A stretch of 64,000 nucleotides of DNA from positions 52,722 to 116,721 of the forward strand of contig JANDJZ010000094.1 of the NCBI GenBank assembly GCA_027943245.1, in the 5' to 3' direction. Source of the DNA: Acanthamoeba sp. SK_2022b (lineage: Eukaryota; Discosea; Longamoebia; Acanthamoebidae). A program made the translations under genes and the position numbers. This document shows, piece by piece, positions 1 to 64,000 of the stretch (its first letter is position 1; each line of letters starts with the position of its first letter). Below the pieces are notes generated by a model. That model made no database searches and was not told the DNA's origin. It was given only the letters and a program-made list of their open reading frames with translations.

Positions 1-1614
1 CGCCGACCTGGGTCATGGCGAGCACGAAGGCGTCGATGCTGATCTCCTTGTGCACGTCGAGCTTGCTCGCGTTCCACACCTTGAGCTTGGCATCGCCGCC
101 CGTCCACACGTACGCCGTGTTCCCTTGGGCTGCGATCGTGAAACCAACCGCACATCGCACAAGAGACTTAGTCAAAGCCGAAGCCAACGCCACAGGTCGG
201 GAGCCGTACTGATGGGGCAGATGGAGTAGACTGCACCCGGGGCCTCCTTGACCAGCACGCCCCGTGAGTCTCTGATCTGGAGCGACCTCTCGGCTCCTGT
301 CCACACGTTCAGGCCCACCGCTTTGACGGAAAAGATTCGGCCCTGGCCAGTGTCGAGCTGCCGCAGGAAGCGCAGGTCCTCGCCCTCCCACACGCGTATG
401 CTGCCCGCCGAGTCGCCCGACCACACGTGCCACTTGTCGCCGCCCCACACGCGCTCCACCGCGCCAATCGACTTCTGATGACCGGTCATCTACACAACAA
501 CACGGGCAACCGTGAGCATCGTGTGCGTGCGTGTGCGTGCGTAAGAGGCGAGCAAGGCACCTTGCGTAGAAAACGACCGTATTTGCGGGTGGCCGGCTTG
601 GCGCTGCAGTGGTCCTCCTCCTCGGCTTCGAAGAGCAGCCCGTAGTTGACGATCATGAGCGCCACGAGATCGTTCATCCGCACTTGCCAGTCGAGCGCAC
701 CGGCCGCAGGGTGCCCGGTCGGCGCCCACAGCATATGCGGCGCAAACAGGGAGGCGAGCTGTTGCGCGTCCATTCGCGTTTTCTGTGCGTAGCGTGGCTT
801 AGCGAGCGCACAGCATAGCATAGCACAGTACAGTCGACGAGGAGGAGGCAGTCAAGTACCTCAAAGTTGAGGTGCACCATGTGGAGCAGACGTGTGAGCT
901 CGGCCAGGACGGCCCGGTTGGCCGGCGGCAGGGCCGCTACCAGACGCGCCACCTCCTGCACACGCTCCACCCCGTCCCGGATCTCCGCGGCCTTGGTCCA
1001 ACGCTCGAACTGGGCCTCCGTCAGCAGCGGGTCGGGCAGCCTGCCATGCATCGGACATGGATGGTCAGTTGGAATTCCCTCTTACTACTACTCCTCCTCT
1101 TTCTCTCTCTCTTTCGCTGCGTGGGGCAAAGGGAAAGCGGGCGAGGTCAATTGACGGGCTGGGGCACTACCGTCGCAGGAAGGTCTTGAGGAGGGACGAG
1201 ACGGTGTTGACGTCCTCGGCCTTGGTGAAGTCGATCGCCGCGCCGCTGTTGATCTCCTCCTGAAAGCGCTGGACCTCGGGGCCGGAGCCCGCTGCCTTAA
1301 AAATACCAACAAGAGGCAGTCCTGCACGGTCCCTCGCGCGGTTGTCAGACATGTGTGCAAATAGTGCGAGTAGCAGTTGGGTGAGCGCGCGCAGCCGTAC
1401 CGTAGGCGGTCAGGTAGGTGAAGGCCTTCTTGGCGAAGAGGGGCACCTGCAGCCACGGCCGCGCCTCGCGGTCTCGCGCCAGCAGCTCCTCCAGCGCCAC
1501 CCCGAAAACGCCTTCGCTTGCTTCGCCGCCTCCACCGCCAGCAGCGATGCTCGCGGTGGCTGTGCTACTAGTCTGTCGCTGGCGTCCCAGCGAGGGGCCA
1601 TCGCCCGAAGGCCT
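1..1614 (-). CDS. RhoGAP domain protein with C-terminal WD40 repeats (partial, runs off window)
   Basis: Probable GTPase-activating-type protein for Rho-family GTPases. Exons on the minus strand: 1401-1614, 1171-1321, 860-1040, 561-782, 210-489 and 1-130 (continues beyond position 1). Exons 1 to 4 give a RhoGAP fold: FGVALEELL, then GIFKAAGSGPEV, a DVNTVSSLLKTFLRRLPDP stretch, PPANRAVL, and MDAQQLASLFAP. Exons 5 and 6 give WD40-like blades (VWSGDSAGSIRVWE; AYVWTGGDAKLKVWN). The residue at the usual arginine-finger position is Lys (GIFK instead of GIFR), so GAP catalysis is doubtful. The true start is unresolved: no in-frame ATG precedes the first exon. Either an upstream exon is spliced at the acceptor at 1615-1616, or one base is missing from the ten-base G run at 1625-1634 (sense strand), which would join an ATG just upstream. 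The domain calls are secure; the function is inferred from family. Confidence 0.8.
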
Positions 1615-2242
1615 CTGCACATTACCCCCCCCCCAAGCGCATCGTTAATAGAGTGATTTTCATTCGATTCAAAGGTGGTTCACGTTGTATAGCCCCCAGG
1701 GCCGGGGGGGGGGGGCACGATAGCAATAGATGAAGCAATTAGAAACAAATTCGCGCTATTTTGGTAAAAGTACCGAAGGAGGGTCCATAGGTCGCTCTGG
1801 GAGAAGGGAGAGGAGTAATAAGTGCTGGAGTCCGAGTAGTTGAAAGGCAGGCTCCAGCCAAAGCACCCGTGCGACTTCGTCTTTGTCGCCGCTAGAAGAA
1901 AGCAAGCAGGACCTTTGAGTTCCTCACATGTGCCCGAAATTCCAACGACCCATTTCTTTTCATTTCCCAATGTTCCATGTGTGTATGATCGTGCCTGTTG
2001 GGCTGCTTTCCTTTCGAGTGCGCCCTCGGCCGCAGCCAACGCTTTGCGGAAGCACCGCTAGAAAGCGCAAGCCAGGAAAACCGAACTCAACGTGGAAAGA
2101 CACGCGGGAGGTATACGATCGTTGGCCGAGAGGAAACAAACCTGCTAAGACGCTCATCCGTTAGACTGATCACGGGCGGACGAGTAAGCCCAGACAGATT
2201 CACCAAAGCGACAAAACCTCTGAGTGGGAGGTCAGTGGAGGG
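1615..2242. other. Intergenic region between divergent genes
   Basis: This stretch lies between the minus-strand RhoGAP gene and the plus-strand ATPase-like gene. It carries long C and G homopolymers (1625-1634; about 1698-1711) and open frames without recognisable protein features. A minus-strand frame at 1680-2039 could be 5' coding or untranslated sequence of the RhoGAP gene, but nothing in it supports that. I see no clear TATA box. Confidence 0.5.
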
Positions 2243-5200
2243 ATGTCAAAAGTGGATCGTAATCAGAAAGCTAAAGAGCACCACAACAACAATAAGCCCA
2301 GGCTGCCCACCACTACCACAGCCTACGGCGAAAGCGAAAAGGGGAGCAAGCTACAGAACAAGAAGAAGTCAACCAAACCTGCTGCCTCGCCCAGTGGCGA
2401 AAGTGAGAGCGTAGATGAGAACATGCTAGAGGATGGTACAGCGCTGATTATAACCACGGCGTCCAGGTCTTTTGCTGACCGCCCCACCCCACACAGAGGG
2501 TTCCATTCCCGACTTCGTGACTAACACCAGTGAAGACATTACTCCCCGCATCCCCGACTCGTCATACGACCCCTTACCCTCCATACCTGACATAGAAGGT
2601 ACTACCCCCAGCTAGCCAGTAGGAGGAATCCACTCAAAGACATGACTGGCAAGCAGATGACGATCCAGAAGATGATATGGGCGACCCGCTTGATTCTGCA
2701 CGAGATCGCGAGAGAGAAGAGAAACGACAAAGAGAGAAGGAGAAGGAGCGAGAGAAGGAGAGCAAGGCTGAGAAGGAGAGAAGGAACAACAGCAGGAAGA
2801 AGACACAGCCCAAGAGCGCTGAGGACAGGGAGCGGCAGAGCGTTAAGTCGCCGCGCGCCAGTGGGGAGGTGAAGACGCCCAAGTCAGGTCGACGGGATAA
2901 GTCCAACGGAGCCGACGAGAAGGAGACGAGAAAGGTGAACGGAGGCGACAAGCGAAAGAAGGGCAGCTTCTTCCAGCGCAAGCCTGACAATACGTCGCGC
3001 AAGCTAAGTGCCAGCCAAACCCAGAGCCTCAGACCTGGCGGAGGAGGCGGAGAAGACACGCTAGATACAGACGACGGCCGCCGAAATACAATCGCCGGCT
3101 ACAAGCCTGACGACAAGCGAGGCCGAGACAGCGACGCTGATGTCGGGCGAGGTTTGCAAAGGAGATACGCGCTACAGGACATCTTCGTACGTCTCGCCGT
3201 CCCTTCTGTGACATGCCTGCACAGGCGACCGACGGTGCGTTGGTGAACCGCCGCAGGATTATCACGTTTTGTCCGTGGAGGCACTGCTGGCGCGATTCCG
3301 CACCAACATCGACAACGGACTCTCAACCATGGACGCCGATAAGAAGATGAACAAGAATGGACCCAACCACCCGACCGTGAGGTGCCCAGCTGTCGACGTT
3401 GATGAGTACGAACGCTATCGGCCTCCCTCTGCCGCTCCTGTCGCTCTCTTGATGACCACACGTCGCCCCAACATAGGCTTGCGACGAAGAAGGTGGTGGT
3501 CAGACGCGACGGTTACCGAAAGGCAATCGAGTCGCGGGAACTGGTCGTCGGGTAAGCCTTCCACAACCTCTCACCCCATCCCTAGGTGGCAGGCAACTTA
3601 CCCCACCATGAAGAGACGTGGTTACCCTCGAGCCAGGCCCTGTGTTTGCCGATATGCGTGTGGTGGGTGTCAATACCACGGACATGCTCGTCGACAACTC
3701 CGCCATCACCGGCGACCCTGAGCCCTTGCCGCGCCAGGTAGAGCTGTCCCCCCCCCCTCTAGGCGAGCTTGACCAACCAATGCCGTTGTAGGTGGACATG
3801 ACGACAGAGAACTACCTGACGAGCGAGAACCTTTTGTTCTATGGCACCAACATCGTCGATGGCGAGGGAACGGGAGTTGTTGTCCGTACAGGTACGCTTG
3901 CAATTCGTGCAGCAAGGAGTTAAAACTTGGACTTTATTGGTATTTCCTCCGACAGGAGATGGAACGCTTCTGGCACGCATGATCAAGGACAACGAGAGCG
4001 CCAAGCTGAGGAAAGAGGGCGGGCCCAAGGCCAAGAAGGCCATCATGAAACAGCTCGCCAAGAACGGGCTGGCCTTCAAAGAGCCCAATGCCGGTACGCC
4101 GTATCTCTCACCCAGTGAGATGCATTGGGAAGGAGTTTACTCACCATTAACACTCCAGCGAGCCGCTTGGGACGAGTGACCACCCTAGTGGTGGACTCAA
4201 TGGGAGTGCTCACGGAAAACAAGAGTTCGGTGAGCTTTATCATGATCGACAAAGAGATCCGAGAGGCCACGGCGCCCCTGCCCGAGGGCGAGCCCACCTT
4301 CAACGCGCTTCTGAGGGCGTGCGTGCTCGGATGCAACGCCTACTTCCAGGTATCCGAGGGCGTCAATAAGAACAAGCTCAACGTCGACCAGCTCGATGTA
4401 GAGGAATGGGACAACACCAGGTATCACATGGCACCACGCACCACACAGCTATCATGCAGCGCTGTTGACACTTGATGGGTCTCTGGCAGCGGCGCGCTTC
4501 TGCGGTTTTACGAGAAGAACCCAACCTTGGGCATGAAGCGACGAGAGGACGCCTTCTGCAGCGAGATCGTACGAACCATGCTCCTACCAGGCACCGCCTA
4601 CTTATGCGTGTACATAACACAGATGCGGGCCGCATGGGAGAAAGTGGCCGACGACTTGAATGACTGCCGCGTTAGCATCCATCGATGGGCGAAAGGCCCG
4701 CATGTGGGCGGGGAAGACGAGGTACGTACCTGGTTTCAGGATGTGCCCTTCCACGCCTACGTCTAATGTCTTTCCATTTGTCGATTCAGACGAAAGCGGG
4801 CTTCCTGGTGGTGTTGAGCGGTCCGCTGGAGGTGGTTCTCCAGCACTGTCACACTCACATGATGCTAGGTCAGAGCAAGAAGTTGGACAACGCCAGCAAG
4901 AGGGAGATCCGGGAGAAGGCCATGGTGCTTCAAGGTAGGACCAACCCTAATCTCTCTGTCAGGGTCTCTTACCGACAACATCTGGCGTCCCAGGCTATGG
5001 TGAGATCGTGCAGGCGTTCGCACAGTTGCCACTTCCCAGCAGCGATTACCCACATGATTTTGAGTTTGACTTCTACTCGCCCAACTTCCCCATGGTGCGC
5101 CTCCACCCTTGATTCGCTATCGCTTGTTCTCTACTACACCGGCATGCCCGCTCAATGCGGTGGTTCCCCCCCCCCAATATCTTCCCTACAACAGAAGGAG

Positions 5201-6076
5201 CTGTGCTTCCTCGGTTTAGTGTCGATGGGCTCGCGCTTCTACAAGACCATCCCCTCTGCCATCGAGCGCTGCAAGCTCGCCAACATTCGAGTCATCATGG
5301 TCTCACAGGTACAGCGTCCTCTTGGTCACTGGACCACGATCTCCTGACGCGTCAGGGAATCCTGATCCCGGCACGCCATACAGGACCCTGCACTGGCTGT
5401 GACGGTCATGGCACGGAAGATCGGGCTCATCACCAAGGAGACTCCTGAAGATATTGCCAAGAAGGAGGGGGTGATGGTCGACGAGCTAAGCGAGGAGAAG
5501 CTGGGGCAGGCCAAGGCCATTGTTATCGACGGCAGCCAGATGGCGCTCATGATGGAGGAGGGCCTGTCCCACATCATGAGAACCCACGACGAGGTTGTCA
5601 TCTCAGGGTATGACTGCCTTACCAACCTCCGCCTTCTTTTAACACTCATTCCACGTGCGCTCGGTTTTCAAGAGTGGACGCGAGCCAGAAGCTGAAGATC
5701 GTAAGAGCCGCCCAGATGATTCAACAGGCCGAGGTAGGCTCCTTTATGCGTATGAAGTGTCACCCCCCCCCCCATCGCGACTCAACCCGCCGAGCGCTTC
5801 CGTGCGTGCAGGTGGTGGTGGCCACTGGCTCGCAACTGGCTGACTGCGCGGGGCTTTCGGTGGCCGATGTCGGCATTGCCGCGCCGGTACTCCCACCCCT
5901 ATTTTTTGAGGGGGGTCGCTTGTTCTCACTCACACGCGCATGTCGAATAGGGAAGCGTGGAGGGAGTGCAACAAGCTGCTGATGCAGTCATGACGGGCGG
6001 GGCGTTGGATTCGATCCTCGACGCGGTCGAGTTCGTGAGGAGGAAGAGCGAGGGCGGAGGCTGTATTCTACAGTGA
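2243..6076 (+). CDS. Soluble P-type ATPase-like pseudoenzyme (class IIC cytosolic domains, no membrane segments)
   Basis: Eighteen exons: 2243-2435, 2497-2598, 2657-3186, 3257-3405, 3477-3551, 3614-3737, 3792-3891, 3956-4093, 4159-4420, 4490-4568, 4623-4721, 4790-4934, 4994-5094, 5195-5308, 5384-5607, 5673-5733, 5812-5886, 5951-6076. Predicted 898 aa. Residues 1-275 are a charged, Lys/Arg/Glu-rich, probably disordered or coiled extension. From residue 276 the order of a Na/K-type pump follows: N-terminal HVLSVEALLARF and NGPN; A domain (RRDG, ELVVGDVV, VDNSAITGDPEP); N and P domains up to DASQKLKIV and the final helix. TM1-2, TM3-4 and TM5-10 are all missing: short hydrophilic joins replace the first two, and a stop follows the P domain. 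Signatures are altered: TGES to TGDP (382-385), DKTGTLT to DSMGVLT (D483 kept), KGAPE to SGPLE (627-631), TGDH to SQDP, and TGDGVNDSP to TGSQLADCA (837-845). A cytosolic, non-pumping regulatory or scaffolding role is inferred. No loss of frame is seen, so it looks expressed rather than decayed. Confidence 0.85.
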
Positions 6077-6419
6077 GTTATACACAAATTCTTTGCAAGG
6101 GAGGTGCACGTGACCAACTATACTATTGGATTCCGTGGAGCTTCCGCAGCGCCTCGTTTGGGAATTGGTGGGCGAAAAGGTAAGTGAAGGGGGTGGTGTG
6201 TGGTTCGTCCAACCCGGACCAACCACCAGCGCCCATCGCGCAGACTTTTCCCACGCCAACTCCCGCAACCGCCGAACCTCGAATTTGTTGGCTTTCGTTG
6301 TCGGCAATAAATGGGGATTGGTCAAAGGCGTAATTTGGTGGCCGGCTAATTAACCCCAGCGGGCGCCACACACAAAAGCAAGACGAGCTTGTCTTGACTG
6401 TGACCTTCACCCACACAAC
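6077..6419. promoter_or_regulatory. Intergenic/promoter region of the secreted protein gene
   Basis: This 343-bp gap separates the ATPase-like gene from the secreted protein gene. It has no coding feature. A near-palindrome (AAGACGAGCTTGTCTT, 6380-6395) lies about 25 bp before the ATG and could form a small hairpin in the 5' leader. No strict TATA box is seen; an AATAAATGGGG stretch sits near 6306. Confidence 0.35.
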
Positions 6420-7229
6420 ATGCGTTCTTTCTTCGTTTGCGTCGTCCTCGCCCTCGCGATTGCCTGTGCTGCTGCCCAGCAGACCAAGCCCAAGCTCTCT
6501 GAGACTTTCGAGTCCAAGGGCTTCGTCTCCATCAAGCACAACGGCACTCTCTACTTCGGCGAGGGTACTCCTCTTCCCTCAGAAGCTCCATCTTCACTTT
6601 TTTCCTTCGCTCTTGCATACTCCCTTTCCTACCTCCCCCCCCTCAAAAAGCTCATAGCGCTCTTTTTTCAACCACACTTTAGCCTGGTACCACGTCTCCC
6701 AGCCCGACGGTAAGGCCGTTGAGGCCTATGCTTTCGGTGGCGCTGAGCACCTCAACGTGTATGAGCTCCAGAGATTCGACAAGGTAACTTGCAATTTTGT
6801 TTCAAGAAACCTTCAAATGCGAGCGCAATTTATCCCTCATTTTTATTTAATTCGAAACACAAACTCATCGTGGCGTTGTTCTGGGTGCGGTAGGGCAAGG
6901 CCTTCCAGGTCATCCACGATGAGAAGAAGCCCATCTGCCACACCAAGTCCCTCACCGGCAAGATGCCCCAGCTCTGGGATTGGGTTGAGAAGGCTGACTA
7001 CGTCCGCAACTTCACCACCGACGGCACCAAGTTCGACCTCTGGGCCTACAAGACCGCCGGCATCACCCTCGAGGTCGCCGTCCCCGTCGGCCACCCCGAC
7101 ATCCTTGCTTACTTCGGCCGTCGTTCCGCCGGTGAGGAGTTCTCCTACTTCCTCGAGGAGTGGAAGACTGAGAAGCCCCACAGCACCTGGTTCGATATCC
7201 CCAGGGAGTGCCACTTCGGCCCCAAGTAA
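6420..7229 (+). CDS. Small secreted protein, highly codon-biased, family unknown
   Basis: Three exons: 6420-6564, 6683-6783 and 6894-7229, giving 193 aa. The N-terminus MRSFFVCVVLALAIACAAAQ is a textbook signal peptide with a probable cut near AAAQ|Q. The mature part has only two cysteines, in PICHTKS and in RECHFG close to the C-terminus, which could form one disulfide. It also has a Trp/Tyr/Phe-rich pattern with NGTLYFGEG near the front and a TDGTKFDLWAY block in the middle. Codons are almost all C- or G-ending in the last exon (AAG, CTC, ACC, GTC), which suggests strong expression. The cysteine and WxF spacing vaguely recalls ependymin-related secreted proteins, but I cannot assign it. It is transcribed in the same direction as the genes on both sides. 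Confidence 0.8.
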
Positions 7230-8070
7230 ATTGGTCGATTACTCTCCCCCTGTACTCGCGAGTTACTCGAAGATGCAAAATTGTTTGTTCATCTTACCTT
7301 GCCCCCGCTGTGATTTTGGCCGCGAACACAATCCCCCCCAAAAAAAAACTTGGTACACCTTTTGTTATTGAACGCTCTGCCGCGCACCCGCTACGAGAAT
7401 CTCCGAGGGCGGCTGTATTGCTGGGACGTTCAGCCCACCACGCTCCGGCACAAAGCCCACACACACCGGCACGCTCTCCGCACCCTTCTTCCGGGACCGA
7501 GTGCCGGCAAGGGACTTTCTGGCGGAAGGCACGCCCAAAGCTGACCAAACTCGCAGACCTTTCTGTAATACCTGGAAATTGGGGTGGGCCGGTACTGGGG
7601 GAGGTATCGGCGACAGAGAGATCATGATCGTTGGGCTAGCATCTGACCGGAACGCACTATGAAACGAGCTTCCGCTCAGCAGCTTTTGTGCAACGCTCCG
7701 TGTAACGCCCAAGGGCCAAAGTCGAGGTCATGTTGGGAATGATCAATCGCCACGCCACCCTTACGTGGGAACGACGCCGAATTTCCTAAGCGTCCATCGA
7801 CAACACCGACATTTTTGGCCAATAGATTATCAACCGCCGGCCTTTTCTCTAAATTTCATAATTACATGCCTCCGGTAGGTTGGGGTCTCGGTGTTCTGGA
7901 AATTGTTTTCCGCCGTGATCGATGTCTCGTGGCTCTATAAATTGTGTCTCCGTATCTTCAGCAAAGGCAACGATTTCGCCTTCTGGCCCGCGTTACCACA
8001 CAAAGCAGACCACAACCGCCGTCGCTAGCACGCCCACGACAAACGTCCACTTTCCAGCTGCTGCGAAATA
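7230..8070. promoter_or_regulatory. Intergenic region with TATA box for the bZIP gene
   Basis: About 840 bp without a supported gene. A TATAAA element at 7936-7941 lies 130 bp upstream of the bZIP start codon, at a sensible distance for a TATA promoter with a short 5' leader. The rest holds an A run after the preceding gene (near 7342) and no other structure that I can support. Confidence 0.5.
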
Positions 8071-8988
8071 ATGGCGGAACCGCACCACAACCCCATGTTT
8101 AGGCCTCCCTTCAACCCTTCGGCGGTCCTCGCCCCTCCCGCGCACCCCACGCTCTCCGAGAATGAGCCCATCGATCAGTTCATCCAGAGCGGTGCGGAAG
8201 GCTCGAGCTACTACCCTGGCTTCACGACCCCATCTGAGCATGACTACTTCTCTCTGTTCGCCGAGTTCGCGATGGACTTGACGCCGCCCCCCAGCATGAA
8301 GAGGTAGCCAATTTCTTTCGTGGTGGCCTCGTTTGCCATTCTCTCCCCCTTCTAATTTCGCAACTAATGCGTACGTATTTACAGTAACCAGCAGCCTCCC
8401 CCCGTGCTGGGCAAGACTGGCCTTGCGCCCACCTACTCCACCACTGCCGTTCCTCCCGATGCCCTCAACGCCACCCGCAAGAGGAAGAAGGATGGTGTTT
8501 CTTCGAATGGCACGGGCACCGCCCCTACCACGAAGAAGGCCACTCAGGCCGCTGCCGCCGCCGCGAAGAAGACCAAGAAGCAGCAGGACCTAGGTCTCTC
8601 GGATGAGGATGACGAGCTTGATGGAGGTGCTGGCGATGGGACCCTACCCGAGCGTGAGAGGCGCCTTCTCAAGAACCGTAAGGCCGCCCAGCAGTTCAGG
8701 AAGCGCCAAAAGAACCACATCCTCGAGCTTGAGGCCCGTGTGGAGACGCTCTCGACCGAGAACTCGACCCTCACCTCGCAGGTGGATCTCCTCCATGCCG
8801 AGAATAAGCTCATTCGCGAGCAATTGGACTACATGCGCAGCTTCGTTCTCAACGCGCTCCAGTTCACCTTCCCCCCGAACATGGCCGGCGGCATGGCGAT
8901 GCACGATCTGCAGAAGAGCATGATGCCTCCTTCTGCCCTCTCGCGCAGCGCGGAATCTAGCAACGACAAGGAATCGAGCCGACCATAG
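8071..8988 (+). CDS. bZIP transcription factor
   Basis: Two exons, 8071-8303 and 8385-8988, giving 278 aa. The N-terminal 80 residues are Pro/Ser-rich and acidic (a likely activation region). A Lys-rich, Ala-rich stretch (RKRKKDG; KKATQAAAAAAKKTKKQQ) may hold a nuclear localisation signal, followed by an acidic patch LSDEDDELDGG. The bZIP domain follows: basic region RRLLKNRKAAQQFRKRQK has the N-x7-R signature, and the zipper ILELEARVETLSTENSTLTS continues into heptads VDLLHAENKLIREQL. The protein should bind DNA as a dimer in the nucleus. The tail is Met/Ser-rich. A TATA box lies 130 bp upstream. I cannot name an ortholog. Confidence 0.9.
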
Positions 8989-9407
8989 ATTCACAGAGCG
9001 TTCCTTTCCTCTTCGCCTTTATCTCTCATCTCTTCGGGGCAACCTCATCGCCCCTTCAGTTTTCCTACTCGGTGGATTCAACGACCTCGCCGCGATGCTG
9101 CTGGTCTTCTCGTGTTTCCGCGGAACACCCGACACGAGAATCCGGATCTTCGTCGGTGCGGTCCAGCGCTTCACCTCGAGTCTTTCGACGTGTAGGGCGG
9201 CCTTCTCGATCGAACCCAGCTCCTCCTCTTCCATTGACGATCGGCCATCCTTTGTCGCCTTCCCTTACGGGTTGCGTGTCTTGCGTGCGTCTGGTAGTCA
9301 TCAACTGCCGCCTTTGTACATAATACTGTCGGTTGTATTAAAACCTTTCCTTTCGAAATCTGCACACCTTGTACTCTCTAATCTATTTCTGCCAATCGAT
9401 TGCGAAG
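8989..9407. other. Intergenic region, 3' UTR and promoter sequence
   Basis: No gene is supported here. The first part is probably the 3' UTR of the bZIP gene. The stretch TACATAATACTG...TATTAAAACC near 9317-9345 is a plausible polyadenylation or promoter zone before the methyltransferase gene. Confidence 0.35.
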
Positions 9408-10229
9408 ATGAAGAGGAAGGCTGCACATTTTGCATGCAGTGCGGCTTGGGTAGGGCGAGCCCACGCGGCCTGCAGGCAGCTACTGTCCGCCCGTGCGTGC
9501 TGCTCTACCTCAACGCCTCCGGCTCACTCGAGCGGAGCGGCGAGCGGTGAAGGCGGGGTGAGTCTTCTGGAGATGCAAAGGCACAAGCCGCCTGTGCCCC
9601 TAGCCCGTCCACGAGAGGTCATCGTGGCCTGCGTGCCCCTCAAGTCCAACGTCAACGTCTCCGCCATCGGTAGCCCCTCTCCCTCATCCACCCCTCACCT
9701 ATCCCGTGCCTGCGCACCTCAAGCCAGGCACACGACACCACCTCACCACATGTCGTGCAGCGCGGACGTGCTCGTGCTTGCAGGTCCGGCAGCTGGTGTG
9801 TTGCGGCACCGCCAAGCTGCTCAACAAGGTGGCGCGCGATGCCACGCTGCAAGCCGGAGAGAGGGACGACGCCCGTCTGCTCCAGGCCCACCAGCTCGTA
9901 GCCTTCCTCCTTGAGGCGCAGGAGCGGGTGGCCTCCGTCAGCCTCTACAACTTTAAGTTTGCGCGCAAGACCGTGCTCGTCATCGGGAGCGAGAACAAGG
10001 GCATCCCGCCCGACATCCTCGCCGTCTGCGACCGAGGTGCCCCCCCCCCCCAATCTCCCTCTTTATCTTTGCCTTCACGTGTTGCACGACTGACTCTGTG
10101 GCCGTTGCCCCCCCCCCCACCCACTTACCAGTGGTGGAGATACCTCTGAACGGGCCACCGCACAGCCTTAACGTGGCCAGCGCCGCGGCAATCGGCCTCT
10201 ACGAATACTGCAAGCAGCACCCCGCCTGA
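9408..10229 (+). CDS. SpoU/TrmH-family RNA 2'-O-methyltransferase, probably organellar
   Basis: Three exons, 9408-9669, 9761-10036 and 10132-10229, giving 211 aa. The family methylates ribose 2'-OH of rRNA or tRNA using S-adenosylmethionine through a knotted SPOUT fold. Seen here: the N-terminal SpoU region SNVNVSAIARTCSC with QLVCCGTAKLL; motif 2 as VLVIGSENKGIPPDIL; and motif 3 as IPLNGPPHSLNVASAAAIGL. All three catalytic motifs are intact. The first 35 residues are rich in Arg, Ala and Ser with no acidic residues, typical of a mitochondrial presequence. The exon 2 start was chosen at the TGCAG acceptor ending at 9760 because only this restores the conserved NxxxxARTC motif; the nearer-looking acceptor at 9783 would break phase. 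The gene is convergent with the sterol dehydrogenase gene, 57 bp apart. Confidence 0.88.
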
Positions 10230-10286
10230 AACGTGTCAACAACTGATGGCCAAGAGAGACGCACTTTTAAATGTACAAACAAAACA

Positions 10287-12365
10287 CTAGTCCATCTTCT
10301 TGTTGGAGGCCGATGAAGTCGCCTTGGGGGCGGCTGCGGCAGCTGCAGTGTGGTAGCGCACGGAGAGATCGATGCCCTCTTCGGGCGTGAAGAGCGGACG
10401 CCAGCCGAGCTCGCGCTTGGCCTTCTCAACCGAGAAGTAGTACTCGGCGCGCGACACTACGAGCGTCGGTGGCGTCAACACCTGCAGCTGGCCCAGCGGT
10501 AACCGACCGCTGCACATCAAGTCATCATCATCACCACCACACGCATAACGCACGGCGGTCAGGGCGGGCACCAAAGAGGGAGCGGGGGAGAGATTACTCG
10601 GTGAGGCGTGCGAGGAATTCGACGATGTGGGCTAGGACGGTGGCGACGTAGTGCGGAATGATGCGGAAGGTGGTGCCAAATCTACGTCCGAACTGGCTCG
10701 CGAACTTGAAGTAAGCCATGGGCGCGTCGTCGGAGACAAAGTAGGCCTAGGTCGTGGTGGGCCGCCGTTAAAAAGTGGCCCGTAAAGAGAAGGACGCTTC
10801 GCGAGCCAGGCCAAAAGAGAGAAGGGAGGAGGGGACGAAGAGGAATAGTCGTACCTGCCCAGCCGCCGGGGACCCAGGAACGAGCTTCTCTTCGAGCTTG
10901 AGGAAGGCGTGGACCACGTTCTCCACCTGTCCAGCAGTAGATAGATCAATAAATTAAAATCAAAAATTAATTAAATCAGCAGAAATAAAGCCCATCACAC
11001 TCGAGCCATTCATTGATGGTGTCTGCGCATACGTAGGCGTAGTCCTGCTTGTTGGTCAGCGTGCCCACGCCCGGGTAGCCGGTCCCGATCAGCTTGGAGA
11101 AGAACTACAGGCCCACAACGACGCAGTGACACACATCGAGTCAGGGATTGGAGGGGGGGGGGAGTGGCCGTGGTCGAGCCCATGGGCAGAATCGATCGAC
11201 ACGTACGTCGCGAGGCCCGTAGATGGCGTTGGGGCGGATGACGCCCGTGAGGAGGCCGTTGGGACCGTCGTTGGCCGCCAGCACGGCCCTCTCGGCGAGC
11301 ATCTTGGTGTGGGTGTAGTGGCACAGCGGAGCCTCGGGATACACGGCCTTGTCCTCGCCCAGCCCGTGGATCGGTTTTCTCAGCGTGTCTGCGGCTCAGC
11401 GAGACGACAGAGGGAAACGTGAGCGCCGGCCGGCCGTGTGGGGACGTGGGCGTGCGAGGGATGGGGAAGGGGGAATTGGGGGGGGGGGGGGCTACCCAGA
11501 GTCACGAAGATGGAGGCGGACGACGGGAACAGCAACTTTTTGACTCCGGTCTCGTGGCACGCCTCGATGACGTTCTTGGTGCCAACGTAGTTGACCTTGT
11601 TCACGAGATCAAAGTCGTGCTGCAGCCTCGACCAGTAGTTGAGCATGGCTGGTAGGGGAGAACGAATTAACAAACCAATTCAACTATAAACAAATGTAAA
11701 TTTTTAAATAAAATCGGCTATTGGGTGCGTGCCTGCAGTGTGGAAGACGACGTCGCGGTCGGAGCAGGCGTTGTAGAGGTGGGCCTCGTTGAGGATGTCG
11801 CCCCTGATGAACGACACCTGCCACGCGGAATGGATGGAGAGGTAAGCGGCGCGAGACCAAGGCCATGGGCGGGTGTGCGTACATTCGGCTCGTCCCTGAA
11901 CAGGGACGAGTCCACCGCGTCAAACACCTGTATGTCCTCCTCGCCGCGCGCCAGCAACGCCTCCACGATGTGCGAGCCTGCCACACGCATGCCCCTCCAC
12001 GTCAGCTTGCTGAGGCCCGGCTTCGCATAGCCCACGACTGACTTTGTGGGTGGCATGCGCGGCAGTCAGCGGTCAACCGTACCCAGGAAGCCGTGGCCAC
12101 CGATGACCAGGTATCGCTGGCCGGTCTTCTGGGTCTATGAGGAGTTTTTGTAAATAATTATTTTCTTATGAAAATTAATTAAAATAAATAGTGGAGATAA
12201 ATGGTAGGGTGTGAAGGGGGGGGGCGGTACCTCAACTTTAGTGGGGCGGGAGCGAGGCAGAGCAGCCGCTCCGGACTTGGGCCTCCGGCTCGTCAAGTGC
12301 AGGACTGCCGCTGTGAAGACGATCGTCGCCAAGGCCACGATTGCCGTCACCGTCGTCACCTCCAT
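10287..12365 (-). CDS. 3-beta-HSD/sterol-4-alpha-carboxylate 3-dehydrogenase-like protein
   Basis: Ten exons on the minus strand: 12231-12365, 12083-12134, 11883-11977, 11733-11817, 11496-11648, 11207-11388, 11033-11104, 10855-10926, 10598-10746, 10287-10509; 405 aa. Homologues (NSDHL/Erg26 and 3-beta-HSD) oxidise the 3-hydroxyl of sterol intermediates with NAD(P)+ at the ER. Seen: an N-terminal hydrophobic anchor (residues about 3-24); the Rossmann motif [23 protein letters not shown]; the SSAS strand; the catalytic YTHTK (Y-x3-K); and [10 protein letters not shown]. The C-terminal half has [13 protein letters not shown] and a typical LGW substrate-domain motif. Intron 4 (11649-11732) has GC-AG ends. 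The protein ends in a Lys/Ala-rich tail (NKKMD). A role in sterol synthesis is inferred from the family; other 3-beta-HSD substrates are possible. Confidence 0.85.
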
Positions 12366-12462
12366 CCTCTTCCTCCGGTAAATGCAAATGAAAAAGAGAA
12401 TTGGGCAATTAATTAATTCTAATAAATAGCTTTTTTTGGCCAACCCAGTTCCACAAAGCTCT

Positions 12463-13876
12463 TCAGTTTGATGGCGGTTCGAGAAGGCGAGTGATGAGAA
12501 CGGACTGCGGGAGGCTGATGGCGTCGCGGGCGCGTCCATCGAAAGCGCTGCTGGCCCCCTGCAGCTGCCCGGCCACCGCGCGCTGCTCCTCCACCGCCTT
12601 GCCGCCGCCCGCGGCCGTCGCGTGTGCGCACACGTCTATTGTGTTGTCCGTTAGCCTGTGTGTGTGCGCGCGCGCGTGTGTGCGTGCGGCTTGCCCGTAC
12701 GGTTGCTGAGTCGGAGGGCGGTGATGAGGGAGGGCAGGTCGTGGAGGGCCATGGACGACTTGACGGCCAGCTGCAGGGACTGGCGAGCGGCGCTCACGTT
12801 CTTCGAGTCCTGCAGGATGCTCTCCGCGATGGCGTTGTAGACCTGCGCCGTCATCTGCGGATTCTCCAGTCCCAGCTTCAGCACTCGCGCCAACGCCTCC
12901 CTACGTCATCATCACCGCCGCCGCCAGGTTTCGCCGCGAAAGAGCGTCAGACGAACGCGTGCGCGCGGGAACGATGACGAGTGTTGTGGAGAGGGAGAAC
13001 GGAGTGGACCTGGCTTGCGCAGACTGAGAGGAGTGGAGGTTGAGGAGTCCGCGGACGAGGAGCCCGAAGGCGTGCACCGGGCGTGGGCTGGCCTCCACCT
13101 TCTTCCAACACTTGCGCAGCCCTTCTTCCACCTGCATCGCGCGTACGATTGCGGCGGTGAGCGACGGCCACGGGGGTAGGTTGGGGGAGGGGCGAGTGCC
13201 TTCTTGAAGGAGGAGGCGCGCAGCAGAGCGAGGCAGGCGAATAGGTCGGCGATCACGGCGTGGTCCCATTGCTGTTGCTGTTGCAACATCTAAACGACGC
13301 GCACATTGCACGGAGTTTAAATACACGCGCACGCGCAGGCAAAAGGGCGGGGGAGGCATGTGATACCTGGCTCGCGACGATGTAGTGCGTGGCGGCCTGG
13401 CCGGGGAGACACACGTTGGCCAAGTGGCCGGCGAGAATGTGGGCCGTCGGCGGCCACTCGGGATTGCGGTCCGCCCACGAGCAGTTCATGTCCAACATGT
13501 CCCACAGCACCTGAGGCGGTGACGTGTGCGCAGCGGCGGCAGCCCCCCCCCCCCAAAGGCCCTCAGCGTGAGCGTCGCAGGGAGTCGCAGGAAAGAGGCG
13601 ATGGAGGGAGGGAGGAACCTGGACGGCCCGAGCGTAGTCAGACTGGGTGAGGTAGGCGAGGAAGAGCTGCTCCAGGAGGGCGAACTTGAGGCGCAGCAGG
13701 CTCATCGCCTCCTTGTCCTTTGTCTTCAAAATTTCGATCACCGGCTGCCCGTCCCTCGAGACTGCGCACACGACGCGATGCGACAACGGTCAACGCACCA
13801 CTCGTAACGGGGAGGGGAGGGGGTGGCCTGCCGGCATACCCTCGGTGTACATGCGGTCTCTGGCCAAAAGAACTGT

Positions 13877-13928
<52 letters not shown>

Positions 13929-15571
13929 CGAGAGATAGATAGAGATTGAGAGATGTAGTGGTGAGTCATGTCGGGCGCGTCGGCCGAGTGCGCGTACCGT
14001 CGATGCGGCCTCGCCCTTCGGTGAAGAAGGGGATGGCCCGCGCCGGAGCGCCGATGCGGTCCACCGTCCCGCCGGCGTAGTAGTAGTAGGCCCCCAGCAA
14101 GCTCGCGTCACACCACTTGAAAAACGAACGCACGACTCCCTTGGCGTTGATCGACTGTCCAACCCCCACCACGGCAACCGTCAGCTCTCGTGCGTTGACG
14201 CCAAGTGTCGGACACGCGCATGCGTGCGTGTGTGACAGGTCGCTCGCTCGCTCACCTGAACGTATGTACAGATGTTCTTGGCGTGGGCCTTGGCCCGCGG
14301 CACGTCGCCCTCCACGAAGGCGTGCTCGAGCGATAGGATGTCGTACACCGTTTGCAGGCTCGTCCACGTCTCCTGGCCCTGCGCGTTGAGCGCCCAGCCG
14401 CCGAGGCAGACACAACCGGTCAGTCTAGAGAGAGATGCAGCCTGCGCGGCTTCGATACCTGGCCCGGCGCGTAGGCGTCTTGTGTCTCCTTGAACTGCTG
14501 CAGATGCTGCACCGCGGCGCCGTGGTCTCTTCGCGCCAGCGCGACGTAGGCCTCCACCAAGACGAACAGGGCCTATGGGGAGAGCGCAGCGGGGGGGGGG
14601 TTAGCACGGTAGCGACCGGCGCAAGGCAGCGGAGGGCTTGTGTGTGGGAGGGGCTGGGGAGGACGGGGCGAGCGCGGGCGAGGAGCGCGTACGAGGAAGT
14701 GGGGCTGGTTGGCCTGCGCGGCGGCCTGCTTGGCCTGAGCGATGTGTTTGAGCGCCTGCGCGGAGTTGTGTTCCTCCCAGGCGAGCTTGGTGAGCTCCAG
14801 CAGGAAGTACAATCGCCACTCGAGCCCTACCCTATGGTGGTGATGATGTGATGATGTGATAATGACGATGGTGCGGTAAGAGCCACTCATGTGCGTGGGC
14901 CCTCCTCTCCCTGGACACCACGGCACCACATGAGATGCGCCGTACCGCTCGGCCACGTCGAGGGCCAGGTGGAGGGTGTGCTTGGCGGCGTTGCGATTGA
15001 CGTGCGTATCGGCCGTGGCCGCCTTTCGCAGGGACAGAATGGCCACGTGTCGCAGCGCGCGCACCTCCTCCTCGGCTCCCGCACAGCCCTGCGGTGGCGA
15101 TCACCGCCCAAAACGGCAACAGGTTGTTGTGGCTCAGCTCGCGTGCATGCACGTGGGCGTGTGTGGTGGTGTGCATACCTCGCGCATGAGCAGCAACTGT
15201 AATCGGGCCAAGAACGGCAAAGGTTTGAGGTGTGATAAGTACATGTAGGGATTAATCAAACGCTAGCACCAATTTGTGGCTGGGAGACGCACAGCGCGGT
15301 CGAGATGCACTTTGGCATGCGGATGTGCGTGAGGATGAGGATAGGCGAGGAGGAGATGGGCAATCTCGAGCCGAAGGGTGACCTCTAGACCCGGCCGGGC
15401 TGACAGGAGGGGAGCCGCCCCCTTGCTAATGGCCATGAGGCAGCGTATGGCTTCCGTCACGCCCCCGCCGCCTCTGCCCTGATTCTTCAACGCCCTTTCG
15501 GCTTTAGCCCAGAGAGCCCACATCGCGGCCTCCATTGTCCGCAAGTCCTTTGGCCCTCCCCTTCCTTCCAT
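12463..15571 (-). CDS. MAU2/Scc4-like cohesin-loading TPR protein
   Basis: Fourteen exons on the minus strand: 15293-15571, 15179-15196, 14946-15088, 14693-14831, 14459-14572, 14256-14378, 13998-14154, 13840-13872, 13619-13761, 13367-13510, 13200-13289, 13010-13131, 12701-12900, 12463-12635; 625 aa, close to the size of animal MAU2 (about 600). The whole protein is alpha-helical, TPR-like repeats: an N-terminal LEVTLRLEIAHLLL and KVHLDRA, repeated WRLYFLLELTKLAWEE-type helices, and a C-terminal block NPQMTAQVYNAIAESILQD. That order matches the Scc4/MAU2 family, whose members partner Scc2/NIPBL to load cohesin on chromatin. Exon 2 is an 18-nt microexon and intron 11 has GC-AG ends. An uninterrupted CA microsatellite sits in an intron. 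Assignment is by overall pattern, not by a catalytic motif; another TPR scaffold is possible. Confidence 0.62.
13878..13927. repeat. (CA)n microsatellite in a MAU2-like gene intron
   Basis: About 25 uninterrupted CA units lie just upstream (in + coordinates) of exon 8 of the minus-strand gene, so on the sense strand the (TG)n tract directly precedes the acceptor at 13873-13874. It may serve as the splice-acceptor tract. Confidence 0.95.
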
Positions 15572-16012
15572 CTTGTTTATTTTTATTATTTTTTATTTTA
15601 TTTCCCGCCAAAAACATTCTACGAATTATTTTGCTTCGATGGTGCCGATTGGCCAACTCTCACTCTACTCGGCTGCCACTTCTGTCTTCTGGCGAAGGTT
15701 CTCTCTCCGCTCGATCCTGCACGAGCAGATCCTGGTGGTGAAGTTGCTCCGCTTCGGCCAGCAGCTGAGGTTTTCCATGAGGCTGCGGAGACAAGCGGGT
15801 GAACCGGCGACATTTGCGCGAAACGGAGCGCCATTTTTCTGGGCCAAAGCAACGGAACGCCATCTCGGCCGCTCCACCCACAAAACGAGCTCGTCATCGC
15901 CTTCCCACCTTCGTCGCCTGCAAGAGGGAAGGCCACTCACCTCGTTCTGCTTTCATCTCCCCAACGCGCAAGCCCGAGTGCATTGCCACAACATCACACA
16001 CAGCCGAACAGC
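15572..16012. promoter_or_regulatory. Divergent promoter between the MAU2-like and J-like genes
   Basis: A 441-bp gap between two head-to-head genes. The first 60 bp are T/A-rich (TTTATTTTTATTATTTTTTATTTT, interrupted), giving a possible TATA-like zone for the minus-strand gene. ATTGGCCAA at 15648-15656 contains an inverted CCAAT box. The same stretch is open in one plus frame, but its translation is not protein-like and lies out of frame with the J-like protein. Confidence 0.4.
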
Positions 16013-16510
16013 ATGCCGCGAGAGGAGGACTATTTCAAGGTGCTCGGCCTCCGGTGCAATGCATCGATGCAGGAGATTACCGCGGCCTACGAGGCGCTGG
16101 CGGCCAAGTGGTACCCACTCAATGTCCACGAGAACCCCGAATACGCCCACGAGATGTACCGGAGCGTCTGCGAAGCCTACAAGGGTCTCAAGGCCCTCCA
16201 CAACCAGCAACAGCGTGCTACATCAACTATGGAGGAAGAGGATAGGCCAGTGGATGGCGGCAAGCCAACTGCAGCCGTCCGTCGGCCGAGTCTCGTCATG
16301 CATCGCGGAGACGAGGCTGGAGATTGCGAGCGTCTTCGCACCAGGAAGCGAGCGACCACGGTGCCCATCTTCAAGGCCAAAGAGGCGCTTACCATGCAGC
16401 ACCAGGCTCCCCCGAGTGACGACCAGCAACAGAAGCCTCATTTTTCGATTTTCGAGGCGCTTTACTCCCAGTGGGAATCTCAGATGCGAACTACCCTCTG
16501 TCTTCGATGA
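16013..16510 (+). CDS. J-domain-like protein with a degenerate HPD motif
   Basis: Single exon, 165 aa. Residues 5-65 follow the J-domain pattern: DYFKVLGLRCNASMQEITAA, YEALAAKWYPLNVHENPEYA, and SVCEAYKGL. The HPD tripeptide that triggers Hsp70 ATPase is YPL here, so it should not stimulate Hsp70 in the usual way; J-like proteins of this kind usually act as adaptors. The remaining 100 residues are basic and Gln-rich with no known domain and end with SIFEALYSQWESQ. The start was chosen because it begins the J domain immediately (MPREEDYFKVLG). The gene ends 144 bp before the GT61 gene in the same orientation. Confidence 0.8.
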   Translation: MPREEDYFKVLGLRCNASMQEITAAYEALAAKWYPLNVHENPEYAHEMYRSVCEAYKGLKALHNQQQRATSTMEEEDRPVDGGKPTAAVRRPSLVMHRGDEAGDCERLRTRKRATTVPIFKAKEALTMQHQAPPSDDQQQKPHFSIFEALYSQWESQMRTTLCLR

Positions 16511-16654
16511 CCTGCGGGCACCGACGAGCTTGCAGCTGTGCTGTACATCTGTAAATTGAAATCTTGTAAATGATAATTAAAAAAAGTCCTAGAAAAAATG
16601 TGAAGCACTTTTTAGGCAATTTTCTACCGCGAGCTGGCGAGAAGAGAGCGAAAG

Positions 16655-18871
16655 ATGAAGACGGCCGTGCCCTCATCGCGTCTCACGACGAGCCAGATGG
16701 CCATGGTCGTGGTCATCATTCTTTCCATGGGCTCTCTGTTCTACTTCACCTTGAATTCCTCACCACGCACTCAGAGCGATGAGGCGCGATGGAAGGATCT
16801 GACAGATAGACTGGACGACACCATCATGGCGCAAGAGCGAATCGATTCGATTTTGCTTCGATTAGCCGAGACTGTGGGAGCTGATGTGGCCAATTTTACG
16901 CGCGGTAAGGAGAGTCAAGGAGCGGAACCCGACGCAACGTACCAGCACAACGCATACAAGCGGTGGCTGGCTCGCCTCGGCACAACGCCCACCGAGCAGA
17001 TGTGTGAGGACCGCACAGGCCTCACCCAGGTACGGTCGCCAACAGAAGGCCGGCGGCCGTTACCGAGCTAAAGGAATTTTTATTTTTGCATTTATTTTTT
17101 ATTTTTTGAAAATGTTATTATTTTACTGCAATATCTCGTATATTATTTCAGGATTCAGGTTTTTAATAATTTAAATAATCTTATAAATATTTTAATTTGG
17201 CAGGTGCAACGGTTCCGCGAGTCGAAGAAGGACTGGTGCAAGAACGCAGGCGGCGCTGGCCGAGTGGCGTGCTACCAGCTGCCAGGCTACGGCAGCCGCT
17301 CCGACAAACCGCAGACCATCTGCGAGGGCTTCAATCTGGTGCTCACATCGAAACTCTCCTCATCCTGCGCCCTCCACAACTGCTCTGGCCGCCACCTCAC
17401 CACCTCTATCATCGTGCTCGTGTCCCCACCTGTGCTTGCCTCAGGTGGTGGACTTTGGGAAGATCCCTTGGAACCCGCCCTCCGATTTCGACAACTCTGG
17501 ACAAAACAAGCATCCCCACTTTGGCCGAGGTTCGCCGCTCGGCCGCCCATGCGCGCGTGCTCCGCGATGCGTGAGCGACTGACCGCCCATGATGTGCGAA
17601 TGGATCGGGGCGGGGTGTGGGGGGGGGGCACAGGCGCGTTCTCCGCGCAGTGCGAGGTTGATCGGTCGGTGGTGAGGGACATCGACAGCATGATGGGATC
17701 AGAGAACAAGTTCAGCCGCGCCCTGTGGAACAACTTCGAGGAGATCCCCGCTGGCCAGCCCACCGAGTGCGACGTCGTCTACGAGGTACGGTCGCCCGCA
17801 GCGCACACGAGGGGCCTGTCGGACTGCCCCCAGGCTAACACGAACGCGCGTGTGCCAAAGAATCCGGTGGTGGTCATCATGCGCTTCGAAGCGTGGAATC
17901 TGTATCACCAACTCGGGGAGTGGATCAACGCCTTCACGACGCTCGAGGTGCGATGGGAAAGGGGAGCTTCCCTTGTTGCGGTACCGCACCGCCATCTGAT
18001 CGCCATTCGCGTGTGCGCGTGACAGGTTGTCGACAAGCTGGACCGGGACACGCAAGTGCTGCTCCTGGACATGCACGAAAAGACCGAGCCCTTCACCGAT
18101 ATGCTCAAGGTCTTCTCGCCCGACCATCCCCTTGTCTTGGGCAATGAGGTACTACCACCACCCCTACCCCGCCTTGACAGCAATTATTTTTTATCGGATA
18201 TTTCGATTTATATTTATATGTCATTAAAACAAATTAAATGGTTAAATGAATAAAAATTGCGGTAGCAGCTGACTTTATGCACGGTCTGCAGCTCGCCGGC
18301 AAAGGCAAGGTTTGCTTCAAGGACGCGATCATGCCGTGGGAAGGTAAGCCGACGACAGGCGCATCGCGTCGCCATCGATCGAGCGCAGCTGCTCGTCTCG
18401 AGTGATGTGAGCCCACGCACTCATGCTCGCCCATGCGCCCAGGTTATGGCACCTTCATCCACAACAACGTATGGCGGGCCTCGCATGGCGAGCCCTGTTT
18501 CCACAGCGACATCCTGGAGGGCTTCTCTCACTTTGTCCTGAACAAACTGGGGTACCTGCCTGTGCACGCAACATACCCGCACACACACGCACGCACACGC
18601 ACGCACACACACGACACACACACGGCGCTCATCATTCCGGTCGTTTGCGTGATCGCGTGCACAGCATGCTCGGCAGGGAGATCCCCAACGAGCCGCGGAT
18701 AACTCTGATCTCGCGAAAGGATTACATGGGCCGCAGCATCAGCCGAAAGATCTCGAACGAGGATCAGGTCGTGGAGGCCCTCCAGGAGGTGTCCAGAGGA
18801 CGAGGTGCGCGTGGTGCCCGTCACTTGTTGTTAGCTGAACGACACGTTCGCACGTTCTCATGCGCGCGAGT

Positions 18872-18906
<35 letters not shown>

Positions 18907-19413
18907 CGTGTGAATGGGGTGCAGCATCGTTCACGAGCGTGCAGTTGGAGACTATGACCTTCAAGGAGCAGGTCGAGCTGATGTACTCCAAGACCAACAT
19001 TCTCATCGGCGTTCACGGCGCTGGCCTCTCCCACACAATTTTCCTACCGCCAGAGGTACTCCTGATTGATGTTATTCCTTTTATAAAAGGATGTATTCCA
19101 TTGATGATGTGATCCTACCACCCAGGCCATTCTGATCGAGCTGTTGCCCGAGAGCATCAGAAGCTTCACCTATTTCCGCAACCTGGCCAAGCAATCCAAT
19201 CACATCTACATCCCCGTCTACGTTCCCGGTAAGCGCAACCCTTGCCTCATGAGCACGCCACACGTATGTTCTTGCTCTGATGCTATTGTTTATTGTTTTT
19301 TATTTGTTTTTGTCGCAGACTCGATCCAAGTGGACATCGGCAAGATCAAGAAGGTGGTGGATGTGTCGATCACGATAGCTGCCTCCTTCAACACCCAAAT
19401 GGGCAAGGAATAA
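16655..19413 (+). CDS. GT61-type (DUF563) glycosyltransferase, copy A
   Basis: Twelve exons: 16655-17029, 17204-17338, 17445-17529, 17634-17785, 17861-17947, 18026-18140, 18266-18343, 18443-18551, 18665-18804, 18925-19055, 19126-19228, 19319-19413; 534 aa. It is a type II membrane protein: short cytosolic N-terminus, one anchor (about residues 15-33), then a helical stem. The lumenal domain has ICEGFNLVVDFGKIPWNPP, VVVIMRFEAWNLYHQ, the conserved RITLISRKDY and LETMTFKEQVELM, and the GT61 hallmark IGVHGAGLSHTIFLPPEA. GT61 enzymes transfer sugars such as xylose or GlcNAc to glycoproteins or glycans in the ER/Golgi. Intron 2 starts at CTG|GTG (17339); reading on to a later GT would leave a 31-nt intron. 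Intron 6 appears to use a GC donor (18141), since no GT donor keeps phase. A nearly identical inverted copy lies at 32276-35048. Confidence 0.85.
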
Positions 19414-20529
19414 CTTGAGATCCACCTCCGAACTCTCCCTGAGCTCACATCCTCCATCTCCTTATGCTGGAGTGGGAAAGAGAAAACAATTTTCTGTGAC
19501 ACACACGGACCATAGTGCTTCAGGGCAAAGTTGAAGTTTTTTTTTACAGAACTGCAACTGCACAAGGCGCACACAAGTTTGTAGTCAGGTGAGTGAGCTG
19601 TCTGAGGCGCAGCAAGTTGAGGTGTGGGAAGGATTGTGTATGGAGCTCCTGTTGATGTTAGCCAGGAAATTGTAAATTACAAGATTGTATGTTAACCTTT
19701 GGGAATGGATATGCCATGATGGGAAAAGAGATTGGTGATTGTGAGGTTGGAATCCTTGGTACAGATGTCTGCCCTGGTAATGATCAATGAGTCCTCCAAA
19801 TGAGTATGTGAACCTATTTTGAAAATGCATCCATGACTTGGGAACAGCATGTGAGAAGGCAGGGAGATGGGATTGGAGTAGTCAAATGTGAGGCTAATGT
19901 AGGAGCTTGGCTGTTGCTTGGCTTGCTGACACCAGATCTTGTAGGTGGTGCGTTCTGCAGCTGAGAGTGTCCTAAAGGTCTACTGCTGCGTTACCACTGA
20001 TCTGACTGTTGTTTAAAGAAGGGGCAGTGTCTCCTGAACACTCAGTTATGCTAGAAGCATATGGAGCTCAAGTTTGGTATGAGATATAATGATGAGAGCA
20101 CCAAGTGTGAGTTTATATAGGCAGTGCCTACCATTAGAAAAAGACTGTTTATGAACGTTGAGCAATGGTTGGAGAGTGGACACCATTGGGTGAAATTGAG
20201 TTTGTTAAACACAGGTATTGTCATTAAACCAAAGCACCAAAAATGAAAAAAAAGCAAACAACCATTGTAAAATGATATGCAGAGGAGAGGATCTTCATGA
20301 AAACTTTACAAGAACCCACTGCAAAATGTGGGTGATTGACAAACTATCAATCATTAATGGATGAAAGGGCCAGAGAAAACCCAATGTGCATTGGTTCCAG
20401 GATATGGTCACTGAAAATTCCTTAGGCTCATCAGGCCTTACAAGGGGGAGCCAATCAGCATACAACATAGTCTGGATTGGCTGAAGGGGTTGTCCACAGA
20501 AAAGAGGGTATATAACAGAGGGTAGTTTT

Positions 20530-22740
20530 TCATTTCTTTGTACCTCCCCAGTACTAGCAACATCAACCTCACCAGGAACATGTCTACCCATTGTTGCTCC
20601 CTCACCACCACCTCTCCAAGCAGCCTGCAAGAATGGGCAATGTGCCATGCAAGGAAGATGACCAAGGACAAGCTTGCAACTGCACTGGAAGAGGCTCAGC
20701 TGCCTGTAGGGCACACCAAGCAGGAGTGCTTGCATTGAAGAAGTACTGGGAGATGACTGCAAGGGAGGAGAAGGAGGTAAACCTGGATGCAGAGCTCAAC
20801 AAAATCCTAGGTGAACCTGCTGCACATCAGTCTGGTTCTGCAGGGGAGCCCATGGAGAATGAGATGCAGTAGGTGGAGCAGGAGACAGCTGGATGGGGAG
20901 GCAAGCCAAGATGCCCCAATGTGCATTGGGTCAGTGGAAGCAGGCCCATCTATGCCATGAAAGGCTGCCCAGCCCTTGAAGTGGAAGACAGCACTGCAAG
21001 CTGAGGAGGAGGAGAACCATGCAAGAGGGCAAGAATGCAATCCAATAGAGTTACACTGAATCACCCAGATGTGTAAACGCCACGAAAGCAAAGTGAAGCC
21101 ATCATCATCAAAATGAGGATCTGGTGGAGGCAGATGAAGCATGTTGCACCCAAAGTGACGCCTTTTGAAGCAGCAGCGTGCAAAAACATCCCAACTGCTC
21201 ACCCTCAGTTATGCATATCTAGCTCTGCTAATGTGCAGATATCACATTCAGAAAATCTGTTGTTTGTTAGGAGAGCAGCGAATCCAAGATAACAGCAGAG
21301 GAGGCCTTCTCCACTGCTGCCACAGAAGCTGAGGAGGTCCTTCTTCTCAGCGCAGACATCTTGTGGCTCTATCTTCTTATCCAAGCTCCGAACTTGCGCT
21401 TTTTTTACCTTGCTTTCTTAAGTTTTTTTGTCTGACCTATTTCTCCATTAAGGGCGCCTCACCCACGTCTTCCCAACTCTCTGCTTGGGTCAAGGGTAAG
21501 GAGAAGGCCACTGAAACTGCCCTACACACAAGCTTTCCTATTCAAGCTCCAATTGTTCACCGGAAAAGCACAAGAAGTGCTGCCAGAGCACCCATGATGA
21601 TGACTTTTGGGAGAAGCACAGCAGCAAGAAGAGGGAGAGGACTCCTTCCCCATCAAGGGACAAGGATGCTAGGGGAAGCAAGTCCCAAAAGCGCCATTCG
21701 TCTTCCTCATCCTCCTTGGAACTCCAACAAGCAAAGGTATTGTCCTTTTGTGATTGTTTATTTTTATGTACCTAATAATCATTCTATACAGGAGCCTCAA
21801 GCACTTCAACAACTCCTGAGTCCAAGGGCAAGTCTCCCAACATTCAGAAGATAAAGGCAGATGCGGCTTGGCTTTCCAAGTTTGCCCCATCTTTCACAGA
21901 GCAATTGCAGATCCTTCTTGCTCAGATGGTTTCACAATATTCCAGTATGTCTTCCTCCACTGTTTTGTTGCCTTATACATGCCAGCTTGTGTGTGCCAAT
22001 GTGCATCAGGTTTCTGGTTTTTTGTTCCAATGTGCATCAGGTTTTTGGGACCAATACACATTGGGTTTTCTTTACTCCATGCCTCACCTGTTCCATCCTG
22101 ATGCACCTCAGGATTTGTACTCATTTTTTTTCAAAATCAGGTCACCATCTACCTCCACAATTGTGGAATCTACACTGGTGACTTGGAGCTTAATGTTCAC
22201 AATGCTGCTGAGCACCTTGACTCAAACCACAGTGTTGGGTTCTACATCACCTCTTTGCCTGAACATCTTGCTCAAGCCATTTCCTCTGGGTCAACCTCTC
22301 CCCTACTCTTCCATGTCATCCACTTCCACTACTCTCCCATCCTATACACTGATACCATCTCCTCCCCTAACCCTCAATTAGTGGCTTTTCAGTTGCCATC
22401 TTTTCTCACTCTTCTGTGGACATGAGGAGCATCTGGTGCCCACAGCCTTCCCACGTTCCTGCACCAGAGCGCTTCCTTCATCACACCCCTATCCCTCTAA
22501 TGCACAAGGACTGTCTCACAATGCACTGACCTTCCTTTCCATCCAAGGCAATGACCATATACCTCTACCTCTGCCACAACTACCTTCTCAACAGCCTGGA
22601 ACTACCTGCCCCTCATGCACACCTTCCTGGACAGAATGCCAAACCTGTCCACATCTTGTACGAAGCAGCTCCCACCTTCTACCTCTACCATGGCATTATT
22701 CCTCTAACCGCCTCTATTATCAAATGAGAGTGTAGTCATT
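20530..22740 (+). pseudogene. Broken, spliced coding-like sequence, probably mobile-element derived
   Basis: Several plus-strand segments look coding but are interrupted: a MTKDKLATALEEAQLPVG helix pair near 20.66 kb (frameshift after it), a Ser/Arg/Lys-rich low-complexity stretch (RERTPSPSRDKDARG) near 21.63 kb, KIKADAAWLSKFAPSFTEQL near 21.86 kb, and DLELNVHNAAEHLDSN near 22.18 kb. A plausible intron lies at 21736-21790 (GTATTG to TACAG). The mix of a short N-terminal helical domain and a basic RS-rich region resembles a gag-like or nucleic-acid-binding protein, but I do not recognise the family. The composition matches the surrounding island, not the native genes. Confidence 0.3.
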
Positions 22741-22864
22741 TTAAAATGGATTTTGATATCAAATTTTAGCTCCTCAAAATAGGTTTTAACTCCAAATCTC
22801 CCATTTTGCAAAGATAAAATTACTTTTGGTGAAAAATGCCAACTCATTTTTTTGTGCAAATCCA

Positions 22865-23225
22865 AAGATAACAAGTGATGCACATGTATGAGCATGTGCT
22901 GTTGATGGTCTTCGTGGCGTTTCTCTCAGCGCTACCATCTTGTATGCAAAAGCTATGCTAATGCACCTCCTTCAGAATAAAAAAGGCAATTTGGTCATGT
23001 GTGGGCATGTGATGTTGGAGGTCTTCATGACATTTATGTTTGCTGTACCATTGCATACATGTACCCAATGCTCATGCACCTTCTTTCCCATAATTACACC
23101 CTCTATGTTATCATGTTTGGGCAAGTGTTGTGGGTGATCTTGGTGCCATTTTGGCTTGCAATACCATCACAAAAGTATGCACATGCTCTTTGCTTTGCAC
23201 CATGTTCACCTGCATTGCCTTAATG
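22865..23225 (+). repeat. Left arm of inverted tandem array (about 115-bp units)
   Basis: About three diverged units, each with a core like GGGCATGTGATGTTGGAGGTCTTC followed by a CCATTxxxTACxTGTA stretch and ATGCTCATGCACCTxCTT. The same unit occurs on the opposite strand at 23680-24245. Confidence 0.6.
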
Positions 23226-23679
23226 TTGTAATCCCATCTATGGGCACTGGGTGACAGCACAGCCTTGCCAATTCAAGCTTTATTCCCAAGCCTGTTGCCT
23301 GAGACCACAGTCCAGGCATATGCACAGCCTTGGCATGATGTCATCCTGCTAACACATAGTCCTAATAAACCTCTGCACACATAGATGACAGTGCATCCAA
23401 TTCATCATATGGGTTAGTACAATGAGAAACACACACATAACTCAATATCTTCCATCTTTAAGTTGTTTTTTATGTCCAAAGTGTTGACATTCAGCTGGTG
23501 GCGCAATGTCAGCTCATGAGGAAAAACCCCATTCCCCGCAGCCACCCAATGTCCTGTTATTCAGTTGTTCAGCTAAAAGGGATCATGCATGATTTGTTAT
23601 TGACAGAAAAGCAGTTGGTTGTCATTGGTATCACCTGGCTTGCTGATGCAGGTTGTGCAATGATTTTATTGAGGGCTGC

Positions 23680-24245
23680 ATCCTCATTCTGCACATATGT
23701 ATCAGATAGACTGGTAAGAATAAATGGCAATATGGTTACCCAAAACACATGCACATACAGGACCAGATTGAGTGCACATCTGTAGTGAAAGAGGTGCATG
23801 AGCATTGTGCATATGCCTTTGTGATGGTATTGCAAGCCAAAATGGCACCATGATCACCCACAACACATGCTTAAACATGACAACATAGCGGGTGTAATGA
23901 AAGGAAAGAAGGTGCATGAGCATTGTGTACACTTATGTGATGGGAAGCAAGCATAAATGTCATGAAGACCTCCAACATACCATGCCCACACATGACCAAA
24001 TTGCAGACTTTTTTGTGGTGAAGGATGCATGAGCATCGTGTACACATATGCAATGGTAGAGCAGAGAGAAATGCCAAGAAGACCTCCAACATCACATGCT
24101 CATACATGACCAGATAGCAAGCATTTTTATGGTTGAGCACTGCATATGCGTACGTGAGGGAAGAGCAGAGAGAAATGCCAAGAAGACCTCCAACATCACA
24201 TGCTCATACATGACCAGATGGCAAGCATTTTTATGGTTGATTTTG
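23680..24245 (-). repeat. Right arm of inverted tandem array (about 115-bp units)
   Basis: About five units of the same sequence as in the left arm but inverted. Two neighbouring units (near 24060 and 24166) are almost identical over roughly 100 bp, including GAAGACCTCCAACATCACAT and TGACCAGATxGCAAGCATTT. The arms are separated by about 450 bp of unrelated sequence. Confidence 0.6.
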
Positions 24246-24249
24246 GATG

Positions 24250-27200
24250 TGCCAGCTACTCCACCCATCAGCAATGATTGGACATTGGCTTTGCATGGGC
24301 AAACACCAATAACAGAGTGTTCAGAAAAAAGTAACCATGACTACAATGTACACTTTCTATATACAAATGGAATAAAAACACACAGAAATCTGTAAGGCCT
24401 AAAAAGCTTCAAATTCTGTACACTGTGTTGAAAAATTGATGTTTGTGATGAAGAAGGTAAGGTGGTGCGAAAGTGACATCTGTGGATGTACAGAATATGC
24501 ATCATCTGCTTCTTCCAGCAACGCCACATGCTGACTGGGCAGAGCATCTTGTCCAAGCATTTGTAGAGGGTGACAGTGGTACCTTCACCATAGGTGTCAT
24601 TCTTGATGACGAGAGTCCCTCCCCTATGGCAAGTAGTGGTAATGTCTGCAAAACAGTGTAGGGTAGCGACATGCACATTGCACCTAGTACACACATGAGC
24701 ACAATGAGCTTGGCTCTTGTGCCCTATGGCAGCAGCCAGCTTTGTAGGAGTGCCACCAGCTTCAACAGGTCAAAGGTCTTGCCATGGTCCATTGGACGTT
24801 TGGTGCACAAGTGGATCAAGGTGCAGCACAGGCATCATATGAGGGGGTCCTTGGTCAGGTGTTCCCCCAGAGGACAGTGCAGATGGCCACCAGGAGTCCA
24901 TTCACTGCAGGGAGCAGGAGGTGAACGCAATGAAGTTCACTATCATTGGTACTGCCAGATCCATGTCTGGAGGGAAGTCGCCTTCTTTCCAGCAGTGGTC
25001 ACAGAAGTGTAGGATTGACTGGCAGTACCTGCACCACATAGACAGCACAAGTGCCTTGTCCAGCACTTCTAGTGCACTGCTGGGCCAGCCTCTGGTTCTG
25101 TGCACCCACAGATCCTGAAGGCAGCCACTCCCAGCGCCATGTTGCACATCAGTTTGGGTAGCATGTCACCATGTGTAATGAATGAGCTCTCACTGTTGGT
25201 GATGGGTATTGGGGTGACAGCGCTCAGGCAAGTTAGCTCCTGGAACCATGGCTGACCAACCAGCAAGGAACAATGATTGTGGTAGGGGGGCATTGGCGGC
25301 ATAAAAGCACCACCTTCAGGATCAGGGCAATTGGGCACAACCCAATTGTTCTCCTTGCGCCAGTCCTGAAGCAGTGCATCATTTGCCTCTGCCCCTGCTT
25401 CATGGAAACAAGCATGGTAGCTTCACATTCACTGCCAATGCCATCCAGTCAACCAAGTGCAGGCCCCACCTCTGCTCTAGCACTTGGAAGATGGGTTGGG
25501 CAAGGGCTTATTCATGCTGTGGGTACAGCCTGCCAAGCATTTCAAGAGGCTGCTCAGCCATTTGCAGAGGTCATTGATCACTGTGGGGGACAGTCCATTG
25601 CCCTGCGTTGTGGTAGAGGTTCTGTAGGAGCAGTGGTGCTGGGAGCACTGTGTGGGTCAATGAGCAGCAGTGACCTGCCACTGCTGCTGCTTGTCACACT
25701 GGGACCTGGCCTCAGTCTTCCCATTTGGACTTAATGCATCCCTATGGGTGTTCATGTGTTTTGTGAAGGCAACCACATGGGCACTAGTTTGGTGGGGGAT
25801 ATGCTGCCTGGCCTACATGGATGACTTCATCATCATGGTGCCCAATCAGCAGACAGCTCTCCATCATTGTGAGATTAGGCTGTCACTGCTACGTGACCTG
25901 GGATGGCATGTCAACTGGGAGAAGTCCTCACTGGAGCCCTCACAGTCAAAGGAGTTCCTGGGGATGTCCACTGTTTCCAAGTACCTGCAGGGAAAGTGCA
26001 CGCCCTCCAACACTACATCAAGTGCCTCCTGTGTCAGTTTGAACAGTACACTGTGCCACCATAGGCCCAGCAGAGGTTGGGGATGGACCTCCCTGTGGTG
26101 GAAGCTGTCCCAGAAGTTTATTGTGAAGAGGTAGTCCCCTTTCTGTAGGAGGGGGGCTAGGTCTCAAAGGCCACTGAACTTAAACTTTGGCAAGCAAAGC
26201 ATGTCAATGATAAGGTGGTGTTTCCCATTCTTCTTGGGAACCACACCAATTGGGGAGATCACAGCCTGCTTGTGGGGAAGAAGCTGCCAGAGAGCACGCT
26301 CCCTGAGCAGGCAATTGATTTCACTGTTCATGTACACCGCCATGAGGTGATGATTGTGGAAGGCGCATAGGACTGGGAGCTGTGCCAGTTGCTAGGCATG
26401 GCACTAATCCTGGCTGGTGCAATTGCCTGCACCCTGGCCTTGGGAAGTAGGGCTTCTTGCCCTTGAAGCCACCTGACAGTGGCGTGGAGGGTATGTTGGG
26501 GTTGGAGTTGTTTCTCCATTTGGTGTTCAATTGTTGCAGTTGCGTGGCTTGCTGCTTGAGGGCAGTGAACTTCATCACACTGAAGAATTGTTCCTTGTCC
26601 TCAGAGAGGACAGTGGTGCCTGAGAATGCTTGCCAGGCTGTGAGTGTGTTTGTGGGCAGAGCCTTGTGCATCCACATTTCGTCTCACACCTGGAGCTGGG
26701 CATGCATTCCTGCAAGGGCTGTGATGGTGATGTCCTCAATGGCGTTGCCAGCTTGGGGGAATTCCTCCACAGTGTGAACGCAGAGCTAGAGGATGACCTC
26801 AAAGATGTTGTAGGAGGCCTGGAGCTGTGAGATGGATAGCTTCTCCTCCTTTGACAGGCCCCGCCTACTGTGACACCCTTGGTGGAGACCCAGACAGCTG
26901 CGTAGCACTCTTCCAGGTTGGTCACCAATGGCAAAGTGGAGGAGATGTTGGCTGCCAACACAGCACTGTTACCATAATTGGATGGTGTCTGGGCCAGAGG
27001 ACCAGAGATGGGCACTGACAGGCTGGAAGAACAATGAGCTGACGCTCTTGGGGGTGTCTCTTGGTGTGTTTGTACTGGCTGACTCAGGATGCTGACCTTT
27101 TTCCACAAAGTGAGGGTAGTTGCCCATGTTGAGGAGGCTGGCGTTAAACTCAGCCAGCTCTCCAGAGGTAATTGGATAGTGCTCTGTTGGGGAGCCCAGT

Positions 27201-27260
27201 TGAGAGTTAACCTCTCTCCCTTTTTGCATCTTCCTTGAGGAAGGGACGCTCATTGATCAG
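24250..27260 (-). mobile_element. DIRS-like retrotransposon remnant (gag-like, RT, linker, possible YR), internally rearranged
   Basis: Read on the minus strand, the order fits a DIRS element. First come gag-like frames (27.25-26.35 kb; long stretch with FSVMKFTALKQQ and GGFKGKKPYF). Next is the N-terminal half of a reverse transcriptase (26.35-26.03 kb; SPIGVVPKKNGKHHLIID, then LLQKGDYLFTINFWDSFHH). Then a post-RNase-H linker (25.42-25.24 kb; DALLQDWRKENNWV, then TTIIVPCW), and finally a region resembling the N-terminal helices of a tyrosine recombinase (25.1-24.9 kb; YCQSILHFCDHCWKEGDFPP). Frames are broken by stops and shifts, so it is not autonomous. The C-terminal RT half lies on the opposite strand (next entry). 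The recombinase call is weak; RT and linker are convincing. Confidence 0.6.
25690..26034 (+). pseudogene. C-terminal half of a DIRS-type reverse transcriptase, inverted within its element
   Basis: The plus strand reads FPFGLNASLWVFMCFVKATT, then GICCLAYMDDFIIMV (the catalytic YxDD box as YMDD), then LRDLGWHVNWEKSSLEPSQS and KEFLGM. This is the part of an RT that should follow motif A, which instead ends on the minus strand at about 26035. The two halves are complementary in content and abut, so an inversion of about 340 bp explains both. Confidence 0.6.
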
Positions 27261-28195
27261 TGTACTTGACAAACAGTAACCTACACATACAAGGAAGCAG
27301 CAAAGATAAATACCAGTACTTGTTTTTGTAGAAATAAAATATAAATAGTTAAAACAAATGCTGAGAGCGTTCCAACCTAGCATAACTAGCAGTACTCGTT
27401 TTATGTGTTTCTCCTTGCATAAATCCAGATCTGAATTGTATGGGAGGAAAAAATGCCACGAGAGGTCACAAGCCACAGCTGCATGGTGACCAACCCATAG
27501 AGGTACTCACCCAAGCGCACTTGCATGCTCTTCAAGCCAAAGCTGTTCTTTAAGCAAGCTGGGCCGCAGTCAGCCCTTCCACTTGAACCTATAGTCCCCA
27601 TCTTTCCAACCCCCACCATCCCATGGAGCAAAAAATATACCCTAAACACTGCCTCTAACACACCATCATTAAGTACCAAAACAAAAGACCCTCACTGCTC
27701 ACCCCCCCCAGAATCAACACCTAGATCACACACAATAGCTGCCTGCCAACATCAACAGCATGATGCCCAAAAAAGGACAAAACCCCTCCCCAACGCTGCA
27801 CAGACAAAATGGGAGGTTAAAAAACACTTATATGGTAGCTTGTGTGTTAAAAAAAGAAGAAAAGAAAACAAAAAAACAATAAAAACCTGCCCAACACCAC
27901 TATAGGATCGAAATTGACTACAACTCAATGCCTACCAAACTACAACACCACTATACCAAACAAGAAAACGTGAAACTTTAACTAATATACCTGTAATGTC
28001 ACCAGCAAGGATGCAGGCAATGCAGCAGGTGCAAACACACCACCTGCACATGCATGACAGTGTAGCATGCTATCAGGTTACTTGGGCCCATAACCTGTTG
28101 AGCTAGACTGGTGGTGATAGTACATTGAGTGCGTACGACAGATGAATGTGTGTGTATTACTCTGAGTAAAGAGAAGACAGGAGTGCTACGCATTA

Positions 28196-28215
28196 CCTAT
28201 ATATATATATATATA
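28196..28215. repeat. Short TA-rich dinucleotide run
   Basis: About nine alternating TA units (CTATATATATATATATATAG) in the unassigned stretch between the DIRS-like and Copia-like remnants. Confidence 0.8.
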
Positions 28216-28569
28216 GTTGTTCATCATCAAGGCTATGTTGTTTGACTTAGTGACAGTAGCAATAGGATGATTGTCAAGGTAGATTTACATAAGTAGATAT
28301 ATCTACTGACACAATGCTAAGCTACCAATGGCTGACATATTTGAGATGCATTTGTAATCTTTGAAGAAAATAAATTTTTATAATTTTTACAAAAAATTTG
28401 ATGTGGTAATATTTTGAGAACTCCTGATGTGTTATTGCTAGAAATATCTAATTTTGATTCTGTTAGGAGGAAAAAGAAGGCAAATGGGTTGATAGGAATT
28501 TTTAGAGCTCCTGTTTGGGTGAAGGGACAGATAAAGGGTAGAAATGAAGCTTTGAGTTGATGTGCTTGC

Positions 28570-30010
28570 AGCACAAGGGGCCAACTTGAACATGTTGCAA
28601 AAGGGTCAAATTTTAATAAAAACAAAGAAGGCTGTATCTTCAAATGCAGTTAAACATCATGGGCAGAGTCCTCAGACAGGCTTGTCTTTGGTGATCTGCC
28701 ATGGTCAAGGGTGGCAATGGCGGTGGTACAGCGAGTACCAGGTCCATGCACCTACCTCTGTTGTTTTAACGCAGCATTTGACCACACACACTGGAACGCA
28801 ATCAAGCATGGACTACCTCAAAGGCTTGATTGATCATGTCATCCAACATGAACATCAAGATAACAACATTTTGGCACTCTCACCAGTCACTTACTGCAAC
28901 ACTGACTTTGCTGGCAACATCAACACCTGCAGATCGATCAGTACATATGTCTTCCTCTTTGCTGGAGGACCTGTCTTGTTCGTTTCATACACCTATTCAT
29001 GCACACACAGCGTTGCTGAGATCCAGCTCTGCTGACAGGAACGCCAATGACTGCACAATCAAAGCCAGAGAGAGCCTACAGTCAACCAAGGTGGCCCTTG
29101 AGATGACTGACCTGGGCGCTGCTACATCTGTACTCAGCATCAAAATCCTACATGACAATGGCTCTGTTGCTCTATGTCAAACTGGCCACATGCTAACACG
29201 TTACTGCATGACCAATTGCAAACCACAACACACCCCCATGACTGCTGGTCTCTTGCTTGTTAAACTGATGACTACCAGTCATGAATGTTCATCCCTGCCG
29301 TACTGCCAAGCCATTGGTAGCCTTATGTACCTGTCACAGGCCACTTGCCCAGATATTGCTTTTGTGGTGGCCTACCTTAGCAAGTTTGTTAATGGTTATG
29401 ATGAAACACACTGGGTCGCTGCCAAGCATGTCATGTGTTACCTAAATGCTACTCACTTGCTCTCCATTGTCTACAGCTGGTTGGCTATCCATGATGTGTG
29501 CCTACTCAGCCCTATGGTGTAGCCCTGCAACACTGACTGGGGCGGCAATCTTATTGACCGTTGCTCTGTCACCAGCTACATACTCATTCTGTGGTTGTTC
29601 TGTGGAAACTGTCAAACATGTACTGTATGTCCATAAGCTACTTTGTCCTCTTGGTCTTAATGCCGCACTCCCATCAAGAGTGACAACCAGAGCACTACAC
29701 TGCTAACCCAAACCAATCAACAAGCATATCACCCAAGGACAAAACATATTGACATCAAGGTGGCCCACCTATGAGAGGTCGTGGCCACCAATACAATTGT
29801 ATTGACGTACTGCCCAACTGGGCAGATAATTGCAGACATGCTTACTAAAGCACTGCACAGACCAAAACTTAACAAGTTGAAAGGCTTATTTCTCTATATA
29901 CCAGCGAAAAGCTTGTGGGAAATGGGGTCCTTTATTAACTCGCAACAAACTGCATTGCTCTTGCTGCATGGAGCAACTTCAGTTGTGCTGCTCACTAAAT
30001 AAAGGCCCCC
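28570..30010 (+). mobile_element. Ty1/Copia-like retrotransposon remnant (RT end, RNase H)
   Basis: Seen on the plus strand: an RNase H-like fragment near 28.90 kb (NTDFAGNINTCRSISTYVF); the RT C-terminal/connection region at 29.29-29.48 kb (LPYCQAIGSLMYLSQATCPD, then IAFVVAYLSKFV, and HWVAAKHVMCYLNAT); a second RNase H start near 29.53 kb (NTDWGGNLIDRCSVTSY); and the polyprotein end near 29.75-29.90 kb (HIDIKVAHL, then VLTYCPTGQIIADMLTKALH). Stops and frameshifts separate the blocks. Having two RNase H starts means either nested insertion or a local duplication. A purine-rich tract (GTGGGAAATGGGG) near 29.92 kb may be the polypurine tract. No LTR was identified. Confidence 0.65.
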
Positions 30011-30119
30011 TCTTGTTCCCATGAGCATGCCAATCAGGAGGAGGGCAGGGCCTTAACTGGGTGACCTCAAACACATGAAGCTATCAGTCCACTGCGCCAT
30101 TCTGCCAGCTGCCAATGGC

Positions 30120-31080
30120 CATGATCTGCTCCTGCCACATCCCAGCAATCATTGAAGCTGAGGTGCCACCAATATGCAAGGAGTGCAAGGAAACTGTTGT
30201 GGTCAGGCCTGCAGCAGTGACGAAGTGCTTGCAAATGCTGGTGATGGTGCCTGAGGTGAGCGGCGCTCTAAGGAGAAGAGATGCCCAGGTTCATTGCTCC
30301 CATTGGCTGTGAACAACCACCACAGCCAGACCACACACCACAGTGCAGAGGAAGGCTCAACAAAGATCTCAAATCCCTTGCCAGCCTGATCCACCTTGGA
30401 GGAGTGCACAAACACCCAGAGCACCTCACAATCAGGAAGCCACCACAAATCCTCACAGCATAGCATGCAGAGCTCAGCTGCCCTGCACATTGTGCGCAAC
30501 TCAATTGCAAGCACATCCCAAAGCCAAAGGGGGCCTCCTTGCTCATCAACACAAACATGATGGAGTGCCACAACAGGGAAACTTTACCCTCACTGGCCCA
30601 AGCACGCTCCACACCATTGGCAACAAGCCTGACTCAGGGCAGCCATGTTGGGCTCTCAAAGCCCACAAGGGTGCACTGGCGTGATAGCTGTGAGACAGGC
30701 ACCCACATGTCACAAGGTAGTGGAGCACTCAAAGAAGGAGGCAAAATGGCAGCACCAGCAGATTGACTTCACCAGCCCATTCTTGCAAGAATGTGTCAAC
30801 TGCTTCCATCCCCAGTACAGTGAAGAGGCTGTTGAACCGCTGCGCCTTGTGGTTGAGGTGGTCAGCCAACCAGTCATTGTCCATGGCCCAAGCTGGCGCC
30901 AGATCTGGAGCAGGAGGTTGGAGTGCTTCACCAATGAAAGTCACTCAACCATCCTTTATCAGCAGCCACCAGCATTGTACCATCATCAGGGCAACATGGC
31001 AAACCTTACTGAGCCACATTATGTCAAAGTCAGGCACAACACACCTTCTCAACTAATCCTTGAATGTACATGAACCATGC
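30120..31080 (-). mobile_element. Second DIRS-like fragment (RNase H/linker region)
   Basis: On the minus strand at 30.95-30.70 kb the frames read AMDNDWLADHLNHKAQRFNS, then GMEAVDTFLQEWAGEVNLL and LLRVLHYLVTC. This matches the region after RNase H in DIRS elements and is paralogous to the 25.4-kb linker of the other remnant. The rest of the fragment (30.6-30.2 kb minus) is open but unassigned. It is not in one piece with the 24.25-27.26 kb remnant. Confidence 0.5.
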
Positions 31081-31423
31081 TGATGGTGTAGCTCCTGCAC
31101 CTGATGACATAATGCTGCACTGTCAGGCATGTGCAGGTGGTGCCCTTGCACCTGCTTCATTGTCTGCATGCTGGTGACATTGCATCAATGTTTTGCCAGC
31201 GCACCTCCTTCACCTCACATGCAACCATTGTGTCCTGCAGGGCAGTTAGTCAGCTGCAGCCACACAGGCCAGTTGTGGAGCTGCCCTGGGGGAAGGCCTG
31301 TGGGTCATTGTGGCTATCCAGCCAGTCTGGGAGGACTGTGCACACAGCAAGTTTGCTGCTGCCACAGTCAGCTGGGGAGACACTGCAAGCACCACCTCTC
31401 TATTGTGCATTCGGTTTATTTTT

Positions 31424-31495
31424 AGTGTTTAATTTTAATTTCTTGTTCAAAACTATCAATAAACAGATAAGAACAAGAACTTAAAATTAAACACT
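31424..31495. repeat. 25-bp inverted repeat with 22-bp loop at the island/TFIIA boundary
   Basis: Left arm 31424-31448 (AGTGTTTAATTTTAATTTCT...) and right arm 31471-31495 are complementary at 24 of 25 positions. Most of the left arm and loop is repeated directly at about 31520-31560 (CTTTAATTTCTTGTTCAAAA). The structure could be a transposon end, a MITE relic or a terminator-like hairpin. Confidence 0.75.
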
Positions 31496-31637
31496 ACATG
31501 TTAAAGAAATTATCTTTTATCTTTAATTTCTTGTTCAAAACTATAAATAAATAGATAATAAATGGCCCCACAGGACGTCGATTACCTCCTGGTTCGGCAA
31601 GCAGCAAGGAGAGCTCATCACACCCACACAGATAATC

Positions 31638-32163
31638 ATGGAAGGAGAGAAGAAGAACGCAGTGTCGGTGTACAGTCTCTACCGAAAATCTACTCTGGGC
31701 ATCTGTCTTCAGGACTCGCTCGATGAGCTGCAGGAGCGGAACCACATCGGAGCCGATCTCGCCCAGAAGGTCCTCGAACAATTTGACAAGGTTCCCCACT
31801 CTTCCCTTGTGCTGCACACGCCGTCCGTACAATAATTGCTGCAAATGAGAACATCACGGGGGGGACTTCATTTTTTGTTTAGTTTTCAATCTTGGGCGTC
31901 TGTGCTGACCCTTGTGCCGGCATGGTACGGCACTGTTCGACCAGTCGATGAGCGAAGCGCTGGCCACACGCGTGCGCACCCGGTTCACGTTCAAGGGCCA
32001 CCTGCACACCTACCGCCTGGTGGATAACGTGTGGACCTTCCTGCTCGAGGACACCACCTTCCGCTCGGACGTCGACATCGTGACGGTAGACCTCGTCAAG
32101 ATCGTGGCCTGCGAAGAGCGCCAGCCTGGCCAGCCGCCCGGCGCCGGCGCGAAGGCTCTCTGA
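31638..32163 (+). CDS. TFIIA-gamma: Transcription initiation factor IIA small (gamma) subunit
   Basis: Two exons, 31638-31790 and 31945-32163, giving 123 aa, the normal size of this subunit. TFIIA stabilises TBP on the TATA box during RNA polymerase II initiation. Seen: [20 protein letters not shown] then [11 protein letters not shown] (N-terminal helical bundle), and exon 2 with [40 protein letters not shown] and VKIVACEE (C-terminal beta-barrel). The acceptor ending at 31944 was chosen because it joins FDK directly to SMSEAL as in all homologues. The short C-terminal tail is Pro/Gly/Ala-rich. The gene is convergent with GT61 copy B (112 bp between stops) and sits directly against mobile-element island 1. 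Confidence 0.93.
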
Positions 32164-32275
32164 GAAGGGTGGCAGGCTGCGCTCGAGAGAAAACGTCTTT
32201 TTTTATGTATAGAGGGAGGGGCAAGAAGGAGATGGAGGACGTGAGAGCTCAGGGAGTACGGAGGTGGATCTCGAG

Positions 32276-35048
32276 TTATTCCTTGCCCATTTGGGTGTTG
32301 AAGGAGGCAGCTATCGTGATCGACACATCCACCACCTTCTTGATCCTGCCGATGTCCACCTGGATCGAGTCTGCGACAAAAACAAATAAAAAACAATAAA
32401 CAATAGCATCAGAGCAAGAACATACGTGTGGCGTGCTCATGAGGCAAGGGTTGCGCTTACCGGGAACGTAGACGGGGATGTAGATGTGATTGGATTGCTT
32501 GGCCAGGTTGCGGAAATAGGTGAAGCTTCTGATGCTCTCGGGCAACAGCTCGATCAGAATGGCCTGGGTGGTAGGATCACATCATCAATGGAATACATCC
32601 TTTTATAAAAGGAATAACATCAATCAGGAGTACCTCTGGCGGTAGGAAAATTGTGTGGGAGAGGCCAGCGCCGTGAACGCCGATGAGAATGTTGGTCTTG
32701 GTGTACATCAGCTCGACCTGCTCCTTGAAGGTCATAGTCTCCAACCGCACGCTCGTGAACGATGCTGCGCCCCATTCACACGACACGCCACCCCAACACA
32801 CACACGAGAGAGAGAGAGAAAACCTCGCGCGCATGAGAACGTGCGAACGTGGGTCGTTCGGCGAACAACAAGTGACCTGCACCACGCGCACCTCGTCCTC
32901 TGGACACCTCCTGGAGGGCCTCCACGACCTGATTCTCGTTCGAGATCTTTCGGCTGATGCTGCGGCCCATGTAATCCTTTCGCAAGATAAGAGTTATCCG
33001 CGGCTCGTTGGGGATCTCCCTGCCGAGCATGCTGTGCCGCGATCACGCAAACGACCGGTATGATAAGCGCCGTGTGTGTGTCGTGTGTGTGTCGTGTGTG
33101 TGTCGTGTGTGTGTCGTGTGTGTGTGTGTGGTGTCGTGTGTGTCGTGCGCAGGCAGGTACCCCAGTTTGTCCAGGACAAAGCGGGAGAAGCCCTCCAGGA
33201 TATCGCTGTGGAAACAGGGCTCGCCGTGCGAGGCCCGCCATACGTTGTTGTGGATGAAGGTGCCATAACCTGGGCGCATGGGCGAGCATGAGTGCGTGGG
33301 CTCACATCACTCGAGACGAGCAGCTGCGCTCGATCGATGGCGACGCGATGCGCCTGTCGTCGGCTTACCTTCCCACGGCATGATCGCGTCCTTGAAGCAA
33401 ACCTTGCCTTTGCCGGCGAGCTGCAGACCGTGCATGAAGTCAGCTGCTACCACAATTTTTTTTTACGTTCATAAATTGTGTGAGAAATAAATATAAAAAA
33501 AACCAAGATATATAATATACAACACCATCACAGGCGGCCCGATGGGCCTACCCAAATCTGGGAAGGGGTCCCCTCTGGTGATGGTGGTGTGGTGGTGTGG
33601 TGGTGTGGTGTGACGTCGGAGGAAAAAGAATTGCTGTCAAACCGGGGTAGTACCTCATTGCCCAAGACAAGGGGATGGTCGGGCGAGAAGACCTTGAGAA
33701 TATCGGTGAAGGGCTCGGTTTTTTCGTGCATGTCCAGGAGCAGCACTTGCGTGTCCCGGTCCAGCTTGTCGACAACCTGTCACGCGCACACGCGAATGGC
33801 GATCAGATGGCGGTGCGGTACCGCAACAAGGGAAGCTCCCCTTTCCCACAGCACCTCGAGCGTCGTGAAGGCGTTGATCCACTCCCCGAGTTGGTGATAC
33901 AGATTCCACGCTTCGAAGCGCATGATGACCACCACCGGATTCTTTGCGCAGCAGCGGTGGGCAGACGCGCGTTCGTGTTAGCCTGGGGGCAGTCCGACAG
34001 GCCCCTCCTGTGAGCTGCGGGCGACCGTACCTCGTAGACGACGTCGCACTCGGTGGGCTGGCCAGCGGGGATCTCCTCGAAGTTGTTCCAGAGTGCGCGG
34101 CTGAACTTCGATCCCATCATGCGGTCGATGTCCCTCACCACCGACCGATCGACCTCGCACTGCGCGGAGAACGCGCCTGTGCTCCCCCACACCCCGCCGT
34201 AATCCATTTGCACAACATGGGCGGTCAGTTGCTCGCGCGTCACGCAATGGGGAGCGCGCGCACACACACGCACGGGCGGCCGAGAGGCCAACCTCGGCCA
34301 AAGTGGGGATGCTTGTTTTGTCCAGAGTTGTCGAAATCGGAGGGCGGGTTCCAAGGGATCTTCCCAAAGTCCACCACCTGAGGCAAGCACAGGTGGGGAC
34401 ACGAGCACGATGATAGAGGTGGTGAGGTGGCGGCCAGAGCAGTTGTGGAGGGCGCAGGATGAGGAGAGTTTCGATGTGAGCACCAGATTGAAGCCCTCGC
34501 AGATGGTCTGCGGTTTGTCGGAGCGGCTGCCGTAGCCTGGCAGCTGGTAGCACGTCACTCGGCCACGGCCGCCTGCGTTCTTGCACCAGTCCTTCTTCGA
34601 CTCGCGGAACCGTTGCACCTGCCAAATTTATATGTTTAAACATCGGTAACGCGCCTTCTGTTGGCCACCGTACCTGGGTGAAGCCTGTGCGGTCTTCGCA
34701 CATCTGCTCGGTGGGCGTTGTGCCGAGGCGAGCCAGCCACCGCTTGTATGCGTTGTGCTGGTACGTTGCGTCGGGGTCCACTCCTTGACTCTCCTTAGCG
34801 CGGGTAAAATTGGCCACATCAGCTCCCACAGTCTTGGCAAATCGAAGCAAAATCGAACCGATTCGCTCTTGCGCCGTGATGGTGTCGTTCAGTCTATCTG
34901 TCAGATCCTTCCATCGCGCCTCATCGCTCTGAGTGCGTGGTGAGGAATTCAAGGTGAAGTAGAACAGGGAGGCCATGGAAAGAATGATGACCACGACCAT
35001 GGCCATCTGGCTCGTCGTGAGACGCGATGAGGGAACGGCCGTCTTCAT
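32276..35048 (-). CDS. GT61-type (DUF563) glycosyltransferase, copy B (inverted paralogue)
   Basis: Twelve minus-strand exons with the same structure as copy A: 34674-35048, 34484-34618, 34293-34377, 34031-34176, 33855-33941, 33662-33776, 33369-33446, 33161-33269, 32892-33031, 32634-32764, 32461-32563, 32276-32370; 532 aa. All frames and splice sites are intact, including the GC donor of intron 6. It differs from copy A by about twenty substitutions and a two-residue deletion (GSENK to GSK). The N-terminal anchor and the VHGAGLSHTIFL hallmark are conserved. Introns differ more: intron 6 carries unrelated sequence with a (GGTGTGGT)-type run near 33585-33610 on the plus strand, and intron 8 has an expanded GTGTGTC repeat. 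Substitutions without frame damage suggest that both copies are under selection. Confidence 0.85.
33069..33150. repeat. GTGTGTGTC-type microsatellite in intron 8 of GT61 copy B
   Basis: A run of TGTGTGTGTCG units, longer and more regular than the CA/CG-rich stretch at the same intron position in copy A (about 18572-18630). It shows repeat expansion or contraction since the duplication. Confidence 0.8.
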
Positions 35049-35164
35049 CTTTCGCTCTCTTCTCGCCTCGCTGTAGGCGAGCCTAGTTCACGATACCCTA
35101 CGGGTCTGTAGCCCATGATCTTGTTTTGGTATGTTGTAGCTGTATAGATCCGTCATTGTCCATA

Positions 35165-35285
35165 AAAACAGGTGCCCGCAAGCAGTATAGATCCTAGCCT
35201 TGCCAAAAAAGCCGGCCACACCAAACAAAAGTACCCGCAAGCTGTATAGATCCTGTCTTGCCAAAAAGCGCCATACCACGTTTTT
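35165..35285. repeat. Two tandem units of about 58 bp
   Basis: Two consecutive copies share CCCGCAAGCxGTATAGATCCT and CTTGCCAAAAA with a few differences. They lie about 120 bp upstream of the GT61 copy B start codon, at the edge of the low-GC island. Confidence 0.7.
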
Positions 35286-37850
35286 TTGCGCATGCACTGA
35301 CACAGTCCCCCAAAAGGGAGGTGGTTGTGAGTTCAGCTTTCCAGGTTTTCGGGCGGTTCCAATAATGAATATTTAAATTGTTTATTGTGCGTGTTGCCCA
35401 AATGAAGAAATGCTAGTATTTCCACAATTAAGAGAGGACTCCCTTAAGCCTCTGTGCATCAAGTTTAATTAATCATTATACCTTGTAGATCAAGAAGGTC
35501 TTGCTGAGTTTGATCCCAAGAGCACACTTGTAGTAGTTGGTATAGAACCAGGAAGCTCCTCTATTATCAAATGAGAGGTCGAAAATGACTGGTGTTTTTT
35601 TGTGTGTTCATTCCTTGGAATGCAGCACTATCAGGGGAATTAATCAAATTAATCACACAGAGATTGTTATTTCAGGATTGGCATAATTTAGGGGAGGGTT
35701 CAAGAGCAATAAAACAGATTTTAATTGGGTAAAATTTCAGTTTTTGTTGAAACAAAACAAAATTGTGTTTAAACAAAATCCATTTTAGAAAGATGGTCGA
35801 ATTTTTTGGTGTTGCAAAAGGAAGTTAAATTTACTGATGGTCCTCCTTTGAGGTGAGGTGGAGGCAGTGTACTGCTTGTTGAGAAGTTTGATGATGGATG
35901 GCCACACAGGCGCCCAGATTCGCATTTGCCTTGTCATCCTCTCTCTATGTGACCTTGGGAGCTTATGTTGTGTTCACCACCATGTGAGCAAAATGCATTC
36001 TTCTTTGGCTAACCACATGCATGGCACTTGTTGGCCCCCTCTTCCTCTTCTTGTCTTCTTGTGCCTCCATCTGATGTGCAGTGGTATCATTCTGTTGTAA
36101 TGTTGGGGAGTTACCCAGCAATGGGTTGGTGGGGGTAGAAATTTTGCTGGCATAGGCCATAATGGTTCTGATTTGGCGGCTGCTCTTCCTGGGCAGTTGT
36201 TTATAGAGAGTCTGTTGATTTTCCTCCAATGGATAGGTCTTGCTATAGTTCTCTGGCGATTTTTTCACAGAGTAGGTGCTCCCATTGTGTGTTGTCAAAC
36301 ATGCCAGAGCAGGGTATGTTGGCGCATGTGCATGGCACTGTAGGCGTGCAACCTGACCATGGCGTGGTCACAGCCTGTGCACACATCATGACCACCCACC
36401 AATTACACACACCTCCACACATGCACTTAGCAGTCTCCTGGAAAGCTCTTGTCCCACCTTGTCCTGCTCACACATCTGGCAACTCACAAGGTGTCCCTCT
36501 TAAGTGCTAGGGTGCTGTGCCCACCAAATCACTCAATGCATTCAACACCACCCTGTGGCGTTGCTGAAACATCAACATCCAATGACACCCAGTACCTCTG
36601 ATCCCGGACCAAGGTACATATACAATACTTTCTGTTATGAGAATCAATTGTACTTTCTGTTATAACATGTAAAAAATTGATTTTTTGTCTTTAGAATAGG
36701 ACCACAATGCCTAGACCCTGTGTGCTCACACCCAACCGCCTAGCCCATCAGGCGTGAGAAATTCACCCCAACCCTGTGCTGCAAAGATTGGGTGGATGAG
36801 GGGCGGAAAGGTTGGGAATGTCCTCATGGTTGAAGGCTCGCCCAAACCCTTCCATGTCCAGTTGATAGCCCATATAAGTCTTCATTGTAGTGCTCAAGGC
36901 TTCAGCTAGCTTGCTGCCACAACCTCACAGGCCAAGGTGGTGAGTAGGCTGCAATGCTACAATTTGTAAGCAAATGTGTTGGACGTACCACACATCTGGT
37001 TTAGCACATCACCTTGATAGGAGCACTGGGTGTCAGCATAGAGGGCCAGATGTCAATGTCCATACTCAGCTTCATGCTCGAGTGACAGCAGCTCAGCAAG
37101 AGCCCAGGTGGTGCAGCACGCAGATGCTCTACAATGGGTTGAACAATTGGAACAAACTTATTACATGCCTGTATCTTCAAGTGCCTTCCTCTGGTGTGTG
37201 GTACTCAGTGTATGCTGAATGAGGCATGTACACCTCTTGCTGGTGCCATCAGAGCAGCAAAGAGCAGATCATTGGTGTTGAAGACTGCAGCATGGTACAG
37301 GTAGGGACAGGAGAGTGCCTTTGTGACCATCAGCGCCTGCTGGACATGTGACCTGGTACTGTATGTGGGCCATGAGTATGTCATCTGTGGGCTCACCATC
37401 TGCTTCTGCAAGCTGCTTGACCTCAGTAATATACTGCTCAGAAGGGCTACCTTGCAGGTAACAGTGTATGAGGCACAAGAACAGACCAGTTGATGGGCAA
37501 GGCAAGGAGAGGCAAGAGAGCAAGGACAACCCCATCTCCTCCAGCTCATGTGCTCAGAGAGCATTGCTGATGAGCTTTGACAGGAGGCCATCGAGAGAGC
37601 GATAGATTATGGTGATGATTAGAGCCAGTTGTGGCCACACTGTTCTGCTAGCTGCTGGCAAGCATGTGGAATGTGGCAATGGTGGAGTACAGGTGCTGCA
37701 TGAGTGATGTCTCAATGCCTGGCACGTTCTCAAAGAGTAAGAGGAGGGAGCATCTCCTCCTTGCTCTCCCATGCCATCAACTGTGTCACCTGTGGGGAGC
37801 GGAACCAGCACTTGGTCTGGAAACAGTCAAAACGTTGACAGCTGGGATGG

Positions 37851-38378
37851 ATGGTTTCTAGACTAGGCCTCTTCCCCATCCTGCCAACAGACATCCCCAC
37901 AGTACCTGCAACAAGTCCAAAGACGGGACCACCCACTGAGGACACTGACCAAGAACACAAGGAGGCCAAGGACAAAGGAAAGATCATCCAGTCCCAGATC
38001 GACAAAGAACTGTTTCTGAGCACAAGAAGAGGAAGAAAATCAAGGCATGGGACAAGAGAGCAAGGTGTTCCCTTGGCATCCTCCTCCACTCTCTCCAGCC
38101 TCTCTGCTTCCCTTTGCGGACACATGGTCAACCTGCATGAGGTGTGCCTGACACACTACAAGTGCTACAGGCCACTCATGCTGGGCTACCACCAGACAAC
38201 TCCATGCACTGAAGATGGCTGGCCAGGACATGGTCCACATGCCTACATCAACAAGGTCACTGGCATTGCAGCAAAGCTATGTGCCACCAGTGTCAACTTC
38301 AACAACACCCTGGTTGCACTAACCATTATCAATGGATTAATGAGTAAGTGCATCTTTGGGCTGTGGTGGTTGAGCTGA
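37851..38378 (+). CDS. Unrecognised ORF in mobile-element island 2
   Basis: An open frame of 175 codons; the first codon given is ATG at 37851. The N-terminal third is Pro/Thr-rich (IPTVPATSPKTGPPTEDTD), followed by a charged EHKEAKDKGKIIQSQIDKEL helix and then a Ser-rich linker and a more structured part (YINKVTGIAAKLCATSVNFN). It may be one exon of a gag-like or other element protein. No homology is recognised, and the codon usage is that of the island. It may equally be a chance open frame. Confidence 0.25.
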   Translation: MVSRLGLFPILPTDIPTVPATSPKTGPPTEDTDQEHKEAKDKGKIIQSQIDKELFLSTRRGRKSRHGTREQGVPLASSSTLSSLSASLCGHMVNLHEVCLTHYKCYRPLMLGYHQTTPCTEDGWPGHGPHAYINKVTGIAAKLCATSVNFNNTLVALTIINGLMSKCIFGLWWLS

Positions 38379-39066
38379 TGTGCATCAGGTCAATGCTCAC
38401 CTCGTTGTTTTGTGATGAAAAAGGTAAGATGGTGAAAAAGTCACATCTGTGGATGTACAGAATATACATGGGTTCACCTTGGGTCATGTACAGGCATTTT
38501 TGGGTTCATTAAAAAGCATTGTTACTTTTTTCTGAATACTCTGTTCTTCATGTGAAGTCCTGTCAGATTTTGCTGTGCCAGCTACTCACCCCATAAGCAA
38601 TTATTGGACAATGGCTTTGCATTGGCAAACACCAATGCAAAGACTGAATCTTACAGCTGGAAGTTCACAGTTACAGGATCATCCATTCAGGGTTTCGCTA
38701 CCTTGCATTTTTGTCTTTGCATGACAACACCAAACCACCTCTTCAACATCTAAATGACAGCAGGACTGCCCACCCCAGTTGATTTTGTTTATCCATCTGT
38801 AAATTTAACTCCATTTTCACAACACCATGACGATGCTTGTTGCTTTGTGACACTTACAAAAGAAATGTTATTTCTTCAGCATTTTCAGGTTGATGGCTTT
38901 GGTGGCCGAGTGCGCAACAACCAAGTTTGCCCATTCGTATTCATCGTTGGGCGCCGGGAGCGAAGGAAACCTCTGGCCTGGGAAGGTAGAGCACTACCTC
39001 ACCCCTGAAGCGAAGGTCTGCTGGAGGAAGTGGTACTGAAGAAGGAGTGAGGACCAGTATTGAGCG

Positions 39067-42000
39067 ATGAGCGGCATCAAGAAGGGTGGCTCGAGCCGCA
39101 ATAAGAAGTTGGGATGGAGGATAGGCTCAAGTGGGCAGAACGTTAACCACAACGTGCCAATCGCCCCCAAAGCCAAAACCAAGAAGCACTCCACTGATGT
39201 AGTTAAGCTACACATGGTGGTACGAGTCAGCCGCGCTTTTCTCTCTTCAAGCTAGCTGGCTCCAGCCCCTTCGACTTAGTTGACCAACGATTTCTTCATT
39301 TTTGCTTTCAATCTCGCGTTGGACGGAAATCTCTCTCATCTCGCCCGGGCGAGCGCAGAAGTTGAAGGATACACGCAACTACATTCAGGAGGTCCAGACC
39401 AAGATCGACAAGTTCACTCGCAGCAACTCCAGTACGCTCCCTGCATTTTGTCTCACTCGGTGGTCGCCGTTCAGCCGCACCTTCAACTTCGTAGCCGTCG
39501 GCTTCTGTCACTGTCAATCACCCATTTACTGCTCACGTTTCTTCATGTGTCGTCCTCTCATACATCACTGATTGTTGCTTTGCTCTGCAGAAACGATGTA
39601 CCACGCGCGTTCCCTGGCCGAAGTGTTCGACAAGGGGACCACCTTGGTCGCCGAGAATGAAACCGAGCTCGGTACGCGCCCCAACCTCTGCCGCTCTCGT
39701 TGCAACGCCTGCACACGCACTGACCTCTTTCTCGTGCCCTTCCCAGAGAACTGTCTGACATCTGCCGGTAAGCTGCTTCGACGCATCGGTGACATGCACG
39801 CCGAATTCGTACGCTGCCGCCTCGTCTCGTCTCGTTTCGTTGTGTCGTGTCCGGCGGTGGCTCCACGCGCAATCATGTGCTGACGTCCCCTTCTCCCTGT
39901 GGTGGCGTGCAGTGCGAGGAGCTGACGAAGCTGGTCACCAGCACCACCATGCGGGAGGAGTACGAGGAGGCCAAGGTTCGCCGCCGTCTTCTCCCCGACG
40001 GCTCGAGCCGTCGCAAGTTGGTGTGTCGCACTGAGCGCTTCTTATGTGTGGCCGTCGTGCGCGTGGTGATGTCCCAAATGCAGAGGGAAAAGAAGAAGTA
40101 CGACAAAACGCGGGCCAACTACGACGCGGCAGTGCTCAAGGTGCGGTCGATCAACGCCAAGAAGGGCCAGGTCAACCTGGAGAAGCTGGCCGAGGCCGAG
40201 GACGAGCGGGACCGCCTGAAGGAGGTGTTGATGCTGGAGCAGGTGCAGACGGGCATCAGGCTGCAGCACACCCTCGTGAAGGGCCTCATGAACACGGCCG
40301 ACCTCGTGTGGGCCTTTGCGCAGGCCCTCGACTCGCACTACCAGAACTGCGCTCACCAGCTCGTCTCCTCCGTGCCCGACATCCAGTCCTCCAAGCAGCG
40401 CCTCCAGATCCAGGTGCCCGCCGCCGCCGTCTCCCCCTCGCCGCCTCACGGTACAACCATGCGCCCTCCCCCTCCGTCCAGCGTGTCTCGTGTGGCTGAC
40501 TCCACGGGGGGCGAGACAGCGCCCGCGGTGACGCTGAACGAAACGGCGGACTTGAGCGAGGCCTCGGGTTCGGCCGACGTCGTGCCCGAGGTCTTGGTGA
40601 CGTCACCTGGCCTGGACAAGTCGGCGGGATCGGAGCCCTCGTCGCCCAACCCCCCACGCAAGGTTTGCACCCCCCTTCCGACCTCGCCTCCGATTGGCCA
40701 ACTCTCTCTGGCCTCACTTTGTGCCCCCTCCCCCGTGTGCGTGCGCGCGCGCGCGATTACAGAAAGACTACTACAAGTTCTATCGGCGCTCTGTGGAAAT
40801 GAAGCCTGGGCTGCTGACCGCGTCGACCCCGATTAGCCGCGCGGGCTCGAGTTCCATCTCCAGCGTCGCCTCGCCGCTTGTGACTGCCACCGCGCCCGCG
40901 TCGGGCAGCAAGTCCTCCCCGTCCTCGCCCTCGCCCTCCCCCCTGGCGCAGTCTCCCGTCGTTCTCCGGAATCCGCATGAGAGGCTCAGCCAGATGACAC
41001 GGCAGGTATGCCAAGCAATCACGCTCACACACACGCACACACACGCACACGCATTCCAGCGCGTGCGCAATGGCAACTTGGCCTGATATTGTCGACAAAC
41101 AAAACGACTCGCAGCGGAGCTTCACGTCGGGGTCCATGCCGATGCGCCTGGAGCCGCCCGACGCCACCGTGCGCTACGGCGGCAACAAGGGCGGGGGGTC
41201 GGCCCTCCAGCTGCGGCGCGCCTCTGCGCGGCAGCTCAAGACCTCGCTGGCCTCCAGCTTGAGCCCCGCCACGCCACCCGCGGCGCTTATCCCACCGCGG
41301 CCGCTCGAGTGGCCGCCGGCCACGCCGTCGGCATCGCCATCGACACCGACACCGACGGCGTCTTCCGCCTCCGGGCTGATGTCGGCCGGCGCCACGCGGA
41401 TTCAGGTCCGACCCAGAAAGGCCATCACCATCTCTGGCGGCTCCGCGCCGGGCCTGGTCGGCAGCGCCAATGGTGGCAATGCCGACGGCGCCGAGGACGC
41501 GAGCGACGAGAGCGAGGGCTCGTCGACGATTCCCAAGGGCACGCGACAGCTGCAGACCAGCGGCCAGAGCCGGCTGCGAAGCAGGTCAGTGATGCAGAGC
41601 TGGTCGAGCACGGTCGAGCGCGAGATCCACCACGGCCTCGCGGGCAGCGGCAGCGACCGTGACCGCGACACGGAGGAGGAAGGCGACCAGAGCAGCAGCA
41701 ACAACGACCAGGTCTACACCGCGGACGAGGAGGAGAAGGAGTGGCCCGACAGCTTCGACGACGTCCCGGCCTACTCCGAAGACGACGCCGACGACGACGC
41801 CGCCGCCGACTACGAATCCATGACTTCATCCAGGGTAAGGGGCCGCCGCCTCTCTCTCTCTCTCTCTCTCTCTGCCACCCACACTTGCCTCTTCAATGCG
41901 CTCCGGACCGGGCTGCACTCGCGTCTCACTTGCCGTGGTGGCCGCTGCACAGGAGCTGTCCGCGGCGGCGGGGCCAGACAGCCTGTCGATGTCGCCCCAG

Positions 42001-43596
42001 TCCGGCGAGTTCTTTGTGCCCGCCGCGCACGGGAAGGGCGCGTTCATGTTTCACGCCATTCGCAGGAAGGGGAAGCGGCATTCGAAGAAGGTCACCCTCG
42101 TCATCGACGTTCCGCAGGTACCCCGCGGGCCGCGGCTCACCTCGCCCCTGCGCGTGACAATCAACTGTTGGATCGAATGGCTCACCGCCGCTCCTCTCCG
42201 CTCCCCCCCCCCAATAACCGTGTTAGCAAACGATAGCCATGTGTGAGCTACGCAGGGCTTCTCCCACCGTCATGCCCATCGACTCCCTGCTTCAGGTCAG
42301 CCCTCCTCTCCTCGCAGCGACAACAGCGCTCCTGGCATGCACGATGGCTAGGCACTGATGTGGTGGACGGCTTGTGGGTGGTGGTGGTGGGCATGCGGCA
42401 GGTGACGCGACCGGCAGCGGGGCATCGCAAGAAACTCCACCTGCTGTGGAAGCTCAAGGAGATTCCCGAGAAGTTCATTTTCCACAGCTCGGCCGAAGGG
42501 GAGCGCTTCTACCAGGCCTTCTGGGCCGCCAAGATCCGGCCCGTACGGCTCTCCTCCGTTTGTTTTCCTCTGTCCATGAGCTTGCCCCCCTTGACCTTGT
42601 TGTGGCTGAACTCTCTCTCTCTCTCTCTCTTGTATGTGTCGACTCGCCAGTCCATCAGCGCGGCGCTGCAGAAGCCGCCGCGCACAGAGACCATCGAGAT
42701 CTTCATCGGAAACTGGAACCTGGGTACCGAGACACGGCCACACACGTTGGGCCTGACCACACAAGCAATGTCCCGAACGACGGACGTGCTCACGAGTTTC
42801 GTTGTGGTGTGTGCGTGTGTTTTACTTGGAACCTCTCTCTCTCTCTCTCTCTCTCTTGTACTTCAGGCGACGCACCGCCGCCGGGTTCGTTGGCCGAGTG
42901 GATACCGCGCGACAAGCACGACATCTACGTCATCGCCGTGGAGGAATGTAAATACGCCCCGCGACACGGCAATGCCTCCTGCGAAGTCGATTGGTTCAAC
43001 TGCGTCCAATCCCATCTCGGACCCAATTATATCAAGATGGCCGGCCTGTCGCTGCAGTCCATCCGGCTGCTGGTCCTGGTGCGAAGGGAGCACTACTACA
43101 AGATCAGCAACATCGAGAAGGAGAAGGAGGCCACGGGCATCGCCAACGTGGTGGGCAACAAGGGCGGCATCGGCGTCGCCTTCTCCTTCTACGAGACCAG
43201 CCTGTGCTTCGTCGGCGCCCACCTCGCCGCCCACCTCGAGATGGTGCCGGCTCGCAACAAGAACTACCACCAGCTCATGCGCGGCCTGCGGCTGGGCCGC
43301 TACCCGGGCGACATGCACAACCAGTTCGACCACCTCTTCTTCACGGGCGACCTCAACTACCGCATCGCCATGGAGCGCGAGGAGGTGCTCCGGCTCGTCC
43401 ACGACCGCCGCTGGGACACGCTCTACGCCCACGACCAGCTGCGCGCGCAGCGCGATCAGAACAAGGTCTTCTGCGAGTTCAACGAGGGCGCCATCACCTT
43501 CGCGCCTACGTACCGATACAACCGCGGCGATCGCACCTACAGCGAGGAGGTAAGGGACCTACCTCCCCACCGCACCTTGTCCCTTCTGCTAACGTC

Positions 43597-43661
<65 letters not shown>

Positions 43662-44863
43662 TGTAGAAGCTTCGAGTGCCGTCGTATACGGACCGAGTGC
43701 TGTGGAAATCGTTGGCGCCGGATCGGAGCGCCCGGCTGCTGTCCTACGAGGCCCACGACGGGATCATGACCAGCGACCACAGCCCCATCTCCGCGGTCTT
43801 CTCCCTCGACGTCTTGCTGCCTCCCCTGCCAGGTCCTTCACCGCCTCCCTCACCGCCAATGGCGCCCCACAGCTTGCCGACCGTTTGCTCACATGAACAC
43901 ATACGCACACAAACGCACGAACAGACGAGAACTCGAAGAGGTGTGTGATCATCATCTCGAGATTGCGGGCGACCAACATAGGAGTCCACCGGAAGATCAA
44001 GGAGCAGAAGCGAGAACAGAAGGAGCTGAAGAAGGAACACAAAACGAAGGAGCACAAGATGAAGGAGCACAAGCGGGAGCAGAAGGAGCTCAAGAGAGAG
44101 CTAAAGGAGCTCAAGAAGGAGTACAAGGAGCTCACCAAGGACAAGAAGAAGGTACCTCCGCGGTGTTCACCCCATTACGTTGATGTTACGATTATTTATT
44201 CATTTATGTATTGTCGCGTGTGCAGGACAAGAAGGACAAGGAAAAGGAGGTGAACGCGTATGTGGCGTTCAGCGGCCCTTTCCTCGATGGAATGTTCAAG
44301 ACCGGAGTCGTTCCTCGACGATCCGATCCAGGTACCGCGCCTCTTCTGTTGCCACAAAACACGCGCTGCAATAGTAACACGAGCGTGTGGCGACAGTGTG
44401 GGAGGACAACGACGTGCCGATACTCGAGCCGCTGGCGTCGACCAAGTACTACCTCAAGCGGCAGATGCTGTTCGTGGCCGTGCGAGGCCAGAGCGACTAC
44501 TCGCTGGCCTCGTCCGACGAGCTCGGCCAGGGCGTGCTCCCGCTGCGGGAGGCCTGTCGGGACGGCCAGCCAGTCGATTTTGAGGTCCCGCTGCGGGACA
44601 AGGGCAAGGCGGCCGGGACCCTGTGCGGCCGGCTCATCGTCAAGTGGGAGGACCGGCGGGCCGAGCGACACTCGCAACTGCTCGACGTGAGCTCCCACAA
44701 CCCCCTGCGCCAGTCACAGGGAGTGGCAGCCCAGCCAATCGGCAGCGGCATCAAGGTCGAGTCGCTACTGGCGTCCGTGGCCGGCGTCGCCAGCTCGGCC
44801 ACGTCCGCCTTCGAGGACCTGGTCGGCGCACAGACCCAGCCCCAGCCAGGGCATAATAATTAA
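39067..44863 (+). CDS. BAR-PH-inositol polyphosphate 5-phosphatase-C2 protein
   Basis: Seventeen exons: 39067-39219, 39359-39431, 39591-39671, 39747-39808, 39913-39975, 40084-40662, 40763-41005, 41115-41834, 41953-42117, 42248-42295, 42402-42542, 42651-42723, 42867-43549, 43667-43832, 43925-44151, 44226-44331, 44397-44863; 1349 aa. Residues about 52-260 form a BAR/coiled region (KTMYHARSLAEVFDKG, KKKYDKTRANYDAAV, KGLMNTADLVWAFAQALDSH). A Ser/Pro-rich linker follows to about 660. A PH-like domain spans about 680-775 (HLLWKLKEIPEKFIFHSS). The IPPc domain (about 790-1075) keeps GNWNLG, FFTGDLNYRI, PSYTDRVLW and TSDHSPI, so it should be active. Then comes a KE-rich coil (1100-1155) and a C2-like domain (1160-1310; AYVAFSGPF, TLCGRLIVKWED). 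It probably hydrolyses the 5-phosphate of phosphoinositides on curved membranes. The exon 10 acceptor (42247) was chosen to keep phase. Confidence 0.85.
43594..43660. repeat. (GGTCGT)n hexamer array in a 5-phosphatase intron
   Basis: About eleven perfect GGTCGT units fill most of the short intron between exons 13 and 14, ending just before the acceptor (GTGTAG, 43661-43666). Readthrough would encode an Arg/Gly repeat. Confidence 0.9.
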
Positions 44864-45206
44864 AATATTATCCCTATACTATATTAAACATAGAAGCGGT
44901 GTGTTGCTCCCGCTGTGCCCTTCGCTGCTCCCAACCACCCAACCACGGAAAGACGTTAAGCGTGCACGCCCTTTTCTCGAGTGTTTCATTTTGACTTTTC
45001 CGTGCTTCACCAAACACAGGAGGTTACGCCATACCTACGTAAGTGCGCACGGGTAGCGGTTCACGTGTCTCGCACTCTTACCAAGAAGACCTACAACTCG
45101 CCCACGCTTCGGAGGAGAATACAGATCAGACCATCAAAGTTAATCCTGTAATATTATTTCTTTTATTTATTCACATATTTATTAGTGCCTTATCGGGTCC
45201 GTGAAG
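44864..45206. promoter_or_regulatory. Intergenic region upstream of the PAQR gene
   Basis: 343 bp. The first 30 bp (AATAATTAAAATATTATCCC) are a likely 3' end zone of the 5-phosphatase gene. An AT-rich run (TATTATTTCTTTTATTTATT, 45152-45185) just before the PAQR start codon may hold the core promoter or 5' leader. No RNA gene was recognised. Confidence 0.35.
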
Positions 45207-47122
45207 ATGGAGAGCGGAATGATGAGGCAGCGGGCAGGCCGAAGCGCAAAGGAGGAAGAGGAGCAGCGCGGCAAGGGCGAGACACAGAGCATGAAGGACC
45301 AGCGAGTGATGGAGGATGCCTCCGCGACTGCGGCCAACGGACGTCAGATGGAGCTCAGTGCCAAGTGCCATGAACTACCCTGCGTCTCTCTTCTCGCCAT
45401 CTGTCTTGAAGACAACCCCTACCTCCGAACCGGTACGCTATAATTTACTTTTTATTCTTTATTTGTGCCTTTTTACCGTGGTTTATTTATTTTCGTTTTT
45501 TAATTTGTTTTTTTCCAATTTCTGCGAACAGGGTACCGAGAGATGGACAAGGGGGACGCACGCGCGTGCTTATGCTCGGCCTTTGCCCTGCACAACGAAA
45601 CCGTGCGTGTCCCGCTCTAGCTTTGGCGCTCGTCTCGCGTCAGGGCCCTGCGTGTGCCGTGCGCGTCTTTGGCTAAGCCTGATCGCTACCGGGTGGCCCA
45701 TCAACTCACCAACAGATGAATATTTGGACGCACGGGCTGGCGTTTGTGATGTTCGCGGGTCTCGTGGTCGAGAACCTCCTCGCCACGACCAACCTGCCCT
45801 TCTACGACAGGTGGCCACCTCCTCTTTTACAGCACACATGCGCGCGGGGAGGCTGACCCGCGCTTGCGCGCTGTCATCGTGGCCATGTGGTACGTTTGTG
45901 CGACGCGGCAGAGTGGTGTTTCTGGTCTACCTGGGCTGCGTGTCGACCTGTTTCCTTATCAGCACGTTCTACCACGTGTTCCGCAACCACTCGGTCAGGG
46001 CCTACTCCAACTGGCTCATCGCCGACATCAACGGCGTCGGTGCGCGTTTGCCCTTCCCCCTCCCCTCTAGCTTGGCTGACCGCATGTGCGTGTCAGGCCT
46101 TTACATTTTCGGTTCGGTGCTGCTGGTGGCCTATTTCCGGTTTTGGTGCGACGACGGCTATCGCTGGACCTACATTGTACGCTCTCTCTCACGGCAATCG
46201 TCGGTCTGATCGCAGTTGATCGTTTTCTCTTTTTTTTGGTTTTATTTATTTTTATTTATAAATTTTTGATTGGTTGGCTCACCTTTCTGAGTCCTTGTGC
46301 GCAGACCCTTGACGTGCTGCTCTACCTTTCCTTCTTCGTGTCGATGCCGGCCATCGTCAAGTACAAGCTCTTCAACCTGCGTGCGCCACCCCCCTCTCAC
46401 CCGCTCTTCTTGCCCACCGCGTGCCCCATGTGGCCCCGTGACTGACCGGCGGGCCGGGCCGTTCTCCAGGCACGTGGCTCTTCGGCCTCCTGTCCATCCT
46501 CGGCCTGTGGGCGCACGTCCACGCAGACATCCGCGACGGGGTACCCTCCCCATGCCGACTCGCTGGTGGCTGAAGTGTCGACACCCTATGCTTACGCGAC
46601 TGGCACGTGCGTGTATGTGTATGTGTATGCGCGCGCATTGTGCCGACAGTTCTTTGAGTGGCACACGGTGAGCAGGAACCTCAAGCTGGTGTGGGTCTCG
46701 GTCTGCGTCATTGGCTCCATGGTATGCTTTCCGCGTCATGTTGAGCGTGCGCTTCGGTCGGAGGAAACCACCTAACCGCCGCCCATCTATCGTTCAGATC
46801 ATCCGCAACAAGAAGGTGCCCGAGAAGTGGTACCCGGGCCGATTCGACATATTTGTACGCAAAGCCTTCCCCAATCAATTTTCTGTCGTTTGTTTGGTGC
46901 TGACCAAGTCTTTTATATTTTTATATTTATCTATATTTATTCATTTATATTTTATTTCAGTTTGCGTCACACCAGATTTTCCACGTGATGGTGTGGCTAG
47001 GCATGTGTATCCTGTACTCGGTCTTCTACTCCGAGTTTGGCCCGTCCAGTGTTATCACGGCTGGCGATGTCGGCGGGCAACGCACCTGCCCCGCTTTCAC
47101 GCCTTCCCCCTCTTACTCGTGA
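45207..47122 (+). CDS. PAQR family (progestin/adipoQ receptor-like) seven-TM protein
   Basis: Ten exons: 45207-45432, 45532-45602, 45716-45810, 45912-46039, 46097-46176, 46305-46380, 46470-46540, 46650-46721, 46798-46854, 46961-47122; 345 aa. PAQR proteins are multispan membrane proteins, related to hemolysin III and alkaline ceramidases, with a zinc site in the membrane. Seen: the N-terminal signature DNPYLRTGYR, LHNETMNIWTHGLAF, TM segments such as VVFLVYLGCVSTCFLISTFY with the histidine in YHVF, and the C-terminal HQIFHVMVWLGM with the paired histidines. The metal-binding histidines are therefore present. The cytosolic N-terminus (about 75 aa) is charged and Glu/Arg-rich. The first of several close ATGs was chosen; a slightly later start is possible. 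The last exon reads to a stop at 47120-47122 with a short Pro-rich tail. Confidence 0.88.
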
Positions 47123-47279
47123 TCCGCTAAAACGCAGGCGCAGGCAAACATTCGACAAAAGCGAACACAAGCACGCGCTTATAAGAAGGTGTGCCCTTCA
47201 GAATAAACTGCTTATCCTTCACCCGCACGCGTAATTCTCCCACCAAAAACGAGTTTGCTGTCGTTGCAGAATCACGATT

Positions 47280-48620
47280 CATTCGTTCTCGCTCTGGATG
47301 GAATGCAAAGACTAGTGCGGCTGCTATGGGAACAAATGGCAAAGCATCTACAAATCATCAGTCATCGAACGGATGAAAAGCTTGAAAAGATGGATCCGAC
47401 ACTTAAAAAACTTCAATTAGAATCCAAATTTACTGGTACCCTTTTTGCACAAGGAATGGTGCGTCGTCTCAAAGTGCAAGGTCTTATTACTTCTTCATCA
47501 GCGACCCCCAGCACCAACAGGGAGCGCTACCAGCAACTCAATGTGCGGCAGGTGGTCCACTTCTTGAACTGGTCTCATGAGCCTCCATGCTGGACTCAGC
47601 AGAATGGAGAACCACGCTTTGCAAAACCTCCCAAGCCCAGATCGTCCAAGAGCAGAGTGGTGCAGCCATACTGGATGGAGGTCGTCCTGCCTTGTCTTCC
47701 AAGAGACAAGGTAGTCCTCATGGATAAGCATCATACAACCTCATTTGGCTTCCACAAGCCCAATATTGTGGGTTACCTTGCAGGCCAGCCTGAAAGCGTG
47801 GCCCATATTGCAGGCGTGCGAAAGACAAGTACTGCTTTGATGATGACAAAAAAGGCCACCTTGAGTCTTTTATGGAAGAACTGCTCATCAACTACCAGCC
47901 GTGGCTTCATGCAGTTCTTTCAGCTCCAGCTTCATGTGGGCTATCAAGGGAGACATCTGTGGCTTGAGGCGCCCCTTCTGCGCCTCCAAGGTGATGGAGC
48001 CTGCTCTCTTGCAGATGCTCTTGACGACCCCTACAAAGGTCTTCAGTTAGTGTGTGACAGTGTGGCCATCCAGGTGGAGGACTACCTTGGGAGCAGTGGT
48101 TTGGCAACCATCTTCTCTGGGAAATTGAATGGTACCATCCACACTGCACCATGTAAGCTTTGAGAATGGCCTGCACTTACTCTCTTGCCCATACATCTTT
48201 GCATGTGAATGACTGAACACAGGACAAGAGGTCATAATCAAACATTTCCACAGGGGCCAAGTGTCTTTTCTCCCCTATGAAAGAACCTGAAGAAGGTGAA
48301 AGTGCTGGCCGGCCCAGTGGTACCACGTCTTGTGGCCAAGACCAAGAATGCTCTGATCCTGCAACCTGTTGGTGACATGTTTGCATCATCAACTGCCCAA
48401 AAGGTACACTCACGTCCAATGAACCCACCCTCCACCACAGATTCTCATGTGATTGTGGCACATACCAGGGCGCCCTGGCCACTTGAGGTGACTTTGCAGA
48501 GCTCATCAACATCCTCAAACAGGCCCACCAGGAATGTGGTCTTGTTCATCATGACATCCAATTGAACAATATCTTCCACAGCAAGGGAACCACACTGCTA
48601 GAAAGGATTGGCAAGGAAAT
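47280..48620 (+). pseudogene. N-terminal part of a CR-effector-like nuclease-kinase gene, broken
   Basis: The plus strand holds a long frame (to 48163) whose translation has a nuclease-like core pattern (a D-x-TSF-x-KP-x-IV stretch around TTSFGFHKPNIVGY) and then, after an apparent frameshift, a GHLESFMEELLINYQPW block typical of the link to the kinase. Farther on, 48285-48405 reads NLKKVKVLAGPVVPRLVAKT and LILQPVGDMF (kinase hinge). 48485-48590 reads a catalytic-loop-like GLVHHDIQLNNIF. This layout matches the restriction-endonuclease-like plus kinase domains of CR (Crinkler-type) effectors. The DFG part is missing here. Several frame breaks mean it is probably inactive. The family is inferred from pattern only. 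Confidence 0.45.
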
Positions 48621-48721
48621 AGCAGGAAATACACCCACCCAGCAGTGGAAAAATGCTTCAAAATGGTTGCATGTGGGGAAAAGGTCTGCACACCCCACAT
48701 GCCATCTACTCAGTGTGATGT

Positions 48722-48870
48722 GCACACTTTCTACCCACCCCACCTCTCCCCACCTTCTACCCACCCTGCCTCTCCCCACTTTCTACCCACCCCACCTCTT
48801 CCCACTTTCTACCTGCCCCGCCTCTCCCTGCCTTCTCCTGGCCCTGCCTCTCCCTGCCTTCTCCATGCCT
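48722..48870. repeat. 26-bp pyrimidine-rich minisatellite
   Basis: About six diverged tandem units of a sequence like CCCACCCCACCTCTCCCCAC followed by CTTCTA. The strand is almost purely C/T with A, which gives strong strand asymmetry. Confidence 0.8.
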
Positions 48871-48939
48871 CGCCTGTACTTGGTGAAAGTTTTACTCTGA
48901 GAAGTTATTGTCAGTCTCTTTAGCCGCATAGTCCTTGTT

Positions 48940-50310
48940 GCTCTGCTCACTCTTGTCATCCTTGATCTAGGCCATGAGCTGACAAAGTTGAGATCTGCCA
49001 GCTTATGGCAGTACCTGCAGCTGCACTTCCTTCCAGACAAACCTGTACACATGGCATCAGCCAACAAGGGGCAAAGGGACAGGGGGACAATGTACCAGCC
49101 ATTTCCATCTGGGATGGGTGATTGCCCAAGATTGCATAGGCTGAGCTGTAGCACTGTCGCATGATGCCCTCTGCCTTGAACTTGATATCAATGCCATGCT
49201 TGAGAAGCCTTGTTGGGTCAATTTATCACCCACCATATTGCGTTGGTGAGATTCACTGTCTTTGGGAGTAGAGTGAGTAAGACTCTCAACTCGGCCTTTT
49301 TGTACTCTGCATGAGACATGTTGGCAATGCTCATATAAATCCCCACAATGGACTTGTTCCTTGAGCAGCTGTATGTAGTACACTGGCAGCAGTAGTTGGC
49401 AGCGTGAGGGGTTTTGATTGTGCTTCCTTGCATGCAGACCAAACCACCTGTATGAGTGGTGAAAGAGGTAAGCACATGAGGGAAATGTGCTCTGTGAACG
49501 TACCTTTTGCACTGCTTCCACCTTGTGGAATGGCATGGGTGATTGATAGGGCCCTCATGAAAGTGGAACTGCTCTTGCACAAGTTGTGTGCATGTGAGAT
49601 GTGCACATTGACTTGTGAGCATGTCGATTGGCGAGATGAAGAATATCTTCTTGTCCTCTGGCGACTCCTCCATGCCTGGCACTGACATCTCATGGAAGGG
49701 CAATGGAGGGAACATTTCCTGGTAAAACTACAGTTAGAAAATGAGCATGTAACCAAAGTTGGAGTACATACCACTCCTGCTTTCTGAAGCAGGTAAACTG
49801 ACCTTGGCAGCTTTGCCTTGATCATGAGTTCAGGATCATGTAGGAGAGACAGGAATGGAGCCAATGTGGTGTTGGAAATCACAAACTCCTTCTGTAGATG
49901 GTAGAGCTTGACCAAGAGGGACATCTTGGGGGTTGTCACACTATGCGCTGTCGTTGCCCTACATTGTTGACCCAATCTTAGTATTTGTGAAATAAACAAG
50001 ATAATAGATGTACCTTTGGTATAATCAAGTACTTGTCTAGCTCATCTTGAGTGGCAGGTTGAGCTTCATCGTCCACCATCTCGTCTTCATCTTTGTCTTC
50101 GTCTTCTTCATCTTCATTGTCTTCGTTGTCTTTGTCCTCATCCATCTTGTCATTGCCATTGTCCTCATTGCCATCGTTGACCAGCTCATCTTTGTCCTCG
50201 TCACCATCCAAGTCCTCACTCATGGGGGGGCTGGCTGGACTCAGCAGCAAAGAAGTGGATATTGAACTCATCAAAGATGCCATCCTTGTTGAATCTGAAG
50301 TCATCAAGTT
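48940..50310 (-). pseudogene. Transposase-like gene remnant (possible KDZ/Plavaka type)
   Basis: Minus-strand exons can be followed. There is an acidic low-complexity exon (50.31-49.98 kb, mostly Asp/Glu/Asn/Lys). An exon at about 49.95-49.77 kb (MSLLVKLYHLQKEFVISNTT) is joined in phase by an intron at 49.72-49.77 kb to FPPLPFHEMSVPGMEESPED. A further stretch reads SIVGIYMSIANMSHAEYKKA and VLLTLLPKTVNLTN, then after frame breaks LLKHGIDIKFKAEGIMRQCY. The phrase around GIYMSIANMS and the following LLTLLPKT resembles the conserved catalytic-region strand of KDZ/Plavaka transposases. This is a weak match by eye. At least two frame interruptions are present. Confidence 0.35.
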
Positions 50311-50817
50311 GACTTGTTAGATCGTGGCCACATCACACAAGAGCAGGAAACATACATTGCTGATGTGTTTTGGTCTTGTTATGAGACCATATATTTGATA
50401 CATGCTGGTGGCAGTTGTTGCACCAGTATCTGTTCTCCAAAGGGTTCTCCATCACTCCACCCCCCCTCCAATAAAGTGAAGTGTATTTACACAGAACAAA
50501 GCACTATTTACAAGCTTTTGCTTCCATCAACGTCCCTGCACGTAAAAATAAACAAAGAGGACTGGATAGAAAGAGAAAAGGGCGTACCTGTGTCCATGGC
50601 CTCATCCCAGGTTGGGCCTGAGAGTATCCACTGCAGCTTCAAGAGTGGACCTTTCTCAAAGCCAGGCGGGATGATTGCACCAGGGTAGGCTTGGGAGCCC
50701 CATCAAGTGAGTATGCATCAATGCTCTGGTCTGTAATGCCCCAAAGCTTGAGGCGTTCAGAGGATGAAGGCATCACCACAACCACCCTTCTCAAGCACTC
50801 AGCATCCTCCTGTACAA

Positions 50818-51900
50818 TCATGATGAACAAGATGAAAATGAAAAGAAGCAACAAAGAGAGCACCAAACCTGCTGATGACAAAGCAGCTCCTCCTGCTCCA
50901 ACAAGGCGCAGTCAGCCCACTCAATCTGCTCAGCTTCCTTGGCCACCGGATCATCAGTCATCAGTGAAGAAGGGAAGGCCAGAGAGTCAAGTGGACAAAC
51001 AATAGCCTGCTCTGTGTGGATGATTGATGCTGTCTCCACCATCTCAGTCACTGCAGACACTTTGTGCTCTGCTTTCTGTCACTTGGCACGGTGGGCAATC
51101 CATTTTTGCCACCTGCCCAGTCGCAAGGGATTAGAGGAAGCAAACTCAAGCAATAAAGAGAGCAGGAGGACATGTGTCACATGAAAGATCAGGATAAAAA
51201 GGTTGAAGAGTGCCTTTTCGTCCCTTGAGGAGCCACTAAAGCCCATATACACGCACCATAGGCGCCTGTAGACCGTCTTGAGACCTTCTCTCTTGTTGTC
51301 AGTGTAGACATGTGTTTTGAAGTCTGACACCCTGGTGGCGTTTTGATAGCGCCAGTGTACGTAGAGATGCACATACAGCTGGCGTGAGTACTCATGGAAC
51401 TTGGCGCCTGTGTAGTAGTTGGAGCAGTAGGTTGCTGCGTCAGCTGGCTGCAGGATGCTGGTTGTGCCAGGCTTGGGAGGAAAGCTGCTTTGGCTGGCTG
51501 TCTTGTGAACATCCTTGGGTGGGAACAGGTAGACAATATTGTGGATAACCTCATGAAGTTGGTTGTTGTCTTGGTTGATGACTGCTTGGTTGTGTGTGTC
51601 CAAAAGCTGGCTCAGTGAAACAACAACCTTGTACTTGCACTCCTGGTGAGCAAACGATGTTAGGGAATGAGATTAAAGAAGACAAAAGGTGGAGTGTACC
51701 AGTTCAATGTGTAGCACGTCCTTGACTGTGTGGAAGATGCTCTTCCACCTATTCCCTTGTTGGTAGTGCTGTAGAGTGTGCTTGGCATGCTCCCGGCAGG
51801 GAGAACACTATGTGAACAAATTGTTGAACAGGAGAAGAGGAAAGATGTACTTTGAAACCTTGTGCCTCTTCTTGTTGTTGCCTTTTGAGCCATGGCGCCT
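50818..51900 (-). CDS. Unrecognised coding-like region in island 3
   Basis: The minus-strand frame 51603-51079 (about 174 codons) has ordinary amino acid composition and no low complexity. It includes KFHEYSRQLYVHLYVHWRYQ and LKTVYRRLWCVYMGFSG, then a hydrophobic stretch FNLFILIFHVTHVLLLSLLL that could be one membrane helix or intron read-through (a splice donor/acceptor pair is possible there). It is followed by an acidic frame at 51060-50818 (ASIIHTEQAIVCPLDSLAFP) and preceded by a basic segment at 51893-51840. It lies upstream of, and could belong to, the transposase-like remnant. No family was recognised. Confidence 0.3.
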
Positions 51901-53104
51901 TCGCTTCCTCATGTTGTACTGCTGTAACTCGCTGCATCTGTAAATATACATCATGAGATTTTAAAATGAGATACAAACAATTACAAAGGATGGGAAATGA
52001 ACAGATTGCTTGGCCCTTGGCACAAAGCTGTAGGGTCTTGACAGCTGCCCATACATCACATTCAAGGCTTAGATTAACAAAAAATGGGAGGATTTATTTG
52101 TACATACCATAAATCTTGCCTTGATCACAACATTGTACATGATTTTGTAAATTAAATAATAATTTCTCTTCAAGGCAAGAGGGTCTCCCCGTACTTGGGT
52201 GGTGCTGCCCCAACGGAGAGCACTCTAAAGAATGAAACTCAGCCTGCCATGGAAGGCAAAAATCCAGGCATGTCAATATTTCTGCAGAAGCATTGAAAAC
52301 GTCAACAACATTTCTGCCACAAGGACGAGGACAGGCAGTAGGATGAGCTTGTTGACGAAGACGAGCTTGTCCACAAGGACAAGGTTGAGCTGCTGTTGTG
52401 GTATGCTGTCGCCTGCTTGAAGATAAACATAAAATTTATATTTTTATCTCATTTATTTGTTTTATTCACTTGTCATGCAAGTGTTTGCCTGCACATTGTA
52501 GAATGGTTTGGTCACTGCGGCGGTTTGGTCATTGTTCTACTCACCAGCAACAACACTACATGTCATCAAAGATGAAGAAGAACAAACAAGCTGACTGCTG
52601 TATCAAGGGCCAGAAAAAGGCGTCAGTGACTGCTGGTTGAACATGAAGAAGTGCAAGTGTACAACTAAATTGAGTGAGTCTCAGACAAGTGATGAAAGCT
52701 GCACTGAATTGGAGCTCCCATTGATGAATAAGAACTCTCAATCCAAACTGACCTCAAGGTTGGCCACCTCACAGGAGAGAGCATCTGAGGTGGGCACGCC
52801 TGCCAAAGGCCCACACTGACCTCAATGCCAAGCATGTCTGACTGAGAAGGGAGTGTTGCTGATCATTGAGTGGTGAAGCAAAATAAGAGAGCAAGAACAG
52901 AGTCTTCTTCTCAGCCAGCAGAGCCCTATGTTCCAATGGTAAGTCTGTGCTGACACTCGTGATCTGCCTGACCAGTCCATTCGTACGATTATGATTGAGC
53001 TTGATGATATGCTCAATGTCCTCCCTTTCCAGAAGCAAAGAGAGGCACCAGGAGCTGAGCGCTGAGCATGAGCCCATCGCCTGCCTGCCGGCCAGCCAGC
53101 AACT

Positions 53105-53510
53105 GAGTGGACCTCTACGCGCCTGCGTGGAGCAAAAGTATCTTTTTCCCGCATGCGTGTGGCTGCCCTACTCTGCACGCTTGGGCAAAGCGGGTAGAAA
53201 CGGCCTTTTCCCGCATGCGTGAGGCTGCCACTCTACACGCTTGGGCAAAGCGGGTAGAAATGGCCTTTTCCCGCATGCATGTGGCTGCCCTACTCTACAC
53301 GCTTGGCCAAAGCGGGTAGAAACGGCCTTTTCCTGCATGCGTGTGGCCGCCGCACGCTACGTGCCTGCGTGGAGCAGGCAAAAAGTATCTTTTTCCCGCA
53401 TGCGTGTGGCCACCCCACACTACGCGCCTGCGTGGAGCAGGCAAAAGTATCTTTTTCCCACTTGCGCACAGCGCGCCGCTCTACACGCTTGCTAGAAAGA
53501 ACTGCGGGTA
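53105..53510. repeat. Minisatellite of about 60-bp units
   Basis: Six or so units share TTTTTCCCGCATGCGTGTGG, CTGCCCTACTCTACACGCTT and GGGCAAAGCGGGTAGAAACG, with two unit types: one ending in AAAGCGGGTAGAAA and one with GCCTGCGTGGAGCA plus an AAAGTATC stretch. It is GC-richer than the surrounding island and open in two frames, so it could be expressed as a peptide repeat, but nothing supports that. Confidence 0.85.
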
Positions 53511-53616
53511 AACTAGTTAGTGCACCCAGGTATTATCCACCTATCCTTGACATCAATGCTGGCCGATCCAGCTAAACCGCAGAGGGTGAGGCACCTCTTG
53601 GCAATAATCTTCACAA

Positions 53617-54040
53617 TTAAGCGCTGAAGAGCGTCATAGTCACACACCTGGGCTGCTTGAACCATGCGCTTCCAAAGCGAGGGTGCAGGTGGTGAGCCCA
53701 AAACTCACGCAGCTTCTCAACATCAGTCTCAGCTTGGATCTGGCGGAACGACATCATGTTGGTGGTGTGGATTACCGACCAGACAACCATCTCCAGGTTG
53801 TGCGAGAACGCCGGCCGGTACTTCTGATCGTGCTTCCAGCTGTTGAGAATGTCATCAGGCGCATGCTGCAGCGCTCCAGCAAAGTACATGGGCTCGCCAG
53901 CAACCAGTGCCGAACCCCAGTCACCAAGGAACACCTGCCATTGTACGATGTACATGTGCATTGTTCAATTGATAAAGTGTCCGAAGCGCAAAGTAAGGAC
54001 CACCACACAAACAACAGCTGAAAAGAACAAGTGCCATAGT
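53617..54040 (-). pseudogene. C-terminal part of a CR-effector-like kinase, isolated
   Basis: The minus-strand frame reads QVFLGDWGSALVAGEPMYFA (kinase DFG-type segment as GDWG), then GALQHAPDDILNSWKHDQKY, then NLEMVVWSVIHTTNMM and LREFWAHHLHPRFGSAW, ending at 53617. This is the activation-segment to C-lobe pattern found in CR-effector kinases. It lacks a clear HRD-type loop upstream; the plus-strand piece at 47.3-48.6 kb ends just where this one begins. It may be the displaced other half or a separate relic. Confidence 0.45.
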
Positions 54041-54411
54041 CACCACAAGTTGTGGGACCTTTGGCCGGCAGCAACAAGGTGGGGCTCTACTCGATACAAC
54101 AGTCGCTCGGCAATTAATTGTGTGGTTGACATAAGTGGCGTCCCCAGAAAAATCCGAGGATCGGGAACCAGGTGGCCAATGGGCACCGTTCGGGAGTTGG
54201 TTGCACCTCTAAATTGGCTCGCTGCTCCATTTCAGGTTTTCTCTTCTTCTTTTGTGATTTCCTTTATCATTTCGGACCAATCATCCCGGTCCGACCAATT
54301 TATGATCGCCTGGGCTTGCTTCATTTATGAGGAGCGTGCTGTGGGTTCATTTCTTCTCTGCCACCACATCACCACACTACCCGCCGCGCACGCCACACCA
54401 CAGGCGTCATC

Positions 54412-57400
54412 ATGGCGGCAAGCCGACTACCAGCTCCGCGCCTCTCGTGGGCCCTCCCCGCCTGCGTCCTGCTCTTGATCGCCCTCTTCGGGGCCCAGTC
54501 CGCCACGGGTGCGACCTGCGTGCGCGATACCTACACTTCGCTTCCCGACGGTCCAACGTTCCCCACGCAGACCCTCTCCAGCACTCTCGTCCCGCAGGGT
54601 CGAGTGGTGATCAAGAACCACTGGAGCGAGGTGGCCCAGTACAGCAAGTACCGGCCGGCCAAAATTACTCCGTCGACCAAGCCGACCCAGACTGGCTGCC
54701 CCCATCTCGTGCGCCCCAACCTCAAGGACTGGCATGCGACCTCGACCTGGCCCGGCGGCTCGGTGCCGGCCGACGGCAGCGACGTGACAATTCCGGCCAA
54801 TACGAGCGTGCTGGTGTCGTCCTGCTCGGTCGACCAGACGTTCGTCTTTGGGAAGATCACCATCCCGGCCGGTTCGGCGCTCATCTTTGGCGACGCGCGG
54901 ATCTCGTTCGCGGCGGCAGGCTTCGACGTGAGGGGCGAGTTCCTCGTCGGCTCGCCCACGTGCCGCCTGCGCAACAATATCACCATCACCCTGTATGGCT
55001 CGCGCGGAGCGCAGGCGCTCCCGGCCGACCCGCCGGTCAAGGGCATCGCCGCGTCGGCCGGCGGGCGGGTGGACATCCACGGCACGCGCTACTTCACCAC
55101 CTGGTCGCGCCTTGCCATGACGGCGGAGAAGGGCGACAGCTACCTCTTCATCCAGGACATGGTCAACTGGCAGCCCGGCCAGTCGATCTTCATTACATCG
55201 ACCGAGATCAAGGACGCACGCGACTGGCACCGTAACGAGGTGCGCACGATCGTCAAGGTCTACAAGACCTCGCTCGACAGCAGCGTGGCCGCCATCCAGA
55301 TCGACCGGCCCCTCGACTACCAGCACTACGGCGGGCGCGAGTACCAGGCCGAGGTCGGCCTGCTCACGCGCAATATCCTCGTGCAGGGCGACCCGTTCAA
55401 CTCGGAGCCCACGGACACGGCCAACGCCGTGTGCAACGACACCGTGACCAACACCGGTTCCACGTACCCGTGCAGCAACAAATACCTCACAGGCTTCGGC
55501 GGCCACGTCCAGATCATCGGCGAGGGCTCCACGGGGCGCTTCTCGGGGGTGGAGCTCTACCGCATGGGCCAGACCAACGTGCTGGGCCGCTACCCGCTTC
55601 ACTGGCACCTGGTCAACCTGACCGACCCGACCAGCAACTTCGCCTCCGACTGCTCGGTGCACAACTCGTTCTACCGGTGCTACACCATCCACGGCACGCA
55701 CGGCGTCCACCTGGCCGAGAACACGGCCTACAACGCGATCGGCAACTGCTTCTACCTGTCGGAGAACGGCGTCGAGGAGAACAACACCATCCAGTACAAC
55801 CTGGCCGCGCACGTCCACGTGATCGGCAACATCCAGGACGCGTCGGACAACTCGGTGTTCTACGGCCAGTACCTCGGGTACTATACCGAGAGCGCGTCGC
55901 TGCTCATCCCAGCCGACATGTCGGCGGCGCCCTTCTACGCCACCAACATGTACAACACCATCGAGGGCAACGCCGCGAGCGGCGGCTGGACGGGCTTCTC
56001 CTTCCCGAGCCTCCCGGCGCCCATCGCCAACTTCAAGGACGTCACCGGCATGAACCCGGCCAACCGGCCGTTCAAGACCCCGTTCCGCGGCAACACCGCC
56101 CACTCCTCGGGCTTCTGGTGGGCGTCGGCCTCGGCGTTCTATTTTGGCGGCGAGATGACCTACACCGACTCCAGCAAGACCAAGCTCCAGTACACCGAGG
56201 GCCGGTCCAACACCGTCCACGACACGTGCACCGACAAGGCCGCGGGCACGCCGGGCGGGTCTGGCGGCTGCTACAATCTCGACCAGCAGCTCTGGCTCGA
56301 CATCGAGGACAACAAGGCCTTCCTCACCAACCGCGGCCTGCAGGCGTGGGGCAACCGCGCCAACATCGTGCGCTTCGAGATTCACGACGCCGTTCTCTCG
56401 ATGAACGTCTTTGGCAAGGTGTGGATCGACAACATGCTCATGGACTGCAGGTCGAGACATCTCCCCGCCTGGTTCGCCGGTTGCTCCAAGGCCGGCAACT
56501 TCACCCAGAGCCCGTCCTGGAACGTTTGCCACATTCGCGACACCTACTTCTGGCGATCCGTGGGCGGCTTCCAGTGGTACGACGTGGGCCAGAGCCACAT
56601 CCTCCAGAACTCGGTCTTCCGCAACTGCCGCAACGACTGGTCCGGCTGCGTGTTTGGCGACAAAAAGGGCGTGTGTAGCGGTTCGGCCGTCTTCACTTCG
56701 CTCTCGCACTCGGACCAGTTCGTGCCTCAGCTCATGCAGACGACCTCGGGCATCAAATACGACAACTGCACCAACATCTGGCGCTTCTCGACCAAGCTCA
56801 CTGACGGGACCGGCGAGACCGTGTCCGGCCGCATGCAGAGCTGGCTCGACGCCGACGGCACTGCCTCCCGCACCGGGCGCAGGTCCATGATCGGCTCCTC
56901 GTGGGCCGACGAATGGTGGAAGATGCACGACAGCTGCAAGCTCGACTCCGAGCGGTGGGTGTGTCCCATGGACGAGAAGGACAGCAGCGCCGCCCTCAAG
57001 TTCCACTACGACCCGGATCTCGAAGACGATATCGGAGCCTCCATCTGCGTCAACGGCGGAGATGGCACTAAGAAATGCCCCGTCGTTGGCAAGGCCACCC
57101 ACTTTGGCCGCAACGAGTCCCTCGGCGTCGATATCGCCGTCATGGGCCAGTTGACCGGGCCCATCGTCTACAAGGCCGGCGGCTGGTTTGTCCGCTACTC
57201 CGCCGGCACGCCCAACCCGCTCACCCTGGCCGAGATCCAGGTGGACCCGAAGGACTCGCTCCTTCTCGCCTTCCCCTACCCGGCCGGCACCAAGTTCAAC
57301 ATCACCTTCCAGGCGGCTTCGTGGTGCCAAACCAGCTGGGCCGTCTGCACGCACCCGTTCAGGAACGTCAGCTCCGTGGCCGAGGTCGCCAACGGCTTTG

Positions 57401-57732
57401 GCGACGTCTACTACTGGGACAATGCCGCCCAATTGCTCTACGTCCGAGCCACCATGCAGCCCGCCACGTTCGGCAGTCCGGGCACGGACGCTCCGTGGGC
57501 GTCCATCCCGCCTGCGCCCGCGCAGTTCACGCGAGGCGGTCTGACCCTCCCGCTCGTCAACAATGGCCCCACGATCGTCATCCAGGCCTCGTGCAGCAGC
57601 AATCCCTGCACGCCTCAGGCAAGCGTTTCAGTTCCTAGCGAGCTCCGCCCCTTCTACAGCGACAGCAGTGACCGCAGTTCCGCCGCGAACACGCAGCCTT
57701 TGCTCTCGACCTTGACGAGGGCGTTGCTGTGA
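54412..57732 (+). CDS. Secreted or surface G8-domain/parallel beta-helix protein (CEMIP/TMEM2-like)
   Basis: One uninterrupted exon, 1106 aa, beginning with a signal peptide (ALPACVLLLIALFGAQSATG; likely cut after ATG-A). Residues about 95-230 are a G8 domain (DWHATSTWPGGSVPADGSDV, FVFGKITIPAGSALIFGD). The central 600 residues form PbH1 repeats with the CEMIP-type block RYPLHWHLV, NSFYRCYTIHGTHGVHLAEN, AYNAIGNCFYLSENGVEENN. Animal relatives bind or depolymerise hyaluronan at the cell surface. Here the substrate is unknown; a carbohydrate-binding or degrading role outside the cell is inferred. Many N-glycosylation sequons (NTS, NIT, NCT) fit secretion. There is no second hydrophobic segment, so it is probably released. 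Codon use is extremely GC-biased, and the absence of introns contrasts with every long neighbour. Confidence 0.85.
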   Translation: MAASRLPAPRLSWALPACVLLLIALFGAQSATGATCVRDTYTSLPDGPTFPTQTLSSTLVPQGRVVIKNHWSEVAQYSKYRPAKITPSTKPTQTGCPHLVRPNLKDWHATSTWPGGSVPADGSDVTIPANTSVLVSSCSVDQTFVFGKITIPAGSALIFGDARISFAAAGFDVRGEFLVGSPTCRLRNNITITLYGSRGAQALPADPPVKGIAASAGGRVDIHGTRYFTTWSRLAMTAEKGDSYLFIQDMVNWQPGQSIFITSTEIKDARDWHRNEVRTIVKVYKTSLDSSVAAIQIDRPLDYQHYGGREYQAEVGLLTRNILVQGDPFNSEPTDTANAVCNDTVTNTGSTYPCSNKYLTGFGGHVQIIGEGSTGRFSGVELYRMGQTNVLGRYPLHWHLVNLTDPTSNFASDCSVHNSFYRCYTIHGTHGVHLAENTAYNAIGNCFYLSENGVEENNTIQYNLAAHVHVIGNIQDASDNSVFYGQYLGYYTESASLLIPADMSAAPFYATNMYNTIEGNAASGGWTGFSFPSLPAPIANFKDVTGMNPANRPFKTPFRGNTAHSSGFWWASASAFYFGGEMTYTDSSKTKLQYTEGRSNTVHDTCTDKAAGTPGGSGGCYNLDQQLWLDIEDNKAFLTNRGLQAWGNRANIVRFEIHDAVLSMNVFGKVWIDNMLMDCRSRHLPAWFAGCSKAGNFTQSPSWNVCHIRDTYFWRSVGGFQWYDVGQSHILQNSVFRNCRNDWSGCVFGDKKGVCSGSAVFTSLSHSDQFVPQLMQTTSGIKYDNCTNIWRFSTKLTDGTGETVSGRMQSWLDADGTASRTGRRSMIGSSWADEWWKMHDSCKLDSERWVCPMDEKDSSAALKFHYDPDLEDDIGASICVNGGDGTKKCPVVGKATHFGRNESLGVDIAVMGQLTGPIVYKAGGWFVRYSAGTPNPLTLAEIQVDPKDSLLLAFPYPAGTKFNITFQAASWCQTSWAVCTHPFRNVSSVAEVANGFGDVYYWDNAAQLLYVRATMQPATFGSPGTDAPWASIPPAPAQFTRGGLTLPLVNNGPTIVIQASCSSNPCTPQASVSVPSELRPFYSDSSDRSSAANTQPLLSTLTRALL

Positions 57733-57888
57733 GTTTGTAGGGTGCCCTGATTATTGTATTTTGTAATTATTAAAATCTCGTTTCTTGCTGTAAGGATCCC
57801 TGATGCTCTCAAATTGCAGATAATCCAATTGCAGCAGCACCAACCCACGGCCAGTGTGTGCAGCCCGCAGGGTCATCGGCCGCATATG

Positions 57889-58123
57889 CCCAAGCCAGAG
57901 GAGGTGCTGATCGTGGAGGACGAGAACAGCGAGATCATCGGGAGGTGATCAAAGAACTTGTTTTTCTTTCTTTTTCTTCCAATAGGCCCACCGGAAGTTC
58001 CAGAAGACGGTTGTAAACAAGCTTTTCGAGTTCATGCACGAGACGCACCCGGGCGTGCAGGACATGGCGTGCGACACGTTTTTGAAGATCGCGCAGAAGT
58101 GCCGCCACACTCTTAAGTTGGAG
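57889..58123 (+). pseudogene. Exportin-1 (CRM1) relic, internally deleted
   Basis: Two short blocks match CRM1. 57889-57945 reads PKPEEVLIVEDENSEII; 57986-58123 reads [20 protein letters not shown] and [18 protein letters not shown]. In full-length CRM1 these are separated by well over one hundred residues. Here they are separated by 40 bp that has an AATAG acceptor but no phase-compatible donor. No start codon or remaining exons are nearby. It is a truncated pseudogene between the G8 and cellulase genes. Confidence 0.75.
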
Positions 58124-58419
58124 GCAAGTCTTATCTGGTTGGTCAGGGACTAACGGGCGCAGGCTCCACGGAACGCCACATGTCGACCATCAACCAGTCT
58201 CGTTGGAAGGGGGTGTCCAGGGGCGTGATGCTAACGGGGCCTCGTGGTGCCTCTTGCCTGCGGAGGGAGCTGCTAGGACGAGAAGTAGGTCAGCAGGTTG
58301 GCTGTGCGACCGGTTATCCCTGATGCCTTGAGTTGAGGGACAGGCACCTGGTTATGGGAAATGGAGTGGGCGGAGTTGATGACGCCTCGCAGATGACCTC
58401 TCCCTGCGACCGCACCACC

Positions 58420-58427
58420 TATATATA
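58420..58427 (+). promoter_or_regulatory. TATA box of the cellulase gene
   Basis: TATATATA within a CACCTATATATACCAGG context, 207 bp upstream of the cellulase start codon. A likely 5' UTR intron lies between (GTAGGTAACC near 58512 to CTGCAG at about 58590), which accounts for the distance. Confidence 0.6.
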
Positions 58428-58633
58428 CCAGGGCACCCTCATCCCCATCTTCACCACACCTTCCTGGCTCACAACCTATCCTTTGCCCGACCAACACAAA
58501 GCTCGAGCTTGTAGGTAACCAAATCTCCACTAATACACTACTATGTAACAAGCTCAAGCGACGCAACTTTCGCTGACCTTCTTCTGCAGGCCTTAAAGGA
58601 TAAGGACACTTCGAAAGCAAGGTTTGGAGAAGC

Positions 58634-60473
58634 ATGCAGCATCCAACACAATGGGCGTGGGCCTGGGCTCTGATGGCGATGCTCGCGGCAGTCACCGCCG
58701 TGAGTGCGGTTGATGGTGGCTGTTATGCGCCCGGCGCTCTGAACTTCACCTCGGAGCGCGGTGCGCTGTGGGTCAACGGACACAGCTTCAAGCTCAAGGG
58801 TACCTCGTGGTTCGGCTTCGAGACGGCAGCGCAGGTGGCGCACGGCCTGTGGGCTCAGTCATACTCGTCTTTTCTGGACTTCCTTGCCGCCAACAGGTTC
58901 AACGCCATTCGGGTATGCCCTCATGCACACCCGTAGACGCTTCGGAGGCTAAGACAACGCGTTTGTGCAGTTGCCGTTCCATCTGGGGCTGGCGCTGAAC
59001 GACGCTCAGCCGAGCGGAGTGAACTACGGGGTCAACGCCGACCTGCAGGGTCTCTCATCGCTCGAGGTGATGGACAAGATCGTGGCTGGCGCTGCCGAGC
59101 GCGGCATCACCGTCATGCTCGACCTGCATTCGTTCGGGCCGGACTCGTACCTCTCCGACGGCATGTGGTACTCCGCGTCGGCGCCTGAGGCCACCGTCAT
59201 CCAGGGCTGGAAGAAGATCCTGCAGCGGTACAAGGATCAGTGGAACGTCATCGCCGCCGACTTGAAGAACGAGCCGCATGCGGCAACGTGGGGCACGGGC
59301 AGCGAGTCGACGGACTGGAACTTGGGAGCCGCGCGATTGGCCAACGCGATAGCCGCCGGAGTGAGCGATAGGTTCCTCATGTTCGTCGAGGGAGTCACCT
59401 CGTCGCCCTCCACCACGGAACCATGCTTCTACGGCGAGAACATCTCGGTATACTCCCTCTCCTGTACCTGATGGCTTGCAACTAGTTGACCGTCCTCCTC
59501 CTCTGACGACAACCTGATCTGTAGGGAGCAAAGACGCACCCCGTTGACCTCGACCACCCCTCGAAGCTGGTGTACAGTCCGCACGTCTACGGCCCCAATG
59601 TCTTCGGACAGCCCTACTTTTCCGTGGGCAACTTCCCCGCCAACATGCCCGCCGTGTGGGACGATCACTTTGGCTTCGCCGCCGAGACTACCGGACGCGC
59701 CGTGGTGATCGGCGAGTGGGGCGGGCCCTGGTCTGGCCGCGACGCCGAGTGGATGTCGGCCCTCGGGGACTACCTCGTGGCCAAGGGCATGACCGACCAG
59801 TTCTTCTGGTGCCTCAACCCCAACTCGGGCGACACCGGCGGCCTCCTCCAGGAGGACTGGGCCACGCCCGAAGCCGACAAGCTGAGCCTGTTGGCGTCGC
59901 TGGTGTCGGCTCCCACCACGTTCACCGTCAACGCCCAAGGCCAGGTGTGCGTGAACAGCGCTGATGGAGAGAATGGAGGCGGCAACGACCCCTCGCCTTC
60001 GTCGCAGCCATCAGCTTCCCCCGTGGCCGAGCCCTCAGCGTCTCCGGCGGCGTCAAGCCATCCCGCTCCGAGCCCTTCGCCGGTCGACGTCGATCCGAGC
60101 CCTTCACCGCAGCCGTCGGCCTCGCCCGTCGCTCAACCCTCTACCTCGCCCGCCAGCCAGCCCTCTCCCTCACCGTCTTCTGGAGGCTTGGAGTTCTTTA
60201 CGTACGTACTCCTTCGGACACGCAAGCAAGTACTCCAAACTGACCTGTGAGCCGCGTACCAGTGGGACAGGGCCGTGGTGGGTCGCGGTGACAATTCCGG
60301 GGTCGACGTCGGTGGATATCGACTGCGGTAACGGCGAGGGCTTCGTGGCCATGACAGCCGGCTGGGCTCCCAGCCTGTGGACCTTTTCCTCGGCCACGAA
60401 CACTCCGTGTGGCGCTACCCTCAAGTTCAAGGTGGACGACGGCGCCGTGCAGACGGTGACAGCTCCCTATTGA
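58634..60473 (+). CDS. GH5 endoglucanase (cellulase) with Ser/Pro linker and C-terminal CBM-like domain
   Basis: Four exons: 58634-58912, 58971-59447, 59525-60201, 60263-60473; 547 aa. Signal peptide at residues 1-25. The catalytic GH5 domain covers about residues 30-375: GTSWFGFETAAQ, NRFNAIRLPF, VMLDLHSFGPD, the acid/base glutamate in DLKNEPHA, the SPHVYGP strand, and the nucleophile in VVIGEWGG. A linker of Ser/Pro/Ala repeats (about 385-455; PSPSPQPSASP type) leads to about 85 residues with WWVAVTIPG and WTFSSATNTPCGATLKFKV, which look like a cellulose-binding beta-sandwich. It should hydrolyse beta-1,4-glucan outside the cell. In an amoeba with a cellulose cyst wall this fits wall remodelling or excystment, an inference from the suggested host. 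All catalytic residues are present. Confidence 0.9.
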
Positions 60474-60619
60474 GCAGCACAGCCACTCACCTCCAACATT
60501 GTAGATAGAGCGTTGTTTGAATAACCAAAATGTATTGAAACCTGTCTAGCATAATGTGGTGCATCTCTTATGGCCACATGTAGCCTATGCTGCATGCAGG
60601 CGGGATTTGGAGTCGCAGC

Positions 60620-61399
60620 TCAAGTGCTAAGGCACTCGACAGTGCAGCGCTGGGCAGCGGGACAGGCAACGCCAAGATAGACGCCGCTGGCGTCGGGGTA
60701 GCAGCCGGTGGTATCGGCGTAGCGGATGCCCACCGTGGTGATGACAGGGTAGCAGCCACGGGCGTCCCTGTAGAAGGGCGAGCCGTTGAGCTCAACTGGG
60801 CAGCAGCCGTTGGCGTCGGGCCACGCGCCGGTGCTGCGGCAGGCGCCGGTAATGGCAGGCGAGGCGCTGGGGAGTGCCGACGGGCTGGCAGCGGCAGAAG
60901 GCGACGGCGCGGCGGGCGAGGCGCTAGGCAGTGCCGACGGGCTGGCAGCGGCAGAGGGCGACGCCGCGGTGGAGGGCGAGGGTGAAGTGACCACGGAGCT
61001 GTTGGAGCACTGGCACGCGGACTGCTGGTTGTTCTCGTAGGCGCGGCAGCCCAGATCCATCACGGCGGTGTAGAAAGCCTCGGCCTCGACCAGGCAGGCA
61101 AGCTTCTCGAGCTCGTCCTCTGAGTTGCACACGTCCTTCATACACTGGTCGAAGCGGTCATCGCAGTCGGTCTTGGTCGAGTTGCAGCTCTGGTAGCAGA
61201 GGTCGTGCTGGTTGCAGCAAGGTGTCACGCCGAAGGGCGCCTCTACCGAGACGCCGTAGGAGCCGCAGCCGTTGCTGGAGGGCACGTAGCCTGGAATGGC
61301 GCCGTAGGTGCCGCTAGAGCATGTGGGCGCATCGCACGCCGAGCAGATCGCCATTGCAGCGACGAGGAGAACGATTGTGAGGGGCACACGAGAGAACAT
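60620..61399 (-). CDS. Secreted phospholipase A2-like protein with Ser/Pro linker
   Basis: Single exon, 259 aa. Signal peptide (FSRVPLTIVLLVAAMAICSA). Residues 22-130 form a Cys-rich sPLA2-like domain with the CCxxHDxC signature (TPCCNQHDLCYQSCN) and DRFDQCMKDVC, as in group XII and related enzymes, which hydrolyse the sn-2 ester of phospholipids using calcium and the histidine. A repetitive linker of Ala/Ser/Pro (PSAAASPSALPSASPA, twice) follows, then a C-terminal 75-residue domain with three short repeats (NGCCPVELNG, RGCYPVITTV, TGCYPDASGVYLG) that I do not recognise. The active-site His-Asp pair is present. The linker resembles that of the cellulase next door, with which this gene is convergent (146 bp apart). 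Confidence 0.82.
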   Translation of the reverse strand: MFSRVPLTIVLLVAAMAICSACDAPTCSSGTYGAIPGYVPSSNGCGSYGVSVEAPFGVTPCCNQHDLCYQSCNSTKTDCDDRFDQCMKDVCNSEDELEKLACLVEAEAFYTAVMDLGCRAYENNQQSACQCSNSSVVTSPSPSTAASPSAAASPSALPSASPAAPSPSAAASPSALPSASPAITGACRSTGAWPDANGCCPVELNGSPFYRDARGCYPVITTVGIRYADTTGCYPDASGVYLGVACPAAQRCTVECLST

Positions 61400-61982
61400 G
61401 GCGATGCTTGGGTTAGAAACGGTTGTTGGTAGAGTGCGGTGTTGTTGTTTTGCGTTGAGTGAGGCCTTTGGTTGTGTTGAGGGAGAATGGCCAGAGGCTA
61501 TTTCTAGTTGAGTTGGTCGTTGTTGGCGGATAGGAGCACGCCATTTGGACCGAAATCTTAGCTGTCTCTCTCTGCTTGCCCAGCTTACTGGCAGATGACC
61601 ACTTGACCTTCATCAAATTCGTAATAAGAAGCTTTGGACCAATCACCGGGGGTGGTGAATGCTTGCTATTGGTTAATCAATTTCAGTTTAGTTGGCGCAG
61701 CCAAGTTCCTGTAAAATTTCACCTGCTTTAGCAGTACCTCGCCAACTCCATGTGCCGTAGGCCAGACCTTCTGGCCAGAAACTGGAAAGCTCCGCTCAAG
61801 ATTGTTGGGGTACTGGAGTGCAAGCAGAGGCGCAAGACGTTCCTTCCTCCTAGTTGTAGAAACTTGCAGCACTTCACATGCTTGCGTTTCTTTGGCTGGG
61901 TCTGAAAACATTTACCTAATACTGTCCCACCACTTCCCCGCTCTGCGGGCACAAGCAGCCAGAGAGGGTATTGGCGTTGTCC
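61400..61982. other. Intergenic region between the PLA2-like and Ras genes
   Basis: No gene is supported. It includes the presumed promoter of the PLA2-like gene (minus strand) and the 3' UTR of the Ras gene. Two ATTGG motifs (61636, 61669) are CCAAT-type elements on the minus strand, oriented towards the PLA2-like gene. Confidence 0.4.
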
Positions 61983-62603
61983 TCAGTAGAGGCAACAGCG
62001 CTGCGGGTTACGAGCCTCTTCGTTGGCTGTGGCGTTCCGACGGATCTCGCGTACGGCGGCAAAGAAGCACTCCTCCACGTTCACGTAGGCCTTGGCCGAT
62101 GTTTCGATGAACACGCCACTGCTCCTCGGTAACGAGTGGGCCAGAGTGGCGCCTTCGGCCACGGAAACCTCGCGCTGTGGCTCCAGGTCGCACTTGTTGC
62201 CCACCACCACCATGGTCAAGTGGTCGTCGCCCTTAATCCGTCGGATGAGGTCGTAGTGATCCATCACCTCGTTGAAAGACTCGCGCGAGGTAATGTCATA
62301 GACGCACAAGAAGCCCTGGGCCATGCGGAAGGGCCGATCTCTCCTAAAACTATAGAAAGGATAGATGGTCAGTTGCCACACCCCAGTGCTCGAACTCCTC
62401 ACGGACCTGTACTCCTCCTGGTCCAGGGCTGCGGTGTCGAGTATGGTGAGCAGGCAAGGCTCACCATCGATGCACATATTCTTGCGGTAGGAGTCCTCCC
62501 ATGATGGGTCGTACTCCTCCAGGAAATGGTTCGATACGAAGCGAACGGTGAGGGCGGACTTGCCCACTCCTGGCCGGCCCACAACAACTAGCTGGTACTC
62601 CAT
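61983..62603 (-). CDS. Atypical Ras-family small GTPase
   Basis: Two exons, 62407-62603 and 61983-62349, giving 187 aa. Seen: P-loop GRPGVGKSALT (G1), effector-like YDPSWEDSYRKN (G2), switch II LDTAALDQEEYS (G3), GNKCDLE (G4), ETSAKA (G5) and a C-terminal CCLY (CaaX-type). Nucleotide-binding residues of G4/G5 are normal, so it should bind GTP/GDP and be lipid-anchored. Oddities: Pro at the position of Ras Gly12 (residue 11 here), no glycine directly after DTA in switch II with two extra residues before QEEY, and Ser-Trp in place of Thr35-Ile36. These changes predict altered GTP hydrolysis and effector choice. The ATG at 62603 was chosen because it begins the conserved MEYQLVVVG; an in-frame GTG farther upstream is unlikely to be used. 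Confidence 0.88.
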   Translation of the reverse strand: MEYQLVVVGRPGVGKSALTVRFVSNHFLEEYDPSWEDSYRKNMCIDGEPCLLTILDTAALDQEEYRSVRSSSTGVWQLTIYPFYSFRRDRPFRMAQGFLCVYDITSRESFNEVMDHYDLIRRIKGDDHLTMVVVGNKCDLEPQREVSVAEGATLAHSLPRSSGVFIETSAKAYVNVEECFFAAVREIRRNATANEEARNPQRCCLY

Positions 62604-62711
62604 CGCGCTGGCGAAGTGGCGCCCGGGCACGTTTATACGGTCGATGTCTAAAAATAAAGTGCAGCTGATTGGAGAGTGTTTGCCGACTCTCCCCTGGTTG
62701 GGTGCCGCCAG

Positions 62712-63804
62712 TTAAACGGACGGGGAAGGAACAGAGGGGGCGGCCACGTTGCTGTGCTTCTTTGTCGTCTGCTTCATCTTTGGCTGAACGAGCGGCGCCT
62801 TTTCAGTGTCCTGAATGGAGGTGGCGCTGGTGCGGAGGACTTCGTGATCGTGGCCCCCAAGGTTACAATAGCGACTCAAGCCCAGAATGCTGAAGTAGAT
62901 GATGTACGACGCCGCCACCGCGTCCACGGACACAGCCACCAGCTTGATCAACTCGAATACCTGCACCTGGTCGCCCTGTCACCATCACGTTTAAACGTTG
63001 GGTCAGTCGGCAGTGGCCGGGTGAGCTGAAAAAAAGAGGGTGGTAAGCTACTCTAAAGCCCTCGCCGTATACGAACAGCTCTAGGAACGTTAGCACGCCT
63101 AGCGGGATGCCACTCCACAGGAGATCGCCCAACAGGAACATTTCTGTGAAGTTGATGATGGAGCGCGACTCCTTGCGTATGCGGCCGGCGACGATGATGT
63201 CTTTGGCCACGCGGAAGAGCAGGAACAGGCGCAGGCAGACCATGACGACCTTCCAGGCCAGTGCCAGGATGATGATGCCCATTCCGTTGTATACCCCGTT
63301 GTTGCTGCTATCCGACTTGTAGGGCTTCGTGCTGCTCGACGCCTCGTCGACCATCTTGGCAAACGGTCGCATGCCGAACATGAAGAAGAGTATCACTGGC
63401 AGGGCGCCTATCACCGTGATGAGGGCGCGAGCGAGGAGGAGCTGCCGTTCGTCGCCGGTGCCCTCTTCGTTCTCGTCCTCGTCAATCCAATCGTTGTTGA
63501 AGTAGGCGATGAGCACCTTGACCAGCAGATTGATGTCAGCCACCAGGTCGGCCAGGCCGGCTACGTGGATGAACAGCAAGACCATGAGCCACGCAGAGGG
63601 CACCAAGTGCTCGACCAGGCCCAGCCCAAAGGCCAGCGGCACCAGAACGACGAGGGCCAGCGCCACGGCTGTTCCCTCAATTAGGAACGGTGAGAAGAAG
63701 ACCACGAAGATGGCCATGCCCACCCACGTGCACCACTGGACCTTGGACCACTCCGCTCGCCTCACCGCCGGCACAATCGTTTCAAAGGTGAAGTCGTACG
63801 ACAT
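62712..63804 (-). CDS. Multispan membrane protein of unknown family
   Basis: Two exons, 63052-63804 and 62712-62975, giving 338 aa. Six or seven hydrophobic segments are visible: MAIFVVFFSPFLIEGTAVAL and ALVVLVPLAFGLGLV, AWLMVLLFIHVAGLADLV, LITVIGALPVILFFMFG, MGIIILALAWKVVMVCLRLF, LLGDLLWSGIPLGVLTFLEL, and a last one around VAVSVDAVAASYIIYFSILG. An acidic loop (NNDWIDEDENEEGTGDE) lies between the third and fourth, and the C-terminal tail is Lys/Ser/Pro-rich and cytosolic by charge. I do not recognise the family or any catalytic motif. It lies 109 bp upstream of the Ras gene on the same strand. Confidence 0.8.
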
Positions 63805-64000
63805 GTCTTTGTGGCCTTCTGTTACGCACCGAGTGCCGAAGCGCAGAACGAAGGCGCCGGACCTTCCCCCAGACTTATTGGTCCTTTTCTGGTTGTTAGG
63901 TGAAGGGCACGAGAGAAAGTTGTCCTCAAAACTCTCTGCGCCTAACTCCGCAGCTCCAACGGTTGGTGGAGATTATAAATATAATTAATACTGTGGTCAG
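63805..64000. promoter_or_regulatory. Upstream region of the membrane protein gene, window end
   Basis: No gene is recognised. A TATAAATATAATTA stretch at about 63974-63988 could be a promoter element for the minus-strand membrane protein gene or for a gene beyond the window. Confidence 0.35.

Follow-up and report, generated by a model that had tools for sequence, protein, structure and literature searches.

Results

A P-type pump head encoded by 18 exons

The window analysed here is the whole 64,000-nucleotide stretch of Acanthamoeba sp. SK_2022b DNA, taken from contig C1074; the assembly totals 44.9 Mb in 1129 contigs. Five matches to the profilin domain occur in this assembly, one of which departs from the PDB chain of profilin IA (1prq) at ~5 of 125 positions and is close to profilin I (1acf) as well, two proteins of Acanthamoeba castellanii; an Acanthamoeba is thus the most likely source. 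A gene on its forward strand encodes the sequence of a P-type pump head, preceded by a charged extension.

2243..6076, + strand: whole pseudo-pump-head gene, 18 exons, 891 aa; model rebuilt from the sequence
2243-2435, 2497-2598, 2654-3186, 3257-3381, 3477-3551, 3614-3737, + strand: exons 1-6
3792-3891, 3956-4093, 4159-4420, 4490-4568, 4623-4721, 4790-4934, + strand: exons 7-12
4994-5094, 5195-5308, 5384-5607, 5673-5733, 5812-5886, 5951-6076, + strand: exons 13-18
2243..3186, + strand: N-terminal extension, exons 1-3 (aa 1-275), charged (61 K/R, 58 D/E), low-complexity, without a Pfam match
3257..3381, + strand: exon 4, pump N-terminus (DYHVLSVEALL...NGPN), PF00690 at aa 278-315; the next exon leads straight into the A domain, TM1-TM2 being missing
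3477..4020, + strand: A (actuator) domain, exons 5-8, PF00122 match at aa 319-439
3997..4089, + strand: basic join replacing TM3-TM4 (aa 432-462, net charge +7), with GPKAKKxxMKxLAKxG common to three sequences
4215..5094, + strand: N (nucleotide-binding) domain, adenine-pocket residues lost; approximate limits from the alignment and the predicted fold of relative P0121
5195..6052, + strand: second part of the P domain (HAD core), ending in the stalk helix 5 stump; approximate limits from the alignment and the predicted fold of P0121

All 17 introns are GT-AG and 54-100 nt long; the length is not a multiple of three in 12 of them, and nine contain a stop when read through. The GC content of codon positions 1, 2 and 3 (0.59, 0.41 and 0.73) and the intron lengths fit with a real gene. 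Genes of A. castellanii reportedly contain 6.2 introns on average (PMC4053784). For intron 2, two alternative acceptors (2653 or 2656) differ by 3 nt, and the frame is kept with either. Twelve of the 17 introns are backed by the relatives P0121 and P0122 described below, and introns 1-5, hence also the TM1-2 join, are drawn from this window alone. An alternative ending through the donor-like GTGAGT at 6073, which overlaps the stop, is disfavoured by the KSEGGGC-a-a-X-stop ending common to P0121. The gene is single in the assembly as far as the DNA searches reach (14 candidates scored); no second genomic copy emerged, the remaining matches being two stretches of ~50-80 bases in the low-complexity extension.

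Three other features of the window were noted by eye. A bZIP-like transcription factor gene lies downstream at 8071-8988 (+), with RRLLKNRKAAQQFRKRQ followed by leucine heptads. An open frame at 28830-29522 (+) looks like part of the polyprotein of a copia-type retrotransposon, and a near-identical stretch occurs in open frames at 17204-18022 (+) and 33803-34618 (-), ~16 kb apart, with the look of an inverted duplication.

From residue 276 on, the protein has the A-, N- and P-domain sequence of a Na,K/H,K-type (P2C) pump. Among PDB sequences it matches H,K-ATPase alpha 2 best (1.7e-66), and the Pfam families E1-E2_ATPase (9e-19) and Cation_ATPase_N (1.5e-4) are each matched above their own cut-off. 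No N- or P-domain Pfam family was found at E up to 1, and both domains were recognised by alignment. The predicted fold of the N-P part of P0121 (the model covers N and P) is that of an intact pump head. An earlier, sequence-only reading had placed an 18-exon gene of 898 residues here, with a charged 275-residue N-terminal extension followed by the A, N and P domains in the order of a Na/K-type pump, and had suggested comparisons with Pfam and with a predicted structure. Apart from the revised length, its outline is borne out by the charge count of the extension, by the Pfam A domain and PDB match, and by the P0121 model, on which the structural comparison was made. Within the extension, an ER/K-rich run, DREREEKRQREKEKEREKESKAEKERR (2704-2784, +), might form a single stable helix.

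No room for the missing membrane segments

No membrane helix was seen in the 891-aa protein, in which the highest 19-residue Kyte-Doolittle mean is 1.19. TM1-2 are replaced by a few residues and TM3-4 by the basic join, and the chain ends at the stalk helix 5 stump; short hydrophilic joins and a stop before TM5 had been proposed from the sequence. Hidden exons encoding these segments were considered and rejected: exons 4 and 5 are separated by 95 nt, exons 8 and 9 by 65 nt, and the stop lies 343 nt before the ATG at 6420, called by eye as the start of the next gene, which leaves too little space for either the missing hairpins or TM5-10. The absence of the TM segments therefore holds whatever the splicing.

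Two relatives share the losses

Three protein searches were run against candidates of ~255-1560 aa (490-1560 aa in the first; the third used a profile), with ~8000 candidates scored in each. The first gave 171 matches; among the 120 listed no close relative was present, the best-scoring showed 30% identity across 67% of the query, and identities of up to 46% covered about one sixth of it. The second gave nine matches, two of them close and both metagenomic: P0121 (467 aa, encoded on a 1945-base JGI contig; 56% identity across 98% of a 464-aa query), labelled by JGI as sodium/potassium-transporting ATPase subunit alpha, and P0122 (280 aa, from a JGI contig of 4203 bases; 62% identical over 27% of the query). 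The profile search returned 34 matches, with P0121 and P0122 again found, followed by P0129 at 27%. A low-sensitivity screen with short peptide patterns found 186 stretches in viral_contigs and 197 in genome_contigs that matched two patterns each, none of which was confirmed as a relative, and plasmids contained no match to one 61-aa piece of the protein.

The TM3-4 hairpin is absent from P0121 and P0122 as well, and their altered motifs match those of the window protein. P0121 runs across introns 8-17 of the window gene with no insert at the junctions and, because ten intron positions are crossed in this way, it probably derives from a transcript. In P0122, 17-18 extra residues, which would be translated introns, occur at each position corresponding to introns 6, 7 and 8; because of these inserts P0122 is probably genomic, with a gene structure in common with the window gene.

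A maximum-likelihood tree was built by a quick method from 62 rows (the window protein, P0121 and 60 matches of at least 800 aa, with P0122 left out). The window protein and P0121 nest inside the P2C-type pumps; the adjacent group has four members, among them a sponge and a beetle sequence. Support is 100 for the pair, 84-99 for the surrounding forks and 85 for the fork with the nearest neighbours. The stem of the pair measures 2.02 changes per column, and its tips 0.43 and 0.37 (median tip 0.36), in a tree where this stem is long, P0121 fills 43% of the columns and 27 rows drew a warning of uneven letter composition. The branch lengths indicate a burst of change, with ordinary constraint afterwards.

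Decay into a pseudogene, or an error in the gene model or assembly of a normal pump, would account for the breakage of most motif strings. However, the frame is intact over 18 exons, the TM exons have no room, relatives that are 56% and 62% identical carry matching losses, and the tip branches are of ordinary length; we regard this explanation as highly improbable. That the protein was repurposed and is not decaying, as had been claimed, is well supported by its conservation in P0121 and P0122.

Selective loss at the former ATP site

The catalytic motifs were compared using sponge-pump numbering and a reference of 13 pump sequences, some of them near-identical to each other. Three former motifs are altered as follows.

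3708..3719, + strand: former TGES, now TGDP (SGDP in P0122)
4194..4214, + strand: former DKTGTLT, now DSMGVLT (DAAGIIT in P0121, DSLGVIT in P0122), with the Asp kept
5824..5847, + strand: former TGDGVNDA, now TGSQLADC (TGGQVGDC in P0121)

Further replacements, given for the window protein and then for P0121, are GDASESALL by WDNTSGALL and WDGTSGALL (SES having become TSG), PFNSTNK by a gap and DLND or DVND, KGAPE by SGPLE and SGPTE, GERVLGF by GEIVQAF and GDTVLAF, DPPR by SRFY and SRYF, TGDHP by SQDPA and SQDLP, and the longer TGDGVNDAPAL by TGSQLADCAGL and TGGQVGDCAAL. In both proteins, DKTGTLT still has its Asp, Gly and final Thr, TGD its Asp, QKL its Lys and GDGVND its second Asp. In pump numbering, D379, D622, K701 and D724 are retained and T620 has become Ser; K380 and T381 are lost, as is Mg-binding D720 (now Ser or Gly). 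With the roles that we take these positions to have (the adenine-pocket residues and one Mg acid), the alignment indicates that catalytic loss is selective: adenine-pocket residues and one Mg Asp are gone, and what survives is the phospho-accepting Asp, the HAD Lys and a single acid. The sequence-only reading was thus correct that the motif strings are all changed, but it overstated the case in calling all catalytic signatures stripped, since a subset for HAD phosphoryl transfer survives.

HAD phosphatases are described by motifs I-IV, in which the residue two after the nucleophile is typically Asp. This DxD form of motif I is absent here (D476-S-M in the window protein, D-A-A in P0121 and D-S-L in P0122). 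The motif II Thr/Ser, the motif III Lys and one motif IV acid are retained as S729, K811 and D836, and the other motif IV acid is lost. Residual phosphoryl chemistry consequently has to be weighed as a rival: the protein could be a lipid-anchored phosphatase or phosphoryl-sensing domain, performing HAD chemistry without ATP via D476, S729, D731, K811 and D836. We consider this the strongest rival because four key residues persist (the equivalents of D379, D622, K701 and D724, with Ser for T620, in both proteins). The P0121 model also shows an intact fold. However, D720, K380 and T381 are lost, the residue at nucleophile +2 is Met, Ala or Leu where Asp is typical, and the retained residues may be structural; from the sequence, such chemistry seems unlikely.

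Pump-invariant positions are kept less often inside the motifs than outside them, at 18/45 versus 42/67 in the window protein (Fisher p 0.021) and 15/42 versus 24/41 in P0121 (Fisher p 0.049). Between the two proteins, identity is 45/67 in former-motif columns and 212/395 elsewhere (p 0.046). Both have lost the same 41 invariants, one of which, E963, is a misaligned tail column, and in 26 of the 41 they carry the same new residue. Under a looser rule (70% pump majority), the two proteins both depart from the pumps in 68 of 142 columns and agree on the new residue in 41 of the 68, and 159 of the 320 columns that vary among pumps are identical between the pair. The former ATP site looks like a remade site under constraint, on p-values that are marginal and columns that are related by descent.

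A CaaX box where TM5 would start

6062..6076, + strand: CaaX box Cys-Ile-Leu-Gln plus stop (CLLS in P0121)

The window protein ends in VRRKSEGGGCILQ-stop (KSEGGGCILQ), and P0121, the sole relative with a known end, in VRKKSEGGGCLLS-stop (KSEGGGCLLS). These two C-termini have an identical KSEGGGC followed by conservative swaps, at the position where TM5 would start. A final Gln or Ser in a CaaX box favours farnesyl. Loci of the prenyltransferase-beta family are present in the assembly (C945 and C909), and the family is absent from 14 prokaryote controls. ICMT-family loci were also found (C386, C697 and C92), some of which may be bacterial because that family occurs in 5 of the 14 controls too. 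The window protein is probably lipid-tethered via the predicted prenylation, and its earlier description as soluble is probably wrong, given a box that predicts a lipid anchor and is conserved in P0121.

If the protein were soluble after all, its CaaX-like tail would be incidental. Known C-termini number only two, and CaaX-type endings arise by chance in ~0.5% of cases (3 of 611 window open frames of at least 60 aa, a length that the last exon of this gene does not reach). However, both ends fit the box, the swaps that follow the shared KSEGGGC are conservative, the tail sits at the site of membrane-domain loss, and prenyltransferase-family loci are present, so that we give this alternative little credence.

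The basic join that replaces TM3-4 has a net charge of +7 in the window protein (aa 432-462) and +10 in P0121 (residues 1-37), in a region that faces the membrane in the pump too. Its helical moment is 0.43-0.46 in the three proteins, compared with a core median of 0.24, a core 95th percentile of 0.49 and 0.50 for the corresponding stretch of a working pump. A strong amphipathic membrane helix at the join is not supported by these moments, and we claim the charge alone.

By eye, a Ras-like GTPase open frame at 61983-62630 (-) of the window ends in RCCLY, a possible CaaX ending.

P-type pumps elsewhere in the assembly

Six-frame searches with two single pump sequences (45/52 and 46/48 candidates scored) found no canonical P2C pump in the assembly, which may be incomplete. 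The same searches picked up intron-split PMCA- and H+-ATPase-type genes, which serve as a control. Motifs were read in 10 regions and five further loci, leaving out C318, C488, C180, C869, C153 and others. By motif, the pumps comprise an SPCA type (C592), PMCA types (C493, C1000, C601), H+-ATPase types (C494, C1007, C239), a further P2-like pump (C479), Mg pumps of bacterial type (C322, C677) and pumps of heavy-metal type.

The Mg-transporting P-type ATPase genes on C322 and C677 (loci L030 and L031) are intronless and bacterial in type, and bacterial contigs are probably present in the assembly. The same heavy-metal-type P-type ATPase match occurs with identical scores at C311:76328-76867 and C312:78643-79182, either in duplicated contigs or in near-identical strains.

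On the basis of in silico analysis, a review proposes an ATP4-like Na-ATPase for such amoebae (PMC7600311), and a survey of Na,K-ATPase alpha includes Amoebozoa (PMC9609216). An obvious pump target for the head thus seems to be missing in this assembly, though not across the phylum. This bears on the proposal that the head is a regulatory decoy, competing with an active P-type pump for partners or binding the pump itself. Such a role would suit the better retention of invariants outside the motifs of the window protein (42/67 against 18/45, p 0.021), and the SPCA-, PMCA-, H+- and P2-like types identified by motif could serve as targets, but the obvious target, a canonical P2C pump, was not found in the assembly. 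We judge a decoy to be a minor contender.

Discussion

The explanation that we favour, and hold to be on balance probable, is that the gene encodes a prenylated, P2C-derived, single-copy pseudo-pump head that acts as a membrane-peripheral scaffold and not as a pump. According to this model, the cytoplasmic head of a P2C pump (its A, N and P domains) would have been kept without the membrane domain. The cysteine of the CaaX box would be farnesylated, the lipid taking the place of TM5 at the stalk helix 5 stump, and the basic join at the TM4 stump would help to keep the head on the inner face of the membrane. An ATP-independent head with a charged 275-residue arm could then provide a scaffold or docking platform. 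More tentatively, we suggest a history in which a lineage of amoebae would have given up its functional Na,K-type pump while retaining the head. A prenyl anchor would have taken over from the entire membrane domain and the former ATP site would have become a new, conserved binding site, the membrane-tethered product now signalling or scaffolding and no longer moving ions.

P-type ATPases are defined by a cytoplasmic head coupled to an ion-moving membrane domain. If the favoured explanation is true, the head alone is able to carry a non-transport function. It bears on the old question of how far the Na,K-ATPase has a scaffolding role in signalling beyond its pumping, here in a protein for which pumping is impossible; the pseudo-pump head would be a natural deletion experiment, and one that is directly testable.

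Pseudoenzymes and degenerate P-type ATPases are kinds already known; to our knowledge, a pump head that is conserved, free of membrane segments and CaaX-tailed is a new variation on them. No named family with such a protein was found in Pfam, the protein searches, the open-licence papers listed or a review (PMC10654040), in agreement with the sequence-only reading, which knew of none.

With P2C pumps (Na,K- and H,K-ATPase alpha) the window protein has in common the A/N/P order, ~30% sequence identity, the fold predicted for P0121 and stretches such as SPNFPMKELCFLGLVSM. Unlike them, it has no TM helices or ion sites, its DKTGT, TGES, KGAPE and GDGVND motifs and adenine pocket are changed, and it has gained a CaaX C-terminus and a 275-aa N-terminal extension. 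TMEM94-like pseudo-P-type ATPases are degenerate too, but they keep the membrane helices that are absent here. CaaX-tailed signalling proteins such as Ras present the same C-aliphatic-aliphatic-X box with basic residues nearby, whereas the cargo of the window protein is a pump head and the GTPase domain is absent. In the apicomplexan fusion of a P4-ATPase domain to a guanylate cyclase (PMC6592433), a P-type module has likewise been reused in a protist; it is neither a stand-alone head nor lipid-tailed, in contrast to the window protein.
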